Origin: Gammaproteobacteria bacterium
Lineage (GTDB): Bacteria; Pseudomonadota; Gammaproteobacteria; VBWC01
Assembly: GCA_006218035.1 (NCBI GenBank)
Contig: VBWC01000003.1
Span: 181,251-245,250 of the forward strand
Reading direction: 5' to 3'
Length of the DNA stretch: 64,000 nucleotides
A model generated the notes under the pieces. It was not told the origin of the DNA. It was given only the letters and a program-made list of their open reading frames with translations, and ran no database searches. Shown one piece after another: positions 1-64,000 of this stretch. Position 1 is the stretch's first letter. Each line of letters begins with the position of its first letter. The translations under genes were made by a program, and so were the position numbers.

Positions 1-925
1 GCGGCGCCGCGGTTCGTGGTGTGCCGGTGAATTGTCCGGGAGCCGAAAGTGAGCCGCGCAGTAGCGCCTCGATCAAACGAAACAGGCCGCTTTTGAAATC
101 GGAACCGATGCCGGAATCGGTCGCCGGTGACGACTGGCCGAACATGCGGCTTTCAAGAAACATGCCGCTGTTCAGCATGGCACTTTTCAGTCCCTGCGCG
201 GACGAGGCGTCTTTCGAACCGCTGAGGTTGCGCATGAGGTTCTGGATCGCCTCCTGTACTGCCGACGGCAGAGACATCGGCGGATTACCGCAGGGAGCCC
301 GGAGTGATGTGAGGATCGCCATAAGCAGCGGCAACCCTTGCTGGCGCGGCAACGCAGCGCGTAACAGGGGGTTGATGATCTCCGGTCCATCGGAAACATG
401 GGTGACGGCGACGGCCGGCAGTTTGCCCGCGCGAACGGCGATCAGCTCCAGCAGCTGGCCGGTGGTCAACGAAGCGGATGTCCGTCCGGTCAATCGGCCT
501 GCCGTGGTTTGCAGGTGTAATGCCCCGTCGTCCTGTGCCGCCGTCACCAGCGCCAGAAAACGCTGCCCGATCGCGAATGTACCGCTGCCGGGTTTGCCGG
601 TGGCGAGCATAATCAGCGGCGGGGTCGTCACCCCCGGTAACGCGCGTGAGGTCGTCGTGCCGGTAGTGCCGGTCGACACGATCTCGAGGCTCGGTGTGCG
701 GCCGAGGCTGGTAATGCGCACGGTGATTTGTTGGCCGGCGGTCAGCGGTTGGGGCGTTTTCGCCTGTACATCGACTCCATTGATCCTTAACGTGACTTCA
801 CCGGCATTGCGCGTCTGTATGACTGTCGCGTTGAGTACCTGCCCGATTTTCAGCGACTGCAAGTCCGGCGCCCGACCCTCCAGGCGGATCTGCGCCAGGG
901 CTTTGTTTGCGCTATCCAGTTCCAA
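1..925 (-). CDS. FliK-like flagellar hook-length control protein, N-terminal part (runs off left edge)
   Basis: About 308 residues are visible; the C-terminal secretion-control domain would lie beyond base 1. The visible part holds two tandem copies of a beta-rich OB-like unit: one contains LKIGQVLNATVIQ and ends near LTAGQQITVRITSLG, the next runs from IGQRFLALVTA to LTTGQLLELIAV. This layout resembles the N-terminus of the Pseudomonas-type FliK family, whose members set hook length by export through the flagellar type III apparatus. The frame opens after a TAA at 932-934. No ATG or clear ribosome site is present, so the TTG at 925 is only the best guess (ATT at 931 is the other option). No other flagellar gene is in the window. 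The family is inferred from pattern, not from a conserved catalytic motif. Confidence 0.5.
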   Translation of the reverse strand, partial: MELDSANKALAQIRLEGRAPDLQSLKIGQVLNATVIQTRNAGEVTLRINGVDVQAKTPQPLTAGQQITVRITSLGRTPSLEIVSTGTTGTTTSRALPGVTTPPLIMLATGKPGSGTFAIGQRFLALVTAAQDDGALHLQTTAGRLTGRTSASLTTGQLLELIAVRAGKLPAVAVTHVSDGPEIINPLLRAALPRQQGLPLLMAILTSLRAPCGNPPMSLPSAVQEAIQNLMRNLSGSKDASSAQGLKSAMLNSGMFLESRMFGQSSPATDSGIGSDFKSGLFRLIEALLRGSLSAPGQFTGTPRTAAP

Positions 926-1056
926 ATCAATTTACCGGCGTTGGCCGCCGCTCCACGCTGTTGGTCACCACGGATTCCAGTATAAACTACGGATAAATCG
1001 CCGCTAACTTGAACTGCCGATGCGGGTTGGCGCTTATTTTGCTTGTGGTGTTGGGA

Positions 1057-1974
1057 ATGGAAGACAGACAACTGTGGTACATCAGGCAACACGGCAAGGT
1101 GGCCGGACCGTATCCGGCGGGCCTGATTCGCCGTTTTATGTTGCTGCAGCGTATCAGCGAGTCCGACGAAATCAGTCATGACGGCGAGCTGTGGGTCCAG
1201 CTCTCGTCGCGCCAGGAACTGATTCCGGAGGTTATCAAGGCTGACCGTGACGATCCGCTGGCGCAGGAGCGGTTAAGCAAGGCAAGACGCTGGGCTGACG
1301 AACGGTCAATGGAAGACCGGCGCATGTTCGAGGAGCGGGGCGGTGAAATCACGACCGACCAGCGCACGAATCCTGACCGGCGCGCGACAGAGGCGGAAGC
1401 CGACGCAGTGGCGCGCGAGGTGCGCCGAAATCGCGTGTCGGGAAAGGAGCCGACGCGTGACGGTTATTTTCTCGGCGGCACGTTTATTCTCGCGGTGATG
1501 GCCGCGGTGGGGAGTTACCTTGTGTATTATCAACCGCAGCCGCCGGAAGACGTCGCCGATTGCGACGCGGTGGCCGCCCCGCGGGTCAACTGGGGTAGTT
1601 GCCGGATGGAAGGAATTTCGCTGGCGCGCACGGATCTGACCGGCGCCAAACTAAGCGGGGGCGATTTCAGCGGCGGCGATTTTCACGGTTCTGTGATGAC
1701 CGGCGCCGATCTTTCATATGCCGTCATGAGTATCGCCGATTTTCGCGGTGCCAATCTGTCGGGCGGGAATCTGAAGGGTATCAGTCTGCGCAGAGCCGAT
1801 CTCGCTAACGCCAACCTCGCCGGCGCGGATTTGTCGTATGCGGATCTGCAGGGTGCGAATCTGACCGGGGTCACGCTGGATGGGGCGATACTCGACAACG
1901 CGATATGGGTCGATCAATCCGTGTGCACGCCGGGGTCGATCGGCCAGTGCCTGGTCGCGACATTACGAAATTAA
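1057..1974 (+). CDS. GYF-like / pentapeptide-repeat inner-membrane protein
   Basis: Unrecognised as a named gene, but its modules are clear. Residues 1-50 from the ATG at 1057 form a GYF_2/DUF4339-like fold (WYIRQHGKVAGPYP, then a short helix), a type that usually binds protein partners in the cytoplasm. A charged, Arg/Glu-rich linker follows, then one membrane helix near residues 140-160 (GTFILAVMAAVGSYLVYY). The outer part carries about 20 pentapeptide repeats of the A(D/N)LxG type (ADLSYA, ANLAGA, ADLQGA), which stack into a right-handed quadrilateral beta helix. A TTG 48 bases upstream is in frame, but the sequence TTGGGA lies just before the ATG and the TTG version would add a hydrophobic stub. 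The 3' end overlaps the convergent amrA by 12 bases. Function unknown. Confidence 0.75.
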   Translation: MEDRQLWYIRQHGKVAGPYPAGLIRRFMLLQRISESDEISHDGELWVQLSSRQELIPEVIKADRDDPLAQERLSKARRWADERSMEDRRMFEERGGEITTDQRTNPDRRATEAEADAVAREVRRNRVSGKEPTRDGYFLGGTFILAVMAAVGSYLVYYQPQPPEDVADCDAVAAPRVNWGSCRMEGISLARTDLTGAKLSGGDFSGGDFHGSVMTGADLSYAVMSIADFRGANLSGGNLKGISLRRADLANANLAGADLSYADLQGANLTGVTLDGAILDNAIWVDQSVCTPGSIGQCLVATLRN

Positions 1975-2547
1975 TTGGCAGGTGTAGCGTTTCACCCGCA
2001 GCGTTGGTGACCAGTAATCCTCCGGCAGGCCTGTTTTGCGTTTAAGCTGTTGAAGGAATTCCTGTGGATGCGCCAGCCGCTCCCATACTGACGGCAAGAA
2101 CGTACCACGACGTCCGTTTTCTTCAAGTATCAGTCCGTCGATCCCGGGCCGCAGTTGCTGAACAAGCTCGTCTTCCGAGTGGAATGTCATCGGCTGCGGT
2201 GGACTCAACACCGAAATATGAAGATCGAGTAACGATAGCTCCTGCGACTTCAGCGGCGCAAACCGCGGATCGGCAAAGGCCGCTGCATAGGCATTCTGCG
2301 CCACGTCGACGACCAGAGCGCGCGTGCCTTCAAGTGAGCCGACGCAGCCGCGCAGGTTCGCGGCGATTAACAGCGTGACAAACGTGGCCAGCGGCTGACG
2401 CAGGTCGGCGGGGAAATCATCCGGGGCGATATCGGGCGAAGCACGGTGCGTGAGGCCATGGCGAATGGACTCCCGTGCCAGCGCCAGCAGCGCCGGGCCG
2501 TGGCGCCGGGCGATCCCGGCAGTATCCACGACAGGTAGATTGCTCAT
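1963..2547 (-). CDS. amrA: AmmeMemoRadiSam system protein A (AMMECR1 domain)
   Basis: A 194-residue AMMECR1-family protein. The family hallmark LRGCVGSLEG is present at about residues 60-70, followed by AAAFADPRFAPL, and the C-terminal part has the usual TFLPSVWERL and YTCQLIS ending. AMMECR1 proteins have a two-lobed alpha/beta fold. In prokaryotes they occur with a MEMO-family and a radical SAM protein in the conserved but biochemically unresolved AmmeMemoRadiSam set. The start ATG overlaps the stop of amrB as ATGA, so the two genes are translationally coupled on the minus strand. A longer frame upstream exists only because it reads through amrB in another phase. Identity is firm; molecular role is not known. 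Confidence 0.9.
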   Translation of the reverse strand: MSNLPVVDTAGIARRHGPALLALARESIRHGLTHRASPDIAPDDFPADLRQPLATFVTLLIAANLRGCVGSLEGTRALVVDVAQNAYAAAFADPRFAPLKSQELSLLDLHISVLSPPQPMTFHSEDELVQQLRPGIDGLILEENGRRGTFLPSVWERLAHPQEFLQQLKRKTGLPEDYWSPTLRVKRYTCQLIS

Positions 2548-3368
2548 AAGCGATGTCGCCGGGCCGGCGATGGGTCGGTCACACTGGCGAAGGCGTACGC
2601 GCCATACCCGACCACTTGATCGCGCGGGCCGGCGGTATCGCCAGAGTTGCGCAGGTCGATGGCGTCCGCATGCATGCCGTGCGCATGGGCAACGGTCAGC
2701 AGTCCGTTGACAGGAATTCTGCCGCAAGCATGCTGATAGTGTATGTCCTCCGGGCGCATCGCGATAATTGCGCGTGTCGTCGCCTGGTCAAGATCCCGCG
2801 CGGTTTCATAGTCCTGATAATGGCTCAGGTCAGAACTGATGACGATCAACGTTTCGGGTCCTCCCCACAGCCGCTCGATAACCTCGGCGACCTCGTCCGC
2901 AGTCGCGTCTCCAACCACCAGCGGTATGCAGGAGAAGGTATCCAGGGTCACCTGAAGGAATGGCAGTTGGACCTCGAGGCTGTGTTCCAGCGCGTGAGCG
3001 TCATCAAAAACCTTGACCTGCGGTAGTGCCAGTAATTCCCGGATCGCTTGTTGATCGATGGCAACCGGACCCAGCGGCGTAATAAATTGATCGGCACTGG
3101 TGGCTGCCAGACCCCGGAACGGCACGCGGTGGGCGGGTCCGAGCAGCACGACGCGTGTAATGCTGTCATGCGCCGGTGCAACGCGCACATAGGCGCTCGC
3201 GGCAATCGGCCCGGAGTAGATGTAGCCGGCGTGCGGGACGATAATGGCCTTTGGCACCGGGCTGGCCAATACGGCATGGGCTGAGAGAAAACCCGCAATC
3301 GTGGAGCGTAGCGTGGTTTCGTCCGCGGGGTAGAACATGCCGGCGACAGCGGGATTTCTGGCGGTCAT
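2544..3368 (-). CDS. amrB: AmmeMemoRadiSam system protein B (MEMO family)
   Basis: A 274-residue MEMO-like protein. The start at MTARNPAVAGMFYPAD matches the typical AVAGxFYP opening of the family. Further signatures are PHAGYIYSG (about residue 45), LLGPAHRVPF, EHSLEVQLPFLQ and SSDLSHYQDY. His and Asp residues of these blocks form a metal-binding pocket related to non-haem iron dioxygenases in known MEMO structures; here PHAG, GPAH, EHSLE and DLSHY are all intact, so an active metal site is plausible. It is the first gene of a two-gene minus-strand unit with amrA and is divergent from amrS across a 160-base gap. No biochemical reaction has been firmly assigned to the bacterial family. Confidence 0.92.
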   Translation of the reverse strand: MTARNPAVAGMFYPADETTLRSTIAGFLSAHAVLASPVPKAIIVPHAGYIYSGPIAASAYVRVAPAHDSITRVVLLGPAHRVPFRGLAATSADQFITPLGPVAIDQQAIRELLALPQVKVFDDAHALEHSLEVQLPFLQVTLDTFSCIPLVVGDATADEVAEVIERLWGGPETLIVISSDLSHYQDYETARDLDQATTRAIIAMRPEDIHYQHACGRIPVNGLLTVAHAHGMHADAIDLRNSGDTAGPRDQVVGYGAYAFASVTDPSPARRHRL

Positions 3369-3479
3369 GGAGTGGTCACATCTATCGGCAGTTGGTTGGC
3401 GCGATGCTGGATTTATGGCGCAGGTACCGGTGGCGTGTTGGCCAACGTTAGCTGGCTGAGCGCGCGGAGGCAACCGCTT

Positions 3480-3485
3480 TATAAT
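3480..3485 (+). promoter_or_regulatory. Candidate -10 box (TATAAT) in front of amrS
   Basis: A perfect TATAAT lies 43 bases before the amrS start codon, inside the 160-base divergent gap shared with amrB. No convincing -35 is seen 16-18 bases upstream, so this is a weak promoter call that rests on the -10 alone. Confidence 0.3.
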
Positions 3486-3528
3486 GGATTTATCTGGCGG
3501 GATTTTCCCGCGAAGGTCAAGGGACAGA

Positions 3529-4635
3529 ATGTCGCTCGAAACCGTGGTACCGACCCAATATTGGCACCGTCTCGATGACGGACGTGTACAGTGCGATCTG
3601 TGTCCGCGTGCCTGCAGGTTGCATGAAGGGCAGCAGGGCCTGTGTTTTGTCCGGGCACGGCGCAATGACGCGATTGTATTGACCACCTACGGCCGATCCA
3701 GCGGGTTCTGTGTCGATCCGATCGAGAAAAAGCCGTTGAACCATTTTCTTCCCGGTACACCGGTGTTGTCGTTCGGTACGGCGGGCTGCAATCTCGCCTG
3801 TAAATTCTGCCAGAACTGGGATATGAGCAAGTCCCGTGAAATGGATATCCTGGCAGACAGCGCTTCCCCTGAGACCATAGCGTATGCGGCGCAGCAACTC
3901 GGTTGCCGCAGTGTCGCATTCACGTATAACGATCCTGTCATCTTTCATGAATATGCCATTGATGTGGCGCAGGCCTGTCGTGACCGCGGCATCAAAACCG
4001 TCGCGGTCACCGCCGGATATATCTGTGCAAAACCGCGGCGGGAATTCTTCCGTAACATGGACGCCGCGAATGTGGACCTCAAGGCGTTCACCGAGCACTT
4101 TTACCGGCATGTAACCGGATCAACGCTGCAACCGGTTCTGGAGACCCTGCAATATCTGAAACATGAAACCAGTGTCTGGTTCGAGCTGACCACATTGCTG
4201 ATCCCCGGGCATAACGACTCCGATGCGGAGCTTCAGCAGATGACCCGCTGGGTGGTTGAGAAGCTCGGCCCGGATGTGCCTATGCATTTCACGGCGTTTC
4301 ATCCGGACTGGAAAATGATGGATACGCCGCCGACACCGCCGGCGACATTGATGCGCGCCCGCGAAATCGCGGTGCAAAACGGTGTGCGCTACGCCTATAC
4401 CGGGAATGTGCACGATAGCGTCGGTGGCAGCACGTATTGCCATCATTGCGGTACTCGTCTGATCGGCCGGGACTGGTATGTACTTACGGACTGGAATCTT
4501 GTCGACGACCGCAAATGCCGCCGTTGCGGCACCGTCTGCGCCGGCGTGTTTGACGGGCCTCCAGGAGACTGGGGTTCGCGCCGGATGCCGGTACGGTTAC
4601 AGGCGATGGAACATCGGCGCGGTATCGGCGGCTGA
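3529..4635 (+). CDS. amrS: AmmeMemoRadiSam system radical SAM enzyme
   Basis: A 368-residue radical SAM protein of the PflA-like AmrS type. The cluster motif GCNLACKFCQNWD supplies CxxxCxxC for the SAM-binding [4Fe-4S] cluster at about residues 87-94. An N-terminal CDLCPRACRL block (CxxCxxxC) and two C-terminal cysteine pairs, YCHHCGT and KCRRCGT, look like additional metal or zinc sites, as is common in this family. NDPVIFHEYAID and VTAGYI are typical of the TIM barrel. The start at 3529 is chosen because AAGGTCAAGGGAC precedes it; an in-frame ATG 45 bases upstream would only add an Arg-rich stub. It is divergent from amrB-amrA and completes the trio. Substrate unknown. Confidence 0.93.
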   Translation: MSLETVVPTQYWHRLDDGRVQCDLCPRACRLHEGQQGLCFVRARRNDAIVLTTYGRSSGFCVDPIEKKPLNHFLPGTPVLSFGTAGCNLACKFCQNWDMSKSREMDILADSASPETIAYAAQQLGCRSVAFTYNDPVIFHEYAIDVAQACRDRGIKTVAVTAGYICAKPRREFFRNMDAANVDLKAFTEHFYRHVTGSTLQPVLETLQYLKHETSVWFELTTLLIPGHNDSDAELQQMTRWVVEKLGPDVPMHFTAFHPDWKMMDTPPTPPATLMRAREIAVQNGVRYAYTGNVHDSVGGSTYCHHCGTRLIGRDWYVLTDWNLVDDRKCRRCGTVCAGVFDGPPGDWGSRRMPVRLQAMEHRRGIGG

Positions 4636-4967
4636 CATTGCGCCGGCGCATTCGTGCCGGCCGCTTGGCGCCACGCCGTGCGGTTGGGAGGCGAAGACAG
4701 TCGGCGAACAGTCGTGGCTTATGTCCGGTGCCGAATAGTCGCTTGAGGGGCGAGAACTTGCAGGGAAAGCGGCAATTAGTGGCGACCGGCAAACGAATAC
4801 CGCGCTAAAACCAGCTGAATTGGCAAAGGGGTCCCGCAGGCGTTCACGCCCATGTCGCGGCGTGGGCTGGTATGTTTCTTGAATGATAACGCATGGGTAC
4901 CGTATTCCGACCGTGCGGAGTTCGTCTGTTGACAAATAACTGACGGTCGTATGAGAAGAGACACACG
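4636..4967. other. Intergenic region before the TSP3-repeat protein
   Basis: 332 bases without a convincing gene; short frames on the minus strand here have no supporting motif or ribosome site. The only signal seen is a TTGACA at 4929-4934 followed at 15 bases by TATGAG (4950-4955), a possible promoter with a tight spacer. No strong hairpin-plus-T terminator for amrS was found. Confidence 0.4.
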
Positions 4968-7562
4968 TTGAGATCAGTCGGCCGCATTGTGAAATCGCTG
5001 CTCGCGATCCTGCTGCTGTGCAGCTGGATCCCTTTGGCCGTTGCCGTATCAATAACGGTGGATCCCGGGGTCTACAAGGGCGGGTGGTACATCGGTGAAT
5101 CCGATAGTTACTTCGGACGGGCAACGCTTGATGTACCCGATGGAAAGCAGTGGGTCGGCCTCGGTGACTATGTCGATACGCTGTTTCTGATCGACGTCAG
5201 TTCAAACGGAGACGTGGTCGTCGAAAACGGGGTATCCGCCAGTGGCACGCGGAATATGCTTACCTTCCGCACGGCGGAAATCGTCATCGATCCATCCGGC
5301 TACGACGGGATTTTCTTTATCGAAGACATCTTTACCGGGGCGGGCAAGCAGCCGTTGCAGCTGGTGCCGGGCATTAAATATCAGATCAATATCGGTGAGG
5401 GCGGTTTTCGCCGACGATTCGAATTTTCGGTGACCGGCGCAGGGAAAGTGACGTCTGACAATACCGATTCCATGGCGGGTGCGGAAAATGTTGTGAGGCT
5501 CCTGACCACGACTATCAATGTTGACCCGTCCGGGTACGAAGGTCTCTATTCGGTCTACCCGGCGACTAAAGAAAAGTGGTCAAGCGGGAAGGCGAGCTTT
5601 GTGCTGCCGAATGGTCTCAGCTACAGACTGCAGATCGGTAACGAGCCCATCGAGTTTTTTGTTGCCGAGGATGGCGCGTTGTCGGGCCGGGGGGAGAGTT
5701 CGATCGATTTTGTCGGCAATACGATGCAGCTTAAGACCGTTGAGGTAGTGGTCGACCCGGCCAATTACCACGGACAGTGGGTGGTGGTGCGTGCGACGCG
5801 CGACTGGTGGATGAGCGGTCGTCAAACTCTGCGGCTGGTGGCCGGAGTGAACTATACGTTTTACGTCGGCACTGCTGAAAACAAGATCGACGTCCATGTC
5901 GCGTCGGATGGCGGCGTAACCGGGGCCAGTCGCGATTCGCTTCTGTTTGAGAACAATACGATAACCTTCCGGAACACGCTCGTCACGATCGATCCGGCGG
6001 GATTTTCGGGTAACTGGCGACTGGGCTACGCGCACCCTGTCGACATGGCGGAACGAATACGCGGCCAGGAGACGTTGGCTCTAGTGCCCGGCAATGCCTA
6101 CATCGTTGAGCCGACTGCCAATGACAGCTTCGGCTTCGTGGTCGACAAAGGTGGTGAGATTCGTGTCACGAATCAACAAAACGCTACGGCGCTCGGAAGC
6201 ACCCTGAAATTTAACACGGAATTCGTCGAGATTAGCCCCGCGTCGCCGGACCTGCAGTGGCTGGTGGATATCGGGCCGGCAGAAACACGGCGCGGGATAC
6301 ATCGTCTCAATCTGGTCCCGGGGGTCAATTATCAGATCACGGCGAACCGCGCTGCCGCACCATTTCGGCTTGAATCGCCTTGTAAGACGCAGCCGGAACA
6401 ACTGCAAATCGATGGCGAAACCGTGGCGGTAATGTGTGCCGATGCGCGCCTGGACACGGATAAAGACGATATTCCGGATCGCGGCGACAACTGTCCGCGG
6501 GATTCAAATATCGATCAGGCCGACATTGACGGCGACGGGACAGGCGATGCCTGTGATGACGATGTTGACGGTGACCAGGTGCCGCACGCGATCGACAACT
6601 GCCGGGAGATGTTCAATCCGGAACAGGCGGACGCGGATCGCGACGGTATCGGCGATGCCTGCGACGATGATGCCGACAACGATAACGTGCCAAATGAAAT
6701 TGACAACTGTCCGCTGACGGCGAACCCGGACCAGCGTGATCGTGATGGTGACGGGATCGGTGACGCATGCGATGATGATCTCGACAAGGACGGCATACCG
6801 AACGAGTCAGACAACTGCCCGACGGTCCCTAATCCTGACCAGCGCGATACGAACAAGAATGAAAAAGGGGACGCGTGCGACAGCGATGCGGACAGTGATG
6901 GCATTGAAAACGCGCGTGATAATTGTCCGCTGATTGCCAATCCGGATCAGAAAGACCGCGACCACGATGGACGCGGTGATGCCTGCGATGATGATCATGA
7001 CAACGACGGCGTCCCCGATACGGTCGATAACTGTCCGAGCGTACCTGATCGGGATCAGATCGATACGGACAAAGACGGGAAAGGGGATGCCTGTGACGAT
7101 GACATCGACAACGATGGCGTAGCGAATACGGTCGACAACTGTCCGATGGTCAGGAACGCGGACCAGATGGACGCGGACAACGATGGAATTGGTAACGCTT
7201 GCGATACCGATGATGATAATGACGGTGTTCTCGACACTACGGATAACTGTTCGTTAATCGTTAACAGTGACCAACGCAATGCGGACGGCGACAAGTTTGG
7301 TGACGCGTGTGATGACGATATCGATGGCGACAAGGTAACGAATGCCAACGATGCCTGCCTGGATACGGCGCTCGGCAGGAAGGTGGATAACAGGGGCTGT
7401 AGCGGGGAGCAATTAATGGCGATTGCGTGCCAACAGGCCGACTATGTGGAACATGGTCGATACGTCAGCTGTGTGGCGCGGGCCGCGGGCGACGCGTTAA
7501 GCAAAGGCTTGTTAACGGATAACGAAAAATGGCGTTTTATTTCAGGCGCGGCGAACCGATAA
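4968..7562 (+). CDS. Secreted protein: six beta repeats plus thrombospondin type-3 repeats
   Basis: 864 residues with a TTG start (GAGAAGAG eight bases upstream). Residues 1-26 are a signal peptide ([16 protein letters not shown]). Residues 27-490 hold six tandem units of roughly 75-80 residues, each opening with a variant of (I/V)xVDPxxYxGxW (starts near residues 27, 104, 182, 258, 338 and 420) and including a LxxVPGxxYxxxxG strand; I do not recognise this unit as a named domain. Residues 494-800 form eight thrombospondin type-3 repeats (DNCPxxxNPDQxDxDxDGxGDACDDD), which bind calcium in strings of Asp loops. The last 65 residues contain four cysteines and no anchor that I can see. Likely a calcium-stabilised periplasmic or surface protein. 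The downstream cytochrome gene is 138 bases away. Confidence 0.85.
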
Positions 7563-7700
7563 CGAAAAGCGTGTCAAACAGCAAAATGAGTGGTAGTCTT
7601 TTCGCGTAAGCGGCTGCCGGGTCGTCTACGAAATCCGTTCAGGTTAGTCATTTTGTATCGAGCCCGGTCTGATTCCGTAGCAGCGATATCGCGCGTAACT

Positions 7701-8273
7701 ATGAGCGGAAACAATAAAAAGACGCTCCTGGCAATAGCCTTCCTGGCGGGATACCCGCTGACGCTGCCTGCGGTAGACCGGTTTACGGCTCCACCCCTTA
7801 CGCCGCTTGCGGAAGACGGTATACATGATCCCACCAATGAAGCGATTCTCACGTTGCAGGACCCCAAGCGGTCTATGGCCGAGTTTCCCAAAGACCGGCG
7901 CGACGAGGTGAACTGGGTAGAGGCGCTCAATCTCGGTGTTATCCAGCCGCGCAAAACCAATACCGGCAGGGCTGAAGACGGTGATGTGATGCCGGAACTC
8001 GATCTGGATATCATCATGAACACCACTGGCGAAATGCCGCATGTCAGGTTTCCGCACCTGGCCCACACGCGCTGGCTCGCCTGCAGTAACTGCCATCCGG
8101 ACATATTTAAGGCGGAAGACAACGGCAATCCGATCAATATGACGAAAATACTGCGCGGCGAATTCTGCGGCCGATGCCATGACAAGGTCTCGTTCAGCCT
8201 GTGGATCTGCGAGCGCTGCCACAGCGTGCCCCACAAAAATTCCCCGCCAGCGTGGTGGGACACCAAGAAATAG
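7701..8273 (+). CDS. c7-type trihaem cytochrome c, periplasmic
   Basis: 190 residues from ATG 7701. An N-terminal hydrophobic segment (TLLAIAFLAGYPLTLPA) acts as export signal. Three CxxCH haem sites are visible: CSNCH, CGRCH and CERCH, all in the last 65 residues, with extra His residues (VRFPHLAHTRW, VPHKN) that can serve as distal ligands. The pattern RFPHLAH..CSNCHPD..FCGRCHDKVSF..CERCH matches the triheme c(7)-type domain family found in periplasmic electron-transfer chains. The middle 100 residues have no haem and may be a partner-binding region. Only 138 bases separate it from the calcium-repeat protein, so co-transcription is possible, though no partner reductase is nearby. Confidence 0.88.
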   Translation: MSGNNKKTLLAIAFLAGYPLTLPAVDRFTAPPLTPLAEDGIHDPTNEAILTLQDPKRSMAEFPKDRRDEVNWVEALNLGVIQPRKTNTGRAEDGDVMPELDLDIIMNTTGEMPHVRFPHLAHTRWLACSNCHPDIFKAEDNGNPINMTKILRGEFCGRCHDKVSFSLWICERCHSVPHKNSPPAWWDTKK

Positions 8274-8307
8274 ACGACGCACATACTGGCGCTCCCGCAT
8301 GGCGCGC

Positions 8308-8328
8308 GAATCATAACGATTATGATTC
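8308..8328. promoter_or_regulatory. Perfect 9-3-9 inverted repeat (GAATCATAA cga TTATGATTC)
   Basis: A perfect palindrome lies 35 bases downstream of the cytochrome stop and about 110 bases upstream of a sigma-70 promoter. It is AT-rich and has no T-run, so it is not a typical terminator. The size and symmetry suit a dimeric regulator site; TCATAA/TTATGA arms recall Fur-superfamily boxes but no specific regulator can be named. Confidence 0.45.
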
Positions 8329-8435
8329 CTGACTTTCGTGCGCATGCGAACGGGTGTTCGATAGTCGCAAATGTGCACAAACCGGAACGATAATAAATGT
8401 TATTACCTATGAAGAGCTTATCGATACCGAGTATT

Positions 8436-8464
8436 TGAAATCCTAGTATAGTTCGGTTATCTTT
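8436..8464 (+). promoter_or_regulatory. Sigma-70-like promoter TTGAAA-17-TATCTT
   Basis: A TTGAAA and a TATCTT hexamer with an ideal 17-base spacer. The next gene starts at 8650, leaving a leader of about 180 bases. The rest of the 376-base gap 8274-8649 holds only this promoter and the 8308-8328 palindrome. Confidence 0.5.
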
Positions 8465-8649
8465 TAGTCAAGCCCTAGCAAATTAATCGGATTATTTGCG
8501 GCGGATTACTGAGACCGACCGCGAAACGTCAAGGCCACCGATATTGCGCCGTTAACGTAGTGTTTCGATCTGGGCGGTTCCGGTGACGAGGACCCGATGA
8601 GGAATAGCGTGACTCGCTGAGCAAGCAGTTAGTTTCAGGAGAACCCGAT

Positions 8650-8889
8650 ATGACCGCGTTGTTACCATTTCTGATGTTGGCGCTGCTGGGCGGATTGATG
8701 TTCGCCATCTGGTGGATACCGAGGTCGATCCGTGTACAGCAGATTGAGTTCGCGATTCAGCAGGGAAAGGATGCGATAGCAGAACTTGAGTTGCAGGTGC
8801 AAAACAGCGAGTTTGCCGACGTGGAGGAGGCGCAGCAAAACATCGCGTCACTAAAGCGCGCCGTACAGCGCCTTAAAGCCAAACTTTAG
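8650..8889 (+). CDS. Small membrane protein with coiled-coil tail
   Basis: 79 residues, preceded by AGGAG at eight bases, so translation is likely. Residues 3-24 form one membrane helix (LLPFLMLALLGGLMFAIWWIP); the rest is a charged amphipathic helix with heptad spacing of Ile/Leu/Val (QIEFAIQQGKDAIAELELQV, then IASLKRAVQRLKAK) suited to coiled-coil pairing in the cytoplasm. I do not recognise the family. It stands alone between a promoter and a repeat element with a terminator behind it. Confidence 0.7.
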   Translation: MTALLPFLMLALLGGLMFAIWWIPRSIRVQQIEFAIQQGKDAIAELELQVQNSEFADVEEAQQNIASLKRAVQRLKAKL

Positions 8890-8911
8890 GAAAGCTCTGA
8901 TTAATCGCTTT

Positions 8912-9052
8912 GTCGTCATTCCCGCGAAAGCGCGAACCCATGGATGGGCGAGGTCGAGCGGCGTCGGGAACGGCCGCCGAGGAATCCAGTAACGCACTGT
9001 TCCAAGAACACTGGATTCCGGGTCTCCGCTGCGCTCCGCCCGGAATGACGAC
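8912..9052. repeat. Dispersed palindromic repeat, copy A
   Basis: 141 bases flanked by perfect 11-base inverted ends, GTCGTCATTCC and GGAATGACGAC. Inside is a second inverted pair, GGAATCCAGT (8981-8990) and ACTGGATTCC (9010-9019). The CGTCATTCCCGCGAAAGCG end is a well-known form of dispersed intergenic palindrome in many proteobacteria. A shorter relative in opposite orientation lies at 26227-26299. Confidence 0.75.
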
Positions 9053-9090
9053 ACATCAGAGGTTCCTTAGGTCAAACATTACCGCACAAA

Positions 9091-9124
9091 GAAAAAGCCC
9101 CGCTGATGCGGGGCTTTTTCTTTT
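9091..9124. terminator. Bidirectional rho-independent terminator
   Basis: GCCCCGC-TGAT-GCGGGGC hairpin with an A-run before and a T-run after, between the small coiled-coil gene (plus) and nikO (minus). It can stop both transcripts. Confidence 0.9.
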
Positions 9125-9145
9125 CAGGTACGCGTGGCGGGCGTC

Positions 9146-10222
9146 TTATTCGCGTTCTTTGTGCTGTGGCGACGCAGCGATTAACTCCTCATGTCCGTCG
9201 CCCGGTGTCCGGTGTGTTGTCAGACTTGCGTCGTCATGAGCATGCGCCACATCGAAATGCGGTTGGTCACTATCGTGTGTATGTTCGACCTCTGCATGGC
9301 TATGGGTGTTGTCGGCGTGGGTATGTAAATGCCCGTGATCATGATCATGCGCATGGAGATGGAAATGAACATGACCATCCGATCCGTGGACATGACGGTG
9401 CGCATGCAGGAAGTTCGATATGATTGTACGATGTTCGGAATCCATTTCCTCGGTTTGCAGTAACCCGTGCAACAACTCGTGGGTCATCAGTGCCAGCGGC
9501 AGTTCAAGGTTGTTTTGCTCAAGCAGGCGTCGATCATAAAGGATTTCGGAGGATGGGCCATCAGCCACGATTTTCCCGTCAACCAGCACGATGCAGCGGT
9601 TGCAGACCTCCAGTGCGATATCGAGATCGTGCGTACACAGTAATATGGTATTTTCGCAATGCTGCAGCCAGTGAATCAGTTTTCGCCGGTTCATTGGATC
9701 CATATTCGTCGACGGCTCGTCAAATACCAGAATGTCCGGTTGATAGGACAGTACGGTGGCGAGGGCCAAGCGCTTGCGCTCGCCAAAAGACAGATGAAAC
9801 GACGATCGCTCCTCAAAGCCGTCGAGACCCACGATGTGTAGCGCCTCGGTGGCCCGCGTTTCGATCTCTTCCCGCGGCAATCCAAGATTCAGTGGCCCGA
9901 ACGCGACGTCGTCGAATACCGTCGGACAGAACAGCTGATCATCCGGGTCCTGGAACACGATACCGATCATGCGCCGGATGCGATTCAGATTATCCGGGGA
10001 AACCTCGATTCCATTGATATACAGCTTGCCGGAAGTAGCCATCTGCACGCCGTTCAGGTGACTCATGAACGTGGATTTACCCGCGCCGTTGGGTCCGATC
10101 AACGCGACTTTCTCGCCAGAGCGAATATCGCAACTCAAGCCCTTCAGGACTTCGTGCCCGTCGGGATACGTAAATACGATGTCTTCTGCACTTATTGCGC
10201 TGGGTTTGGTCACGTTGTTCAT
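9146..10222 (-). CDS. nikO: Nickel ECF transporter ATPase with histidine-rich tail
   Basis: 358 residues from the ATG at 10222, chosen because GGATGG lies seven bases upstream; an ATG 15 bases earlier has no such site. ABC motifs are complete: Walker A GPNGAGKST, Q-loop VFQDPDDQLF, signature LSFGERKR, Walker B ILVFDEPS, H-loop CTHD. The fold is the CbiO/NikO energy-coupling type. The last 90 residues are unusual: some two dozen histidines in HxH and HxHD runs, a likely cytoplasmic metal store or sensor. Known NikO/CbiO proteins are generally near 250-280 residues, so this tail is an extra module. It is the last gene of the nikKLMQO operon, next to nikQ. It supplies ATP energy for Ni (less likely Co) import. 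Confidence 0.92.
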   Translation of the reverse strand: MNNVTKPSAISAEDIVFTYPDGHEVLKGLSCDIRSGEKVALIGPNGAGKSTFMSHLNGVQMATSGKLYINGIEVSPDNLNRIRRMIGIVFQDPDDQLFCPTVFDDVAFGPLNLGLPREEIETRATEALHIVGLDGFEERSSFHLSFGERKRLALATVLSYQPDILVFDEPSTNMDPMNRRKLIHWLQHCENTILLCTHDLDIALEVCNRCIVLVDGKIVADGPSSEILYDRRLLEQNNLELPLALMTHELLHGLLQTEEMDSEHRTIISNFLHAHRHVHGSDGHVHFHLHAHDHDHGHLHTHADNTHSHAEVEHTHDSDQPHFDVAHAHDDASLTTHRTPGDGHEELIAASPQHKERE

Positions 10223-10223
10223 C

Positions 10224-11012
10224 TTAGTACCATCCATCGGTGGCGACGGAAAAATGCCCGCTAAAATCTGTGACTACGAGTCCGGCAGCGACTATCAGTA
10301 CGATTACCGCTTTGACGTAGTCGGTGATGCCGGATCGGAACGTAACCAGCGTATGGAACTCGCCACGGTAGCCCTTGGACAACATGGCCTTGTAGATCCG
10401 CTCGGTACGTTCAAAACTGCGTACCAGTAACGTGCCGACGAAGTTACCGTAGGTGCGCAGCGTATTGCCGTTGGTGCCGGGTACAAATCCGCGCGCTTTC
10501 ATGCTGGTATTCATGCGGCGCATCTCTTCAAGCAATGTGTAGGTATACCGGTATGTAAACAGCAGCATCTGGATAAGCATGGGCGGGCATTTCAGGCGTT
10601 GCAGCGCGATCATGGATATATCGAAGCGCGCCGAGCCGAACAGCGCGAAACTTGTCAGAACTATCGCCAGCGCCTTGACAAAAATCAGCGTGGCCAGACG
10701 TAGTCCTTCCCACGTAAACGACAACCCGAGAAGATGGTTGTCAGCTGCGCCCGGATAGCTGAACGGAAGAATCAGAAAGAACGGTAAAAGAAACAGTATC
10801 ACCCACTGCATACTGTGCATGACAAAGTGATAGGGAAGGGCGCTGATCGTCATCAGGATGAACGCCATGACGAGGGCAGCGACTGACATCGGCAGCGTTT
10901 TCAAAAGTGCGACACCGAATATCAGGATCGCCAGAGACGCGATCTTCACGCGCGGATCCCAACGCTGTATCGTGGACTCTATATGGGAAAATCGGTCTAT
11001 ATCGAGTGGCAT
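10224..11012 (-). CDS. nikQ: Nickel ECF transporter T component (CbiQ family)
   Basis: 262 residues with six or so membrane helices. Two coupling motifs typical of ECF T components are present in the cytoplasmic helices: KARGF (about residue 170) and SKGYRG (about 215); these dock onto the ATPase. An AAGGT lies before the ATG. The gene sits between nikM and nikO with gaps of 1-6 bases, so all are in one transcript. It transmits ATP-driven movement from NikO to the substrate-binding NikM. Confidence 0.92.
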   Translation of the reverse strand: MPLDIDRFSHIESTIQRWDPRVKIASLAILIFGVALLKTLPMSVAALVMAFILMTISALPYHFVMHSMQWVILFLLPFFLILPFSYPGAADNHLLGLSFTWEGLRLATLIFVKALAIVLTSFALFGSARFDISMIALQRLKCPPMLIQMLLFTYRYTYTLLEEMRRMNTSMKARGFVPGTNGNTLRTYGNFVGTLLVRSFERTERIYKAMLSKGYRGEFHTLVTFRSGITDYVKAVIVLIVAAGLVVTDFSGHFSVATDGWY

Positions 11013-11018
11013 GGCCGG

Positions 11019-11639
11019 TTACCTTGCCCGAATCCCAGTCTGCCCGGCGAGGACTTCCGGTTTAACGCGCGCCAGGAAGCCCGTGCACGCGCCGACTACG
11101 GCGGCCTCTATGATCATGATCGGCACATGCGCCGCCAATACATAACCGGCCGTGGCAACGAAGGCTTCGCCCGCAGTCAGCAGGGCGAGCGCGAGAACGA
11201 TTCCGGAGCTGATGATACCGGTGGCGCCTGCCAGGGTACCGAACACCACCTCTCGTTTTGGAAATTCGAACCGCAGGCGCAATTGCCAGACAAGATAGGC
11301 CAGCAGCGCGCCGCCGCCAAGCATGATGGAATTGACGCCGATAACCGTCACACCACCATGCCCGAACAAGACGGTTTGCAGAATGATGCCGAGCATGATG
11401 GCGGGAAAAGCCCGCCAGCCAAGTACCACGCCGGCGAGGCCGTTAAGGATCAGATGGACGCTGCTCGGTCCGATCGGAAACTTGATCAGTGAGGCAATGA
11501 AAAATACCGCAGTGATCACCGAAATCTTCGGAATCTCTTCCAGATCCATGCGCCGCATGGTAAGCGCCGCGAGTATGGCGGTGCCGGCGAACCCGGCGAT
11601 CAGTACAGGGCCGGTAAGAATGCCATCAGCGATATGCAT
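11019..11639 (-). CDS. nikM: Nickel ECF transporter S component (CbiM/NikM)
   Basis: 206 residues, almost all membrane helices. The mature N-terminus MHIADG is the diagnostic metal-binding start of CbiM/NikM, in which the amino group, His2 and further His side chains coordinate Ni(II) or Co(II). FPIGPSSVHLILNG and LFGHGGVTVIGVN are further family blocks with metal-site histidines. CbiM of cobalt systems is usually paired with CbiN; here it is paired with NikK and NikL, which points to nickel. Confidence 0.93.
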   Translation of the reverse strand: MHIADGILTGPVLIAGFAGTAILAALTMRRMDLEEIPKISVITAVFFIASLIKFPIGPSSVHLILNGLAGVVLGWRAFPAIMLGIILQTVLFGHGGVTVIGVNSIMLGGGALLAYLVWQLRLRFEFPKREVVFGTLAGATGIISSGIVLALALLTAGEAFVATAGYVLAAHVPIMIIEAAVVGACTGFLARVKPEVLAGQTGIRAR

Positions 11640-11652
11640 GGATAAACCCGTG

Positions 11653-12291
11653 TCAGGACCTGGTGGCTTTACGCGCTTTCAGGTAATAAAAAATACCGAG
11701 AACGCCAAAGATATAACCGATACCGCCAACGATGGCGCCTAGTTCCTTTTCCTGACGCATCTCGGAAACACTGCGCATCAGCGGCAAGATCGCCTGTCCG
11801 ACCGCTCGCTCGATCGCGGGCTCCAGCGGCATGCCGTTGGCTGGCGCCATCGGTCCAGTTGTCACGGACGTTGGTGTTGGCGCATCGGTTTGAGCGGTTT
11901 GCATAGTGCTGCCCGGCGTTTCCGCACGCGCCTGGTCCACGGGAGTTTGGCCTGCCCCGCCAAGTTCATTGGCGAAGATCGTGTATTCAGTCTGGTGCCC
12001 CATGCCGGCGTTCAGAATAATCCGGACATCGCCCTTGGACGGGATCGGAACGGTGAGCTGTCCCTCGGCATCGGTCACACCGGACGCGAGCGTATTCCCG
12101 GTGGTGTCCAATAAGGTAACGTTCGCCTGCGCAGCCTTCTTGCCATCGGCAAAGTAGCCTTCAATAAGTATCTTGTCGCCTTCCGCGTAGGCAAACATGT
12201 TGACCTTGTGCGCGACTGCGGGGGACGCAGAAAATAACGCTGCGATCAGCATTATCCAGGTGCCGCGATGTGTTCTATCCGGTCGCATCAT
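11653..12291 (-). CDS. nikL: Nickel ECF accessory protein NikL (periplasmic domain plus one TM)
   Basis: About 212 residues. The start is one of two adjacent ATGs (12291 or 12288) behind GGAG, three bases from the nikK stop. It has a signal segment (MLIAALFSASPAVAHK, mature end with His), a carboxypeptidase-like beta domain (GDKILIEGYFADGKKA to the mid-100s), a Pro/Thr linker and a C-terminal membrane helix (IVGGIGYIFGVLGIFYYL). This is the layout of NikL, which replaces CbiN/NikN in NikKMLQO-type nickel importers. It probably helps load or open NikM. An in-frame upstream extension exists but overlaps nikK and is rejected. Confidence 0.85.
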   Translation of the reverse strand: MMRPDRTHRGTWIMLIAALFSASPAVAHKVNMFAYAEGDKILIEGYFADGKKAAQANVTLLDTTGNTLASGVTDAEGQLTVPIPSKGDVRIILNAGMGHQTEYTIFANELGGAGQTPVDQARAETPGSTMQTAQTDAPTPTSVTTGPMAPANGMPLEPAIERAVGQAILPLMRSVSEMRQEKELGAIVGGIGYIFGVLGIFYYLKARKATRS

Positions 12292-12293
12292 GT

Positions 12294-13082
12294 CTACTCC
12301 ATTACGTAAGTCTTTACCCACATGACCGCGCCGATCTCGACGGGATAATCCTTGCCTTCGTGCTGCATCGTCAATGCGCTGCGATTGAGCGCGGCAAAAC
12401 CCCACCAGCCGGCGCGCGGCATGACATAACTGAATACGCCATTGCCGTCCGCCTTGACGATCTGCGTGATGAACGGATCGGCCGGCGCGGACGATTTGCC
12501 GTCCTGATTGAAATATTCCACTTCCACCTCGGTATAGGGCGCCGGTTTGCCGTTGACCTTGACGATGCCCTGAAACAGGTTGCCGGCATACAGACCGTAC
12601 GGGCGGGTAAGCGGCACGATCTCGGCCGGCATGCCGAGTTCTTCATCCCAGCCGCTTTCGAGGCCGAATGCATTAACGATCACTTTCGTGTAATGCACGA
12701 TAAATAACTCTTCGTTCGACTCCCAATACGGTTGCGGTTCGACAAAAAAAATATGATCGCCCGGCCGTTTCAGTGTGTAGTCAACGCGGAACGCGTCGAA
12801 CATATCTCCGGCCCGATCGTGTCGGGACACCGGTTTCAGATCATCGCGCAGGTCAATGTCGTTGCCGCGGACACGTACGCCGATCCTGGCGGGCATCTTC
12901 ATCGGCATACCCAATCCCTCGAACGGGTGCCAGAACATGGCGTCGAGTTGTATCTGGCGATTTTCCGTCTGGGACACGATGTCGTCGGACGGAATCAGCA
13001 TCTGGAAATGCGCCATCGCAGGTGTCGTGCTCGCGATGGCGGAAAGCATGACGAAACAACGAAATAATTCGTGCCAGCGCAT
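12294..13082 (-). CDS. nikK: Nickel ECF accessory periplasmic protein NikK (DUF4198)
   Basis: 262 residues from ATG 13082 (GGTAG nine bases ahead; an in-frame TTG 15 bases upstream is less likely). A signal peptide ends at TPAMAHF, leaving His near the mature N-terminus. The body is a DUF4198 domain: FEGLGMPMKMP, PRAGWWGFAAL and the C-terminal AVMWVKTYV. DUF4198 proteins are the periplasmic NikK partners of nickel ECF importers. First gene of the operon, directly behind a palindromic operator. A second DUF4198 gene lies at 25446. Confidence 0.88.
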   Translation of the reverse strand: MRWHELFRCFVMLSAIASTTPAMAHFQMLIPSDDIVSQTENRQIQLDAMFWHPFEGLGMPMKMPARIGVRVRGNDIDLRDDLKPVSRHDRAGDMFDAFRVDYTLKRPGDHIFFVEPQPYWESNEELFIVHYTKVIVNAFGLESGWDEELGMPAEIVPLTRPYGLYAGNLFQGIVKVNGKPAPYTEVEVEYFNQDGKSSAPADPFITQIVKADGNGVFSYVMPRAGWWGFAALNRSALTMQHEGKDYPVEIGAVMWVKTYVME

Positions 13083-13100
13083 TGATCTGTCTACCAATTA

Positions 13101-13130
13101 GTATTAGGAGGTATTACAAAAAAGTAATAC
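13101..13130. promoter_or_regulatory. Candidate nickel-responsive operator
   Basis: A perfect inverted repeat GTATTAC-AAAAAA-GTAATAC (13111-13130), with a third half-site GTATTAG at 13101. GTATTA..TAATAC-like half-sites resemble NikR boxes (GTATGA..TCATAC in E. coli), and the position over the -10 of a nickel importer fits a repressor. No nikR gene is in the window, so the regulator is inferred. Confidence 0.5.
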
Positions 13131-13149
13131 TTTATATCTGTATTGTCAA
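13121..13149 (-). promoter_or_regulatory. Promoter of the nik operon (TTGACA-17-TACTTT)
   Basis: On the minus strand a perfect TTGACA (13149-13144) is followed at 17 bases by TACTTT (13126-13121), 39 bases ahead of the nikK start. The -10 lies inside the palindrome described separately, so a bound protein would block RNA polymerase. Confidence 0.55.
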
Positions 13150-13252
13150 TCATCGGCATCCGAATTCGATCCTTTAAGGCGCGCCAGGGCTCGCCAACCG
13201 GTAGTCTGTCGGCAACAGAAACTGAATAATTCGACCACGGCGAGAAATAATC

Positions 13253-13611
13253 ATGATATTCGTAAAGGCTGGCTGGTCAGAGGTATCAGCTGCGCGCTTT
13301 GGACGGATCCGCCAGGCCAGATCCGGGGCGACCATGTGCGTCGGCTCGACGAATTGCTGTTGGTGCTCGACGGGTGTTTGCAGATCAAGTGTAACGGCTG
13401 CTGCATAGTTGCAATGCCACGGGTTGCAAGCCTGATCCCCGCAGGCGCGAGGCACTCGGTTCGCAATACCGGCGGTACCACCGCCACCTGGTTGTACGGT
13501 TACCGGGTGGATGAGCGCAGCCGTGCCGCCGTCATGGGTCGCGCGTGCGCGCCTGCACGGCGGCGGCCAGCATTGCGGTATCGACATCGGTTGAGGTATC
13601 GACGCGGATGA
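13253..13611 (+). pseudogene. Cupin-domain protein with an apparent frameshift at its start
   Basis: The reading frame through 13258-13510 encodes a convincing single cupin: HDIRKGWLVRGI, ALWTDPPGQIRGDHV, DELLLVLDG, LIPAGARHSVRNTGGTTATWLYGYR. It has no ATG, GTG or TTG before a GTG at 13336, which would delete the first conserved strands. An ATG at 13253 behind GGCGAG is the natural start but is one base out of phase, so a single-base loss between 13253 and 13258 (or an assembly error) explains the pattern. The usual metal-binding His pairs of cupins are only partly present. The 3' end overlaps the convergent kinase gene by about 80 bases. Small cupins of this type have no fixed function. Confidence 0.5.
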
Positions 13612-15106
13612 CGAACCCGCCCTCGTCGCGCGTCAAGGGTTCCTGCGTCATAATCTGCTGTTCCAGCACCGCTACATTCGCGTCCGAGGCGTCCTGGCCA
13701 TGCTGTGCGCGATCGGCGATCCATTGCCGAAGCAACTGTTCAGGGGCATGAAAATCAATGATGACGAACGGGACGTCGAGCAGTGTCGCGAGACGACGAA
13801 ATGCGGCCCGTGATTCACGTTTCAGGAACGTCGCATCGACGATAGCCGGAAAGCCCGCTTCGATGATGCGTGTCGCGAGTTGCGCGAGGTGATCATAGGT
13901 TCGTTTGCTGCTGGCGGCGTTGTATAACCCGCTGTCGGGCGACGTTCCTGCACGGTCGGTCGCGCCCATGCCGGCGAGACGCTTTCTTTCGACATCGGAA
14001 CGAATGCGGACCGCGCCCAGTTTCTCCAGCAAAGGCTGACTGAAAACCGTTTTGCCGGACCCGGACAGGCCATGTGTGATAATCAACGCGGCTGGCGCCG
14101 GCCTCGTGTATTGCTCGGCCAGCGCGAGATAGCTGCGAAACAACTTCTCGATATCGCTTTTTTCAGTTGCCGTGACGTCATCTTGTTGTGCTCGTATCCC
14201 GGAGACCTTGGCGCGTACCATCGCGCGATATACCTGGTAAAAGCGCATGACGCGCAAGCCATCGTAATCGCCGGTGTGTTCCAGATACCGGTTCAGAAAA
14301 CGTGCACTGAACGTGCGCTGGTTACGGTCATCGAGATCCATCGTGACAAACGCGATTTCGCTGGCGACATCTATCCAGCGCAACGCCTCGCTAAACTCGA
14401 GACAATCGAACACGGTGACGGTGTCGTCGAGCAGTACCATATTGGCGAGGTGCATGTCGCCGTGGCACTCGCGAATGAATCCTGTGGCCTTGCGGTCCTG
14501 GAAGGCCAGCAGGTGCCGGGAATAGGCATTCTTGCTCCACGATTCAAGACGACCGGCCATATCGACATCCGCTTTCAGCGCGAGCACCGGACGTATCTGT
14601 GCGAAGTTTTCCATGACCGGACGGTAAACCGTTTCCGGTGTGCCGAACCGGCTGTCCGGACCCGCGGCCGGCAGTGCGGCGTGAAACCTGGCGACGGTAT
14701 CGGCGAGCTGGTCGATGTGGTCCGGCCGAAGTCCACCCGATGCCAGGACCTTGTCCAGCTGCAGTGCCTGCGGAAACTGCTTCATCCTGACGGCATACTC
14801 GATCGGCTCACCATCGCCGTTCAACCGCGGTGCCTCGACGGAACCCGTGATGCTGACGATGTCAAGGTAGAGTTGCGGGGCGAGCCGGCGGTTCAGGCGC
14901 AGTTCTGCCTCACAGCAATGCCGTCGTTGTTGCAGCGATGAGAAGTCGAGAAAACCGAGATTGACCGGCTTCTTGATCTTGTAGGCAAAGGGTCCGGTCA
15001 GGATTACCCACGAAATGTGCGTCTCGATCACGGCAAAGGCCGTTACCGGATGATCGTAGAGCTCGGCATGCTGTAACGATAAAATCAGTGTGGGACGGGT
15101 ATTCAT
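13532..15106 (-). CDS. Two-domain protein: aminoglycoside-phosphotransferase-like plus P-loop kinase
   Basis: 524 residues. Residues 1-330 are an APH/choline-kinase-like domain with CHGDMHLANMVLLDD (catalytic HGDxHxxN) and VFDCLEFSEALRWID (DCLEF metal loop). Residues 340-520 are a P-loop kinase domain with GLSGSGKT (Walker A), IRSDVERKR and VDATFL. This fusion is a widespread, uncharacterised bacterial family annotated as bifunctional aminoglycoside phosphotransferase/ATP-binding protein; a true resistance role is not implied. It is divergent from mrcB over an 88-base gap. Confidence 0.88.
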   Translation of the reverse strand: MNTRPTLILSLQHAELYDHPVTAFAVIETHISWVILTGPFAYKIKKPVNLGFLDFSSLQQRRHCCEAELRLNRRLAPQLYLDIVSITGSVEAPRLNGDGEPIEYAVRMKQFPQALQLDKVLASGGLRPDHIDQLADTVARFHAALPAAGPDSRFGTPETVYRPVMENFAQIRPVLALKADVDMAGRLESWSKNAYSRHLLAFQDRKATGFIRECHGDMHLANMVLLDDTVTVFDCLEFSEALRWIDVASEIAFVTMDLDDRNQRTFSARFLNRYLEHTGDYDGLRVMRFYQVYRAMVRAKVSGIRAQQDDVTATEKSDIEKLFRSYLALAEQYTRPAPAALIITHGLSGSGKTVFSQPLLEKLGAVRIRSDVERKRLAGMGATDRAGTSPDSGLYNAASSKRTYDHLAQLATRIIEAGFPAIVDATFLKRESRAAFRRLATLLDVPFVIIDFHAPEQLLRQWIADRAQHGQDASDANVAVLEQQIMTQEPLTRDEGGFVIRVDTSTDVDTAMLAAAVQARTRDP

Positions 15107-15194
15107 CCTGAAATTCCGGCATCGTCACCGTGCGATGGGTTATTATTACACACTAGGCTCGTCCCGTATTCGCTGAATCCATTCCATTACACCC

Positions 15195-17525
15195 ATGGCA
15201 AAGAAAACCAGAGCTCGACGCCGGGCGCGGCAGGCTGCACGTCGTTCACGTTGGCGATGGCTATGGGCGCTGCTATGCGTTGGCGTGGTGGTGCTGGCGG
15301 GGTATGTCGGTTATCTCGACTATCAGATCACCGCGCAGTTTGAAGGCAAACGCTGGGCGTTGCCGGCGCGCGTCTACGCGCGCCCCCTGGAGTTATATCC
15401 GGGGATGGCGCTGGACGCCGCCAGTTTGACGGAGGAGCTCGAGACACTGAAGTATCACAGTGTGCCGGCGCCGTCGTCGCCGGCGAGCTACTCGTTCGAC
15501 AGAGACGTCGTGCAAATCGTGACGCGGCCATTCATGTTTTGGGACAAGAACGAACCCTCGCAGAACGTCCGCTTGCGTTTTGATCAGAACCGCGTCGCCG
15601 ACATCGTGGACGAAACCAGCGGAGCGCCGCTGTCGCTGGTGCGGCTGGATCCGGCGCAGATCGGTGGTATCTACCCGTCACACAATGAAGACCGGGTGCT
15701 GGTCAAGTACGACGAAGTGCCGCAACTGTTGATCAAGTCGCTGATTGTGATCGAGGACCGCCACTTCAACGATCATATTGGTGTTGATCCGCGCGCGATC
15801 ACCCGCGCGATGCTGGCCAACGTGAAGGCGCGCGATATCGTCCAGGGCGGCAGCACGCTGACGCAGCAGCTCGTCAAGAACTATTTCCTGACCAGCGACC
15901 AGACCCTGTCGCGCAAACTCAACGAAGCGATCATGGCGCTGCTGCTTGAGTGGCATTACGACAAGCGTGAAATCATCGAGTCGTATCTGAACGAGGTCTA
16001 CCTGGGTCAGGATACCCACCGCGCGATACACGGTTTCGGTTTGGCCAGCCATTTCTATTTTGAGAAACCACTGGAAAAGCTCGAACCCCAGGAGGTGGCG
16101 TTGCTGGTCGCACTGGTCAAGGGTCCGTCGTACTACGATCCGCGGCGCCATGGCGATCGTGCATTGACGCGGCGCAACGTCGTTCTGGAAGTCATGGCGG
16201 AGCAGGGCGTCATCAGCGAAGCGGAGCGCATGCGGGCGCGTGCCCGGCCGCTGGGTGTGTCTGCCAGCGCGCGCAGCGGCATAACCACGTTCCCGGCCTT
16301 TCTGGATCTCGTCCGGCGCGATTTGCGGCGCGATTATCGCGAGGCGGACCTCACGTCGGAAGGGCTGCGCATTTTTACTACCCTTGATCCGCGCGTGCAG
16401 CGCGTCGTCGAGGCCAAGGTGGTGCAGCACATCGAGAAACTTGAACGGCAGCGCGGGCTGGCGGCCAAGACACTCGAAGCGGCGGTGATCGTGACGACCA
16501 CGGACGACGGCGAGATTCTCGCGATCGTCGGCGGGCGTGATCCGCGCTATGCGGGTTTCAACCGCGCGCTGGATGGCGTGCGTCAGGTCGGTTCGTTGAT
16601 CAAGCCGGCGGTCTATCTGACAGCGTTGCATAAAGGTACCGGGTATACATTGGCGACGCTGCTGGATGACCAGCCGCTGCTGGTTGAGGCCGCGCCGGAC
16701 CAGATGTGGCGCCCGCGCAATTACGACGGTATTTTCCGCGGCAGTGTGCCGTTGCATGTCGCACTGGCGCAGTCCTACAACGTGCCGACTGCCCGCCTGG
16801 GTATGGCGATCGGGGTCGAAAAGGTCGTCGCGACGTTGCACCGGCTGGGTATCGAACGCGATATCAAGGCGTATCCGTCTCTGCTACTGGGCGCGACGGT
16901 CTTGACGCCGCTCGAGGTTGCCCAGATGTATCAAACATTCGCCGCGCGCGGTTTTCGCGCGCCGTTGCGGGCGGTACGGGCGGTGATGTTGCCTGACGGC
17001 ACGCCGGTCAAGCGCTATGCACTGACCGTCGAGCAGGCGTTCGAACCGGAACCCGTATATCTGGTCAACAGCATGTTGAACGAGGTGGTGCGTAACGGCA
17101 CCGGGATGGCGCTGAGCTGGATGTTGCCCGAGGGACTCGTGACCGCGGGGAAGACCGGTACCACGGACGATTACCGGGACAGCTGGTTTGCGGGTTTTTC
17201 CGATAACCGGCTGGCGGTAGTCTGGGTAGGCAATGACGACAACCGGCCGGTCGGGCTGACCGGCGCGAGCGGTGCGTTACCGCTGTGGGGTGATATCATG
17301 CGCAACGTTGATGCGCAGCCCTTCGATCTGACGCCGCCCGAAGGAGTCGAGCGCGTGGCGATCGACAGTGCCAGCGGCCTGCGTGGCGGGTTCGGCTGCG
17401 ACAACGTCGTGGAGTTGCCGTTTATTGCAGGTACGGCGCCGCAGACGCTCGCGCCGTGTGCGGACGGTGACGTTACGCGCTCGATAGACCGGACCATCAA
17501 TTTTCTTAAAGGTGTATTTGAGTAA
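15195..17525 (+). CDS. mrcB: Penicillin-binding protein 1B, bifunctional peptidoglycan synthase
   Basis: 776 residues. A basic cytoplasmic tail and one membrane helix (residues 17-45) precede a UB2H-like region, then a glycosyltransferase-51 domain with EDRHFNDHIGVDPRAI, GGSTLTQQLVKN and a KLNEAIMALLLE helix (about residues 185-260). The transpeptidase domain has SLIKP (catalytic Ser, SxxK) near residue 472, SYN (SxN) and KTGTTDDYRDSWFAG (KTG) near 650. All catalytic motifs are intact. It polymerises lipid II and cross-links the peptides in the periplasm. The stop overlaps the next gene as TAATG. Confidence 0.96.
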   Translation: MAKKTRARRRARQAARRSRWRWLWALLCVGVVVLAGYVGYLDYQITAQFEGKRWALPARVYARPLELYPGMALDAASLTEELETLKYHSVPAPSSPASYSFDRDVVQIVTRPFMFWDKNEPSQNVRLRFDQNRVADIVDETSGAPLSLVRLDPAQIGGIYPSHNEDRVLVKYDEVPQLLIKSLIVIEDRHFNDHIGVDPRAITRAMLANVKARDIVQGGSTLTQQLVKNYFLTSDQTLSRKLNEAIMALLLEWHYDKREIIESYLNEVYLGQDTHRAIHGFGLASHFYFEKPLEKLEPQEVALLVALVKGPSYYDPRRHGDRALTRRNVVLEVMAEQGVISEAERMRARARPLGVSASARSGITTFPAFLDLVRRDLRRDYREADLTSEGLRIFTTLDPRVQRVVEAKVVQHIEKLERQRGLAAKTLEAAVIVTTTDDGEILAIVGGRDPRYAGFNRALDGVRQVGSLIKPAVYLTALHKGTGYTLATLLDDQPLLVEAAPDQMWRPRNYDGIFRGSVPLHVALAQSYNVPTARLGMAIGVEKVVATLHRLGIERDIKAYPSLLLGATVLTPLEVAQMYQTFAARGFRAPLRAVRAVMLPDGTPVKRYALTVEQAFEPEPVYLVNSMLNEVVRNGTGMALSWMLPEGLVTAGKTGTTDDYRDSWFAGFSDNRLAVVWVGNDDNRPVGLTGASGALPLWGDIMRNVDAQPFDLTPPEGVERVAIDSASGLRGGFGCDNVVELPFIAGTAPQTLAPCADGDVTRSIDRTINFLKGVFE

Positions 17526-18067
17526 TGGACAGCTATAAGTGGTTTTCGCGGCGCCTGATCGTCGGGCAGATGTCGGTGTTAATCAGCGGTTGCGCGGCGA
17601 TCCCGCTGTCGCAGTCGCCGTCGGTTCCGGAGCGTTTCCCGCCGGTGGAAGAACGGTCGCAAGCGGACGTGCCGGTAGAGGATCGCGGGCCGGCAGTCGC
17701 GCCAGCGCCGGAAGTTTCCGCGCTGCAACCGCCCGGACCGGCGGTCGTGGCGTTGCTGGATGATGCCGCGGCAAGGGAGCGGCAAGGCGACTACGATACC
17801 TCGATCGCGGTGCTGGAACGGGCGGTACGCATCGAGCCGCGCAATGCGCTGGTATGGCACCGGCTGGCGCGCGTCAATCTGCAGCATGGTAACGCAGCAC
17901 AGGCCGAGGCGATGGCAAAAAAATCGACGCAGTTCGCCGGCAACGATCAGCGGTTGCTGGCGGCGAACTGGCGCCTGATAGCGTCGGCCCGGCGTCAGCG
18001 TGGGGATCTTAAAGGTGCGGACGCGGCCGATGCACAGGCCGTCATTCTCGAATCGCCACGCAGGTAA
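17525..18067 (+). CDS. TPR-containing lipoprotein
   Basis: 180 residues. The N-terminus has a lipobox LISGC at residue 23, so the mature protein starts at Cys and is lipid-anchored. A Pro-rich linker leads to two tetratricopeptide units (AARERQGDYDTSIAVLERAV, then ALVWHRLARVNLQHGNAAQA). TAATG overlap with mrcB indicates translational coupling, as often seen in gammaproteobacteria, and suggests a role in regulating PBP1B or the cell wall machinery; that role is an inference from neighbourhood. Confidence 0.82.
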   Translation: MDSYKWFSRRLIVGQMSVLISGCAAIPLSQSPSVPERFPPVEERSQADVPVEDRGPAVAPAPEVSALQPPGPAVVALLDDAAARERQGDYDTSIAVLERAVRIEPRNALVWHRLARVNLQHGNAAQAEAMAKKSTQFAGNDQRLLAANWRLIASARRQRGDLKGADAADAQAVILESPRR

Positions 18068-18133
18068 GCAGGGTTGTCCGGCCGCGTTACGCGTGCGCCG
18101 GGAGGTGGACAAGGCAAACGTCGTCACGTTACA

Positions 18134-18679
18134 GTGACCGGCGATGAATACAACGGAACCCCGCGCGTGTCGCTATACAACGTTGATAAACTGATCGATG
18201 AAACCCGGCGGCTGGCGGTCGAGTACCGCAAGGCCACCGGCAAGACACTCGGCGGTGTCAGCGGCGAGATCGCCAACTACGACGCCGCGCGCATCCTCGA
18301 TCTGGAACTCGCCGGCCAGAATGTCGGTGGCTACGATGCCATCGGCAAGTCCGGCGCGCGGCAGGGGCAGCGTATCCAGATCAAGGGCCGGGCGATACTC
18401 GAGGAAGGCAAGTCCGGCCAGCGTATCGGCCAGCTCAAGACCGGACAGGATTGGGACCTGGTGGTTCTGGTGCTGATGGACGAGAGTCTCGAGCCCGTCG
18501 AGATGTACGAGGCCGAGCGGGAAGAACTCGAAAACGCGCTGGAGCAATCGGGCGGCGGCAAAAAGAACAAACGTGGCGCGATGTCGGTGGCGAAGTTCAA
18601 GATCGTCAGCCACCTGGTCTGGTCGCGCGATCAGGGTCTGATCGAGTCCGAGGTGTGGGACAACCAGGCCGCACCCTAG
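18134..18679 (+). CDS. Conserved hypothetical protein with nuclease-like QIKGR motif
   Basis: About 181 residues from the GTG at 18134; GTG 18167 (SD-like GGAA) and TTG 18074 are alternatives, and the conserved part begins at SLYNVDKLIDETRRL. Blocks: GGVSGEIANYDAARILDLEL, QGQRIQIKGRAIL, WDLVVLVLMDESLEPVEMYEAER, RGAMSVAKFKIVSHLVW. The E..D(12-30)..QIKG pattern looks like the core of a PD-(D/E)xK nuclease fold, with Gln in place of the middle acid. It occurs between mrcB and tsaB as a housekeeping-type gene. No reaction is known to me; the nuclease relation is inference. Confidence 0.7.
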   Translation: MTGDEYNGTPRVSLYNVDKLIDETRRLAVEYRKATGKTLGGVSGEIANYDAARILDLELAGQNVGGYDAIGKSGARQGQRIQIKGRAILEEGKSGQRIGQLKTGQDWDLVVLVLMDESLEPVEMYEAEREELENALEQSGGGKKNKRGAMSVAKFKIVSHLVWSRDQGLIESEVWDNQAAP

Positions 18680-18731
18680 ATTCTGCCTGCCGGCAGTGCC
18701 CCGGCAGGCACCACCGATCGCCGGATATTTC

Positions 18732-19415
18732 ATGAAACTGCTGGCCATTGATACCTCGACCGAGGCGTGTTCCGCCGCACTGTATGTCGATAACGAGGTG
18801 GCCGAGTGCTTCCGGATCGCCCCGCGCGAACACGCCGTACTGATATTGCCGATGATCGAACAACTGCTGGGCGACGCCGGCTTATCGCTGAATCGCCTCG
18901 ACGCGTTGGCGTTCGGCCGCGGGCCGGGCTCGTTCACCGGTGTGCGTATCGCCGCCGGTGTGATCCAGGGTCTTGCCTACGGTGCCGCGCTGCCGGTGGT
19001 GCCGGTCTCCTCGCTTGCGGCGCTGGCGGAAGGTGTGCGGCGTGAGCGGCAGCAATCGCGCGTGCTGGCGGCATTCGACGCGCGTATCGGTGAGGTCTAC
19101 TGGGGCGCGTATCAGGCGGACGAACCGGGACGCATGGTATTGATCGGGGAAGAGCAGGTATGTCCGCCGAAGGTCGTGCCTGAACCGGCGGCAGGTGCGT
19201 GGTTTGGTGCCGGCAGTGGCTGGCGGGCGTATATCGACGCGTTAACGAGTCGACTCGGCAATCGCGTGGCCGGGTTCGATGCCGAATGTTATCCGCATGC
19301 CGCGGATGTGGCGCGTCTGGCGGTTGCCGGGCTGGCGGCAGGGCAGGCGGTCGATGCCGAGCGGGCGTTGCCGGTGTATCTGCGCGATAACGTCGCGCGC
19401 AAGATGTCGGATTAG
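18732..19415 (+). CDS. tsaB: tRNA t6A37 biosynthesis protein TsaB
   Basis: 227 residues starting MKLLAIDTSTEACS, the standard TsaB opening (ASKHA fold). Other signatures: REHAVLILPMI and FGRGPGSFTGVRIA. TsaB is the scaffold that pairs with TsaD and TsaE to transfer threonylcarbamoyl to A37 of ANN-decoding tRNAs. An in-frame GTG/ATG-less extension upstream is ignored since the conserved start fits exactly. It stands downstream of the QIKGR protein by about 50 bases. Confidence 0.95.
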   Translation: MKLLAIDTSTEACSAALYVDNEVAECFRIAPREHAVLILPMIEQLLGDAGLSLNRLDALAFGRGPGSFTGVRIAAGVIQGLAYGAALPVVPVSSLAALAEGVRRERQQSRVLAAFDARIGEVYWGAYQADEPGRMVLIGEEQVCPPKVVPEPAAGAWFGAGSGWRAYIDALTSRLGNRVAGFDAECYPHAADVARLAVAGLAAGQAVDAERALPVYLRDNVARKMSD

Positions 19416-19429
19416 CGCGATACGCGGTA

Positions 19430-20140
19430 TTACACCGCCCCGGCCTGCTGTAGCAGCCGGTAAATCGCATCGGCCAGCTTCCGGTAACCGGCGTCGTTGG
19501 GATGTATCGCGTCGGATTTCAGTGCACGGTCGGACTCTATATCCGCCAGTATGCCGTCTTCATACGGTAACCGGTATTCACTGGCGATCTGTTCATAGAA
19601 TCCGGCGGTGCTCAGTAATAATCCCGGTTTCGGCACGCCGATCAGCACCACCGGTATGTTGCGTTCGTTCGCCAGCCGGATCATCTGACGCAGGTTGTCC
19701 GAGGCCGTATCGAGCGCTTGCTTGCGCAGCATGTCGTTGCCGCCGTGGCACAGGATCAGTAATTGCGGATGGTGCCGGTCGAGTACGCCCGGCAGGCGTT
19801 CAAGGCCCTGTTGCGTGATCTCTCCCGGCACGCCGGCATTGATTACGCGATGGCCGGTCAGCCGCGCCAGTGCGGCGGGGTAGTCTTGCCCGGGTTGGGC
19901 GCCGGTGCCGAAGGTCAGGCTGTCGCCAAAGGCCAGTATCGTTGCGTCATCCGGCAGTTTCGCGAGGCCCGGGACCCGCGAGGAACACGCGATGAGAACG
20001 AGTACTACAATTGCCGCAAGCCAAATTTCCGTGGCGCGACGTAATGCCGGCGCCTCGTCGCGCGCGGTCCCGCCACGCAGCGACATCAACGCAGGCGGCG
20101 TCGTGTTCGCGGAATCAAGATTAGATCGATTACGTATCAT
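19430..20140 (-). CDS. SGNH/GDSL esterase, membrane- or lipid-anchored
   Basis: The catalytic blocks are complete: ILAFGDSLTFGTGA (Ser), VINAGVPGEIT, CHGGNDMLR (Asn) and SDAIHPNDAGY (Asp-His). This is the TesA/arylesterase-like SGNH family, acting on acyl esters in the periplasm. The N-terminus is uncertain: an ATG at 20140, another at 20086 and a TTG at 20197 are in frame, none with a strong ribosome site. All give a hydrophobic segment followed by LIACSSR, which may be a lipobox with Cys. Convergent with tsaB (14-base gap). Confidence 0.88.
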   Translation of the reverse strand: MIRNRSNLDSANTTPPALMSLRGGTARDEAPALRRATEIWLAAIVVLVLIACSSRVPGLAKLPDDATILAFGDSLTFGTGAQPGQDYPAALARLTGHRVINAGVPGEITQQGLERLPGVLDRHHPQLLILCHGGNDMLRKQALDTASDNLRQMIRLANERNIPVVLIGVPKPGLLLSTAGFYEQIASEYRLPYEDGILADIESDRALKSDAIHPNDAGYRKLADAIYRLLQQAGAV

Positions 20141-20382
20141 ATTGTATCGGTCCAGTAATCGTGCCCGGGCATGGCCATTGGGGACAAGTCGATTCAAGAC
20201 CAGGACCGGGCACGCAGGCGGTGTATGTCATAACGTTGGAGAGCGCGATGACGGCTACGGTCCGCCAGTGCTGGATAACGGCGCATGGGGCCGCGCCTTG
20301 AGCGCCTTAATCCGCTTGTGCGTTACTACCGGGAAGCCCACAATTTGCCTTAACGATACTTCACACATGCGAAGTTAATTCT

Positions 20383-21153
20383 ATGCATACGGTTCTGCAA
20401 GTATCGGACACGCACTATTTTTGCGATCCGGGTGGTTTGATGTTTGGCATTCACAGCCGCCGATCACTCGACCAGGTGCTGGACTACGCCCTGAATCATC
20501 ATGCGCCGGTAGAACTGGTGCTGGCGACCGGCGACCTGGTACACGACGGTTCCGCCGCCGGCTATCAGGCGTTGAAGGACGCGCTGGAGCGGCTTGAAGT
20601 CCCCGTGCATTGCCTGCCGGGTAATCATGATGACCCGGAGGTAATGGCGGCGGTGCTGAACGGCCCGCGCGTCACGTGCAACCGCTCCGCCGAACTGGCG
20701 GACTGGAAGATCATATTGCTCGATACGCGCATCGCGGGCAGCGACGGGGGTTTTCTGGCGCGATCCGAGCTCGATTTTCTTGAGCGTGAGATGTCTTCGG
20801 TAACAAACCGGCACGTGATCATTGTGCTGCATCATCCGCCCGTGCCGATCGGCAGTCCGTGGATGGATGAAATCGGGCTGGCGAACGCCGCGGGTTTTCT
20901 CGGCATGATCGATCGGTATGCGCAGGTGCGCGCGGTGCTGTTCGGCCACATACACCAGGAGTTTGACCGGCTGCGGCGCGGTGTCAGGCTGCTCGGCGCG
21001 CCATCGACCTGCGCGCAATTCAAGCCGCATACCGTGGTGCATGTCGACGACCCGTTGCCACCCGGCTATCGCTGGCTGAGGCTGGCCGAGAACGGGCGAT
21101 TCGAAACCGGCGTGGCGCGACTGGCGCATCCGGTAGCCGACGATGATCACTGA
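20383..21153 (+). CDS. cpdA: 3',5'-cyclic-AMP phosphodiesterase
   Basis: 256 residues of the calcineurin-like metallophosphoesterase type: SDTH, GDLVHD, GNHDD, LHHPP and GHIHQEF give the full set of two-metal ligands. The length and order match CpdA/Icc, which hydrolyses cAMP and so lowers Crp activity. A GAAG lies eight bases before the ATG. The end overlaps convergent mipA by seven bases. Confidence 0.9.
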   Translation: MHTVLQVSDTHYFCDPGGLMFGIHSRRSLDQVLDYALNHHAPVELVLATGDLVHDGSAAGYQALKDALERLEVPVHCLPGNHDDPEVMAAVLNGPRVTCNRSAELADWKIILLDTRIAGSDGGFLARSELDFLEREMSSVTNRHVIIVLHHPPVPIGSPWMDEIGLANAAGFLGMIDRYAQVRAVLFGHIHQEFDRLRRGVRLLGAPSTCAQFKPHTVVHVDDPLPPGYRWLRLAENGRFETGVARLAHPVADDDH

Positions 21154-21998
21154 GTGGCGTTGCCGGTAGACACGACCCGGGCAAGAGCAAATCCCAGGGC
21201 AAAGAAATGCCGGTCCTTCACCAGCGGGCTGTCTTCGAACACGCTGCCGGAGAGATTGTCGTAGCGCGCGAACCAGCCATACCACCACGCACCGCGGCGC
21301 CGGTTCCAGGTCAGCGTAATACGGCTGCCGCTGTATCCGCCTGAGGTTTCGAAGGCGGGACGCTGCGTCGTTGCAAACCCCGGAGCGACGCGATAATAGT
21401 AGTCGTGGTAAGCGCGATTCGCATACAGGGGTCCGGCCGCGATACCCAGCCTGGACCGGCCGGTGAGTGCGTCGTTGTCCATGAGGCTGCTATATTCCAC
21501 GTAAGGTGCAAACACCCTGCCCTGATGATCGGTGTCGAGACCGTCCACCGATAACACCGCGCGTACCGGCAGCTTTAGCCACCATGAGTCGCGACGCTCG
21601 CCCGGATTGGTCAGTTGCATTTCCAGGGCGGGACCGACTTCTACCGTGGGATCAAGATCCGGCATGCCGGTGCGCGCCGGATTGTTATCGGCGCTGACCG
21701 GCAGACCCGCCGCCAGGCTGATGTCGAGACGGGCGCGCGGGGTGGTGAACAACAGGCTGCGCGCGCCGTCCTCGTCGATACGTAGCCGCTTGCCGCGATA
21801 GCGGATATACGGGAACGGCAACAGATAATTCTCGCGGTGATCGGAGCCGCGATAATCCGGCAGCGATAGCCCACCGATGCCGATGCCGAGTTCCCAGATC
21901 GGGGACGTGTCCCCGGTATCGGCTACCGCCACCGTCGCCACAGGGATTGTGAGCGACCAAAGCCGGAAAATCGTATGAAGAACTGTCGAGTGCTTCAT
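21147..21998 (-). CDS. MipA/OmpV family outer-membrane protein
   Basis: 283 residues with a signal peptide and alternating beta strands ending ALGFALARV. The block GIGIGGLSLPDYRGSDHRENYLLPFPYIRYRG is the MipA/OmpV opening (written here in shorter form: LSLPDYRGSDH, LPFPYIRYRG). These proteins form a small barrel; MipA was described as a scaffold linking MltA and PBP1B in E. coli, but many family members have no fixed role. mrcB is in the same window (15.2 kb), which is suggestive only. Confidence 0.88.
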   Translation of the reverse strand: MKHSTVLHTIFRLWSLTIPVATVAVADTGDTSPIWELGIGIGGLSLPDYRGSDHRENYLLPFPYIRYRGKRLRIDEDGARSLLFTTPRARLDISLAAGLPVSADNNPARTGMPDLDPTVEVGPALEMQLTNPGERRDSWWLKLPVRAVLSVDGLDTDHQGRVFAPYVEYSSLMDNDALTGRSRLGIAAGPLYANRAYHDYYYRVAPGFATTQRPAFETSGGYSGSRITLTWNRRRGAWWYGWFARYDNLSGSVFEDSPLVKDRHFFALGFALARVVSTGNATQ

Positions 21999-22078
21999 TG
22001 CCTTTCACTTGTCGTACGGGAGTGGGATAATCGCGGCGGCCACGCACCCCTGCATGATCGACCGGACAGACACCCATT

Positions 22079-22501
22079 ATGCCCTCGAGATTTATTAAAA
22101 CATTTATTTTGATGCTGCTGTTGTCCAACACAGCCTATGCCGCCGGGCCCAATGTCCAGGAAGGACGCTGGCAGACCGTTGTTCGTGTCCAGGTGGGCGG
22201 CATTACATTGCCGGCACCGTTCAAGACCGAAAAATGTATCACGATGGGCGACCTGGTACCCAACAGCGTTGACGCCGGTTCCCGGTGCACCATCGAAGAC
22301 ATCGATACCGCGGGTAACGATGTTACCTGGACGGTCAATTGCGAAGATGTTCAAGGGTCGTTACGCGGTCACGGTGTGATTACCTATGCCGGCGATACTT
22401 TGGAGGGCGCAATGGAAATGGTTGCCCGCGATACGGACGGCGCGGTGGTTTCAAATTCGCTATACGAAATGCGCGGTGAGCGCAAAGGCGATTGTGACTG
22501 A
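22079..22501 (+). CDS. DUF3617 periplasmic protein
   Basis: 140 residues with a clean signal peptide (FILMLLLSNTAYA). The body has the DUF3617 pattern: EGRWQTVVRV near the start, KCITMGDLVP, four cysteines (KC, RC, NC and a final CD) likely in two disulfides, and a closing MRGERKGDC. The family is secreted, of unknown role. It stands alone with 80-base gaps on both sides. Confidence 0.8.
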   Translation: MPSRFIKTFILMLLLSNTAYAAGPNVQEGRWQTVVRVQVGGITLPAPFKTEKCITMGDLVPNSVDAGSRCTIEDIDTAGNDVTWTVNCEDVQGSLRGHGVITYAGDTLEGAMEMVARDTDGAVVSNSLYEMRGERKGDCD

Positions 22502-22582
22502 CGTCAGCCAGTCTCGTGCCGGATTCCCGCCTGCTCGCGCATGACAGGCATGAATTTCCCGGATCTTCACTGAATCGTTATT

Positions 22583-23251
22583 GTGTCTACCCGGTTACTC
22601 TTGCTGGCAGTACTCTGGATGCTTTACTTCAGCCTGCATTCCGTGTTGGCGTCGCTCGCCGTCAAACAGTATGTTGCCGGGCGGTTTCCGCGGGCCGTCC
22701 CGGCGTACCGGCTGTTGTATAACGGCGTGGCGCTCGTGCTGTTGATGCCGCCGCCGCTGATGCTGATGTATTCGACTGACAGCCCGGCACTCTGGCAATG
22801 GCGGGGCGGCTGGGCGTGGGCGGCCGATGGTGTGGCAATGTTGGCGATCGCCGGGTTTTTCTGGTCACTGCGGTATTACAACGGTCAGGAATTCCTGGGC
22901 TGGCGGCAGGCGCAGGACGGTGATACCTCGCGCGACACACATGAACGTCTGACGATTTCACCGCTGCACCGTTACGTCAGGCATCCGTGGTATTTTCTCG
23001 CGCTGTTGCTACTCTGGACGCGCGATATGAACGCCGCATTTCTGGTGACCTGCCTGGCAATTACCGGATATTTCATCGTCGGCTCACGGCTTGAGGAGAA
23101 CAAGCTGGTGGCGATTTATGGCGATGCCTATCATCAATATATGGCGCGCGTACCCGGGTTAATCCCGTGGCCATCGAAACGCCTGACGCGTGACCAGGCC
23201 GCGGCATTGGAACAGCAGGCAAACGGGACCCCGCCGCATGCGGGTGGATGA
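22583..23251 (+). CDS. ICMT/NnrU-like membrane protein (isoprenylcysteine methyltransferase-type fold)
   Basis: 222 residues with a GTG start and about five membrane helices. The C-terminal part carries the methyltransferase-like block LHRYVRHPWYFLALLLLW and GSRLEENKLVAIYGDAYHQYM, the RHPxY and EE(N)xL..G..Y pattern of ICMT/PEMT and NnrU-related enzymes that use SAM at the membrane. Substrate unknown; NnrU (nitric-oxide reduction) or lipid methylation are both possible. Confidence 0.8.
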   Translation: MSTRLLLLAVLWMLYFSLHSVLASLAVKQYVAGRFPRAVPAYRLLYNGVALVLLMPPPLMLMYSTDSPALWQWRGGWAWAADGVAMLAIAGFFWSLRYYNGQEFLGWRQAQDGDTSRDTHERLTISPLHRYVRHPWYFLALLLLWTRDMNAAFLVTCLAITGYFIVGSRLEENKLVAIYGDAYHQYMARVPGLIPWPSKRLTRDQAAALEQQANGTPPHAGG

Positions 23252-23326
23252 GTATTTGTCGCCGTATCGAATGGCGTATGATCACGTCGAGGCCAGCCGG
23301 ACTCGCGTCACCGCGGAGGATTAATC

Positions 23327-23671
23327 ATGTCAGACTGCCTGTTTTGCAAGATGGTCGCTGGCAGCATCAAGCCGGATATTGTTTACGAAGACGCCGACGT
23401 GCTGGCCTTTCGCGATATCAATCCCCAGGCACCGACGCACGTACTGGTGATCCCCAAGGACCATATCGCGACGATCAACGACATCGCCCCTGATCACGAT
23501 GCGCTGGTCGGCAAGCTGTTTCTCGCGGCGAAAAAGGTCGCGGATATCGACGGAATCGCGACCAGCGGCTACCGTGTGGTCATGAATTGTAACCGGCACG
23601 CCGGGCAGGAGGTTTATCACATTCACCTGCATGTACTCGGTGGACGGCAGATGAGCTGGCCGCCGGGCTAG
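23327..23671 (+). CDS. hinT: HIT-family purine nucleoside phosphoramidase
   Basis: 114 residues. The opening CLFCKMVAG with a CxxC zinc pair, INPQAPTHVLVIPK and the triad HIHLHVLGGRQM are exact HinT signatures. It hydrolyses AMP-N-linked compounds and protects against stray adenylates. GCGGAGGA lies upstream. Its stop overlaps a possible small gene as TAGTG. Confidence 0.95.
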   Translation: MSDCLFCKMVAGSIKPDIVYEDADVLAFRDINPQAPTHVLVIPKDHIATINDIAPDHDALVGKLFLAAKKVADIDGIATSGYRVVMNCNRHAGQEVYHIHLHVLGGRQMSWPPG

Positions 23672-23823
23672 TGTCGAATATTTGTCAGAAAAATAAGATA
23701 ACCAACTGGGAATCAATAGAAAAAGCGTTTTTTCTTGGGCTAGTTTTGGCGCTTGCATTGCTCGTGCTGGCGTATTACGATTTAAAAAAACGTCATAACT
23801 GGTCGTTAACAATGCAACGCTAA
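23671..23823 (+). CDS. Possible 50-residue single-pass membrane protein
   Basis: A GTG overlaps the hinT stop (TAGTG) and opens a 50-codon frame: polar start, then AFFLGLVLALALLVLAYYDL, one ideal membrane helix, then KKRHNW, a positive flank. Base composition is far more AT-rich than the surroundings, and there is no ribosome site, so translation would depend on coupling. It could instead be untranslated leader of the next gene. Not recognised. Confidence 0.35.
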   Translation: MSNICQKNKITNWESIEKAFFLGLVLALALLVLAYYDLKKRHNWSLTMQR

Positions 23824-23846
23824 CCTGACCCGGGAGAGTCGTCACC

Positions 23847-24872
23847 ATGTCTACGTATCTGAATTCGCGCGCCGGCCACAACCTGATTGCCGCCGCTATC
23901 GCCGCCCTTGCGGTTAACCCTGCTTACGCGCATCACGGCGGCGTATCGGCCGCATTCGGGCCGGGAGCGGCGATCGAAACCTCGTCGCCGCTGACGTTGC
24001 CGGCCGGCAAGTTTTTGATCTTCGAGCGGGTCGAAATCTCGCCGTTTGAGAAATTCAATGACGCCCGCGATATCGGTGGTAACGACAAGTTTACGTTTAC
24101 CAATACGATGTTCGGTCTTGGGCTGCGCGACGACCTGTCGCTGTACATGAGCATTCCCTACGCGAAAAAGGAGCTGATCAACGACACCACGTCACAGGGC
24201 TTCGGCGATCTGAATTTTATTTTGCAGTATGGATTCAAATATGGCGCGCGCGACGGTATCAAGGATTGGTACTCGCTGGACGGTGATGACACCAACGGCA
24301 AGGAGCACACGCTGAAGGAATGGAAGTTCGGTATTTCTGCCGGTATGACGCTGCCCAGCGGTGATATCAACAATACGGACAGCACCGGCGCAACCTATTC
24401 GGTCGGTACGCAGACCGGTTTTGCAGTGGCGTCCTATAACGTCACCGGCATTGTGTCGAAAATGTTCCTGCCGCACTGGACCTGGGCGGCGGATGTGCAG
24501 TTCCGGACATTTGAGTTGAACGGCGGCAGTGGCGGTGGCAAGCCCGGCAATGAGATGCGCGTCAATAATGCGCTAATCTATGAGATATTTGAGAAGAAGG
24601 GCGGCGCGGTTTCACGCGTTGATCTTGTCGGTGAAGTGAACTATCTGCACCTCGACAAGGATATGGACGAAAACCGGATATCGGACGACGCGACTGGTGG
24701 CGACATGATCTACCTCTCGCCCGGTGTGCGGATTTCGTTTAAGGACAAATATAGTCTGGGCATGCTTTACAAAAACGTCGTGACCAAGAGCCTGAACAAT
24801 GAAGACCAGCAGCAGGGTGGTGAGGGGCTGGAGGACTACCGTTTTATCACCACGCTGTCGGCGGTGTTTTAG
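23847..24872 (+). CDS. Outer-membrane beta-barrel channel (MetA-pathway/phenol-degradation type)
   Basis: 341 residues. A signal peptide ends at NPAYAHHGG, leaving HH at the mature start. The body is a run of amphipathic strands ending in VF, resembling the PF13557-type barrel: SPFEKFNDARDIGG, GLGLRDDLSLYMSIPYAKKE, GFGDLNFILQYGF and AGMTLPSG. Such barrels take up small hydrophobic or metal substrates. The HHG amino end and the following DUF3347 and DUF4198 genes argue for a metal. The stop overlaps the next start as TAGTG, so it is the first gene of a coupled unit. Confidence 0.75.
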   Translation: MSTYLNSRAGHNLIAAAIAALAVNPAYAHHGGVSAAFGPGAAIETSSPLTLPAGKFLIFERVEISPFEKFNDARDIGGNDKFTFTNTMFGLGLRDDLSLYMSIPYAKKELINDTTSQGFGDLNFILQYGFKYGARDGIKDWYSLDGDDTNGKEHTLKEWKFGISAGMTLPSGDINNTDSTGATYSVGTQTGFAVASYNVTGIVSKMFLPHWTWAADVQFRTFELNGGSGGGKPGNEMRVNNALIYEIFEKKGGAVSRVDLVGEVNYLHLDKDMDENRISDDATGGDMIYLSPGVRISFKDKYSLGMLYKNVVTKSLNNEDQQQGGEGLEDYRFITTLSAVF

Positions 24873-25444
24873 TGGTGGGCGGCGCACTCGGTAACCCGTT
24901 TGGTGCGGCGAGAGGCGCATGGACGCGCGCGGTCCTTGCCGTTTTACTGCTGTTGCCGCTCGGCGCCGCGCTTGCGCACCCGGGGCATGCCGACCCGGTG
25001 ACGATCAGCCGGAACACGGCGGGTGACATCAAGCAAATCGTGCCGTTGTATCTGCAGGTGCAGGAAGCACTGGCGGCGGAAAGATTCGATGCGGCCGCCG
25101 CGGCGGCCGCCGAGCGGCTGCAGCACGTTGCCGGCGAGGCGAACGGCAAGGAGAAAGATCCATCCGGTCAACGCATGTATCGCGTAGTCGGTGCGACCGC
25201 CGGCCGGATCGCTCAGTCGCCGAACATCGACACTGCCCGGCGGCACTTCAGCGACCTGAGTGATGCGTTACTGCCCTTTCTTGACAGCTGGCCGAGCCAC
25301 CGCGAGGCGCATGGCTCGGTGATTTATGTCTGCAAGACCAGCGAACAGTGGTGGATGCAGAAGCAGGGTGCGGCGATCATCCCGTATGCCGGTGGCATGG
25401 CAGCGTGCGGCGAGCTGGCGCATACCAAACAAGGGAAGGAATAA
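24872..25444 (+). CDS. DUF3347 periplasmic protein, putative metal-binding
   Basis: 190 residues from a GTG overlapping the previous stop. A signal segment ends near LAHPGHAD (two His). The DUF3347-like body starts at LYLQVQEALAAERFDAAAAA and closes with VIYVCKTSEQWWMQKQGAAI, PYAGGMAACGELAHTK; the two Cys and the Met in that closing block are the family's proposed copper-binding residues (C..M..CG). It lies in the barrel / DUF3347 / DUF4198 run and is probably its periplasmic metal carrier. Copper versus nickel cannot be told from this sequence. Confidence 0.65.
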   Translation: MVGGALGNPFGAARGAWTRAVLAVLLLLPLGAALAHPGHADPVTISRNTAGDIKQIVPLYLQVQEALAAERFDAAAAAAAERLQHVAGEANGKEKDPSGQRMYRVVGATAGRIAQSPNIDTARRHFSDLSDALLPFLDSWPSHREAHGSVIYVCKTSEQWWMQKQGAAIIPYAGGMAACGELAHTKQGKE

Positions 25445-25445
25445 C

Positions 25446-26207
25446 GTGACGCATCGTAGCGGACTGCGCGCATGGCTTGCCGCGATTGGCCTGTTGCTAT
25501 CGGTCCCGGCGTTCGCCCATTATCCGATCCTGATCGGTGACCGCCCGCCCAGTCTTGGTGAGCACGGCGGGCAGATATCGCTGACCTTCGGTCGCGGCCA
25601 CCTGCACGCGCCGAAATGGGAAGAGGTGCAGGCACCGGACTGGGTGCGCGGTTACACCTTCGACGGCATGACCATGGAATTGACCGACAAGCTGCGCAAA
25701 GCCGGTCCGGTCTACCGCCTCGATTACACCTCGCAGCGCGTCGGCGATACGTGGGTCGTGTTTCATATACCGCAGGCGTGGACGGACCACGACCGCGGCT
25801 GGTCGGAAACCACCGTGCGCACGCTGATTCATCATGGCCTGGCGCGAGGCTGGGAAACCCCGCTTGGCCTGCCGCTGGAGATCGTGCCGCTGAATCAGCC
25901 CTATGGCATTCTTGCCGGTGACAGCGCGCGTTTGCAGTTGCTGGCCAACGGGAAACCGCTCGCCGACACCAATATCTACGCCGAAAAGTACTTCCGGCCA
26001 CCGCTGCAGGAGCCGTATCCACCCGACGAAATCATTACCCGTACCGTGCGTACCGATGCGACCGGTGTCGCGGCGGTCACGCTCCATAGCCCCGGCTGGT
26101 GGGTGCTGTTTGCGACGCATGAAACCGGCGAACAGCAAAAGGACGGCAAGTCCGGCCCGACCATCGTGCAGGATGCGGTCTGGGTCTACGTCAGTCCGTT
26201 ACCGTGA
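25446..26207 (+). CDS. DUF4198 (NikK-like) periplasmic protein
   Basis: 253 residues with a GTG start behind AAGGA, one base after the DUF3347 stop. Signal peptide to PAFAHYP, with His at the mature start as in NikK. The body follows the DUF4198 plan: LEIVPLNQPYGILAGD (the same block is EIVPLTRPYGLYAGN in nikK of this window), SPGWWVLFATHE and DAVWVYVSPLP. It is a second, diverged NikK paralogue with no ECF subunits beside it. It likely handles Ni or another divalent metal in the periplasm. Confidence 0.82.
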   Translation: MTHRSGLRAWLAAIGLLLSVPAFAHYPILIGDRPPSLGEHGGQISLTFGRGHLHAPKWEEVQAPDWVRGYTFDGMTMELTDKLRKAGPVYRLDYTSQRVGDTWVVFHIPQAWTDHDRGWSETTVRTLIHHGLARGWETPLGLPLEIVPLNQPYGILAGDSARLQLLANGKPLADTNIYAEKYFRPPLQEPYPPDEIITRTVRTDATGVAAVTLHSPGWWVLFATHETGEQQKDGKSGPTIVQDAVWVYVSPLP

Positions 26208-26226
26208 TGGCGTACTGGAACGATAT

Positions 26227-26299
26227 GTCGTCATTCCGGGCCGCGTGCAACGCGGATCCGGAATCCAGCGGTGGGGGTTAAATTGCGCGGGAATGACAA
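26227..26299. repeat. Dispersed palindromic repeat, copy B
   Basis: 73 bases with ends GTCGTCATTCC and GGAATGACAAG, containing CCGGAATCCAG. Compared with 8912-9052 it is shorter and inverted: its left half matches the reverse complement of copy A's right half. It sits in the gap between the DUF4198 gene and the Met/His-rich membrane gene. Confidence 0.7.
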
Positions 26300-26465
26300 G
26301 TGCTTTGATGCCGATCCACACACTTTATATGATACCTACAGCCATTGCAGGGGTCGGCGTCTTCTGTCGATCAGGTCCGTGACCTGCCGAATCGGTATTC
26401 ACGGCGGATAGCGTAACGGGAATGACGGCGGTTCTTCCGGCACCAGACAACACAGGACGATAACG

Positions 26466-27134
26466 ATGAACATTGATTTCTCCTACGCGCGTCTGACGAT
26501 CTCGTGGAAGATTCTGATCAGTGGATTTCTGATCGTGCTCGGCAGCGGCTACCTGGCCGGCGCCGCGAATGCGATACTGGCGGTGGGCATCACGCCCGCC
26601 GCCATCGCCGACCATTACGGCGACAAGCGCCTGTCGAAGGCGGATGCCGCGGCGATCGGGCAGCAGGGGTTCGTCGAGGAGGAATTCTCGCTGGATGACG
26701 CGCCGGATACGGCCAGCGACGAGATGGCTCACGATATGGATCATGACATGGACCATGAGATGACTAGTGGCGATAACGCGGCGATGACGCATGACATGGC
26801 CGGCATGGACCATGCGACGCACGGTGACGACACCTTACCTGCCCAGGTGCTGGCGCAGGTGTCGCACGTGCACTGGCTTGGGTTCTCGCTGTTGCTACTC
26901 GCGACCGGTACGCTCGCCTGTTTGACGCGGCTCGCGGAATTCAGCAAGGCGCTGCTGGTCAGCCTGTTGTTTCTGGCGTTCTTCAGCGATATCGCCAGCC
27001 TGAATCTGGTCAGGTTTGTGTCGCCCGATTTTTCGTGGTTGACCGTTGTCGCCGGCACCACGGTCGGGCTGTGTCTGGCGGTTATCTCGTTGCGGGTGCT
27101 CTGGGAGCTGTGGGGCCCGTCGCGCGCTCATTGA
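26466..27134 (+). CDS. Four-helix membrane protein with Met/His/Asp-rich loop
   Basis: 222 residues. Helix 1 is ISWKILISGFLIVLGSGYL; helices 2-4 follow residue 135 (HWLGFSLLLLATGTLACL, SLLFLAFFSDIASL, VVAGTTVGLCLAVISL). Between them, residues 75-125 form a loop with MxH and HDM runs (HDMDHDMDHEMTS, HDMAGMDH), a composition typical of copper- or silver-binding periplasmic segments. AGGA precedes the ATG. No named family; it resembles a class of small membrane proteins often found beside cytochrome or metal genes. A new 5' gap (258 bases with a repeat) separates it from the DUF4198 gene, so it may be a separate transcript. Confidence 0.7.
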   Translation: MNIDFSYARLTISWKILISGFLIVLGSGYLAGAANAILAVGITPAAIADHYGDKRLSKADAAAIGQQGFVEEEFSLDDAPDTASDEMAHDMDHDMDHEMTSGDNAAMTHDMAGMDHATHGDDTLPAQVLAQVSHVHWLGFSLLLLATGTLACLTRLAEFSKALLVSLLFLAFFSDIASLNLVRFVSPDFSWLTVVAGTTVGLCLAVISLRVLWELWGPSRAH

Positions 27135-27154
27135 ACAACCTTGGGGGAATATTC

Positions 27155-27760
27155 ATGTACAGGATTGCATCGATCGTATCACTGCCGGCATGGCTTGCGT
27201 CGGTTGCCGTCGGCGCGGTATTGCTGACGGCCGTACCGGCCATGGCCCACGAGGGTCATGCGGGGCCGATGAAGACCGTCCTTGAAGACAAGGCCGCGCT
27301 GAAGGCCATGCTGCCGGAAGGCGCGAAGGTGGCCAAACGCAAGCAGGAACTCGACAAGGACTCGGTCAAGTGGGCCGCCGAATTCTACGGGGTCGATCTG
27401 GACGAAGGCATCTACACCTATTATCTCGCGCGCGACAAAGCATCCGGCAAGGTGCTCGGCGCGGCAATTACCGCCGACGCCGACTATCGTCATGGCAAGG
27501 TCCGGATCGCGATCGGCATCGATGGCGCGCAGCACGTGACCCAGGCCGCCGTACTCGGCGTGAACGAGAAATACCTTCAGGATATCGAGAGCAGCAGCGG
27601 CACCGGATATATCGAGCGCTACGCCGGTATATCGCTGGCCGAGTTCACCGATGCCGCCAACGAACAATTGTCGAAACACGATGCAGGCCAGATTGTCGCG
27701 CAGCTGTTACGCAACAGCGGCGTTTTGCTGGAGACCTTGCTGCGCAAAGCGGAGCAATAA
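27155..27760 (+). CDS. FMN-bind-like periplasmic protein lacking the flavinylation Thr
   Basis: 201 residues from ATG 27155 behind GGGGGAA. Signal peptide to VPAMAHEGHAG (HEGH at the mature end). The rest follows the FMN-binding domain plan: KAALKAMLPEGAKV, DEGIYTYYLARDKASGKVLGAAI, VRIAIGIDGAQHVTQAAVLG. The C-terminal SGAT flavinylation motif of this family is absent; the last 50 residues read SLAEFTDAANEQL instead. It may therefore bind flavin non-covalently or have lost flavin and kept a metal-binding His end. It follows the Met/His-rich gene by 20 bases and is likely co-transcribed. Confidence 0.6.
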   Translation: MYRIASIVSLPAWLASVAVGAVLLTAVPAMAHEGHAGPMKTVLEDKAALKAMLPEGAKVAKRKQELDKDSVKWAAEFYGVDLDEGIYTYYLARDKASGKVLGAAITADADYRHGKVRIAIGIDGAQHVTQAAVLGVNEKYLQDIESSSGTGYIERYAGISLAEFTDAANEQLSKHDAGQIVAQLLRNSGVLLETLLRKAEQ

Positions 27761-27807
27761 AACGGGCAGGGTGTGCGGCGTCGGTCGCGTGCCGCCGCGA
27801 GCGGAGT

Positions 27808-30800
27808 TCAAAGTCGGCGGCGGCGGGGCAGGCCAAGCGACAGCGAGATCATCAGGGCCAGCAGAGTGAACCACTCGAACGACCCGCTGCCGGTGGTGGT
27901 GGTTGAACTGCCGGTAGTGGAAAGGATGGACGCCGGGCTCACCGTCGTGTCCTGGTTCCCGGTGTTGTCCGTTCTGTCGCCGTCGCTCATATAACTTTCC
28001 ACGGTATTGACGGTACGGAAGCTGCCAACGCTTTCAGGAATGACGGTGATCACGGCGGTCGCGCTGGCGCCCGCCGCGATAATGCCGAGGTTGCAGGTCA
28101 CGATGCGGCTTTTGCGGCTGCAGGTGCCCTGGCCAGGCGCAGCCGAGACATATTTCATCGTCGACAGATCTTTCATGACCACGCTGTTGTTCAGCGGGGT
28201 CGCCAGTTCGTGCGTGAGCACGACATGCTCGGCGACGATAGCGCCGATATTGGTGACGGCGACCGTGTAGGTCAGATTGGTCAGCGCCGGCACCGGGTCG
28301 GAGCTTTCCGTCACCGTGACGGCGAGATCGCCCGCGTCACCGGACAGACGCGCGACGAATGCATCGAATCCGGTGGCATTGCCGTCGGGACCGAGATCGC
28401 CGTGGCTGGTCTGCGGTGCGGTTGCGGTCAATGGCCAGTCGTTCGAGCTGGTGTAACCGGCGATGACCGCCGCCGGCGTGGCGCCTGAGGTATCGAGGGC
28501 AATGGCCATGCCGTAGTCACTGCCCTGGGCGCCGACATAGGTCGAATAATCCAGCGCACTGCCCGCCGCATCGACCTTGAGTGCAATCGCATCCGGGACG
28601 CATTGCAGGTTCGGTGTCGTCGCATTGGTCACGCAATGGCGCGACTTCACCAGGTTGATGTCATTCACCACCGGAAAGTCCGACGAGAACGTGTAACCGA
28701 CGACATAGGCGTTGCCGGCGGCGTCCACCGCCATGCCTTCGGCGCTGTCGTTGGAACCGCCGCCGATGTACGTCGAATATGCCAGCGGCGCGGCACCGTT
28801 GCTGGCCAGCTTGGTGACGAAAATATCGCTGCCACCGTCGCATTTGCCGTTCGCATCGCTGTCGCAACTGCCATCGATGGTGCCGGCTGTCGCCGGGAAA
28901 TCGACCGATGTCGTGGTGCCGGTGATATAGGCATTGCCGGAGGTGTCGACCGCGATGCCGTGACCGTAGTCCGCGTTGCTGCCGCCAAGGAAGGTGGAAA
29001 ACAGCAGCGCGTTGCCGGCCGCATTAAGCCGCGACACAAACGCGTCGAAGGTGTAGATCGTGTTGGTGCTGTTGTTGCAGGTGCCGCTGAAACCGCAGGC
29101 GGCATCGTAGGCGCCGCCGGTGACCGGGAAACCGCTGGAGGCGGTCTGGCCCGTGATGTAGGCCTCCGCGCCGGTGCTGTCGAGCGCGATATCAAACGCC
29201 GCATCCGGTCCGCTGCCGCCGAGGTAGGTCGAGTACACCAGCGCGGTCCCCGCGGCGTTCAGCTTGGTGACGAACGCATCGCCGGCGCCGCTGTGCTGGG
29301 CCTGGATCGGTCCCAGCGTCGGGAAGGTCGGCGACGTCGTGCCGCCCGCGATGAACGTCTGACCCGCGCCGTTCGCGGCAATCGCGTGGACATCGCCGTA
29401 GCCGATGAAGGTGGCATAGGTCAGCGCCGTGCCACTGCTGTCGAGTTTGGCGACGAAGATACGTTCGCCGTCGTCGCAGATGCTGTTGTTGTCGGCATCC
29501 GTGCAGGCCGTGCCGTTATAGGCGCCGCCGGTGGCCGGGAAGTCCCGCGACTGTGTCGTGCCGGTGACATAGGCATTGCCCGAATCATCGACGGCAATAT
29601 CGGCAATGCTGTCGAAACTGCCGCCGCCGAGATAGGTGGAATACACCATCTGGCCGGTGCTGTCGAACCTGGTGACGAACGCATCGGACTTGAGCAGCGC
29701 ATCGTGAAGCGTGCTGTTGCTGAATCCGCCGACCGTGCCGCTGGCCGTCACGGTCGCCGCCACGCCGTTGCTGGCGCGCGCGTCGGCATAACCGGCGGTG
29801 ACCGTATCGCCGTCGCTGACATTCAGCGTGCCGTCGTTACTGGTGCCGGCACTGGTGCTCGATGCAGTCGGCAGCACGCGGGTAAACGCGCCGGTGTTCA
29901 CGCCGGTTTCTGACAGCGCCACGGTCTCGCTCTCGCCGGTGCGGTTGTTCGACACGGTTACGGTGGTGCTTTCACTCCCGGAGGCGTTTACGTTAAGGTC
30001 CGTGTCATTGACTGTCACCGTGATGCCGTCACCGGGAAAACCGATCGACGCGATATTAACGGTATCGCCGCCGACCCGGATCGCCGTGTTCGAGGTAGTG
30101 ATCGAATTAGCGGTACCGGTACTGGTAATTTTGGACGCTGTAATTGCGCGGCTGGTCGCGACCACGGTTAACGATCCTGTCGCCGTGAACGTATCGCCGG
30201 TCTGGACGCGCATGACGCCGCTACCGGACGTACCGGCAGTTGATGCCAGAAACGCGGGCACACCGCCGGAAAAGACGCCGCTGTTGACGTCTGTTTCGGT
30301 CAACGTAACGTTTTCGGTCTCACCGGTGCGGTCGTTTGCGACAGGGACGATGATTGTTTCGACGGCAGCGGTATTGTTGTTGAGTATATCGAGGGGATCG
30401 GTCAGGCCGAGGCTGGCTTCATTGATGGTGACCGTCACCGGTACCGGATAACTGGCCGTCAGATCGTCGCCCGACTGCACGTTAAGTGTGCCGTCGTTGT
30501 CGGTGCCGGCGGTGGTGCCGAACGTCGTCGATACTGTGCCGGTAAAAAACCCCGAATCGATCGCAGACTCGATTACCGAGACCGACTCGCTTTCGCCGGT
30601 GGCGCTGTTAACCAATTGCACAAAGCCCGAGTCTATACGGGTGGCGTCTATATTCAGCGGGTCGTCTTTGACGATGACCGTCTCCGTATCGCCGGCTGCT
30701 GCAACAGGCCCGATCATCACGCTGAAATTCGGCACGATTGCAGTTGCGCTAATTGTCGCGGCCCCGCCACTGACGGTCTGCACGTCATTATACTTCGCGC

Positions 30801-32136
30801 TGATCGAGCCGCCGCCGAGCACCACCAGCACGCCGTCGTTATTCGCGCCGGCGACGGTGGCAAGCGTCACCGGCAAGGTGCCGGCGAACGCGCCGGTGTT
30901 GACGCCGGTCTCGGTCAGAATGACCGACTCGCTTTCCGCCGTCGTATCGTTGACCACGGTTACTGTCACGGTCTGCAATGTTGCCGCGTTGGTGTTCAGG
31001 TCCGGATCACTGACCGAGATAGTGACCGTGCTGTTCGGCAGCGTGACCGCTGTGATCGCCACCGAGTTATTACTGTTGCAGTCTACCGATGCGTTGTTGC
31101 CGCAGCGCGTATCGAGCGAGCCGATGACGGTCGGGAAATTGCCGGACAGGGTGCGACCGGCGACGTAGATATTGCCGCTGCTATCGACCGCGACGCCAAA
31201 GGCGCGGTCGTCTCCGGCGCCGTGCAACACGCTGCTGGTGGCGCCGATATCGACCGATGCCGACCCGCCGAAGTAGGCCGAATAGTCCAGTACCGGATCG
31301 ATCACCAGCGGTAGCGTCGTGTCATAGCCTGCCAGCTGGAAACCGATATGGCCGTCGTCGCTATATATATAGGAGCCCGCGACCGGCTGCCGCTGGCCGT
31401 TGTGTTGCTGGTAGATGACCGGCGCGTGCTGGACGATGTTCGTGCCGCCGACCGCAAGACGCAGCGTGCCGTCATTCTCGATCGTTACCGCGTCTGCGCC
31501 GTCGAATGCCAGCCGGATAACGCCGGGATCGGCGCCCGGCGCGACGACAAAATCGTATTCGAGCTTGCGCCCGTTGCCGTAGTAGACGAGATCGATATCC
31601 GGATAAACGCCTTCATAGCGCACGCGACCGTAGTTGGGCACGTTCACCGTCCAGTCTTCCGGCCGGTCGCCTTTCAGGTAATGGCTTTTGCCCGCGCGCC
31701 GCTGTTCGCCGGTGACAGCGGGTGACAGGCGGCTGCCTGGCGTGGCAATGCGCAGCACCGCAGCGTCGCCGGCCGCGGCGTTATCGCGCGGCGCGTTGTG
31801 CAACATGATTACCGCCGTACCGCCGGTCAGATAAAGTTCGTGATCCAGGCCGCGCGCGAAATAATCGACACGGGCATCCACCTGGCCGCGGTTGGCTTCA
31901 AAGTAGACCGGCGCACTGGTCAATGAATGAACGGGAACGGAGCGAAGGGTGGGGTCAGTCCGGGCCGTAGCGCCAGACTCTGCCGCAGGAAGCCCATAGC
32001 CCAGCCACGCGATCGATGCCGAAACAACGGCAACTGCGCAAAGGCCTGACAACGGTGCGAGCAGTCTGTTCCCGTGTGTAATCAAAACGATGACCCCTGA
32101 GATTGGCCGGACTATACCATATCGGCGCGACGCCAT
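27808..32136 (-). CDS. Giant SBBP beta-propeller surface protein with inserted Ig-like repeats
   Basis: 1442 residues. Residues 25-50 are an export segment. Residues 75-290 form the DUF7948-type N-terminal domain (YFEANRGQVDARVDYFARG). SBBP propeller blades (YSTYLGGSGxDxxxxIAVDxxGNAYVTGxT) begin near 295, are interrupted from about 345 to 800 by some five Ig-like units with ETVTVTVxNxxTGESETVxLTETGxNTGxF signatures, then resume to about 1240. A DUF11-like domain (LTYTVAVTNIGAIVAEHVVL) follows. The tail GSGSFEWFTLLALMISLSLGLPRRRRL is a CTERM-type sorting signal, like GlyGly-CTERM/rhombosortase substrates, so the protein is probably exported and processed at the cell surface. Adhesion is the usual guess. 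No sortase is in the window. Confidence 0.85.
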   Translation of the reverse strand: MASRRYGIVRPISGVIVLITHGNRLLAPLSGLCAVAVVSASIAWLGYGLPAAESGATARTDPTLRSVPVHSLTSAPVYFEANRGQVDARVDYFARGLDHELYLTGGTAVIMLHNAPRDNAAAGDAAVLRIATPGSRLSPAVTGEQRRAGKSHYLKGDRPEDWTVNVPNYGRVRYEGVYPDIDLVYYGNGRKLEYDFVVAPGADPGVIRLAFDGADAVTIENDGTLRLAVGGTNIVQHAPVIYQQHNGQRQPVAGSYIYSDDGHIGFQLAGYDTTLPLVIDPVLDYSAYFGGSASVDIGATSSVLHGAGDDRAFGVAVDSSGNIYVAGRTLSGNFPTVIGSLDTRCGNNASVDCNSNNSVAITAVTLPNSTVTISVSDPDLNTNAATLQTVTVTVVNDTTAESESVILTETGVNTGAFAGTLPVTLATVAGANNDGVLVVLGGGSISAKYNDVQTVSGGAATISATAIVPNFSVMIGPVAAAGDTETVIVKDDPLNIDATRIDSGFVQLVNSATGESESVSVIESAIDSGFFTGTVSTTFGTTAGTDNDGTLNVQSGDDLTASYPVPVTVTINEASLGLTDPLDILNNNTAAVETIIVPVANDRTGETENVTLTETDVNSGVFSGGVPAFLASTAGTSGSGVMRVQTGDTFTATGSLTVVATSRAITASKITSTGTANSITTSNTAIRVGGDTVNIASIGFPGDGITVTVNDTDLNVNASGSESTTVTVSNNRTGESETVALSETGVNTGAFTRVLPTASSTSAGTSNDGTLNVSDGDTVTAGYADARASNGVAATVTASGTVGGFSNSTLHDALLKSDAFVTRFDSTGQMVYSTYLGGGSFDSIADIAVDDSGNAYVTGTTQSRDFPATGGAYNGTACTDADNNSICDDGERIFVAKLDSSGTALTYATFIGYGDVHAIAANGAGQTFIAGGTTSPTFPTLGPIQAQHSGAGDAFVTKLNAAGTALVYSTYLGGSGPDAAFDIALDSTGAEAYITGQTASSGFPVTGGAYDAACGFSGTCNNSTNTIYTFDAFVSRLNAAGNALLFSTFLGGSNADYGHGIAVDTSGNAYITGTTTSVDFPATAGTIDGSCDSDANGKCDGGSDIFVTKLASNGAAPLAYSTYIGGGSNDSAEGMAVDAAGNAYVVGYTFSSDFPVVNDINLVKSRHCVTNATTPNLQCVPDAIALKVDAAGSALDYSTYVGAQGSDYGMAIALDTSGATPAAVIAGYTSSNDWPLTATAPQTSHGDLGPDGNATGFDAFVARLSGDAGDLAVTVTESSDPVPALTNLTYTVAVTNIGAIVAEHVVLTHELATPLNNSVVMKDLSTMKYVSAAPGQGTCSRKSRIVTCNLGIIAAGASATAVITVIPESVGSFRTVNTVESYMSDGDRTDNTGNQDTTVSPASILSTTGSSTTTTGSGSFEWFTLLALMISLSLGLPRRRRL

Positions 32137-32294
32137 ACAGGCTCCATCCGTTGCGTCGGCTTACTTTACAAGGTCGGAAGCTCGACAGGGATACGGCTAA
32201 AAGCGCTGCCGGTGAGTGGCGGAAACCAGGATATGTAATCCGCGGTAACCAGGCAACTGATAGACGACCGATCGCAAGCAAGCCCCATGCGGGG

Positions 32295-32600
32295 CTATGC
32301 TTTACGCCAATAAACGCCGGTCCAATCCACCCGGGTTATTTCGCTGGTGATGTTATACATGTTGCGGTAATCATCGATCGCTTTTTTGCAGCCACCCAAG
32401 CCATAGTCATCGACTACGCAAAAGCCGCCCGACGATAGTTTCGGATACAGTATTTCGATGGCTTCCATGGTTGAGCTGTACATGTCGCCATCAAGCCTGA
32501 TAACTGACAACTTCTCGATCGGCGCGACTGGCAACGTATCTTTGAACCAGCCCTCCAGAAAAACCACCTGTTCATCAAACTGTTCGAGAAAGAAATCAAG
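32295..32600 (-). pseudogene. 3' fragment of a TylF-type O-methyltransferase
   Basis: The minus frame reads LDFFLEQFDEQVVFLEGWF, then RLDGDMYSSTMEAIEILYP, GGFCVVDDYG and a TAG stop. This is the C-terminal half of TylF/macrocin-like methyltransferases (D-G-D and DDYG are metal/substrate sites). The N-terminal SAM-binding half is missing: upstream the sequence turns into RHS-like coding on the opposite strand near 32590. Broken, probably not expressed. Confidence 0.7.
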
Positions 32601-32921
32601 GGCGGCATCTCAACCTGCATCCACTACATCGGCGCCAGCACCGGCGTCATCGCCGAATACCGCATTACCGTCACCGACAAGACCCAGTACTGGCACAAAG
32701 ACGACCTCGGCTCCGTCGACGTCATCATCTCCGGCACCAGTGACGTCACGCGCCTCAGCTTCGGCCCGTTTGGCGAACGCTGTCCGGCCGCCAACTGGAA
32801 CAACCCGCTGACCGGCGATCCGTCGCTACCGACCCACCACGGCTACACCGGCCACGAACACATGGACAACGTCGGCATCATCCATATGAACGCCCGCCTG
32901 TTCGATCCGGCACTCGAATGA
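32571..32921 (+). pseudogene. RHS repeat-associated core fragment
   Basis: In frame from about 32571: KLFEKEIKGGISTCIHYIG, YRITVTDKTQYWHKDDLGS, then GYTGHEHMDNVGIIHMNARLFDP, the near-universal RHS core ending, and a TGA. No start codon or upstream YD repeats exist, and the fragment abuts the truncated TylF gene. It is a leftover of an RHS toxin/surface gene, with the variable C-terminal part lost. Confidence 0.72.
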
Positions 32922-32922
32922 G

Positions 32923-33216
32923 CACTGGTTCCTGAACCTGGCCCATGCCTAGGCCGTCATCGAAACCTGGCGGCGAGAATACAACGAGGAGCGACCGAAA
33001 AAGGCATTGAGCGGACTGACGCCTGCCGCCTATGCAAAGCAACTCGCAGCAAAATCGGCTAAAGTGGCAACCGGACTCTACACACGCCGGCTACTCAAAT
33101 TCGGGGTGACGTCGCTGAAGTCTCGCAGGGCTTATACAACAGCCACAATCCACAATATTGCACTCATCGCCGCACGCGTGTGCCGCAGGGGAATTTTTGA
33201 TTCACGCGCAACGTGA
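32923..33216 (+). pseudogene. IS3-family transposase (orfB) 3' remnant
   Basis: In frame from 32923: HWFLNLAHA, an in-frame TAG (32950-32952), AVIETWRREYNEERPKKALSG, LTPAAYAKQLAAK, which is the C-terminal end of an IS3-group DDE transposase. The frame runs on with unrelated codons to 33216. No terminal inverted repeats or orfA were found. The order TylF-RHS-IS3 marks an old recombination site. Confidence 0.75.
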
Positions 33217-33317
33217 ACGGAACGGACGTGACGGTTCAGTAAACTACCGGGCAGCGATTAGAGTGAGAAAACTCTACGAATATCGTAGCGAAGTCGGAGT
33301 TATTAGTGGATGACAAA

Positions 33318-33350
33318 TAAAAAAGGGAGCGCGGGCTCCCTTTTTTATTT
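33318..33350. terminator. Bidirectional rho-independent terminator behind the HU gene
   Basis: Stem GGGAGC-GCGG-GCTCCC (33325-33340) between an A-run and a T-run; works on both strands. It ends the HU transcript, which comes from the right. Confidence 0.9.
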
Positions 33351-33368
33351 TATCGATTAGTGTAAACG

Positions 33369-33752
33369 TCAATCGTTGACCATGCCTTTCAGTGCTTTCA
33401 ATGCTTGTACCTTTGCAACGTTGCGGGCAGGTTTGGCCTTGAACATTGTTTCTTCGCCGGTGAAAGGGTTGATACCCTTGCGCGCCTTGGTGGCGGGTTT
33501 GCGAACCACTTTGATCTTCAGCAGGCCGGGAAGGGTAAAGACTCCTGCGCCACGCTTTCTGACGTGACCATGAATCAGCGATTCGAGAGTTCCAAACACT
33601 GCAGCGATATCCTTCTTTGCGAGTCCGGTATCGTCCGCGATGTTTCCAAGGATCTGGCTCTTGGTAAAGGCCGTAGCAATCGGTCCGGAAGCTTTTTTCT
33701 TCGCGGCCGGTTTCGCAGTTTTCTTTTTTGCGGTTTTCTTTCTTGCAGCCAT
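33369..33752 (-). CDS. HU-family DNA-binding protein with lysine-rich N-terminal tail
   Basis: 127 residues behind GGAGGAAG. Residues 1-25 are Lys/Ala-rich (KKTAKKKTAKPAAKKK), like a histone H1 tail. The HU/IHF fold follows: TKSQILGNIADDTGLAKKDI, GVFTLPGLLKIKVV and the DNA-arm block RKGINPFTGEETMFKAKPARN (arm shown here: INPFTGEE). Usual HU length is near 90 residues. The tail should raise non-specific DNA affinity. Such tailed HU proteins are known in several bacteria. Confidence 0.92.
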   Translation of the reverse strand: MAARKKTAKKKTAKPAAKKKASGPIATAFTKSQILGNIADDTGLAKKDIAAVFGTLESLIHGHVRKRGAGVFTLPGLLKIKVVRKPATKARKGINPFTGEETMFKAKPARNVAKVQALKALKGMVND

Positions 33753-33882
33753 GTTCTTCCTCCAAATACGTCAGGGTTAACGCGACGATAACTTTAGCAT
33801 ATTTTTTTCATAATACAGCTATAAAAAGGCATTTTTTCATCAGTCGGCGGGTAACGCCAGCGGGTAAAAAATGCACCGGTCG

Positions 33883-34686
33883 TTACCCCCGGCGCCACTT
33901 CCGGGCGGCCCATATCCAGAATCCGAAGAGCGCGAGAACAACAAACAGCACGCCGACAGCATCGACAAAGTACTTGCCCCATTTGCCGACAAAAGGCCCG
34001 CCGTGTATGTCCAGCGCGATCCGTTCCAGCGGCAACACCGTGGTGCGATAGGCCCGGACGATGCTTGCCTGCAACGGCGGCGGCGGTGCCTGTGGCTCGG
34101 CCCAGGCGATTGCGACCACCTGGAGCGGGAAAGTGCTGACGCGATCGGTATATTCCCGCCATTCAAGAAAGGTGGCGTCCGTCGAGTATTGGCCATGGGC
34201 GGCCTGCACGATGAGGTTGCCGGAGTTATCCACCCCGATACGTGTCATGCCGGCCGGGACACCGGCGGTACCGGTCAGGCGCTCAATTATTCCGCCCTCC
34301 GGGGTCATCAGGACCACGGAACCCTCGAGCCCCACGACCAGCACGCCTTCCATTACCAGCGCGCCGACCAGCACGCCGGTAAGGTCGTGGATTCGATGGT
34401 CGTTCAGGTAGAGTTGGTCACCCAGTTGCGTGACCCAAAGGTTGTCGGCGTGGTAACTGACCGTGTTATCCGGCGCCTTGATGTCATACCAGTCGAGCAG
34501 CAACCCGGACTCGACAAACCGCGAGTCAAGTTTGAGCAGCTCAGTGTGGTTAAGCATGATGCCGGTGACGGCGAGAACCAGGATGAATGCGAGGCCCGTC
34601 AGCCCCAGATATCGGTGCCAGAGTGTGACGTGATGGGTTTTGGAGCGCTTCTTTTTGCTATCAACCGGATTTTCTGGACTGGACAT
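33883..34686 (-). CDS. PepSY-associated TM protein (membrane electron-transfer partner)
   Basis: 267 residues. Helix 1 (GLAFILVLAVTGIMLNH) has the typical TGIxLNH turn of PepSY_TM proteins, with a haem- or flavin-linked His. A long periplasmic loop (residues 55-215) precedes IHGGPFVGKWGKYFVDAVGV, which starts the C-terminal helix (VLFVVLALFGFWIW). PepSY TM proteins usually pass electrons across the membrane to periplasmic FMN proteins. The gene overlaps the FMN-binding gene by 26 bases, confirming coupling. Confidence 0.85.
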   Translation of the reverse strand: MSSPENPVDSKKKRSKTHHVTLWHRYLGLTGLAFILVLAVTGIMLNHTELLKLDSRFVESGLLLDWYDIKAPDNTVSYHADNLWVTQLGDQLYLNDHRIHDLTGVLVGALVMEGVLVVGLEGSVVLMTPEGGIIERLTGTAGVPAGMTRIGVDNSGNLIVQAAHGQYSTDATFLEWREYTDRVSTFPLQVVAIAWAEPQAPPPPLQASIVRAYRTTVLPLERIALDIHGGPFVGKWGKYFVDAVGVLFVVLALFGFWIWAARKWRRG

Positions 34687-35200
34687 AGTGATCTAGATAC
34701 AGCGCCAGGCGCGCAAGCTTCGTCAGGGCTCTGACCGACAGCGTCGCACCCGAGATCGTATCGATCGAACGATTCAGCTGCCTGTCAGACTGAAGTACCG
34801 CCCCCTTAAACTGGTCCGTGAAAAAGGTGTATTGTACTTCCTGTCCGCGCGTTTCGCGATAGATCAAGACCTTGACCCGATCGACCTTGCCATGGTCGAC
34901 GACAATACCGGTGGTAATCGGCCGTTCCTTGCCGATTTCTTCGAGTATCCATGCGGAACGCCCGTCGCGTTCCCAGTAACGAATACGGAGTGCCTGGAGG
35001 GGATGCCCCATGATGCCGGTCGCATCATCGGCGAGATCCGCCGTCAGCCATAGGACCTGCGGTTTGGGGACATCACCTGCGAAGACGTCATGGACGAAGT
35101 CTTGCGGATCCTGGAGTACGTTTTCGGTAGCGAAAACACTGCCTGTAACCAGGAGCAACATCGACAGCAGAAGAGCGCATTGTGTCCACGTGTTTTTCAC
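34661..35200 (-). CDS. FMN-binding periplasmic flavoprotein
   Basis: 179 residues from the GTG at 35200, behind CAAGG; a TTG 18 bases upstream is the alternative. Signal peptide ALLLSMLLLVTGSVFA. The C-terminal SGATLSVRAL carries the flavinylation motif (D/SGAT, FMN ester to Thr by ApbE). The mid part (YTFFTDQFKGAVLQSD) matches the domain. It is expected to be covalently flavinylated outside the inner membrane and to take electrons from the overlapping PepSY gene. No apbE in the window. Confidence 0.88.
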   Translation of the reverse strand: MKNTWTQCALLLSMLLLVTGSVFATENVLQDPQDFVHDVFAGDVPKPQVLWLTADLADDATGIMGHPLQALRIRYWERDGRSAWILEEIGKERPITTGIVVDHGKVDRVKVLIYRETRGQEVQYTFFTDQFKGAVLQSDRQLNRSIDTISGATLSVRALTKLARLALYLDHYVQSRKSG

Positions 35201-35232
35201 AGGTGATGCCTTGACCAAAGCCCTGGCTACGG

Positions 35233-36378
35233 TTAGTGGAAGCTGTAGCCTACACCGAGATTGATCGCATATTTCTCGGTGGTCGTACCCTTCGAGTAGT
35301 CTTCGTAGTCGGCTTTGAAGACGACGTTTTCATGCGGCCAGAAGTTCACACCGACATTGGTCTGTTCTTCCTCGCTGTCGGTCGAATCGCCAGCGGCGTT
35401 ATCCCACTGGTTAAAGCGGGCGAAGACACCCCACTGGTCATTGATGCGATAGGACGGCTCAATATAGAAGCCTTCCTGTTCATCCCTGCCTAGTGCTTTC
35501 ACCGCCGCACCGTCGATGTCCCACATCGCGTACAACCAGCGCAGGCCAAAGGGCCCGAAATTATGAACGCCATGAAGCTCCAACAGGGTCGCACTGTGCT
35601 CATCCGAACCCGCAGCGCCCTGGGCGATATCCGACTGCTCCTGTAAAGATAACGCCACTTCATGGCCTGCCATGCCGGTGAATTTCACGCGGCCGGTAAG
35701 GGCGTAGTCATTCGCAACGGCCTGCGATACCTTTTGCCGTCCACTGCGGACGTTACCGACAGCGTTGTTCAGCCCGGAGGTCAGCGCAACATCGTAGCCC
35801 CAACCCGGTGCCACCTCACCGCTCAGGCCAACGCCGCCTTCCCACCAGGTGGTCGGGATAATCGCGTTTTCGACCGGGTTGCGTTCGACGCCATAAAAGC
35901 TGTCCGGTTCGTGTGTTTCGTTCATGATACCGACGGGCAACAGGAACAGACCCGTCTTGACACGGTTGCTGTCATTCAGATCGATTTCGACATAGGCCTG
36001 TTCGAGTTCGATTTCACCATTGCCGCCGCCGTTTTCGAAGAATGAATGTTCGAGTTCCAGCTCGGAATACATCCTGATGCGATCGGTAAAGTCATGGCCG
36101 AAGAACAGTACGAAACGGTGAAAATCGATTTCACGCTTCGTGGCAGTTCCAGCCGGGGTATCGGTATGAATGCTGTTGTAGTGCATCTCGCCGTAGCCGC
36201 CAAGGTGCGTATTGCCGGCACCGCCGCCACCGCGCGATTCCATCGCGTGGGTCGTTGCGTTCATCTGTTCTTCGAGATTCTTCACCCTGTCTTCCATCGA
36301 TGCTGCCTGCGCCAGTGAACCGGTGGCAAAAACGGTGGCCGCGACGGCGGACCAGATCAGTTTCTTTTGATATTTCAT
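35233..36378 (-). CDS. Outer-membrane porin, first gene of the FMN/PepSY operon
   Basis: 381 residues from ATG 36378 behind GAGGAG. Signal peptide FATGSLAQA, a short coiled-coil (MEDRVKNLEEQMNATTHAME) then a barrel of strands: THLGGYGEMHYN, VLFFGHDFTDRIRMYSELELEH, ending GVGYSFH with terminal aromatic. This is the porin/phosphate-selective-like type with coiled-coil trimer stalk. Being co-transcribed with a flavoprotein and a membrane electron carrier is unusual for a porin and suggests import of a redox-active substrate such as iron or metal chelates. Confidence 0.85.
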   Translation of the reverse strand: MKYQKKLIWSAVAATVFATGSLAQAASMEDRVKNLEEQMNATTHAMESRGGGGAGNTHLGGYGEMHYNSIHTDTPAGTATKREIDFHRFVLFFGHDFTDRIRMYSELELEHSFFENGGGNGEIELEQAYVEIDLNDSNRVKTGLFLLPVGIMNETHEPDSFYGVERNPVENAIIPTTWWEGGVGLSGEVAPGWGYDVALTSGLNNAVGNVRSGRQKVSQAVANDYALTGRVKFTGMAGHEVALSLQEQSDIAQGAAGSDEHSATLLELHGVHNFGPFGLRWLYAMWDIDGAAVKALGRDEQEGFYIEPSYRINDQWGVFARFNQWDNAAGDSTDSEEEQTNVGVNFWPHENVVFKADYEDYSKGTTTEKYAINLGVGYSFH

Positions 36379-36639
36379 GAGAAGCTCCTCGTACATGTGT
36401 GTAGTTGTAATTCGTGCCCCCCTCTACAAACTGCGAGAGGTTCGCCAGGACTGCGTGACCGTGGCGTTATTGATCGAAAGCTAACTGATTCGTATTAACA
36501 CCGACTGAACGCACGACGCCTCCATCGAACATCATCGGTGCCGATACGGGGCGGACTGCGTCACCGCCAAAGAACAAGAGGGTTACTGCGTAGGACAACC
36601 AGAAAACTACAACCCGGAATTATCGTTCTTATGCGTGGC
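36379..36639 (-). other. Long leader of the porin operon
   Basis: About 255 bases lie between the predicted transcription start and the porin ATG. I found no reading frame with a ribosome site and no known riboswitch motif. It may hold RNA structure or a small-RNA target, as in other porin leaders. Confidence 0.3.
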
Positions 36640-36669
36640 AGTATAACTACAACATAATTCGATATGCAA
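36640..36669 (-). promoter_or_regulatory. Candidate promoter TTGCAT-18-TATACT for the porin operon
   Basis: Minus-strand TTGCAT (36669-36664) and TATACT (36645-36640) with an 18-base spacer, in the gap between the porin operon and the MacB-like permease genes. Confidence 0.45.
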
Positions 36670-36731
36670 TGCTGCCAGAGACTTCCGTGTTGCGTGCAGA
36701 CAACAACGCGGTGCGGTCGATCCGGTCGATG

Positions 36732-37931
36732 TTATTCGGCCCGTAGCGCCTCGACCGGATCCATCGTGGCGGCGCGCCGCGCAGGCATCACACCGGCAAT
36801 CAGCCCGATTACGACCGCCAAAATAACGGCGAATACCACGTAGCTCACCGGCGTGTGGACGGGGAGTGCGGGAACGGCGAGTGTCAGCATTTGCGCGCCG
36901 CCGACGCCGAGTACCAGGCCGGCGATACCGCCCAACGCCCCGAGAATGACTGCTTCGCCGAGAAACAGCTTCAGTATCTGTTGTCGGCTGCTACCCAACG
37001 CGCGCAACAGGCCGATTTCGCCGGTGCGCTCGGTAACCGAGATGGTCATGATGGTCACGATGCCGACGCTGCCGACGAGCAGCGATATGCTGCCGAGCGC
37101 ACCCACAGCGAAGGTCAGGATGTCCAGCACGTTGCCGAGCACGTCGAGCATCTGTTCCTGGGTGGTGATGGTGAAGTCTTCCTTGCCGTGACGCGCGGTC
37201 AACACCCGCTTGATGCCCGCGACGACTTCACTGGCCGATGCGCCTTCCCGATACAGCACGTCGATTTCCATCAGACCCTCGCGATTGAACATGTCGAGTG
37301 CCCGCGCCGTCGGGATGAAGACACTGTCGTCGAGATCGACGCCGAGCACCTGGCCCTTGGATTCCATGGTGCCGATCACACGGTAACGATCGCCACCGAC
37401 GCGGATACGGCTGCCGAGCGGATTGCTACTACCGAACAGCTCGTCACGCACCTTGCTGCCGAGTACCGCCAGCGCCCGGGGCGCATCCGGGTTATCCAGC
37501 GGCAGGAAGGTACCGGCGGCGACGGTCAGCGAGAACGCGGTGGGCATATCCGGCCCGACGCCATAGACCGTAGCGCGTCGCTGTCGGTTGTTGCCGTCGA
37601 CCTCCGAATTACCCTGCACGACGGGAACGACGGCGCGCACATGCGGGATATGCGCCAGCGCGTCGGCATCCGCCATCGACAGCGGCCGGTCGGTGCCGAA
37701 CACCCCGACGGCAACGCCATGAGTGGTGACGCGTCCCGGATTGATTGCCACGATATTGGTGCCGAACTGGCTGAACTCGGCGAGCACGAATTGATGGATA
37801 CCCTCGCCGATCGAGGTTAATAACACCACAGCGGCGATACCGATCGCGATACCGAGCGAGGTCAGAAAACTACGCAACCGGTGCATGATGATACTGCTGC
37901 CGGTAAGTCGTATGAAATCGCGCGGGTGCAT
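36732..37931 (-). CDS. MacB/FtsX-type ABC transporter permease (distal)
   Basis: 399 residues: helix 1 (FLTSLGIAIGIAAVVLL), a large periplasmic MacB_PCD domain, and three helices at the end (LLVGSVGIVTIMTISV..., AVILGALGGIAGLVLGV, FAVILAVVIGLIAGVMP) followed by ARRAATMDPVEALRAE. It has TERTGEIGLLRALGSS, the coupling segment of FtsX permeases. Last gene of a four-gene minus unit adaptor-ATPase-permease-permease. Together the pair forms a mechanotransmission exporter for peptides, lipoproteins or drugs; substrate unknown. Confidence 0.9.
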   Translation of the reverse strand: MHPRDFIRLTGSSIIMHRLRSFLTSLGIAIGIAAVVLLTSIGEGIHQFVLAEFSQFGTNIVAINPGRVTTHGVAVGVFGTDRPLSMADADALAHIPHVRAVVPVVQGNSEVDGNNRQRRATVYGVGPDMPTAFSLTVAAGTFLPLDNPDAPRALAVLGSKVRDELFGSSNPLGSRIRVGGDRYRVIGTMESKGQVLGVDLDDSVFIPTARALDMFNREGLMEIDVLYREGASASEVVAGIKRVLTARHGKEDFTITTQEQMLDVLGNVLDILTFAVGALGSISLLVGSVGIVTIMTISVTERTGEIGLLRALGSSRQQILKLFLGEAVILGALGGIAGLVLGVGGAQMLTLAVPALPVHTPVSYVVFAVILAVVIGLIAGVMPARRAATMDPVEALRAE

Positions 37932-37938
37932 CGTGCGC

Positions 37939-39147
37939 CTACCGGCGGGACAAGGCCTGAATCGGATCGAGACGCGCCGCGCGCCGCGCCGGCATCGCGC
38001 CGAACAACAGTCCGGTCAGCAGCGCGACGATCAGGGCGGTGACCACCGACCACAGCGGCGCGCCGACCGGCAGCGCCGGATACAAGTAACCGATCGTGCG
38101 GCTGCCGGCTTCGCCGATCAACAGTCCGATGAGCGCGCCGGACAGTGACAACATGGCTGCCTCGGTCATAAACAATATGATGATCTGTCTGCCTGTCGCA
38201 CCGACCGCTTTTAGCAGGCCGATTTCGGCGGTGCGCTGGGCGATGGCGATCAGCATCACGTTCATGATCAGGATGCCGGCGACGGCGAGACTGATGGCCG
38301 CGATGCCGGCGACGGTCAGCGTCAAGGCCTGTAGTATTTTATCAAACGTGGCGAGCACGGCGTCCTGCGTGACGACGGTGATGTCTTCCTCGCCCTGATG
38401 GCGATCGCGGATCGTATCCAGAACGAACTGACGCGCTTTCGGAACCGCTTCGCGGCTGCTGGCCTGTGCCATGATGCGAAACAGTGCCGGCGAATTGAAC
38501 AGGATTTGTGCCGAGGCTACCGGGATAATCACCTGGTCCTCGACGTCCATACCGATCGACCGTCCTTCCGTCGCGAGGACACCGATGACCTGGCAGCGAC
38601 GATCGCCGAGGCGCATCCATTCACCGAGCGCAGGGTTTTCCCCGAACAGCTCTTTGCGGACCTTGGCGCCGATGACGCACAGCGGTGCCGCCCGGTCGGC
38701 ATCGTCCGGCGGCAGGAAGCGGCCCTGGCTCATGGTCCAATGGCGCACCTTGAGCAGTTCCGCCGTCGAACCGAGTACCGCTATTTCGCGTTCCCGCTCA
38801 TGCCACGAGGCGCTCGCCGCGCCGATCGTGATCGGTGCGACGCGCCGGATCAGGCTGCTGCGGGTTAACGCGGCTGCATCATCGATGGTCAGGTCACGCG
38901 GTGTCGCGCCGACGATCAGTGCCGGAGCGGCGCCGGCGGTTTCGGACCGGCCCGGAATGATGATCAGCAGGTCGGTCCCCAGCGAAGCGAATTCACCGAC
39001 AACGAAACGCCGCGCACCGTCGCCCAGCGAGGTCAGGATTACCACCGACGCCACGCCTATGGCCATCGCGGTGAGAATCAGCGCGGTACGCACCCGGTTA
39101 CCACCGAGGGCGCCGAAGGTGAAACGGAGAATGTCCCGGGTGATCAT
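37939..39147 (-). CDS. MacB/FtsX-type ABC transporter permease (proximal)
   Basis: 402 residues from ATG 39147, four bases past the ATPase stop; a longer in-frame start inside the ATPase gene is rejected. It begins MITRDILRFTFGALGGNRVRT and has the same plan as its neighbour: periplasmic MacB domain, QRTAEIGLLKAVGATGRQII, three C-terminal helices and ARRAARLDPIQALSRR. The two permeases are paralogues and probably form a heterodimer, since only one ATPase gene is present. Confidence 0.9.
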   Translation of the reverse strand: MITRDILRFTFGALGGNRVRTALILTAMAIGVASVVILTSLGDGARRFVVGEFASLGTDLLIIIPGRSETAGAAPALIVGATPRDLTIDDAAALTRSSLIRRVAPITIGAASASWHEREREIAVLGSTAELLKVRHWTMSQGRFLPPDDADRAAPLCVIGAKVRKELFGENPALGEWMRLGDRRCQVIGVLATEGRSIGMDVEDQVIIPVASAQILFNSPALFRIMAQASSREAVPKARQFVLDTIRDRHQGEEDITVVTQDAVLATFDKILQALTLTVAGIAAISLAVAGILIMNVMLIAIAQRTAEIGLLKAVGATGRQIIILFMTEAAMLSLSGALIGLLIGEAGSRTIGYLYPALPVGAPLWSVVTALIVALLTGLLFGAMPARRAARLDPIQALSRR

Positions 39148-39151
39148 GCCG

Positions 39152-39829
39152 TCAGCCGCGGGTCTGGTCGGTGACGATGCGGCCATCCACCATTTTGACG
39201 TAGCGCCTCGCACGATCGCCGAGTTGCTGATCGTGCGTCACGATCAGCAAGGTGATGCCCGATGCGTTGAGTCGTTCGAGTGTGTCGATGACCTCTTTGC
39301 CCGAGGCCTGGTCGAGATTGCCGGTCGGTTCGTCGGCGAGCAGGATGGCGGGCTTCATGATGGTCGCGCGCGCGATGGCGACGCGCTGTCGCTGGCCGCC
39401 GGACAACTGATCCGGGCGGTGATGCGCGCGGTCGCGGATGTCGAGCGCGTCCAGCACCTCATCGACGCGCGGCTTGCGCTCGGCCGGCGCGATGCCCTCC
39501 AGCATCAGCGGCAACTCGATGTTTTCCGCCGCCGTCAGACGGGGGACGAGATGAAAAAACTGGAATACGAAGCCGATGTCGGCGCGGCGCGTGCGGGCCA
39601 GCGCATCCTCGCTCAGCGACGTGACATCGTTGCCGCTCAGAAAATAGCGGCCGGATGTCGGACGATCCAGCAGGCCGATAACGTTCAGCAGCGTTGATTT
39701 TCCCGAGCCGGAGGGCCCCATGATCGACAGATATTCGCCGGGCTCGACATGCAGATTGATGTCATTGAGCGCCTGCACGCGCTGGTCGCCAACCTCAAAA
39801 ACGCGATCGATCTCTTCTAGTCGAATCAT
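39152..39829 (-). CDS. MacB/LolD-type ABC transporter ATPase
   Basis: 225 residues with Walker [11 protein letters not shown]-loop FVFQFFHLV, signature LSGGQRQR, Walker [13 protein letters not shown] and H-loop VTHD. The ADEPTGNLD form is typical of LolD/MacB/FtsE-type ATPases that drive FtsX-like permeases. It lies between the adaptor and the two permeases, spacing 17 and 4 bases. Confidence 0.94.
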
Positions 39830-39846
39830 TGTAATAGGGATGTAAC

Positions 39847-40998
39847 TTAGGGCGTATCGTCACGCACGGCCTTGGCGCCGGCGACGGCGCCTTTGCGATC
39901 GACCGAGGTGACCACCAGCTCGCCTGAGCGTATGCCAGATACCGCCTCGGTGAGCTTCCAGTTGGTGAGCCCGGTCGTAATCTTACGTTCGACCAGGCGC
40001 CCTTCCGATGGGTCGAACACCAGGACACGGCCGCCTTCAAGGACCGCCTCGGTCGGTACCCGGACCACGTCGTCATGCTTGTCCAGGATGATTTCGACGT
40101 CGGCGCTGAAGCCGGGTAGCATCCGGGAAAAATCCTCCGGGTTAAGAAAAACCGTTTCGACATCGACCGTCCGGGCCTGCTTTTCAACCTCCAGTACGTA
40201 GGGCGCGACACGCTGCACGATGCCCGGGAAATGCCGGCCGGGAAAGGCATCGACGACGATGCTCGCGTCCATGCCCGCCGTGATTGCCGGTGCGTCAACC
40301 TCGTCAATCGGCGCCGAGATATAGACGCAACTGATGTCGATCAGATCGACCGCTGGCGGCGTGGCCACGCCGATCGGGGAAGGGGTGACAAATTCGGCCA
40401 GCTCCCCGTTGATTTTCGCGACGGTGCCGGTGAACGGCGCCACCAGCAGTGTCTGGTCGAGTGCCGCGCGGGCGACGGCAATGCGCGCCTTGCTGACGCT
40501 GGCGGTGGCGCGTGCCGCCTCGCAGCGGGCCTGCTGCGCCTTGGCGCCGGTCGTCGCCTGATCGATATCTTTTTCCGACGCAAGCTGCCGCTGTTGCAGT
40601 TTCAGCAGCCGGTTGGCTTCGCGTTGCGCCTCATCCGCGACCAGGCAGGCTTCAACCGCCTGGGACGCCGATGCCCGCGCTTCGCTTTCGGCGAGATCAA
40701 GGCTGGCCCGGCGATCGGCGTTCCAGAGTTCAAGCAATACCTTGCCGGCCTCGACCCGCTCACCCTCGCGGACCCACAATTTCGCGATCTGTCCGCCGGT
40801 TTCCGGCGACAGGCGTGCCCGCCGGCAGGCCTTGACGGTTCCGGCGCGGGTATTGGCGACCGTTGATTCGACGCGACCGGTGTCCACGGCCTTGACGACG
40901 ACGGCGACCGGCTTTTCTTCGGTCAGGCGCATCACGGCGATAACAATCAGTGCGATGACAATGACGCCGATAATCGCGCGTTTTACAGCCGGGCGCAT
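39847..40998 (-). CDS. Periplasmic adaptor (HlyD/MacA-like) of the ABC exporter
   Basis: 383 residues from ATG 40998 behind GGAA; the in-frame upstream extension lacks support. One membrane helix (AIIGVIVIALIVIAVM), then lipoyl-like halves (RLSPETGGQIAKLWVREGERVEAGKVL and LLVAPFTGTVAKINGELAEF) around a coiled-coil hairpin rich in Ala/Arg, then a beta barrel (VPTEAVLEGGRVLVF). It bridges the permeases to an outer-membrane channel, which is not in this operon (TolC elsewhere, by family knowledge). First gene of the unit. Confidence 0.9.
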   Translation of the reverse strand: MRPAVKRAIIGVIVIALIVIAVMRLTEEKPVAVVVKAVDTGRVESTVANTRAGTVKACRRARLSPETGGQIAKLWVREGERVEAGKVLLELWNADRRASLDLAESEARASASQAVEACLVADEAQREANRLLKLQQRQLASEKDIDQATTGAKAQQARCEAARATASVSKARIAVARAALDQTLLVAPFTGTVAKINGELAEFVTPSPIGVATPPAVDLIDISCVYISAPIDEVDAPAITAGMDASIVVDAFPGRHFPGIVQRVAPYVLEVEKQARTVDVETVFLNPEDFSRMLPGFSADVEIILDKHDDVVRVPTEAVLEGGRVLVFDPSEGRLVERKITTGLTNWKLTEAVSGIRSGELVVTSVDRKGAVAGAKAVRDDTP

Positions 40999-41120
40999 GG
41001 CAACATTCCGTTTGGCGACTCTCGCTATCGTAACGTATTTGGCAACCGGTTGCGCGCGGAGGACATCGTGGTAGCGGAACGTTATACTAGGCGGATTGCA
41101 AGTCACCTGTAGTTAAAACG

Positions 41121-42191
41121 ATGACCCTGGAACAGCTTAATAACGTCAATGTCGTTTCGCAGGAACTGTTGCCGACGCCGGAGCGGATAAAGCAGCAGTT
41201 ACCGCTGACCGACAAGGCGATGACAACGGTGCTGAAAGGCCGTGACACGGTGCAGCGGATACTGGATCGTGAGGATCACCGGCTCTTTATCGTGGTCGGA
41301 CCCTGTTCGATTCACGATCTGGACGCCGCGCGTGAATATGCCGCGCGTCTCAAGCAGCTGGCGGACGACGTCAAGGATACGCTGGTGCTGGTGATGCGCG
41401 TGTATTTCGAGAAACCGCGCACGACGGTTGGCTGGAAGGGGCTGATCAACGATCCCTATCTCGACGATTCGTTTCATATCGAAAAAGGACTGTATCTCGC
41501 CCGGCAGTTTCTGCTTGAGGTCGCCGAACTCGGATTGCCGGCGGCTACAGAGGCGCTTGATCCTATCGTGCCGCAGTACATATCGGACCTGGTTACCTGG
41601 ACCGCGATTGGTGCGCGGACAACCGAATCACAAACCCATCGGGAGATGTCGAGCGGTTTGTCGACCCCGGTCGGTTTCAAGAACGGTACGGATGGTAGCC
41701 TGATGGTGGCGATCAATGCGCTGCGCTCGGCGGCCTATGCGCATCATTTTCTCGGCATCAATTCCCAGGGGCAGTGCGCCCGATTCCGTACCCGCGGGAA
41801 TCGTTATGGTCATGTGGTACTGCGTGGCGGCAATAAACCGAATTATGACGCCGTCAGCGTCGCTCTGGCGGAAGCCGAGCTGACAAATGCGGGCATGCCG
41901 GTCAATATCATGATCGATTGCAGTCACGGGAACTGTATGAAAGATCCCGAACTTGAGCCGCTGGTATTGAAGAACTGTATCGATCAGATCGTCGACGGGA
42001 ATCGTTCGATCATCGGCATGATGGTGGAAAGTCATCTGGAATGGGGCAGCCAGCCGTTGCCGGCGGATCTGGCACAGCTGCGCTATGGCGTGTCTATTAC
42101 CGACCCGTGTATCGACTGGCGGACTACGGATGCAATCGTGCGCGAGGCGCGGGACCGGATACGCGATATTTTGCCGAGACGAACTCGCTAG
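41121..42191 (+). CDS. aroG: 3-deoxy-7-phosphoheptulonate (DAHP) synthase, class I
   Basis: 356 residues with all class I AroF/G/H blocks: VVGPCSIHD, EKPRTTVGWKGLINDP, SGLSTPVGFKNGTDG, GGNKPNYD and IMIDCSHGN. It condenses PEP and erythrose-4-phosphate in the first step of the shikimate pathway. The isozyme (Phe-, Tyr- or Trp-type) cannot be assigned safely, so the symbol is approximate. It stands alone; its end overlaps the convergent EAL-HDOD gene by four bases. Confidence 0.93.
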   Translation: MTLEQLNNVNVVSQELLPTPERIKQQLPLTDKAMTTVLKGRDTVQRILDREDHRLFIVVGPCSIHDLDAAREYAARLKQLADDVKDTLVLVMRVYFEKPRTTVGWKGLINDPYLDDSFHIEKGLYLARQFLLEVAELGLPAATEALDPIVPQYISDLVTWTAIGARTTESQTHREMSSGLSTPVGFKNGTDGSLMVAINALRSAAYAHHFLGINSQGQCARFRTRGNRYGHVVLRGGNKPNYDAVSVALAEAELTNAGMPVNIMIDCSHGNCMKDPELEPLVLKNCIDQIVDGNRSIIGMMVESHLEWGSQPLPADLAQLRYGVSITDPCIDWRTTDAIVREARDRIRDILPRRTR

Positions 42192-43402
42192 CCGTTTGCG
42201 GCCTCGCCGCTGGCGAGTTGACGCACGGCGGCGTTGGCCCAGTCGACTGCCTCGACGAAGAGTTTTGTCAGATCTACCGAGCGGCTTACTGCTTCCAGTT
42301 TTTCCCACTCGCAACGTTCATACGCCAGCACGCAGGCGAGGGCATGTCCGGCGGGGCCGGTGTGGTTAAGCAGGGCGGTTTTGGTTTCGACCGCGAGCGG
42401 CAGTTGACGCATTATCTGCGGCATCGGTTGATCCAGCAGCGCGTCCAGTACCGATAACAGGCCGACCGTGAAAAACATCTCCGCCGATTTTTCCTTTGGC
42501 GCCATGAGTTCGCACATTCTGGCGCGTACCAGCGCGGTTGCCACCAGCTCCTGCGGTTTGTCGTCTATCTTCGACAAGGCAACGAGTGAAAACCAGTTTT
42601 TTATCGTCGGCAGGCCGACGTAGACAATGGCGTGACGGATCGATTCGATCTTTCTTGGCAACGAGTACAGTGCCGAATTCAGATAGCGCAGCACCTTGTA
42701 GCTGAGGCTGACATCGGTCGATATGATCTTCTCAACGTCGGCGATTCCGGCATCCGGATTCTGAAGCGCGGCCAGTAATTGCAGAATCGCGAGCCGGTTC
42801 GGCGTGATAGTCCGGCTCTCGACGACGTTCGGCTTACAAAAAAAGAATCCCTGAAAATAGTCGAAGCCAAGATCCGCTGCCAATTTGAAGTCACCCGGCG
42901 TCTCGAGTTTTTCGGCAAGCAGCTTCACCTTGTGATCTTTGAGTATGACGAGGTGGTCACGGATTTCGTCCGGACTGAGCTGCATGAAATCGATCTTGAT
43001 GATATCCGAAATTTCGACCAGTGGCTTGAGCTTGTCGTGGTAGATGAAATCGTCGAGTGCAATCGTAAAACCCCGCTCGGCAAGCTCGCGTACAGCCTTT
43101 ATCAGGCGGGCGTCTATCGGCGTGGTTTCGAGTATTTCGAGGACCACCTGTTCCGGCGGGAAAGGTAACGGAAGATCCCCCACCAGGTAGCTGCGCGGCA
43201 TATTGATAAATGCCTGATGATCGCCGACGATGCGGTCGAGGCCGAAGTCCATAAACGCGTTTACCACGACCTGCGCGGTGGCCATGTCATCGTCAGTGTG
43301 TGTGGCGGCGTTGGCGGAGCTGTCGCGATATAGCAGCTCATACGCGTGGACCTGAAGGTCCTGGTCGTATATCGGTTGCCGCCCGATAAATATGTTGTTC
43401 AT
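42188..43402 (-). CDS. EAL-HDOD (YuxH-type) signalling protein
   Basis: 404 residues. Residues 1-190 resemble an EAL domain that has lost catalysis: the EAL signature reads YELLYRD, and the DDFG metal loop reads ALDDFIYHD. Residues 195-390 form an HDOD domain (LSYKVLRYLNSALYSLPRKIESIRHAIVYVG, shown as YLNSALYSL and IRHAIVYVG). Such proteins act as adaptors in c-di-GMP, motility or cell-cycle control and do not hydrolyse c-di-GMP. It stands alone. Confidence 0.9.
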   Translation of the reverse strand: MNNIFIGRQPIYDQDLQVHAYELLYRDSSANAATHTDDDMATAQVVVNAFMDFGLDRIVGDHQAFINMPRSYLVGDLPLPFPPEQVVLEILETTPIDARLIKAVRELAERGFTIALDDFIYHDKLKPLVEISDIIKIDFMQLSPDEIRDHLVILKDHKVKLLAEKLETPGDFKLAADLGFDYFQGFFFCKPNVVESRTITPNRLAILQLLAALQNPDAGIADVEKIISTDVSLSYKVLRYLNSALYSLPRKIESIRHAIVYVGLPTIKNWFSLVALSKIDDKPQELVATALVRARMCELMAPKEKSAEMFFTVGLLSVLDALLDQPMPQIMRQLPLAVETKTALLNHTGPAGHALACVLAYERCEWEKLEAVSRSVDLTKLFVEAVDWANAAVRQLASGEAANG

Positions 43403-43683
43403 AAGCCCGGAACTGCCTGGTACTGTCCCTTGATGGATGTCTTATCGGCCAGCTGGCTAATTTGCTTGAGAGTTTGATCGGAATGCCGAGTGGCGCCTGG
43501 CTAACACCCCGCGGGAACCCCCGGTATCGCGGAATACGCAAGCCGGTAGCGGGCAGATCCCCGCGGCAGTTTCAACCGGAGTAAATAGGTCATGGCGGCA
43601 ATTTCCGGGATCGGCCTGCTGTCCTTGAGATCGAGAGGTGCCGGTGCGTCCGTTCTCGCCAACAGCGCCGCATCGTCGGTTGG

Positions 43684-45309
43684 TTAGAAATAACGGGCCA
43701 GTTCAATCTGCAGGTAGTCGTCGTTGCGCTGACCGGACAGGACGGAGTTCAGCGGAATATTGGAAAAAATTCGGGCTTCCGCGCCCAGTTTCCAGCGATT
43801 GCCGATCCGGCGGCTGGCTTCGAGGTTGTAAAGGACGCCGTCGCCGTCCGCATCGATGACCGCGCCGACCAGAAATTCGCTGGACTGCGCATCATTAAAT
43901 GTCAGCCGCGTACCGATCATGACATCGTCCTCAAATGGCGTTGGCGCGCTGTCCTTGCGATCGTCATACAGGTATTCGGCGATAATGCCCAGATCGGCCG
44001 CCGTTTCAAGGATTCCGACGAAGGTGTATTCAAGCCCGCCCGTGAACGCGGTGTAGCGACCGTTCTGCCCGTGCCGCGATATCACCTCGAGTTTCCACAA
44101 CCAGGCATCCAGCGCCGCCTGCAGATCCAGACTGGTCTGGTCGATCTGCTCATAGAACGGGATAAGTACCGGATTGCCGTTGCCGTCCATGCCCGGCAAC
44201 AACAGCGGGTCACGACCGGTGCCCGAGAAGTGCGCCAGACCGATATCCCAGTCGCCGAGGATCTTCGTCCAGCGTACTGCGACATCGACGTGCTTGTCCT
44301 CGGCACCGGATTCGTATCGAGCCTGGGTCATGTCAACATACGGAATGGTGCGCAGACGCCCCTCCGGTCCCGGAAACGTGCGCTCGCGGAATCCCGGGAG
44401 CACGAACAGGTTGAGGTTTCCCAAGTCGCGGATCAATGCCATATTTATCATCGGCTGCCCGAGTTTGTCTTCGGTGTCGATGTTTTCAACCAGATCGGTC
44501 TGATTGATGATGTCGACCAGATGCTGGGATTCGGTAACGCCCCAGAATACCTTGCCGATGCCGGCCCGCGCTTCCCAGTCATGCGCGACGTGCTGCCACA
44601 ACAGTTCGTTGACGTCGGCATGACTGCGTTCGCCGTCATGCTGATCCCAGCGTATGAAAGGTGTGAAAATGACACTATCGCCGCCGTCGTTCCAGGCACG
44701 GTAATACTCCGGGCGCATCGACCAAGCCAGATTATCGCCATGTTGCCCGGCACTTGACGGGTCGTTCGCGAACAGACGCAGCTCGGCGGAGACGTATCCG
44801 GTCAGTTTGCCGGTGGAGTGAGGGGCGGGTGCCGGATGTGATGCCGTATCCCCGTCGTCGTCAACCGCCGCATGCGGCGAGAGAGTTTGCACCGGCGCGG
44901 CCGTCCGGGTTTCATCGTCGGGCTTGTGCTGAGTCGGTAGTGGCGCGGTCTCCAAGGCACCGATGGGCCCGCGTGACGACGGCATCGCGCCGTCAGGTTC
45001 AGCCGGTAGGTTCGGAAAACTCGTGATAAAACCGGACCAGCCATGTGTGCGTAGTCGGAGTCGTGCCGCCTCGGCTTTCTTGCGATCTTCGAACGGTCCG
45101 ACAATGGCGGTATGCAACGAACGACCGTTGACCGTTTTGACGGCGGTGGTGACATTGGTGAACCCCGTCGTCCGAAGCTTTTCCACAGCCTGCTGCGCGT
45201 TGCCGGGGCGCATATACGCGCCGACCTGCACGCCAACGTCGGCGGCGGCGTCACCGGGCAGCGCGAGTATCAGCAGCGCCAGTAATAATACGTATCGCGA
45301 GGTCGTCAT
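43684..45309 (-). CDS. SPOR-domain plus outer-membrane barrel fusion
   Basis: 541 residues from ATG 45309 (another ATG 27 bases up). Signal peptide to GDAAA. Residues 24-110 are a SPOR-type domain (VQVGAYMRPGNAQQAVEKLRTTGF, HTAIVGPFEDRKKAEAARLRL), which binds denuded glycan in septal peptidoglycan. After a Pro-rich linker, residues 175-541 look like a porin-type barrel (GKLTGYVSAELRLFAN ... LQIELARYF, terminal Phe). SPOR fused to a barrel is unusual. Last gene of the tetR-mmpL-lolA-like unit. Confidence 0.75.
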   Translation of the reverse strand: MTTSRYVLLLALLILALPGDAAADVGVQVGAYMRPGNAQQAVEKLRTTGFTNVTTAVKTVNGRSLHTAIVGPFEDRKKAEAARLRLRTHGWSGFITSFPNLPAEPDGAMPSSRGPIGALETAPLPTQHKPDDETRTAAPVQTLSPHAAVDDDGDTASHPAPAPHSTGKLTGYVSAELRLFANDPSSAGQHGDNLAWSMRPEYYRAWNDGGDSVIFTPFIRWDQHDGERSHADVNELLWQHVAHDWEARAGIGKVFWGVTESQHLVDIINQTDLVENIDTEDKLGQPMINMALIRDLGNLNLFVLPGFRERTFPGPEGRLRTIPYVDMTQARYESGAEDKHVDVAVRWTKILGDWDIGLAHFSGTGRDPLLLPGMDGNGNPVLIPFYEQIDQTSLDLQAALDAWLWKLEVISRHGQNGRYTAFTGGLEYTFVGILETAADLGIIAEYLYDDRKDSAPTPFEDDVMIGTRLTFNDAQSSEFLVGAVIDADGDGVLYNLEASRRIGNRWKLGAEARIFSNIPLNSVLSGQRNDDYLQIELARYF

Positions 45310-45381
45310 GGCGTGGCGTGCTTCGGTGCGCATCATCGATAGGGTCCGGTCATATGTTTACATGGATAAGAGGTCCCGATT

Positions 45382-46164
45382 CTACCGGGCACGCATCAGG
45401 CTGCTCTGGTCAAAGTCTCGTTCGGTCAGGCCGGTTTTGAACCGGTAATCGCTCCACGTCAGTTCTGTACTCTTGTCGGTCTGATGGTTCACCATGGTCA
45501 TACGGTTTGCGCGCCAATAGCGGTCGAGATATTGCTTGTAGTTATCCAGCATCAGGGTCTTCAGCAACGCGTCCTTGCGGTCGTAGAATTCCACCTTCAG
45601 TGGCTGGTACCTCTCCTGGTCCAGCCAGGTGACCAGGCGCGTATAACCGGAGTTCTCATACGCCGGGTAACGTTCGATAACGTAGGTGTTGCGTCCGTCG
45701 AGCTTTTCGTTACGCAAATATTTGTAGCGGTATTTCTGTATCTCCGGCGACGTCAAATCCTCGAACGCGAATTCGCTGCCCATGAACGGGCCGGATTTGT
45801 TTTTGGACGTGATGCGCTTGACGCGCTTCAATGCTGGCAGGTACAGCCACTGGTCGTCGGCGTCGAGGGCGTGGGTATAGCTCAGGAACGCGGTCCCCGA
45901 CACGTCAGCCGGGTGATCGAAGATCGTTAAACTCCGGTCGCCGTCGCCGGACATCTCCAGCGTGCTGACGCGCAGTTCCCGCGTACTTTCGTCGCCGGCG
46001 CGATTGCGCAGGATCATGACCATCCCGGCCTGACTGTCACCGAACCCGGTATCACGACGGTCGGCTTCCGTAACGATTTCGAGTCCACGTTCTTCGGGTG
46101 TCTGGGCAAATACCTCAGGAACCAGCAGGCTCAGCATGAATAGTGGCAGCAACAGTTTCTTCAT
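45382..46164 (-). CDS. LolA-like outer-membrane lipoprotein-sorting protein
   Basis: 260 residues with signal peptide MLSLLVPEVFAQ and GAGGAG ribosome site. The beta sheet pattern matches the 'outer membrane lipoprotein-sorting protein' group that accompanies MMPL exporters: DDQWLYLPALKRVKRI, SGPFMGSEFAFEDL, TWLDQERYQPLKVEFYD, WSDYRFKTGLTERDF. The start lies 50 bases inside the mmpL gene, an unusually long overlap with its own ribosome site. It is thought to carry the exported lipid across the periplasm; family role only. Confidence 0.85.
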   Translation of the reverse strand: MKKLLLPLFMLSLLVPEVFAQTPEERGLEIVTEADRRDTGFGDSQAGMVMILRNRAGDESTRELRVSTLEMSGDGDRSLTIFDHPADVSGTAFLSYTHALDADDQWLYLPALKRVKRITSKNKSGPFMGSEFAFEDLTSPEIQKYRYKYLRNEKLDGRNTYVIERYPAYENSGYTRLVTWLDQERYQPLKVEFYDRKDALLKTLMLDNYKQYLDRYWRANRMTMVNHQTDKSTELTWSDYRFKTGLTERDFDQSSLMRAR

Positions 46165-48454
46165 TGTATTTCTCCTCGATCTTCATGAGCAACGGCGGTA
46201 AAAAGAGCAGGTCAGCGGCGAGCGCCAGCGCAATGACGACGGACGTTAATAAACCCATGTCCGAGTTAAGTTTGAAGCTCGATAACGCAAGCACCATGAA
46301 ACCGACAATAAGCACCACGGATGTCACCCACACCGCCTTTCCGACGCTGCGGAATGCGTAGCGTACGGAATCGGGCGGACTAAGCCCTTCTTCACGCCGG
46401 GCACGCAGATATTTACTCAGCAGGTGTATGGTGTCGTCGACGACAATACCGAGCGTCATGCCCGTGACGACCGACAGTGCCAGGCCGACCTCGCCGACAA
46501 AGATTCCCCAGAGACCGAACGCCATCGCCGCGGGTATCAGATTCGGCAGCATGCTGATCAGGCCGATTTTTACGGAGCGCAGTGCGACCACGAGTACCAG
46601 AGAAATCAGTATCAGCGCGATGGTGGTGCCACTGAGCATGCTTATGATGTTGCGCTGACCGATATGCGCGAACATGATCGTCGGGCCCGTGCCGGCGCTG
46701 TCCGCCAACCGGGGAGTGTTGGCGGACAGCCAGTCGCGAGCGCGTCGCTCAAGCCCAAGCACTTCATTGCTGGACAGGGTCCTGACTGAAATGGTCATCC
46801 GGGTCGCTGACTTGTCGACGTCTACCTGGTTGTTCAGGTCGAGCCCGTAGGGTAACGACAGCTCATAAAGAAGGAGATACTGGGCCGCCAGCTCCCGGGT
46901 CTCGGGCAGCGTGTACCACGCCGGATCGTCACCGTGCATGTTCTTGTTAAGACGCAGCATGATGTCGGTAAACGTATTGACATAGGATACCTCCGGCTGG
47001 CCGCGCCACCAGTCGGCGAAGGCGATGACATCCCTCAGGTACGCCGGATCACTGATACCGCCCGGTTCGCCGGCATCCAGCGAATAGTCGATGCGGTAGA
47101 GCCCGCTCAGATTCGCGTCAACGAAATCCGAGTGGCGGCGGAACTCCACCGTCTCGTCGAAATAGTGGACGAAGACGTCATTGAGTTGATTCTTTGCAAT
47201 AAACCCGACCAGCACCAGCGTCACGGCCCCGGTGCTCCACAGCAGCACGGTACGTCTGGCGATGACGAATTCCGCGAGTCGATCCATGCCGGTCGTTGTT
47301 TCCTCCTGAATTCGCTGCCTGACCGGCAGCACCATCATCAGCGCCGGCAGGAACAGAACAGAGTAGAAAAACGATGCCGCGACACCCAGCGCGACCAGGT
47401 TGCCAAGATGCCGAAACGGCGGTGCGTCCGAGAAATTCATACTCAGGAAGCCGAGCACTGTCGTCAGGCTCGCGAGAAAAATCGGTTGCAGATTAACGCG
47501 CAGGCTTTCAATCATCGCCGTTTTCTTGTCTGATCCGCGCCGCAATTCGTGCAAAAACGTCACAAGAATATGCACGGAACTGGCGATGGCGAGTGTCAGG
47601 ATAATGATAGGGGACATGACGGATGGCGGTGTCAGCGTGATGCCGGCATAGCCGCCCAGCCCCATTGCGGTAACGATCGAGAAGACGATTACCAGCGACG
47701 TTACTATGGTCCCAGAAAAACCACGTAACAACAGGCCAATCACCAGCGCCATAAGCACAAATGAGATCGGGAAAAGCGTCTTCAGGTCAATGAATGAAGA
47801 TTCGGAAAACGCGTTGTTCATCATGACCATGCCGGTCAGATACACGGAAACATCGGGATGCTTCGTGCGCGCCTCGTCGGCGAGCTCACGGACAAATCGA
47901 GCGACCGACGGTACTTCGACGGCCTCGTTCTTGCCGGGAAGTTGTATCGTGATGTTGATGCCGGTGACGTGGCCTTGCGGAGACACCAGGTTTCTCGCCA
48001 GCAAGGGCTCGTTCAATGCAATAGCCTTGACTCGCGCGACATCCGCAGAACTGTATTGACCGGCGTCTTCGATCAGGTTGCGAACCAGCAGTTCGTCTCC
48101 GTCCGCTTCGGTATACTGGAAATTGCTGATCGAGTCGACCCGGGTGGAATACGGCGTCTGCCACGCACGTTGGGTAATTTCCTCGACGAGTGCCAGCATT
48201 TCAGGCGTAAATACATTGCCGTCGTTCGGTGCAATCACGAACATGACGTTATCGTTTTTGCTGTAAGTCGATTCGAACCGATCGAACGCCAGCAATTGCG
48301 GATTTTCCGCGCCGAAGAAAGCGCGGTAATTCGTTGTGAACGTCAGGAATCGCCCGCCGGCCGCCGATCCGATCACGGCGAGCAATGTCGCGACTATGAT
48401 CAGCCAGCGGTAGCGGACTACCCAGCGTCCAAACCCGGCCTCGAATTCATGCAT
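46115..48454 (-). CDS. MMPL/RND-family exporter
   Basis: 779 residues from ATG 48454 (an earlier in-frame codon adds only five residues). Twelve helices in two halves, each opening with one helix, a periplasmic loop and five helices: LFPISFVLMALVIGLLLRGF and GTTIALILISLVLVVALRSV start the halves. GMTLGIVVDDTIHLLSKYLRARRE carries the DD proton relay of MMPL proteins. The relatives with LolA-like partners move hopanoids or other lipids to the outer membrane. Operon partner of the LolA-like and SPOR-barrel genes. Confidence 0.9.
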   Translation of the reverse strand: MHEFEAGFGRWVVRYRWLIIVATLLAVIGSAAGGRFLTFTTNYRAFFGAENPQLLAFDRFESTYSKNDNVMFVIAPNDGNVFTPEMLALVEEITQRAWQTPYSTRVDSISNFQYTEADGDELLVRNLIEDAGQYSSADVARVKAIALNEPLLARNLVSPQGHVTGINITIQLPGKNEAVEVPSVARFVRELADEARTKHPDVSVYLTGMVMMNNAFSESSFIDLKTLFPISFVLMALVIGLLLRGFSGTIVTSLVIVFSIVTAMGLGGYAGITLTPPSVMSPIIILTLAIASSVHILVTFLHELRRGSDKKTAMIESLRVNLQPIFLASLTTVLGFLSMNFSDAPPFRHLGNLVALGVAASFFYSVLFLPALMMVLPVRQRIQEETTTGMDRLAEFVIARRTVLLWSTGAVTLVLVGFIAKNQLNDVFVHYFDETVEFRRHSDFVDANLSGLYRIDYSLDAGEPGGISDPAYLRDVIAFADWWRGQPEVSYVNTFTDIMLRLNKNMHGDDPAWYTLPETRELAAQYLLLYELSLPYGLDLNNQVDVDKSATRMTISVRTLSSNEVLGLERRARDWLSANTPRLADSAGTGPTIMFAHIGQRNIISMLSGTTIALILISLVLVVALRSVKIGLISMLPNLIPAAMAFGLWGIFVGEVGLALSVVTGMTLGIVVDDTIHLLSKYLRARREEGLSPPDSVRYAFRSVGKAVWVTSVVLIVGFMVLALSSFKLNSDMGLLTSVVIALALAADLLFLPPLLMKIEEKYNEETVAATIHAEPAGS

Positions 48455-48499
48455 TACCGTTGTCTCCAATTAATCTATCGAGTGTCAGCAACTATCTGG

Positions 48500-49132
48500 T
48501 CAGTTATTCAGCGGAGCCCGGTCCGGCTGCCGCCGCGCCAGCCCGAGTACCATCAGCCCGACGATGGCGCTGGCGACTTGTTCCAGCTCGGCGGCTGGAT
48601 AGGGAGTGGCAAATCGTGGCAGGCTGAAAAATAGCAGCGCGGTATGAATGGCGCGCGCCGCGCCGAGAATGTCTTTTACATCGAATTCCTTGCTTTCGTT
48701 ACCTTGGGCAAGCACATCCGCGATCATTCCCTGTTCCGATTCGTATTGGGTATCGAGCAGGTCGTGACGTGCACGGGTAACGCTTTCGAACAGGTCGTTG
48801 ATCCTCGGTTGCTCGGTGGCATGCTTCCGGGTGTGTCGAAACGCGGCGAGAGCAAAGCTCTCGAGACGCGCGCGCGCGGTTTTACCCGGGAGATGTATGA
48901 CCTGGTGCAGCACTTCGTGGCGTTCGCTGACGTACCGCCCGGCGCACGCCGTGGCAATCTCCAGTTTGTTCCGAAAGTAGCGATACAGGTTTGCCGCGGA
49001 CATCCCGACATCCCTTGCCACTTCTGCCATCGTGGTTTTCTGATACCCGTAGTGACGGAAGCGTTCGTGCGCCGCGTCAACGATCTGGCGACGAACGGCG
49101 TCGGAGTGGTATGGAGTGTCCGTGGTATTCAT
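48500..49132 (-). CDS. TetR-family regulator of the MMPL operon
   Basis: 210 residues. The helix-turn-helix is complete: RRQIVDAAHERFRHYGYQKTTMAEVARDVGMSAANLYRYFRNK (turn: GMSAANLYRYF). The C-terminal half is a ligand-binding helical bundle. It lies 45 bases upstream of the exporter on the same strand, so it is probably both first gene and regulator of the operon. The 18-10-18 palindrome starts 15 bases before its ATG, consistent with autorepression. Confidence 0.92.
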   Translation of the reverse strand: MNTTDTPYHSDAVRRQIVDAAHERFRHYGYQKTTMAEVARDVGMSAANLYRYFRNKLEIATACAGRYVSERHEVLHQVIHLPGKTARARLESFALAAFRHTRKHATEQPRINDLFESVTRARHDLLDTQYESEQGMIADVLAQGNESKEFDVKDILGAARAIHTALLFFSLPRFATPYPAAELEQVASAIVGLMVLGLARRQPDRAPLNN

Positions 49133-49147
49133 GGACGGAAAGGGTAT

Positions 49148-49193
49148 TGTCTGAAATGTGAATAAACAAGTGAATATTCACATTTCAGACAAA
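49148..49193. promoter_or_regulatory. Perfect 18-10-18 inverted repeat: operator in front of tetR
   Basis: Arms TTGTCTGAAATGTGAATA (49148-49165) and its exact complement (49176-49193) are split by AACAAGTGAA. Inside lies a perfect 12-base palindrome GTGAATATTCAC (49171-49182), so GTGAATA occurs twice directly and once inverted. This size and placement, 15 bases from the regulator's start, is typical of TetR-type autoregulation. A lone hairpin role is unlikely, as there is no T-run. Confidence 0.75.
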
Positions 49194-49324
49194 CCGTTCG
49201 CGCGGTCATCGAGGTGAAATTACCGCGGGTGCGCGACGGTCGATCCGGGCATTGCCGGAGCGACCGTCGATTTCAGATCAGACGCGCGCCGCAGCGGCCG
49301 GGGTTGCGACGTCCGGTAATATGG

Positions 49325-49924
49325 TCATCTACCGAACATGGCAGAGTGTTGATGACCTTCGATCTGACCGCGTAATTCTCCTGGCGGGTTGGCGACGGTA
49401 TGAAAATTTACGTACGCGTTACCGCGAAGGATGTTGTTGACAGCGTCTTCGAAAGTCACGATGCCCAGCGCCGGTGCTGCCGCCAGGTCACTGGCCGTCA
49501 ATACACCCGATATCTCCCCGGTCCACGCGCCGTCATTGCGCGGTAACGTAAATGGGGCATTCCCCTGGTCGCCGAACAGCCAGAGGAGTACCGGTCCATT
49601 GGCGCCGATGGGGCCGAGGTGGATATGTCCCATGAACAACGGCGTTCCGGTTCCTGATGCGGTGACACGGTAATGCAGCATCGTGCGGTCAGGTGACAGC
49701 GAGAAATGCGCCGCTCCCGAACCGCCGGTTACCAGCGGGCCGATTGGAATAGTGACGCAGGCCGGTGTCCCCGTCGCGGGGTTACAGGTACCCGCTGGCC
49801 CGGGGACACTGGCCGTGCGCACCTGCTCGGCGCCGCCGAGCTCCGCGCTCAGCCGCGGCGATGCCTGTGCGTGGACAGACACGCCCAAAAGAACAGAAAG
49901 CAGAACAACTGATGGATATCTCAT
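49325..49924 (-). CDS. CHRD-domain secreted protein
   Basis: 199 residues from ATG 49924. Signal peptide LLSVLLGVSVHAQA. The CHRD domain is plain: LSAELGGAEQV, HYRVTASGTGTPLFMGHIHLGPIGANGPVLLWLFG, FEDAVNNILRGNAYVNFHTVANPPGELRGQI (HIHLG and GELRGQI are the hallmarks). The usual CHRD role is unknown (chordin-like fold). Residues PGTCNPATGTPACV add one disulfide. Stands alone. Confidence 0.88.
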   Translation of the reverse strand: MRYPSVVLLSVLLGVSVHAQASPRLSAELGGAEQVRTASVPGPAGTCNPATGTPACVTIPIGPLVTGGSGAAHFSLSPDRTMLHYRVTASGTGTPLFMGHIHLGPIGANGPVLLWLFGDQGNAPFTLPRNDGAWTGEISGVLTASDLAAAPALGIVTFEDAVNNILRGNAYVNFHTVANPPGELRGQIEGHQHSAMFGR

Positions 49925-50154
49925 CTCCGAATCCCTCCGGCAGTGGAAAAGTCGTTGTATGGAAGCAGTGCGTGTTGAACACACGCCACTGCGTTACGCT
50001 AGCACGACAACAATGGTTGTCAACCATGGACTATGGAGGGAATTGGCGCGGTGCGGCCCGTTTAGCCGCGCCGCGTGCCATTCAACCCGCTGTGTGTTAC
50101 CCGTGGATAGAGCGCCGGACAACGATGGAATTCGGTATTTGCTGCCAGTGAGGA

Positions 50155-50637
50155 TTAGTCGCGAAAGTTCGTGTACTGCAGCGGCAGATCGAGCTTGGCG
50201 TTACGCAACAGCGCCATGACGTCTTGCAGGTCATCCTTCTTCTTGCCGGTCACGCGAACCTGCTCCCCTTGAATTGCGGCCTGCACCTTGAGCTTTGAAT
50301 CCTTGATCACCCTGACGATTTTTCTGGCGAGATCCTTGTCGATGCCCTGTCGAAGGTTGATGATCTGGCGTGCGCGCTTGCCGGTGATTTCCACCGGTTT
50401 GACTTCGAGGTTGCCAATATCGACACTGCGTTTCGCCATTTTCTGATATAGGATACTCAGCATCTGGTCCAGCTGAAATTCGCTGTCCGCTTCGAGGGTC
50501 AATACCTTTTCGTCCTGCGTGACTGACGCATCGGCGCCCTTGAAATCGTAGCGGGTGCCGACTTCGCGGTTGGTCTGGTCCAGCGCATTGGCCAGCTCGT
50601 GCATATTGATTTCAGATACGACATCGAACGAGGGCAT
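50155..50637 (-). CDS. yajQ: YajQ-family nucleotide-binding protein
   Basis: 160 residues opening MPSFDVVSEINMHELANALDQ and containing TRYDFKGADA, RQIINLRQGIDKDLARKIVR and DLPLQYTNFRD, exact YajQ marks. YajQ proteins bind c-di-GMP and/or nucleic acid and act as effectors. Start at 50637 fixes the conserved N-terminus; the long upstream frame has no support. Confidence 0.96.
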   Translation of the reverse strand: MPSFDVVSEINMHELANALDQTNREVGTRYDFKGADASVTQDEKVLTLEADSEFQLDQMLSILYQKMAKRSVDIGNLEVKPVEITGKRARQIINLRQGIDKDLARKIVRVIKDSKLKVQAAIQGEQVRVTGKKKDDLQDVMALLRNAKLDLPLQYTNFRD

Positions 50638-50743
50638 AACGCGCTCCGTAGGCGGATGTGGTGAATAAACCTGTCGGTTGATACCATAAACCGCTGGTGC
50701 AGCGGCCGTCAACGTGCAGTCCGCGGCCGGCATATCAATATAA

Positions 50744-51331
50744 ATGAGTTGGATGATGGCTAAAAATGATCCTGTCGGACGACGTGACCTGCGCAAACAG
50801 TTCGAGGCGCTGGTAGACACGTCACGTTTCGAGTATGAAAAGCGTACCGAGATCGGGCGTGCCCAGGCCAAGCTTTACGGCGTTATCGCGGCGGGTCTGA
50901 CCTACGGGCTCGGATTTATCGGCGGATATTATGCCTGGCAAAATCAGACCTTGCCGGCGGAGCAATTCTCGATGCTGACATGGATGTGGATGGTGCCGTG
51001 CACGTTCGTCGGGATACTGGTCTGGAAGCTTGTCAGTACGCGCCGGGAATACCCGGTCCGGCAGGAGATCAAGCGTTATATCAGCGAACTGGAGTCGGGC
51101 GGCGGCCTGTTATGGCGCTACGCGCCGTTGCTCGACCAGAACGAGATCGGGGGGTCGGTCATCGGGCGCGTGATTGAGCTGTCGCACGATGGGCGGATCA
51201 ACGAGATTGCGCTGGAGGATTATACAAAGGCGGTAGACAGGATCCATGGTCTGCTGAACGGTGCCCGGAACGTAATACCGACAGCCGACCGTCTCCAACG
51301 CGTCGCGCGCAACTTCGGCGATGCGGCATGA
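50744..51331 (+). CDS. Two-helix membrane protein of unknown function
   Basis: 195 residues. Cytoplasmic start with YEKRTEIGRAQAKLYG, then helix 1 (VIAAGLTYGLGFIGGYYAW) and helix 2 (MWMVPCTFVGILVWKLV), and a 90-residue C-terminal region (YISELESGGGLLWRYAPLL, ALEDYTKAVDRIHGLL). The start may be ATG 50744, 50753 or 50756. I do not recognise the family. It precedes the MoeA-like gene by 24 bases and may be in the same transcript. Confidence 0.65.
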   Translation: MSWMMAKNDPVGRRDLRKQFEALVDTSRFEYEKRTEIGRAQAKLYGVIAAGLTYGLGFIGGYYAWQNQTLPAEQFSMLTWMWMVPCTFVGILVWKLVSTRREYPVRQEIKRYISELESGGGLLWRYAPLLDQNEIGGSVIGRVIELSHDGRINEIALEDYTKAVDRIHGLLNGARNVIPTADRLQRVARNFGDAA

Positions 51332-51355
51332 ATTCACTTCGAACGGGGTAAACCA

Positions 51356-52357
51356 ATGAACGACGTTTCGCCATTAATCGCAGCACAACAACGATATGCC
51401 AATGCCGTGCCGTTTCGCGCACTCCCTGCGCAGTCCTGCCGACTGACCGAGGCGCCGGGGAGGGTCCTGTCCGCCGATTTCGTCGCGCCGATGGACGCGC
51501 CGCCTTATTCGCGGGCGATAGCCGAAGGCTTTGTCGTGCATACCGGGGATAGCCGCGGTGCCGACGAAAAAGCGCCGGTGCGTTTTCGTGTCACGGGCGT
51601 GTGCAATCCCGGCGATGCGCAGTGCCCGACCTTTGGCAAAGGTGAGGCGGTGAGTGTCGTCACCGGCAGCATTATTCCGGATGGCGAATATTCGGTGGTG
51701 CGGATGTGGGACTGCGAACGCAGCGACGATGGATTTTCGATCACGCGGCCGTTCGCGCCGCGGTTTTTTATTGAAGACCGCGGCTGCGATCATCCGCGCG
51801 GTAAGGTAGTGGTATCCGGCGGCACGCTGCTGGGGCCGGCCGAGATCGGGTCGATCGCGAGTTTCGGTGTGGCTACCGTCGATGTGGCAAGGCTTCCGGT
51901 GGTCAAGCTGTTTTCTTCCGGCAACGAGGTGATTCCGCTGACAGAAAAAATGCGTCCCGGCGCGATTTTTGATTGCAATGCGCCGATGCTGTCGGCAGCG
52001 GTTGCGCAATGCGGGGCGACACCGGTATTCGGCGGCATCATGCACGATGACTTCGATGCGTTTGTTGTCGCGGTGCGTCAGGCGTTGCGTGACGCGGACA
52101 TGGTATTGATCTCGGGTGGAACCGCGGTGGGTGGACGGGACTTTATCGCCGATCTGGTCGCGGCGGTCGGCGAGTTGATCGTGAATGGCGTGCCGATGAA
52201 GTCCGGCAAGCCACTGATCATGGGTATTGCCGGCGGCAAGCCGCTGGTCTGTGTCGCGGGCCACCCGCCCGAGGCGTTGCGCGGCTTTCGTTTGTTCGGT
52301 GTTCCGGCGCTGCACCGCCTGACCGGGCGGAATGCCGAATTGCCGGTTGACGAGTGA
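51356..52357 (+). CDS. Divergent MoeA-like molybdopterin molybdotransferase-family protein
   Basis: 333 residues, shorter than MoeA (about 400). Recognisable blocks are LTEAPGRVLSADFVAPMDAPPYSRA, VTGSIIPDG, LFSSGNEVIPLTEKMRPGAIFDCN, SGGTAVGGRDF, VPMKSGKPLIMGI and VAGHPPEALRGF. Against canonical MoeA, the MDGYA block is replaced by AEGFVV (catalytic Asp of E. coli MoeA D59 becomes Glu) and domain 2 is reduced. The SGG..GG.D block keeps its Asp. It may use a different substrate. It is translationally coupled to an FGGY kinase (GTGA overlap). Confidence 0.82.
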   Translation: MNDVSPLIAAQQRYANAVPFRALPAQSCRLTEAPGRVLSADFVAPMDAPPYSRAIAEGFVVHTGDSRGADEKAPVRFRVTGVCNPGDAQCPTFGKGEAVSVVTGSIIPDGEYSVVRMWDCERSDDGFSITRPFAPRFFIEDRGCDHPRGKVVVSGGTLLGPAEIGSIASFGVATVDVARLPVVKLFSSGNEVIPLTEKMRPGAIFDCNAPMLSAAVAQCGATPVFGGIMHDDFDAFVVAVRQALRDADMVLISGGTAVGGRDFIADLVAAVGELIVNGVPMKSGKPLIMGIAGGKPLVCVAGHPPEALRGFRLFGVPALHRLTGRNAELPVDE

Positions 52358-53802
52358 GCGCCGCTACGCCCACCGCGGCTAGTGATCTTTATCTTGCGCT
52401 GGATCAGGGCGGGCACAGTAGCCGGGCATTGGTCTTCGACGGCAACGCCGGCATTGTCGCCCAGGGTCGAGCGGATGTCGCGACGCTGACGCCGCGCGCA
52501 GGATGGGTCGAAAATGATCCGGACGAGGTCGTCAACTCGTTGACCGAATCCATCCGGCAGGCAGCGCAGGCGCTCGGTCCACGTTGTCGCGAACTGGTTG
52601 CCGCGGGTCTGGCGACGCAGCGCTCGAGTATTGTTTGCTGGCACCGGCAGACCGGTGCAGCGCTCAGCCCGGTGATCAGCTGGCAGGATCGGCGCACCCA
52701 CGCGCAACTCAAACAATACCAACGCAGCGGTGCTGATATACACAAGAAGACGGGTCTGTTTCTGACCGCCCACTACGGCGCGACCAAGCTGCGCTGGTGT
52801 CTCGATCATCTGCCGGCAGTCCGGCAGGCCCACGGGCACGGAGAGTTGTGCTGGGGGCCGCTCGCCGCGTTTCTGGTGTTCCGCTTGTTGCGCGAGCGCC
52901 CGCACCTCGTCGATCCGGCGAATGCGTCCCGCACGCTGTTGTGGAGTCTGCGCGATAACGACTGGGAACCGTCGCTGCTGGATCTGTTTGGACTTCCACA
53001 GGGTGTATTGCCGACGGTAGTGTCGACCCGGCATGGCTACGGCACGTTGCCGGTCGGCGATGCCGCGATTCCGTTGACGATCCTGACCGGCGACCAGTCC
53101 GCCGCGATTTTCTCGCTCGGCTACCCGCAGCCCGACGCGGTTTACATCAATGTCGGCACCGGCGCGTTCGTGCAGCGCATTGAGGGACAGGTGCCGGCGT
53201 ACAACGCCCGCTTGCTGACCAGCATGGTGTTGCGTGACGACGACCGCAGCGTGTATGCGCTGGAAGGTACGGTTAATGGCGCGGCTTCGGCGCTGGACTG
53301 GCTGGAGAGCGCGGCGGGCGTGAGCAACATCATAAAAAATTTACCGGAGTGGTTGGCAGTGACCAGTAGCCCGCCGCTGTTTCTCAATGGTGTCGGCGGC
53401 CTCGGCGCTCCGTTCTGGATACCCAATTTTGAGAATCGGTTCATCGGTGAGGGAGAAGCCTGGCAAAAGGCGGTCGCGGTGATCGAAAGCATTGTGTTTC
53501 TGCTGATGGTTAATCTGGAGGAGATGCAGACGATGCGGTCGCCGCCGGAGACGATACACATCGGCGGCGGCCTGACCGCACTGGACGGCCTCTGCCAGCG
53601 ACTCGCCGATCTGGCGGGCCTGTCGATCTATCGGGCGGCGGAGCGCGAGTCGACCGCGCGCGGCACGGCGTTTCTGCTCGCGGGTTGTCCGGCGCGCTGG
53701 CCCGAGCATGTGCACGGTGACTGGTTCACGCCGCGCCCCGATGCCGGTCTGCGTGAGCGTTACCATCGATGGAGCGAGGAGATGCAGCGCAGCGTTGCCT
53801 AG
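52354..53802 (+). CDS. FGGY-family carbohydrate kinase
   Basis: 482 residues with a GTG overlapping the MoeA-like stop. ASKHA features: LYLALDQGGHSSRALVFD (phosphate-1), GWVENDPDEV, VISWQDRRT, ILTGDQSAAIFSLGY (catalytic Asp), NVGTGAFVQR, IHIGGGLTALDGLCQRLADL (adenosine motif). Closest in plan to glycerol kinase, but the substrate is not clear. Stop TAG lies within the left end of the MITE-like element. Together with the MoeA-like gene it suggests a small, unknown pathway. Confidence 0.88.
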   Translation: MSAATPTAASDLYLALDQGGHSSRALVFDGNAGIVAQGRADVATLTPRAGWVENDPDEVVNSLTESIRQAAQALGPRCRELVAAGLATQRSSIVCWHRQTGAALSPVISWQDRRTHAQLKQYQRSGADIHKKTGLFLTAHYGATKLRWCLDHLPAVRQAHGHGELCWGPLAAFLVFRLLRERPHLVDPANASRTLLWSLRDNDWEPSLLDLFGLPQGVLPTVVSTRHGYGTLPVGDAAIPLTILTGDQSAAIFSLGYPQPDAVYINVGTGAFVQRIEGQVPAYNARLLTSMVLRDDDRSVYALEGTVNGAASALDWLESAAGVSNIIKNLPEWLAVTSSPPLFLNGVGGLGAPFWIPNFENRFIGEGEAWQKAVAVIESIVFLLMVNLEEMQTMRSPPETIHIGGGLTALDGLCQRLADLAGLSIYRAAERESTARGTAFLLAGCPARWPEHVHGDWFTPRPDAGLRERYHRWSEEMQRSVA

Positions 53803-53959
53803 CAGGCTGTTGAAAAACAGCCTGCGTGCGGTGCAGGGATGCACCGCCATTTTTCAAACAGATTTTCAACTGTTTGGAAAATGAAGCAAAGCAAAAATCA
53901 CATTTTTTGCTTTGCGCGTTGAAAAAGGCCATGGATAGACTTTTTCAACATCCTGTTAG
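53799..53959. mobile_element. MITE-like element between convergent genes
   Basis: 161 bases with imperfect terminal inverted repeats of 19 bases (CTAGCAGGCTGTTGAAAAA and TTTTTCAACATCCTGTTAG, two mismatches). The interior has smaller palindromes (TTTTCAACTGTTTGGAAAA-like). It carries no gene. Its two ends supply both stop codons: TAG of the FGGY kinase on the left and TAA of ybiB on the right. Confidence 0.65.
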
Positions 53960-55062
53960 TCCGGCTGGCGGTGGAAATGTTGCAGCGCGCGCCCGGAATC
54001 GATTGCGTCCCGGGCGGCGTTGGCTGCGGCGCGCTGGTTCGAGTGGCGCCTTGCATGGACGAGGCACAGCGATGCCCCGTAAATGAGACTGTCTTTTGTC
54101 AGACCCGGTTTGCCTTCCAGAGCTTGCCTACCCTGCGTGGCCGAAAATTCCGCGACAGCAGCGAGATCGATACTGCCGGCGTCGTTAACCATCTCTTCCG
54201 GAATGGTGACCGCGCGTTGCTCCGCGAGAATATCCGCCAGTTCCGGATCGAGCGTGACTGCCTTGTCGGGGTTACTGCCAACGTAAGAATTGCCGGCGAC
54301 TGATTTATTCAGCGGCGGAATCACACCACCTTCAACGCCGCGCACCACCAGAGCGGTGGAAAAGCCGGCGTGGCGGGCCATATCGGTATAGATCGTTGCG
54401 TAGTCTTTATGGACGAAGCCGGTGACGAGATGCGTCTTGCCGCGCGCCAGCACGGGTCCGGTCATGGTCTCGAGCGTGGTGATACAGGTGCGTTTGACCA
54501 TCAGCCGCCGCAGGTCGATCAGTTGATGCAGTGCGGGACAGAACACGCTCTGATCGATATAGGACCAGCCGATCAGTGGATCGGCAAGGCGCGCCGACAC
54601 CTGGTCGGGTGACAACCCGACGTCGATTCCGGCGGCCGCCAGCACCATATGGTGTGTGATGCCGTATTTCGGCGCGACGGTCCGCAGACCGTGGGATACG
54701 GTCGGCAGGCCGCAGGCGGCGAGTACCGCCGGCAGAAACGGCGTTGCGGGCACATGGCGTACGTAGCCATTGTAAGGGTCCGCCAGGTCGACCAGCTCGT
54801 CCACTGGCGCCGCAATCGCGTGCGTGCACGATCGGATCGCCTCGAACACGCCGCGCAGTTCCGCGTCCGTTTCGCGTTTCATCCGCAGCGCAATCAGAAA
54901 GATCGCCGCCTGCACCGGCTCGGCCCGGCCGACGAGTATCGCCTGCATCGCGGCGCGGGCATCCTCGCGCGACAGGTCCTTGCTCATCGTCGGGCCGGTG
55001 GCGATTCGTTGTATGCACGACGTGAGCAGCTGATCAGCGTCGGATTGATCCGGGTGATTCAT
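53956..55062 (-). CDS. ybiB: TrpD2/YbiB-family protein (anthranilate phosphoribosyltransferase-like)
   Basis: 368 residues with the TrpD fold but not TrpD function: SREDARAAMQAILVG, LIALRMKRETDAELRG, DLADPYNGYVRHVP, LPTVSHGLRTVAPKYGITHHMVL. The GDG/GTGGD catalytic loops of true TrpD are not present. TrpD2/YbiB is known to bind nucleic acid and is linked to DNA damage in E. coli. It lies next to GDH and faces the FGGY gene across the MITE. Confidence 0.85.
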   Translation of the reverse strand: MNHPDQSDADQLLTSCIQRIATGPTMSKDLSREDARAAMQAILVGRAEPVQAAIFLIALRMKRETDAELRGVFEAIRSCTHAIAAPVDELVDLADPYNGYVRHVPATPFLPAVLAACGLPTVSHGLRTVAPKYGITHHMVLAAAGIDVGLSPDQVSARLADPLIGWSYIDQSVFCPALHQLIDLRRLMVKRTCITTLETMTGPVLARGKTHLVTGFVHKDYATIYTDMARHAGFSTALVVRGVEGGVIPPLNKSVAGNSYVGSNPDKAVTLDPELADILAEQRAVTIPEEMVNDAGSIDLAAVAEFSATQGRQALEGKPGLTKDSLIYGASLCLVHARRHSNQRAAANAARDAIDSGRALQHFHRQPD

Positions 55063-55120
55063 GGGTCGCCACGGGTAAAAGTGAACTGCGGTTGGTCAGG
55101 CAGAGCGCCTGTCGGGGCGC

Positions 55121-56545
55121 TTAATATACACCGACATCCAGATAGTTATAGGAAATCTTGCGTATCGCGATCGTGAACGCGGCAGTGCGCAGATCAATAA
55201 CCTTGTCGTTGGCGGCAAGGATTTCGCGCATCTCCTGATAGGCATTGCGCATCGTGTCATCTAGGCCGGACCTGACCAGGTCGATTTCATCGACGCCGCG
55301 GTTCAGCCAGCGCTTGGTTTCAGCCGGTATCTGCTCGCCGGTCAGCTGTTCGAGCAGGGCGGTGTATTGATTGTTGCGCACCTCGTCATGGCGGCGCTGC
55401 AGGCGCCCGAACCGGATATGGGACAGGTTACGTATCCACTCGAAATAGGAAACGATGACGCCCCCCGAGTTTACGAACACGTCCGGCAGGATCGTAATGC
55501 CGCGCTTACGCAGCATCTCGTCGGCCTCAAAGCTGACCGGTCCGTTGGCGGCTTCAACGACCATCTTTGCCCGGATCCGGTCGGCGTTAGCGTCGGTAAT
55601 CTGGTTTTCCATCGCCGCTGGAATGAGGATATCGCAGTCGAGTTCCAGGGCCCTCGTGCCGTTCGCGTCGAACCTGGTTCCAGGGAATCCTTCGATAGTC
55701 TTGTGCTCGACCATGTACCGATACACCTCTTCGACGGGGAGGCCGTTGTCGTCGATCAGCACGCCGCCGCGTTCAATGATCGCGATGACCTTGACGCGGT
55801 CTTCTTCGGACAAAAACTTTGCGGCGTGGTAGCCGACGTTGCCCAGTCCCTGAATCACGACACGTTTGCCGTCCAGCCCGCCGGACAGACCGGCGCGCTC
55901 GACGTCGTTTGTATGCCGGAAAAACTCCTGCAACGCGAACTGGACACCGCGGCCGGTGGCCTCGGTGCGTCCGCGTATGCCCCCCTGATGGACCGGTTTG
56001 CCGGTAACGCAGGCGAGGTAGTTGATATCTTCCGGGTGGAGATGCTTGTACGTATCCACCATCCAGGCCATTTCACGTTGCCCGGTTCCCATGTCCGGCG
56101 CCGGCACGTTGGTGGCTGGATTCAGGAAGCCCTTGCGCGCCAGCTCCAGCGTAAAGCGCCGCGTAATGAGCTGCATTTCATCGCGATTGTACTGGGACGG
56201 ATCGATCAGCAACGCGCCCTTGGAGCCTCCGAACGGTACGTCCACCAGCGCGCACTTGTACGTCATCAGCGCGGCGAGCGCCTCGACTTCGCTTTGGTTT
56301 ACGTGAGGGGTGTAGCGGATGCCGCCTTTGGACGGCAGGCGATGCGTGCTGTGCACCGCACGCCAACCGGTAATCACTTCGACAGTGCCGCGTATCTTGA
56401 CGGGGAATTGCACCTTCAACACGGAACCGCAGCCATGGATGGCTCTGGCCGTGCCAGGATCGAGGTCCAGCGCATCCATCGCGCGTTTGACCATCAGGTC
56501 GACACTGTGCTGGAAGGTCAGGCCGGAAGATTCGTCGCTGGTCAT
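55121..56545 (-). CDS. Glu/Leu/Phe/Val-family amino acid dehydrogenase (glutamate dehydrogenase-like)
   Basis: 474 residues from ATG 56545 (an in-frame TTG 24 bases upstream is weaker). Substrate blocks: KGGIRYTPHV, KCALVDVPFGGSKGALLIDP (catalytic Lys), NVPAPDMGTGQREMAWM. Nucleotide site: VVIQGLGNVGYHAA. It deaminates glutamate to 2-oxoglutarate with NAD(P); the GLGNVG form with acidic partner suggests NAD, but this is not certain. Behind it in the same strand is ybiB. Confidence 0.93.
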   Translation of the reverse strand: MTSDESSGLTFQHSVDLMVKRAMDALDLDPGTARAIHGCGSVLKVQFPVKIRGTVEVITGWRAVHSTHRLPSKGGIRYTPHVNQSEVEALAALMTYKCALVDVPFGGSKGALLIDPSQYNRDEMQLITRRFTLELARKGFLNPATNVPAPDMGTGQREMAWMVDTYKHLHPEDINYLACVTGKPVHQGGIRGRTEATGRGVQFALQEFFRHTNDVERAGLSGGLDGKRVVIQGLGNVGYHAAKFLSEEDRVKVIAIIERGGVLIDDNGLPVEEVYRYMVEHKTIEGFPGTRFDANGTRALELDCDILIPAAMENQITDANADRIRAKMVVEAANGPVSFEADEMLRKRGITILPDVFVNSGGVIVSYFEWIRNLSHIRFGRLQRRHDEVRNNQYTALLEQLTGEQIPAETKRWLNRGVDEIDLVRSGLDDTMRNAYQEMREILAANDKVIDLRTAAFTIAIRKISYNYLDVGVY

Positions 56546-56710
56546 ATCGGTAGTGTCCCGTTTAAGCAATGGAAAAGTATAGTGACAACATGCGGGGCTC
56601 GTAAACGTATTCTTGCGAGACGCACTGCGTCGGCAGGGTCACTCGAAGCGTACGCATGCGCGCGAGTCGTGCGAAAGCATATGAGCAATGCGCTCGTGAT
56701 CAGGGTCCAG

Positions 56711-56747
56711 GAATAAAAAAAAGGGCCTGCGCGACAAGCGCAGGCCC
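56711..56747 (-). terminator. Rho-independent terminator of the secreted two-repeat protein
   Basis: On the minus strand: GGGCCTGCGC-TTGTC-GCGCAGGCCC followed by TTTTTTTTATTC, 52 bases past the stop of the gene at 56799. Confidence 0.9.
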
Positions 56748-56798
56748 TTGCTTATGGGACGACTACGGACCCTTCGGATCCCGTCGCCGCGATTGGCG

Positions 56799-58367
56799 TT
56801 ACAGCGGGGGCAACGCGCCTCCGTTGCGGCTGGTGCCGGCGATGACGGTGAAGGCGCCGCTGACCAGTCCCGGGCCGATCGGCTGCGAGCAGCTGGTGTG
56901 GATGCTGGTGTTCTTGACACCGTTCACGTAGATCGTGATCTCCACGCCAAGCGTCCCCATCTTGTCGGCGCCCACGAAGCTGAACTGTGCGCCGGCGGCG
57001 ACGGTACCGTCGAACACGGTCAGCAGGTTCTTGCTGTCTTTCTGGACGACCTTGATGGCCGCACTCGCGAGGCCGTTGTACTTCAGCGTCAGCGCGTTCA
57101 CCTTGCCGTCACAAACGCCCGTACCCACCGGCGGCGGAGGCGGCGTCTGACCGATCGGGCATAACGCTCCACCGTTGCGGCTGCTGCCGGCGACGACCAG
57201 GAAGTCGCCGCTGACCAGGCCGGGGCCGATCGGCTGCGAGCAGCTCGTATGGATGCTGGCATTGACGACGCCGTTGACCTTGATCGTGATGTCCGTTCCC
57301 AGCGTTCCGAACTTGTCGTTACCGTTGAAGGTAAACATTTCGTTCGGCTGCACCGTGCCGGAGAATACCGGGGTCAGGCTGCGTTTCGGATACACCTGGA
57401 CCAGCGCGTTCGGCGTGGAACCGGTGTATTGCAGCGTCAGCATGCTGACCTTGCCGTTGCACGGGCCGCACTGATCCGGCGGCAGGGACAGGCCGGCGGT
57501 GATCCAGTTGAAGGACGCTACCTTCCAGTCGTCGGCCGGATCGGGGTAGAGCGACAGGTTATCAACCGACAACGCCTGCACCGTCAGCTTCGATGCGCCG
57601 GCCGGAACGTTGACCGGCAGATTCACCGTGTCCCATTCCTCGCCGCTGACACTGTCCAGCAGGTTGTTGTACACGACGGTCGGCTGGCCTTCGACGGTAA
57701 CCTCGATGGCGCTGGGCCGGAAGATACCGGCGCCGCCCGACGACGCGGTACCCGCGACGCTGCCGAAAAACATCGCCAGATTCGCCGTGCGATTGATCGT
57801 CGCAGGCACAAACGTGAACGTCTGGGGCACAGTCGTGTTATTCGGCGGCGGGTTGAGTGCGTACGCCTGATCGACGCCGTCGCGCAGCTGGATGGTGCCG
57901 CCGGAGCCGTCGTCAACGATGACCAGCACACCGGTGCCGTCATTGGTCAGGCCGAACGCCATGTTCTCGACCGTCAGCACGTTGTTGCCGTTGCTGACCA
58001 GGCCGAGGCCGGTGATATCGGCGCGAAAACCGACCACGCGGTTGACCGTGCCGATCTGTGTTCCCGTCACCGAATTGCCATTGACGATGACTTCATTGTC
58101 ACCGGTCGGTGGTATCGTGGCGTCCCGGCCGGCCCAGTAGAGTAATACCTGCTTGATCGTCGCGCCGGCGGGAACGGTCAGGTTGATGATCCCGGGCTGG
58201 TTCACCATGCCGGTGCCGGCCGCCACGATCTGCGTGCCGTTTTGAATCGCGATACCCGGCGGCCCCAGCGTTTCGGATCCATCAGCGAACGCCGGTGTTT
58301 GGGTGAGTACGAGTGACGCTCCCAGCGTCACCGCCCGTAGCACATTTCGAAACGAACGTGCAAGCAT
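56799..58367 (-). CDS. Secreted protein with two C-terminal DUF7467-like repeats
   Basis: 522 residues behind GGGAGAAGC. Signal peptide ends TPAFADG. Residues 30-300 are a beta-rich domain (VPAGATIKQVLLYWAGRD, FRADITGLGLVSNGNN, IFRPSAIEVTVEGQ) resembling exported DUF3344-type domains. Residues 310-405 and 420-522 are two copies of one unit: CxGKVxxLTLxYxG ... VFxGTV ... GTLGxxITIxVNGVxNxSIHTSCSQPIGPGLVSG ... VAGxSRNGGAL, nearly identical at the core down to DNA. The latter half matches DUF7467. Function unknown; likely surface or matrix protein. Confidence 0.85.
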   Translation of the reverse strand: MLARSFRNVLRAVTLGASLVLTQTPAFADGSETLGPPGIAIQNGTQIVAAGTGMVNQPGIINLTVPAGATIKQVLLYWAGRDATIPPTGDNEVIVNGNSVTGTQIGTVNRVVGFRADITGLGLVSNGNNVLTVENMAFGLTNDGTGVLVIVDDGSGGTIQLRDGVDQAYALNPPPNNTTVPQTFTFVPATINRTANLAMFFGSVAGTASSGGAGIFRPSAIEVTVEGQPTVVYNNLLDSVSGEEWDTVNLPVNVPAGASKLTVQALSVDNLSLYPDPADDWKVASFNWITAGLSLPPDQCGPCNGKVSMLTLQYTGSTPNALVQVYPKRSLTPVFSGTVQPNEMFTFNGNDKFGTLGTDITIKVNGVVNASIHTSCSQPIGPGLVSGDFLVVAGSSRNGGALCPIGQTPPPPPVGTGVCDGKVNALTLKYNGLASAAIKVVQKDSKNLLTVFDGTVAAGAQFSFVGADKMGTLGVEITIYVNGVKNTSIHTSCSQPIGPGLVSGAFTVIAGTSRNGGALPPL

Positions 58368-58757
58368 ATAAAGCTTCTCCCGAAAATCGGTTATTGATGG
58401 AAATGTTTTCTATAACTGGTTACCGAAGCGAGCATTATATACCGCAGAAATGCCGATATCTGTCAAAGAATTGTGACAACGGTAGTATCATCGCGGGCAT
58501 GGTTTTGAAGTCGTGGGCCCGCAAAAATTTTTGCAAATCAACTTGTTTGTTGGTCACGCGGTCCGGCAATCCGTTGCGGACGTCACGCGCGGGGATGACG
58601 GAAACTGCACCGGCGCGGCAATGGGGAGTGTAACCTGTCGCCAAATGTGTATACTTCCACGGACGGTTCTCGTCGCCTGAGCGTTTTGACAGGGTTCGGT
58701 TCCAGGACCTTCCGCTCTCGATATGTCGATAGCCATGCCAGAAAAGAGGAGATAAAA
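58368..58757. other. Divergent gap with a possible histone-gene promoter
   Basis: 390 bases. TATACT at 58650-58655 is a good -10 with weak -35; a TTGACA at 58686 has no -10 at the right distance. Otherwise no gene or known RNA was recognised. Confidence 0.3.
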
Positions 58758-58943
58758 ATGGCGGAAGAAACTCTCGTCGTAGCATCCAAGCTCAAGAAAT
58801 ACATCAAGGACAAGGCAGAAATGAATACGTCTGCCGGCGCCCTCGAAGTTCTCTCGGACCGCATCCGGGCCATGTGTGATCAGGCGATCGAAAACGCCCG
58901 GTCGGATGGCCGCAAAACGGTCAAGGACCGCGACTTCACCTAA
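58758..58943 (+). CDS. Bacterial histone-fold protein (single-fold HMf/HBb type)
   Basis: 61 residues from ATG 58758, with GAGGAG eight bases ahead. The whole protein is one histone fold: helix 1 VVASKLKKYIKDKA, loop 1 EMNTS, helix 2 ALEVLSDRIRAMCDQAIENARSDG, loop 2 RKTV, helix 3 KDRDF. The block ARSDGRKTVKDRD aligns directly with ARHAGRKTIKAED of archaeal HMfB, keeping the R-T pair and the R-D clamp. There is no tail and the third helix is short, as in bacterial HBb-type histones studied in Bdellovibrio and Leptospira. It has its own terminator, so it is a single-gene transcript. It may bind or bend DNA. Identity as histone fold is strong; DNA function is inferred. Confidence 0.85.
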   Translation: MAEETLVVASKLKKYIKDKAEMNTSAGALEVLSDRIRAMCDQAIENARSDGRKTVKDRDFT

Positions 58944-59039
58944 CGCCACAGGTTTGCGGTGAGCAAGGGGGAGTAGTATCAATCTGATCGGATTGAGTTG
59001 CTTACGAGCCTTCACGATAGACTGTGGTTCTTTTGCCGA

Positions 59040-59066
59040 GCCCGCCATTTTGGCGGGCTTTTTTTT
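59040..59066 (+). terminator. Rho-independent terminator of the histone gene
   Basis: GCCCGCCA-TTT-TGGCGGGC hairpin with eight T behind, about 97 bases after the histone stop. Confidence 0.9.
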
Positions 59067-59496
59067 GAGTGATCATTCGCCCGTTCGAGGTCGTTGCCCA
59101 CGCTTGTTCGCAGCAGGGGTTGTCGCAGTTCGGCTGACTATCCCCGTGACGCAGCATCCGGTTATTTGTCTTCCTCACCTGCGGGGGAGTCCGGACCGAG
59201 TAAAAGCCGGGGAAAACCGGGCAATGTCGGCGCCTTACGGATCGCAGCGTCTACCGAAACGCCATCTGGAAGTCAGAAAAAGCAAATACCTTGTACTTGA
59301 TTTCCACAATCGCTTCATGTAGCTATAAGCGCCGGGAAAATCTGATTTTCTTGGGTATTTTGACCTTTTGGCTGTCCGTGCATGTGGTTTTTGTGTGCTG
59401 GTATGTAGAAGTTGCTTTCTCCAATACTTCACTTGATAACCTTTCATAATCCGCATGCCTGGACGCTTCAGACATTTCGATTATGGGGGGATAGTT
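59067..59496. other. Gap before the cold-shock gene, likely long 5' leader
   Basis: 430 bases with no gene that has a ribosome site and no RNA family that I recognise. Cold-shock genes usually have leaders of 100-200 bases, so the last part here is likely transcribed and may fold as a thermosensor. TATTTTGACCT near 59358 is a possible promoter element; not a firm call. Confidence 0.35.
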
Positions 59497-59700
59497 ATGG
59501 CGAACGGTACGGTAAAATGGTTTAATGAGTCGAAGGGCTTCGGGTTTATTGCGCCGGAGGATGGATCGGAAGATGTTTTTGTCCATTACTCGTCGATAGA
59601 GGGCGCGGGTTTCAAGACGTTGACGGAAGGGCAAAGCGTTACGTTTGAAAGCCAGCGTGGTCCGAAAGGATTAACGGCAGTTAACGTCACTCCAGTATAA
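59497..59700 (+). CDS. Cold-shock-domain protein (CspA family)
   Basis: 67 residues behind GGGGGGAT. One OB fold with RNP1 KGFGFIAP and RNP2 VFVHYSSI. It binds single-stranded RNA and acts as RNA chaperone. ATG 59497 chosen; an earlier in-frame codon has no ribosome site. Own terminator downstream. Confidence 0.96.
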
Positions 59701-59728
59701 CCCCCTGATACTTGTCATTCTCGCGACA

Positions 59729-59757
59729 GGCCCTGCCAGTCGGCGGGGCCTTTTTTT
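59729..59757 (+). terminator. Rho-independent terminator after the cold-shock gene
   Basis: GGCCCTGCC-AGTC-GGCGGGGCC with TTTTTTT, 29 bases past the stop and 12 before typA. Confidence 0.9.
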
Positions 59758-59768
59758 ATTTGGATATT

Positions 59769-61577
59769 ATGATAGACAACATTCGAAATATTGCGATTAT
59801 CGCGCATGTGGATCACGGTAAGACCACGCTTGTCGACAAACTTCTGCAACAGTCCGGTACGTTGGATGTTCGTGGTCCTGTGCTCGAGCGGGTCATGGAT
59901 AGTAACGATCTGGAAAAAGAACGTGGCATCACGATTCTAGCGAAGAACACGTCTCTGACGTGGCAGGGTTGTCATATCAATATCGTAGACACGCCCGGCC
60001 ATGCCGATTTTGGCGGCGAGGTTGAGCGCATTCTGTCTATGGTGGATTCGGTGCTGTTGCTGGTGGATGCGGTCGATGGACCGATGCCTCAAACGCGTTT
60101 CGTCACGCAGAAGGCCTTGGCGCGTGGTCTCTGCCCGATAGTTGTTATCAACAAGATCGACCGGCCCGGCGCGCGACCACATTGGGTGCTTGACCAGACC
60201 TTTGAATTGTTCGATCGGCTTGGCGCCAGTGAAAAACAACTCGATTTCCCGATCGTATATGCCTCGGCGTTGCTCGGGTACGCCTGTTTGCAGGCAGAGG
60301 ATCGTGGCACGGACATGACGCCGCTGTTCCAGACCATCGTCGATCGCGTGCCGCCGCCCGTGGTAGATCCATCCGGGCCGTTCCAGCTGCAAGTGAGCTC
60401 GCTGGCCTATGACAACTATGTGGGTGTTATAGGCATAGGCCGGATCAGCCGCGGCCAGGTCCGGACCAATACCGCGGTGACGGTGATTGATCGCGATGGC
60501 AATACCCGCCGTGGCCGCGTATTGCAGGTATTCGGGTTTCACGGGCTGAAGCGCGTCGAGATTCCGGAGGCGGGCGCCGGCGATATCATTGCGTTTACCG
60601 GTCTCGAGACACTGGATATCTCGGATACGTTATGTGATCCGCTGACGGTTGAGGCATTGCCGGCGCTATCCGTCGATGAGCCGACCGTATCGATGACTTT
60701 TCAGGTGAACAAGTCGCCGTTCGCCGGCCGCGAAGGAAAGTATCTGACCTCACGGCAGATTCGTGAGCGGTTGTGGCGGGAACTTAAACACAACGTCGCG
60801 TTGCGTGTCCAAGAGACGCCTGATCCGGACAAATTCGTAGTGTCCGGACGCGGCGAGCTTCATTTGTCTATTCTGATCGAGAACATGCGGCGTGAGGGAT
60901 ACGAGCTGGCGGTATCGCGGCCGGAGGTTATCACCAAGATCGTCGACGGGGTTGAACATGAACCGTTCGAACAGCTGACGGTGGATGTGGAAGACGTCCA
61001 TCAGGGCGCTGTGATGGAGCGCATTGGTGCGCGCGGCGGAGATCTGCAAAGCATGATGCCGGATGGCAAGGGCCGGGTTCGTCTGGATTTCATCATACCG
61101 GCGCGCGCGCTGATTGGATTTCGGACAGAATTTCTGACCGCCACGTCCGGGACGGGTCTTATGTATCACGTGTTCGAACGTTACGCGCCGGCAAAGAAAG
61201 GCGGGATCGGTCAGCGCGTCAACGGGGTGCTGATTTCCAACGGGACCGGAAAGGTCCTGGCTTTCGCGTTGTTCAATCTCCAGGAGCGCGGCCGTCTGTT
61301 CGTGGGGCCAGGTGACGAGGCATACGAAGGGATGATCGTCGGATTGCATTCTCGCGATAACGATCTCGTCGTCAATCCCTTGAAAGGGAAGCAGTTGAAT
61401 AATATTCGCGCCGCGGGTTCCGACGAAAACATCATACTCGTGCCGCCGGTGCGGCACAGCCTGGAGCAGGCGCTCGAATTCATCGATGACGATGAATTGG
61501 TCGAAGTGACGCCCAAATCCATCCGTATACGCAAGAAGAAGCTCAAAGAGCACGAGCGTAAACGCGACAGCCGTTAG
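59769..61577 (+). CDS. typA: Ribosome-associated GTPase TypA/BipA
   Basis: 602 residues from ATG 59769, where [20 protein letters not shown] is the standard start. G motifs: AHVDHGKTT (G1), RGITI (G2), [11 protein letters not shown] (G3), [10 protein letters not shown] (G4), YASALLG (G5-like). C-terminal domain with [17 protein letters not shown] is TypA specific. It helps large-subunit assembly and growth under stress or cold, fitting its place next to a cold-shock gene. Confidence 0.97.
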
Positions 61578-61797
61578 CCGAGTTCCTCCCTGCGGCAGCT
61601 CGGGCGCATCAGGCGCCCGGGCTCGTTCCTGGTTTTCGATATCGCAAGCTTGTGGACAGCCCGTTCGTCGCGGGCACGGTACCCGGATGGAGTTTCTGTT
61701 CCGCCTAGAGACGCGTTGAGGCAACACCCACACGCGATAGCGGTTGATTTTAATTTCCGTTTTTCTAAACTACTCGAAAACCTTGCGGAGCATTCCA

Positions 61798-63087
61798 GTG
61801 TTGCTGGCCAGTTCGAGTTGTGCCCCTTTGGAACCCGTGCAGTTCGGTGAACCGGAAACGCTGAGAGCGCGATACGAGGAAATCCGGCGACTGACCGAGT
61901 ATCTTTGCAAGCCGCTGGCCGTGGAGGATTATGTAATACAGGGCATGCCGGACGTCAGCCCGCCCAAATGGCATCTGGCGCACACTACGTGGTTTTTTGA
62001 AACGTTCGTGCTTGCATTAACCGCCGGTTACCGCGCGTTCGACCCGCTGTTTTCCGGTTTGTTTAATTCATATTATGAGGGGGCGGGCGCCGTTTATCCG
62101 CGTGCGCGGCGTGGCTTGCTGTCCCGACCGACGGTAGACGAGGTTTTTCACTATCGGGCCTATGTCGATCATCACGTTACCGCGCTTCTCGATAATCTGA
62201 TGGAACGGGAAAACCGCGATAGCATCGCGCTTCTTCTTGTGCTTGGACTCAATCACGAACAGCAGCATCAGGAACTGTTGCTGACGGATATCAAGTACAA
62301 CTTCTCGATTAATCCGCTGGCTCCGGCGTATCGGGATCTTGTGGCAACCGATGGATCATTTTCCCCGCCGCTGGAGTTTATCGAGTACGGTGGCGGTCTT
62401 CACCAGATCGGGCATGCTGGCGACGGCTTCGCCTATGATAATGAAGGTCCTCGGCATCGGATTTGTGTCGAGCCCTATCGTCTCGCAAATCGACCGGTGA
62501 CAAATGCCGAGTTCGTCCGGTTTATCGAGTCCGGTGGCTATCACGAATCGAGGCACTGGCTGTCGGACGGCTGGCAACTGGTGAAGGAGTTGGGCTGGGA
62601 GCATCCCCTCTATTGGCGCCGCATCGATACCGGATGGGAAGTCTCGACGTTGGGCGGGGTGCGTCCGTTGGATCTTCACGAGCCCGTTTGCCATGTCAGT
62701 TTTTTTGAGGCTGACGCCTTTGCCCGCTGGGCCGAAAAGCGTCTGCCTACCGAGGCCGAGTGGGAACTGGCGGCTTGCTGCGAGTCGAAAGGCGGAAATT
62801 TTCTTGGTTCCGGACATTTTCATCCGGTTGGCGGCGAACTGTCGGCGATGTTTTTCGGTAATATCTGGCAATGGACGCAAAGCCCGTATACCGCTTATCC
62901 GGGTTTTCGCGCACTAAACGGTACGCTGGGCGAATATAACGGAAAATTCATGAGCAACCAGATGGTGCTGCGGGGCGGGTCGTGCGTCACACCGGCGGAT
63001 CACATCCGGGCAAGTTATCGTAACTTCTTTTATCCCGGTCAACGCTGGCAGTTCAGCGGTTTCCGCCTGGCAGAAGCCGTCATATGA
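61798..63087 (+). CDS. egtB: Ergothioneine biosynthesis sulfoxide synthase EgtB
   Basis: 429 residues from the GTG at 61798 behind GGAG at eight bases; a longer frame from 61744 lacks a site. DinB-like N-terminal part has WHLAHTTWFFE and HEQQHQELLLTD (HxxxHxE iron site). FGE-sulfatase C-terminal part has NRPVTNAEFVRF, LPTEAEWELA, GNIWQWTQSPY and LRGGSCVTP. It joins cysteine or gamma-Glu-Cys to trimethylhistidine with O2. The stop overlaps egtD as ATGA. Confidence 0.95.
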   Translation: MLLASSSCAPLEPVQFGEPETLRARYEEIRRLTEYLCKPLAVEDYVIQGMPDVSPPKWHLAHTTWFFETFVLALTAGYRAFDPLFSGLFNSYYEGAGAVYPRARRGLLSRPTVDEVFHYRAYVDHHVTALLDNLMERENRDSIALLLVLGLNHEQQHQELLLTDIKYNFSINPLAPAYRDLVATDGSFSPPLEFIEYGGGLHQIGHAGDGFAYDNEGPRHRICVEPYRLANRPVTNAEFVRFIESGGYHESRHWLSDGWQLVKELGWEHPLYWRRIDTGWEVSTLGGVRPLDLHEPVCHVSFFEADAFARWAEKRLPTEAEWELAACCESKGGNFLGSGHFHPVGGELSAMFFGNIWQWTQSPYTAYPGFRALNGTLGEYNGKFMSNQMVLRGGSCVTPADHIRASYRNFFYPGQRWQFSGFRLAEAVI

Positions 63088-64000
63088 CAGTAGCGGCATC
63101 CCAGCGTGTCCGTTTCTACGATACACAACCGCCGGCTGCCGGCCTGTGTAGCGAAGTCATCCGCGGACTGGGGCGACGTCCCCGGACATTGCCACCGAAA
63201 CTTTTTTATGATGAGCGCGGTTCCGCACTGTTCAACGCTATCTGCGAACTTCCAGAGTACTACCTGACGCGGACGGAAACCGCCATTATCGAGCACAATC
63301 TTGATGAAATCGCGGCTCTGGCCGGACCGGATTGCGTGTTGCTCGAGCTCGGAAGCGGCAGCGGGCGCAAGGCCCGTCCCGTCATAGAACGATTGCAACC
63401 CCGAACGTACGTACCTCTCGATATTTCCCGCGAGCATCTTTTGGCGGCTTCGACCGAAGTGGCGGATGAGTTTCCATGGCTGGAAATCCGGGCGACGTGC
63501 ATCGATTACACCACCGGGCTGATATTGCCTTTCGTTCTGCCAGCGTGCCGGCGCGTCGCGTTTTTTCCCGGATCGACGATAGGGAACTTTGAGCCGCACG
63601 ACGCCACGCGTTTTCTGGAGAATATCCGCCGTATGGTCGGCGTTGGCGGCGCCATCATCATCGGTGTGGACACCAAGAAAGATGCGCATACGTTACATGC
63701 CGCCTATAACGATTCTTACGGAATCACGGCGGAGTTCAACAAAAACGTTCTGTGCCGGATCAATCGGGATCTTGGCGCAAAGTTTATCTGTGACCAATTC
63801 GAGCATGATGCGTTTTATAACGAGCCAAGAGGGCGGGTGGAAATGCATCTCGTCAGTACTGTCCATCAGGTCGTGGGGTTCGAGAACATTCGCTTCGTGT
63901 TTGAGGAGGGCGAGACTATTCATACGGAGAATTCCTACAAATACACCACGGATGAATTTGTCGCGATAGCAACAGCGGCGGGATTCTCGTCGAGTCGTAT
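63084..64000 (+). CDS. egtD: L-histidine N-alpha-methyltransferase EgtD (cut by right edge)
   Basis: 305 residues visible of about 320. SAM site LELGSGSGRKARPVI, then PLDISREHL, FFPGSTIGNFEP and IGVDTKKD; KLFYDERGSALF and LPEYYLTRTE are family marks. It trimethylates histidine to hercynine, the substrate of EgtB. ATGA overlap shows coupled translation. The C-terminal end is beyond base 64000. Confidence 0.95.
   Translation, partial: MTVAASQRVRFYDTQPPAAGLCSEVIRGLGRRPRTLPPKLFYDERGSALFNAICELPEYYLTRTETAIIEHNLDEIAALAGPDCVLLELGSGSGRKARPVIERLQPRTYVPLDISREHLLAASTEVADEFPWLEIRATCIDYTTGLILPFVLPACRRVAFFPGSTIGNFEPHDATRFLENIRRMVGVGGAIIIGVDTKKDAHTLHAAYNDSYGITAEFNKNVLCRINRDLGAKFICDQFEHDAFYNEPRGRVEMHLVSTVHQVVGFENIRFVFEEGETIHTENSYKYTTDEFVAIATAAGFSSSR

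What the first reader, a model, noticed from the sequence alone, without database searches (positions are those of the whole stretch)
33883..36669. Porin coupled to a flavinylated protein and a PepSY membrane carrier
Porin, FMN-binding protein with SGAT motif and PepSY-TM protein lie head to tail, with a 26-base overlap for the last two. FMN-bind/PepSY pairs are established parts of extracytosolic flavin electron transfer; a dedicated porin in front implies the electron acceptor enters from outside (for example Fe(III) chelates). The leader of about 255 bases is long and unexplained.
Basis: partly seen in the sequence, partly recalled or inferred. Interest (0 to 1): 0.55.

Follow-up and report, generated by a model that had tools for sequence, protein, structure and literature searches.

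The report
Fur-linked porin, flavoprotein, haem-carrier operon
Three neighbouring genes (an outer-membrane pore, a periplasmic flavin protein and a membrane electron carrier) form an operon that is conserved across many gammaproteobacteria, usually behind an iron-repressor site, so it most likely brings chelated ferric iron in and reduces it for uptake.

Summary
In detail: porin, FMN_bind (SGAT) and PepSY_TM genes lie head to tail with a 26-base overlap.

The trio is a conserved module. It is complete at 74 of 80 loci found with the FMN protein alone. In 369 gammaproteobacterial genomes, 73 of 74 with a strong FMN match also carry the porin.

A Fur-box motif, learned without the window, scores ≥12 bits upstream of the porin in 68 of 76 regions. 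The same matrix finds the fepA/fes, fepD/entS and fepB/entC promoter gaps of E. coli K-12. Some relatives sit beside feoB, a ferric-type ABC transporter, a TonB receptor, ferritin or apbE.

Best reading: reductive iron uptake. The porin admits ferric chelates, a flavinylated periplasmic protein reduces them, and a haem-binding PepSY protein (half of FoxB, with a propeller-like domain in place of PepSY) supplies electrons.

Caveats: the window's own Fur-like site is weak (4.1 bits, near chance once GC is matched). FeoB is not associated genome-wide (37/74 vs 121/295). Flavinylation, haem and substrate are inferred. No support for a structured leader. A new variant of a known kind.

The parts
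35233..36378 (-). Porin (381 aa; signal sequence, coiled-coil 25-47, 16-strand barrel)
   Evidence: Pfam PF07396 over cut-off; model pLDDT 85.2 with 16 strands; OprP Z 27.1, 3.9 A, 308 aligned
35845..35940 (-). Porin residues 147-178, the loop between strands 5 and 6 (likely constriction loop); holds 12 of the 35 invariant columns
   Evidence: enrichment p 3e-6; the role as constriction is inferred
34661..35218 (-). FMN_bind protein (185 aa, TTG start as listed; N-terminal signal-like stretch by eye)
   Evidence: Pfam PF04205; alignment A3
34742..34753 (-). SGAT, residues 156-159 of the FMN_bind protein; T159 is the expected flavin attachment site
   Evidence: G157, A158, T159 invariant in 39 sequences; flavinylation itself not tested
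33883..34686 (-). PepSY_TM protein (267 aa): helix 16-46, sheet domain about 70-195, helix 231-266; conserved H24, H47, H228
   Evidence: Pfam PF03929; model pLDDT 92.1; FoxB profile match E 4e-9; conservation
34661..34686 (-). 26-base overlap of FMN_bind and PepSY genes
36478..36498 (-). Weak Fur-box-like site TTAATACGAATCAGTTAGCTT, 120 bases before the porin ATG
   Evidence: 4.1 bits; 28 of 1000 shuffles as good; 67 of 950 GC-matched stretches of this genome as good: suggestive only
36379..36731 (-).
   Evidence: no structure signal, no promoter by scan

Best explanation
The three genes are one operon for reductive iron acquisition. Under iron shortage (in relatives, by release from Fur repression) the cell makes a porin that lets small ferric chelates cross the outer membrane without TonB. 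In the periplasm a soluble FMN_bind protein, flavinylated by ApbE on the Thr of SGAT, reduces Fe(III) to Fe(II) and so frees it. Its electrons come from the quinol pool or the cytosol through a haem-binding PepSY_TM protein, half of FoxB in size, that probably works as a dimer. Fe(II) then enters by FeoB or another importer; where a ferric-type ABC transporter is encoded alongside, the iron may enter by that. SHOWN: gene content and order, conservation, the Fur motif in relatives, apbE, fur and feoB in the genome, conserved SGAT and His. INFERRED: flavinylation, haem, electron source and direction, substrate, dimer, Fur control in this organism.
For: Trio complete at 74 of 80 named loci. 73 of 74 FMN-positive genomes have the porin, against 11 of 295 others. 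Fur motif: log-likelihood 799 against 83 and 79 in two shuffled sets; ≥12 bits in 68 of 76 upstream regions; 3.6 sites per kb against 0.03 elsewhere at ≥15 bits; all ≥12-bit sites in 30 kb of E. coli K-12 fall in the fepA/fes, fepD/entS and fepB/entC gaps. ApbE in 70 of 74 trio genomes against 193 of 295. apbE, fur and feoB in this genome. feoB beside the trio at L081, L141, L150, L151, L152, L153. SBP_bac_6 transporter gene at L040, TonB receptor at L064, ferritin genes at L070 and L047, apbE at L066; porin-FMN_bind-ApbE with a 26.2-bit box at L140. FoxB relation with the three His aligned. PepSY-like systems are linked to iron reduction in print (PMC8238504, passages).
Against: The window's own Fur site is only 4.1 bits and near chance when GC is matched; feoB of this genome has no site by this matrix. 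FeoB is not enriched in trio genomes (37 of 74 against 121 of 295, p 0.19). At two genomes of one family (L135, L136) the Fur-boxed porin stands alone, so the porin can work without the pair. Three of 80 loci lack the PepSY gene. Porin selectivity is unknown; its family is named for phosphate. No experiment on any member was found.
Confidence: 0.68

Rival explanations
1. The porin passes ferrous iron (or ions in general), and the FMN/PepSY pair merely keeps periplasmic iron reduced; it is not a chelate pore coupled to a chelate reductase.
For: Rodionov et al. 2004 predicted Fur-controlled porins and suggested ferrous iron transport (PMC545781, passages). Some trio loci lie directly beside feoB (L150, L151, L153). 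Fur-boxed porin without the pair at L135 and L136.
Against: 73 of 74 FMN-positive genomes pair the two, which suggests coupled work; FeoB is absent, by the family search, from 37 of 74 trio genomes.
Confidence: 0.2
2. The pair reduces another periplasmic or imported acceptor (metal oxyanions, peroxide, a disulfide), and Fur control only reflects the haem or iron cost of the system.
For: 6 of 50 porins match the model of ExtI, a porin of a selenite/tellurite reduction operon, best E 1.5e-8; a CCP_MauG peroxidase gene takes the porin's place at L089.
Against: Fur repression acts when iron is plentiful, so the operon is made when iron is scarce (established knowledge), and neighbours are iron genes.
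Confidence: 0.08
3. About the window's copy alone: this genus has lost Fur control of the operon, and it is expressed constitutively or under another regulator.
For: Only a 4.1-bit site in both genomes of the genus; as good a site occurs in 67 of 950 GC-matched stretches.
Against: The site lies near the usual place (-120, against about -80 to -100 in most relatives), and the genome keeps a Fur protein.
Confidence: 0.45

Closest known systems
PepSY-like flavinylated systems (Méheust et al. 2021, eLife, PMC8238504; passages read)
   Same: PF03929 membrane protein encoded beside a flavinylation substrate; proposed role in iron reduction; members repressed by Fur in Shewanella and Caulobacter according to the paper.
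   Different: The text describes DUF2271/DUF4198 partners and TonB receptors; the word 'porin' does not occur in it. Its supplementary tables were not open to me, so these clusters may be listed there.
FoxB and other PiuB-type siderophore reductases (PDB 7ABW; PMC10866019 and PMC11334425, passages)
   Same: Helices around a periplasmic domain; the three conserved His align with His of FoxB.
   Different: FoxB has two units, four helices and two PepSY domains; this protein has one unit, two helices and a propeller-like sheet domain.
Fur-controlled porin 'psp' of Geobacter metallireducens and Desulfuromonas (Rodionov et al. 2004, PMC545781; passages)
   Same: A porin weakly similar to PF07396 behind Fur boxes, suggested to act in iron transport.
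   Different: No FMN_bind or PepSY partner is mentioned in the passages read; sequences not compared.
OprO/OprP phosphate porins (PF07396)
   Same: Pfam family over cut-off and closest solved fold (Z 27.1).
   Different: About 17-18% identity over the aligned part; different operon and apparent regulator.
LbtU-type TonB-independent siderophore porin (LbtU is named in PMC8891985, passages; its fold recalled)
   Same: Idea of iron entry through a TonB-independent outer-membrane protein.
   Different: No LbtU model appeared among the 25 of 88 families shown for the porin alignment; homology undecided.

Membership tests
PepSY-like flavinylated extracytosolic electron-transfer system (PMC8238504) | PF03929 or PF16357 protein encoded in a cluster with an FMN_bind or ApbE gene | tested here: met
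PepSY-like flavinylated extracytosolic electron-transfer system (PMC8238504) | Flavinylation motif with Thr in the FMN_bind protein | tested here: met
   SGAT; GAT invariant in 39 sequences
PepSY-like flavinylated extracytosolic electron-transfer system (PMC8238504) | ApbE encoded in the genome | tested here: met
   one copy, E 4e-77
PepSY-like flavinylated extracytosolic electron-transfer system (PMC8238504) | Covalently bound FMN and electron transfer | not testable with these tools
   needs protein
FoxB/PiuB-type reductase | Two tandem units, four membrane helices, two PepSY domains | tested here: not met
   one unit, two helices in the model; FoxB aligns as two such units
FoxB/PiuB-type reductase | Conserved His at the haem-ligand positions | tested here: met
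   H24, H47, H228 align with FoxB His; haem itself not tested
OprO/OprP porins | PF07396 match and 16-strand fold | tested here: met
   (42 of 50 members)
OprO/OprP porins | Phosphate selectivity by an arginine ladder | not tested
   ladder residues not compared
Fur regulon member | Fur box upstream, in relatives | tested here: met
   68 of 76 regions ≥12 bits; E. coli control
Fur regulon member | Fur box upstream, in the window | tested here: inconclusive
   4.1 bits
LbtU-type porin | Match to the LbtU family | tested here: inconclusive
   not among the families shown
psp-type Fur-controlled porin (PMC545781) | Sequence relatedness to psp | not tested
   psp sequence was not fetched

The most novel reading that the evidence does not exclude
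A widespread, so far undescribed TonB-independent reductive iron-uptake machine: a dedicated Fur-controlled porin feeds ferric chelates to a flavinylated periplasmic reductase that is served by a minimal half-FoxB cytochrome, whose dimer would complete at once a four-helix haem bundle and a six-bladed propeller platform for the flavoprotein.
Probability: 0.35. Interest if true: 0.78.

Novelty: new variant of a known kind. Interest (0 to 1): 0.6.

Why it matters
Ferric siderophores are generally thought to need TonB-dependent receptors to cross the outer membrane. A conserved, Fur-linked porin locked to a periplasmic flavin reductase suggests a passive, energy-cheap route for small ferric chelates in many environmental gammaproteobacteria. 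It would also give a function to FMN_bind/PepSY pairs, and a small system for studying how a flavinylated protein takes electrons from a membrane cytochrome.

Tried and rejected
Structured leader or riboswitch: rejected. Folding z -0.18, no Rfam match at gathering score, only a snoRNA model at E 3.6. The leader's 97% identity to the sister species looked striking at first but is the local background.

LbtU homology: no LbtU row among the families shown for the porin alignment; left open. A solved structure related by sequence to the FMN_bind family: none at E ≤0.1.

FeoB as obligatory partner: not supported (37 of 74 against 121 of 295).

Strong Fur box in the window: not found. Among the own-genome stretches examined, one TonB receptor has an 11.1-bit site about 390 bases upstream; feoB and the other two receptors have no clear one. 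The strongest own-genome site that I scored (C31, 17.8 bits) precedes no gene that I recognise as an iron gene.

Prior publication of the trio: full-text searches listed no description of a porin-FMN_bind-PepSY operon in the open library. Subscription papers and supplements were not searched, and most listed papers were seen only as listing lines. Passages were read in PMC8238504, PMC11334425, PMC7190382, PMC8891985, PMC12442407, PMC12004947, PMC545781, PMC2864759 and PMC10866019; no paper was read whole.

Circularity: 72 of the 76 regions scored were also candidates for building the matrix, hence the shuffled sets, the E. coli control and the rate outside promoters. Hand work: the set of 74 strong FMN genomes (E ≤1e-25) and its overlaps were read off the tables by eye. 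Dropped rows: nine weaker FMN genomes (G067, G121, G133, G150, G153, G245, G261, G327, G342) are not in the 74. Of the 11 porin-only genomes, six were opened (L135, L136, L137, L139, L140, L141), one (G245) was judged by coordinates, and four were not examined. L001-L005 were left out, and several of the unnamed loci L006-L035 are the same contigs as named ones, so only the 80 named loci are counted. Three of the 76 regions (L036, L052, L108) are a sister copy, a truncated gene start and a stretch with N.

Full report
WHAT IS THERE. On the minus strand lie a porin (36378-35233), an FMN_bind protein (35218-34661) and a PepSY_TM protein (34686-33883), in that order of transcription, 14 bases apart and then overlapping by 26. 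All three pass their Pfam cut-offs. Upstream on the same strand is a MacAB-like efflux set (41106-36732); downstream is an HU-type DNA-binding protein (33752-33369). The genome holds one ApbE, one other FMN_bind gene that by eye lies in an rnf-like cluster (L148), no other PepSY_TM protein, one Fur, one FeoB and three TonB receptors.

IT IS A CONSERVED MODULE. With the FMN protein alone as query, genome contigs gave 158 confirmed relatives, of which the tool kept 80. At those 80 loci, profiles built in a script find porin, FMN_bind and PepSY together in 74. Two of the six exceptions (L062, L079) start at a contig end. L089 has a CCP_MauG peroxidase gene in the porin's place. L045, L076 and L086 have no PepSY gene beside the pair. 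Flanking genes differ from lineage to lineage, so the trio travels as a unit. In 369 genomes of the class, 74 have a strong FMN match; 73 of them have the porin, against 11 of the other 295 (Fisher p 5e-64). The one exception is cut by a contig end (L138).

THE REGULATORY SIGNAL. A crude match to the Fur consensus upstream of the porin was already frequent. An unsupervised motif search on 72 upstream regions, window and sister excluded, gave TAAATGAGAATGATTTGCATT with log-likelihood 799, against 83 and 79 for two shuffled sets. Of 76 regions scored, the window and its sister among them, 68 reach 12 bits, most at about -80 to -100. At ≥15 bits the loci hold 73 sites inside these regions (3.6 per kb) and 22 elsewhere (0.03 per kb). 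In 30 kb of E. coli K-12 all sites of ≥12 bits lie in the fepA/fes, fepD/entS and fepB/entC gaps, which are textbook Fur promoters (recalled). So the motif is a Fur box.

THE WINDOW'S OWN COPY. Its best site, 36478-36498, scores only 4.1 bits. 28 of 1000 shuffles of the region do as well, as do 49 of 2142 stretches of this genome, or 67 of 950 GC-matched ones. The sister species has the same site, but most of the neighbourhood is 93-97% identical, so that is no evidence of selection. Fur control here is plausible, not shown.

IRON NEIGHBOURS. feoB lies downstream of the trio at L081, is divergent from the porin with Fur boxes between at L141 and L153, precedes it on the same strand at L150 and L151, and lies further downstream at L152. 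An SBP_bac_6 solute-binding protein follows at L040, with frames after it that look like a permease and an ATPase by eye. A TonB receptor precedes the trio at L064; ferritin-like genes lie beside it at L070 and L047; apbE at L066. A distant variant, L140, is porin-FMN_bind-ApbE behind a 26.2-bit box. Against this, FeoB as a gene is not commoner in trio genomes (37 of 74 against 121 of 295, p 0.19). ApbE is (70 of 74 against 193 of 295, p 5e-8), though shared ancestry and other ApbE clients inflate that test.

THE PROTEINS. FMN_bind: ILEEIGKE and the GAT of SGATLS are invariant in 39 sequences. Porin: model pLDDT 85.2 with 16 strands; closest solved folds OprP (Z 27.1, 3.9 A, 308 aligned) and OprO (Z 26.7, 2.9 A, 298 aligned). 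12 of its 35 invariant columns crowd into the loop between strands 5 and 6, the place of the constriction loop in such porins (recalled). PepSY: model pLDDT 92.1, helices 16-46 and 231-266. The family profile hits FoxB at E 4e-9 in four pieces: FoxB holds two such units and this protein one, and its three conserved His fall on His of FoxB. Between the helices, in place of a PepSY domain, the model has a sheet domain like three propeller blades: Z 9.8, 4.0 A, 114 aligned to an NHL domain; Z 9.3, 2.9 A, 109 aligned to 4a2l; Z 8.0, 3.0 A, 104 aligned to a three-blade fragment that assembles into a nine-bladed ring. Such Z values are only a little above what unrelated models give. Two units would make a four-helix bundle and six blades; that is speculation.

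MECHANISM AND NOVELTY. Parts and regulation fit reductive iron uptake: ferric chelate in through the porin, reduction by the flavoprotein, electrons through the haem protein. PepSY-like systems with flavinylated partners are known and linked to iron (PMC8238504, passages). FoxB-type reductases are known (PMC10866019, passages; PMC11334425, passages). Fur-controlled porins, without such partners in the passages read, were predicted in 2004 (PMC545781). The combination with a dedicated porin and a half-size carrier was not found in nine searches. I therefore call it a new variant of a known kind, not a new kind.

Noticed in passing
window 35140-36340 against L036: The porin is far more diverged between the two sister species than its surroundings: 77% DNA identity against 93-97%, third codon positions 60% against 86-91%, with sharp edges. 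This looks like exchange of porin alleles, as expected of a surface-exposed protein.
   Followed up: partly
window 8307-8331: A palindromic Fur-like site, the best in the window by the matrix (9.7 bits); the gene it serves was not identified.
   Followed up: no
window 27808-32136: A 1442-aa surface protein with DUF7948, SBBP beta-propeller repeats and DUF11.
   Followed up: no
L139:3317-5780: Variant operon porin-FMN_bind followed by a 171-aa frame, membrane-like by eye, without a Pfam match, in the place of PepSY; a 14-bit Fur-like site lies upstream.
   Followed up: partly
L135:4062-5288 and L136:5465-6724: The same porin stands alone behind a Fur-like box (21.0 and 14.8 bits), without FMN_bind or PepSY.
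   Followed up: partly
L140:3751-6535: Porin-FMN_bind-ApbE in one line behind a 26.2-bit Fur box.
   Followed up: partly
L149:3116-3138 (own genome, contig C31): The strongest Fur-like site that I scored in the window's own genome (17.8 bits) lies about 350 bases before a repeat-rich protein, not before a recognisable iron gene.
   Followed up: no
L037:6287-6793, L039:6304-6804, L061:2972-3454: A small conserved protein (cluster c23) recurs beside the trio at three loci; the copy tested (L039) has no Pfam match.
   Followed up: no
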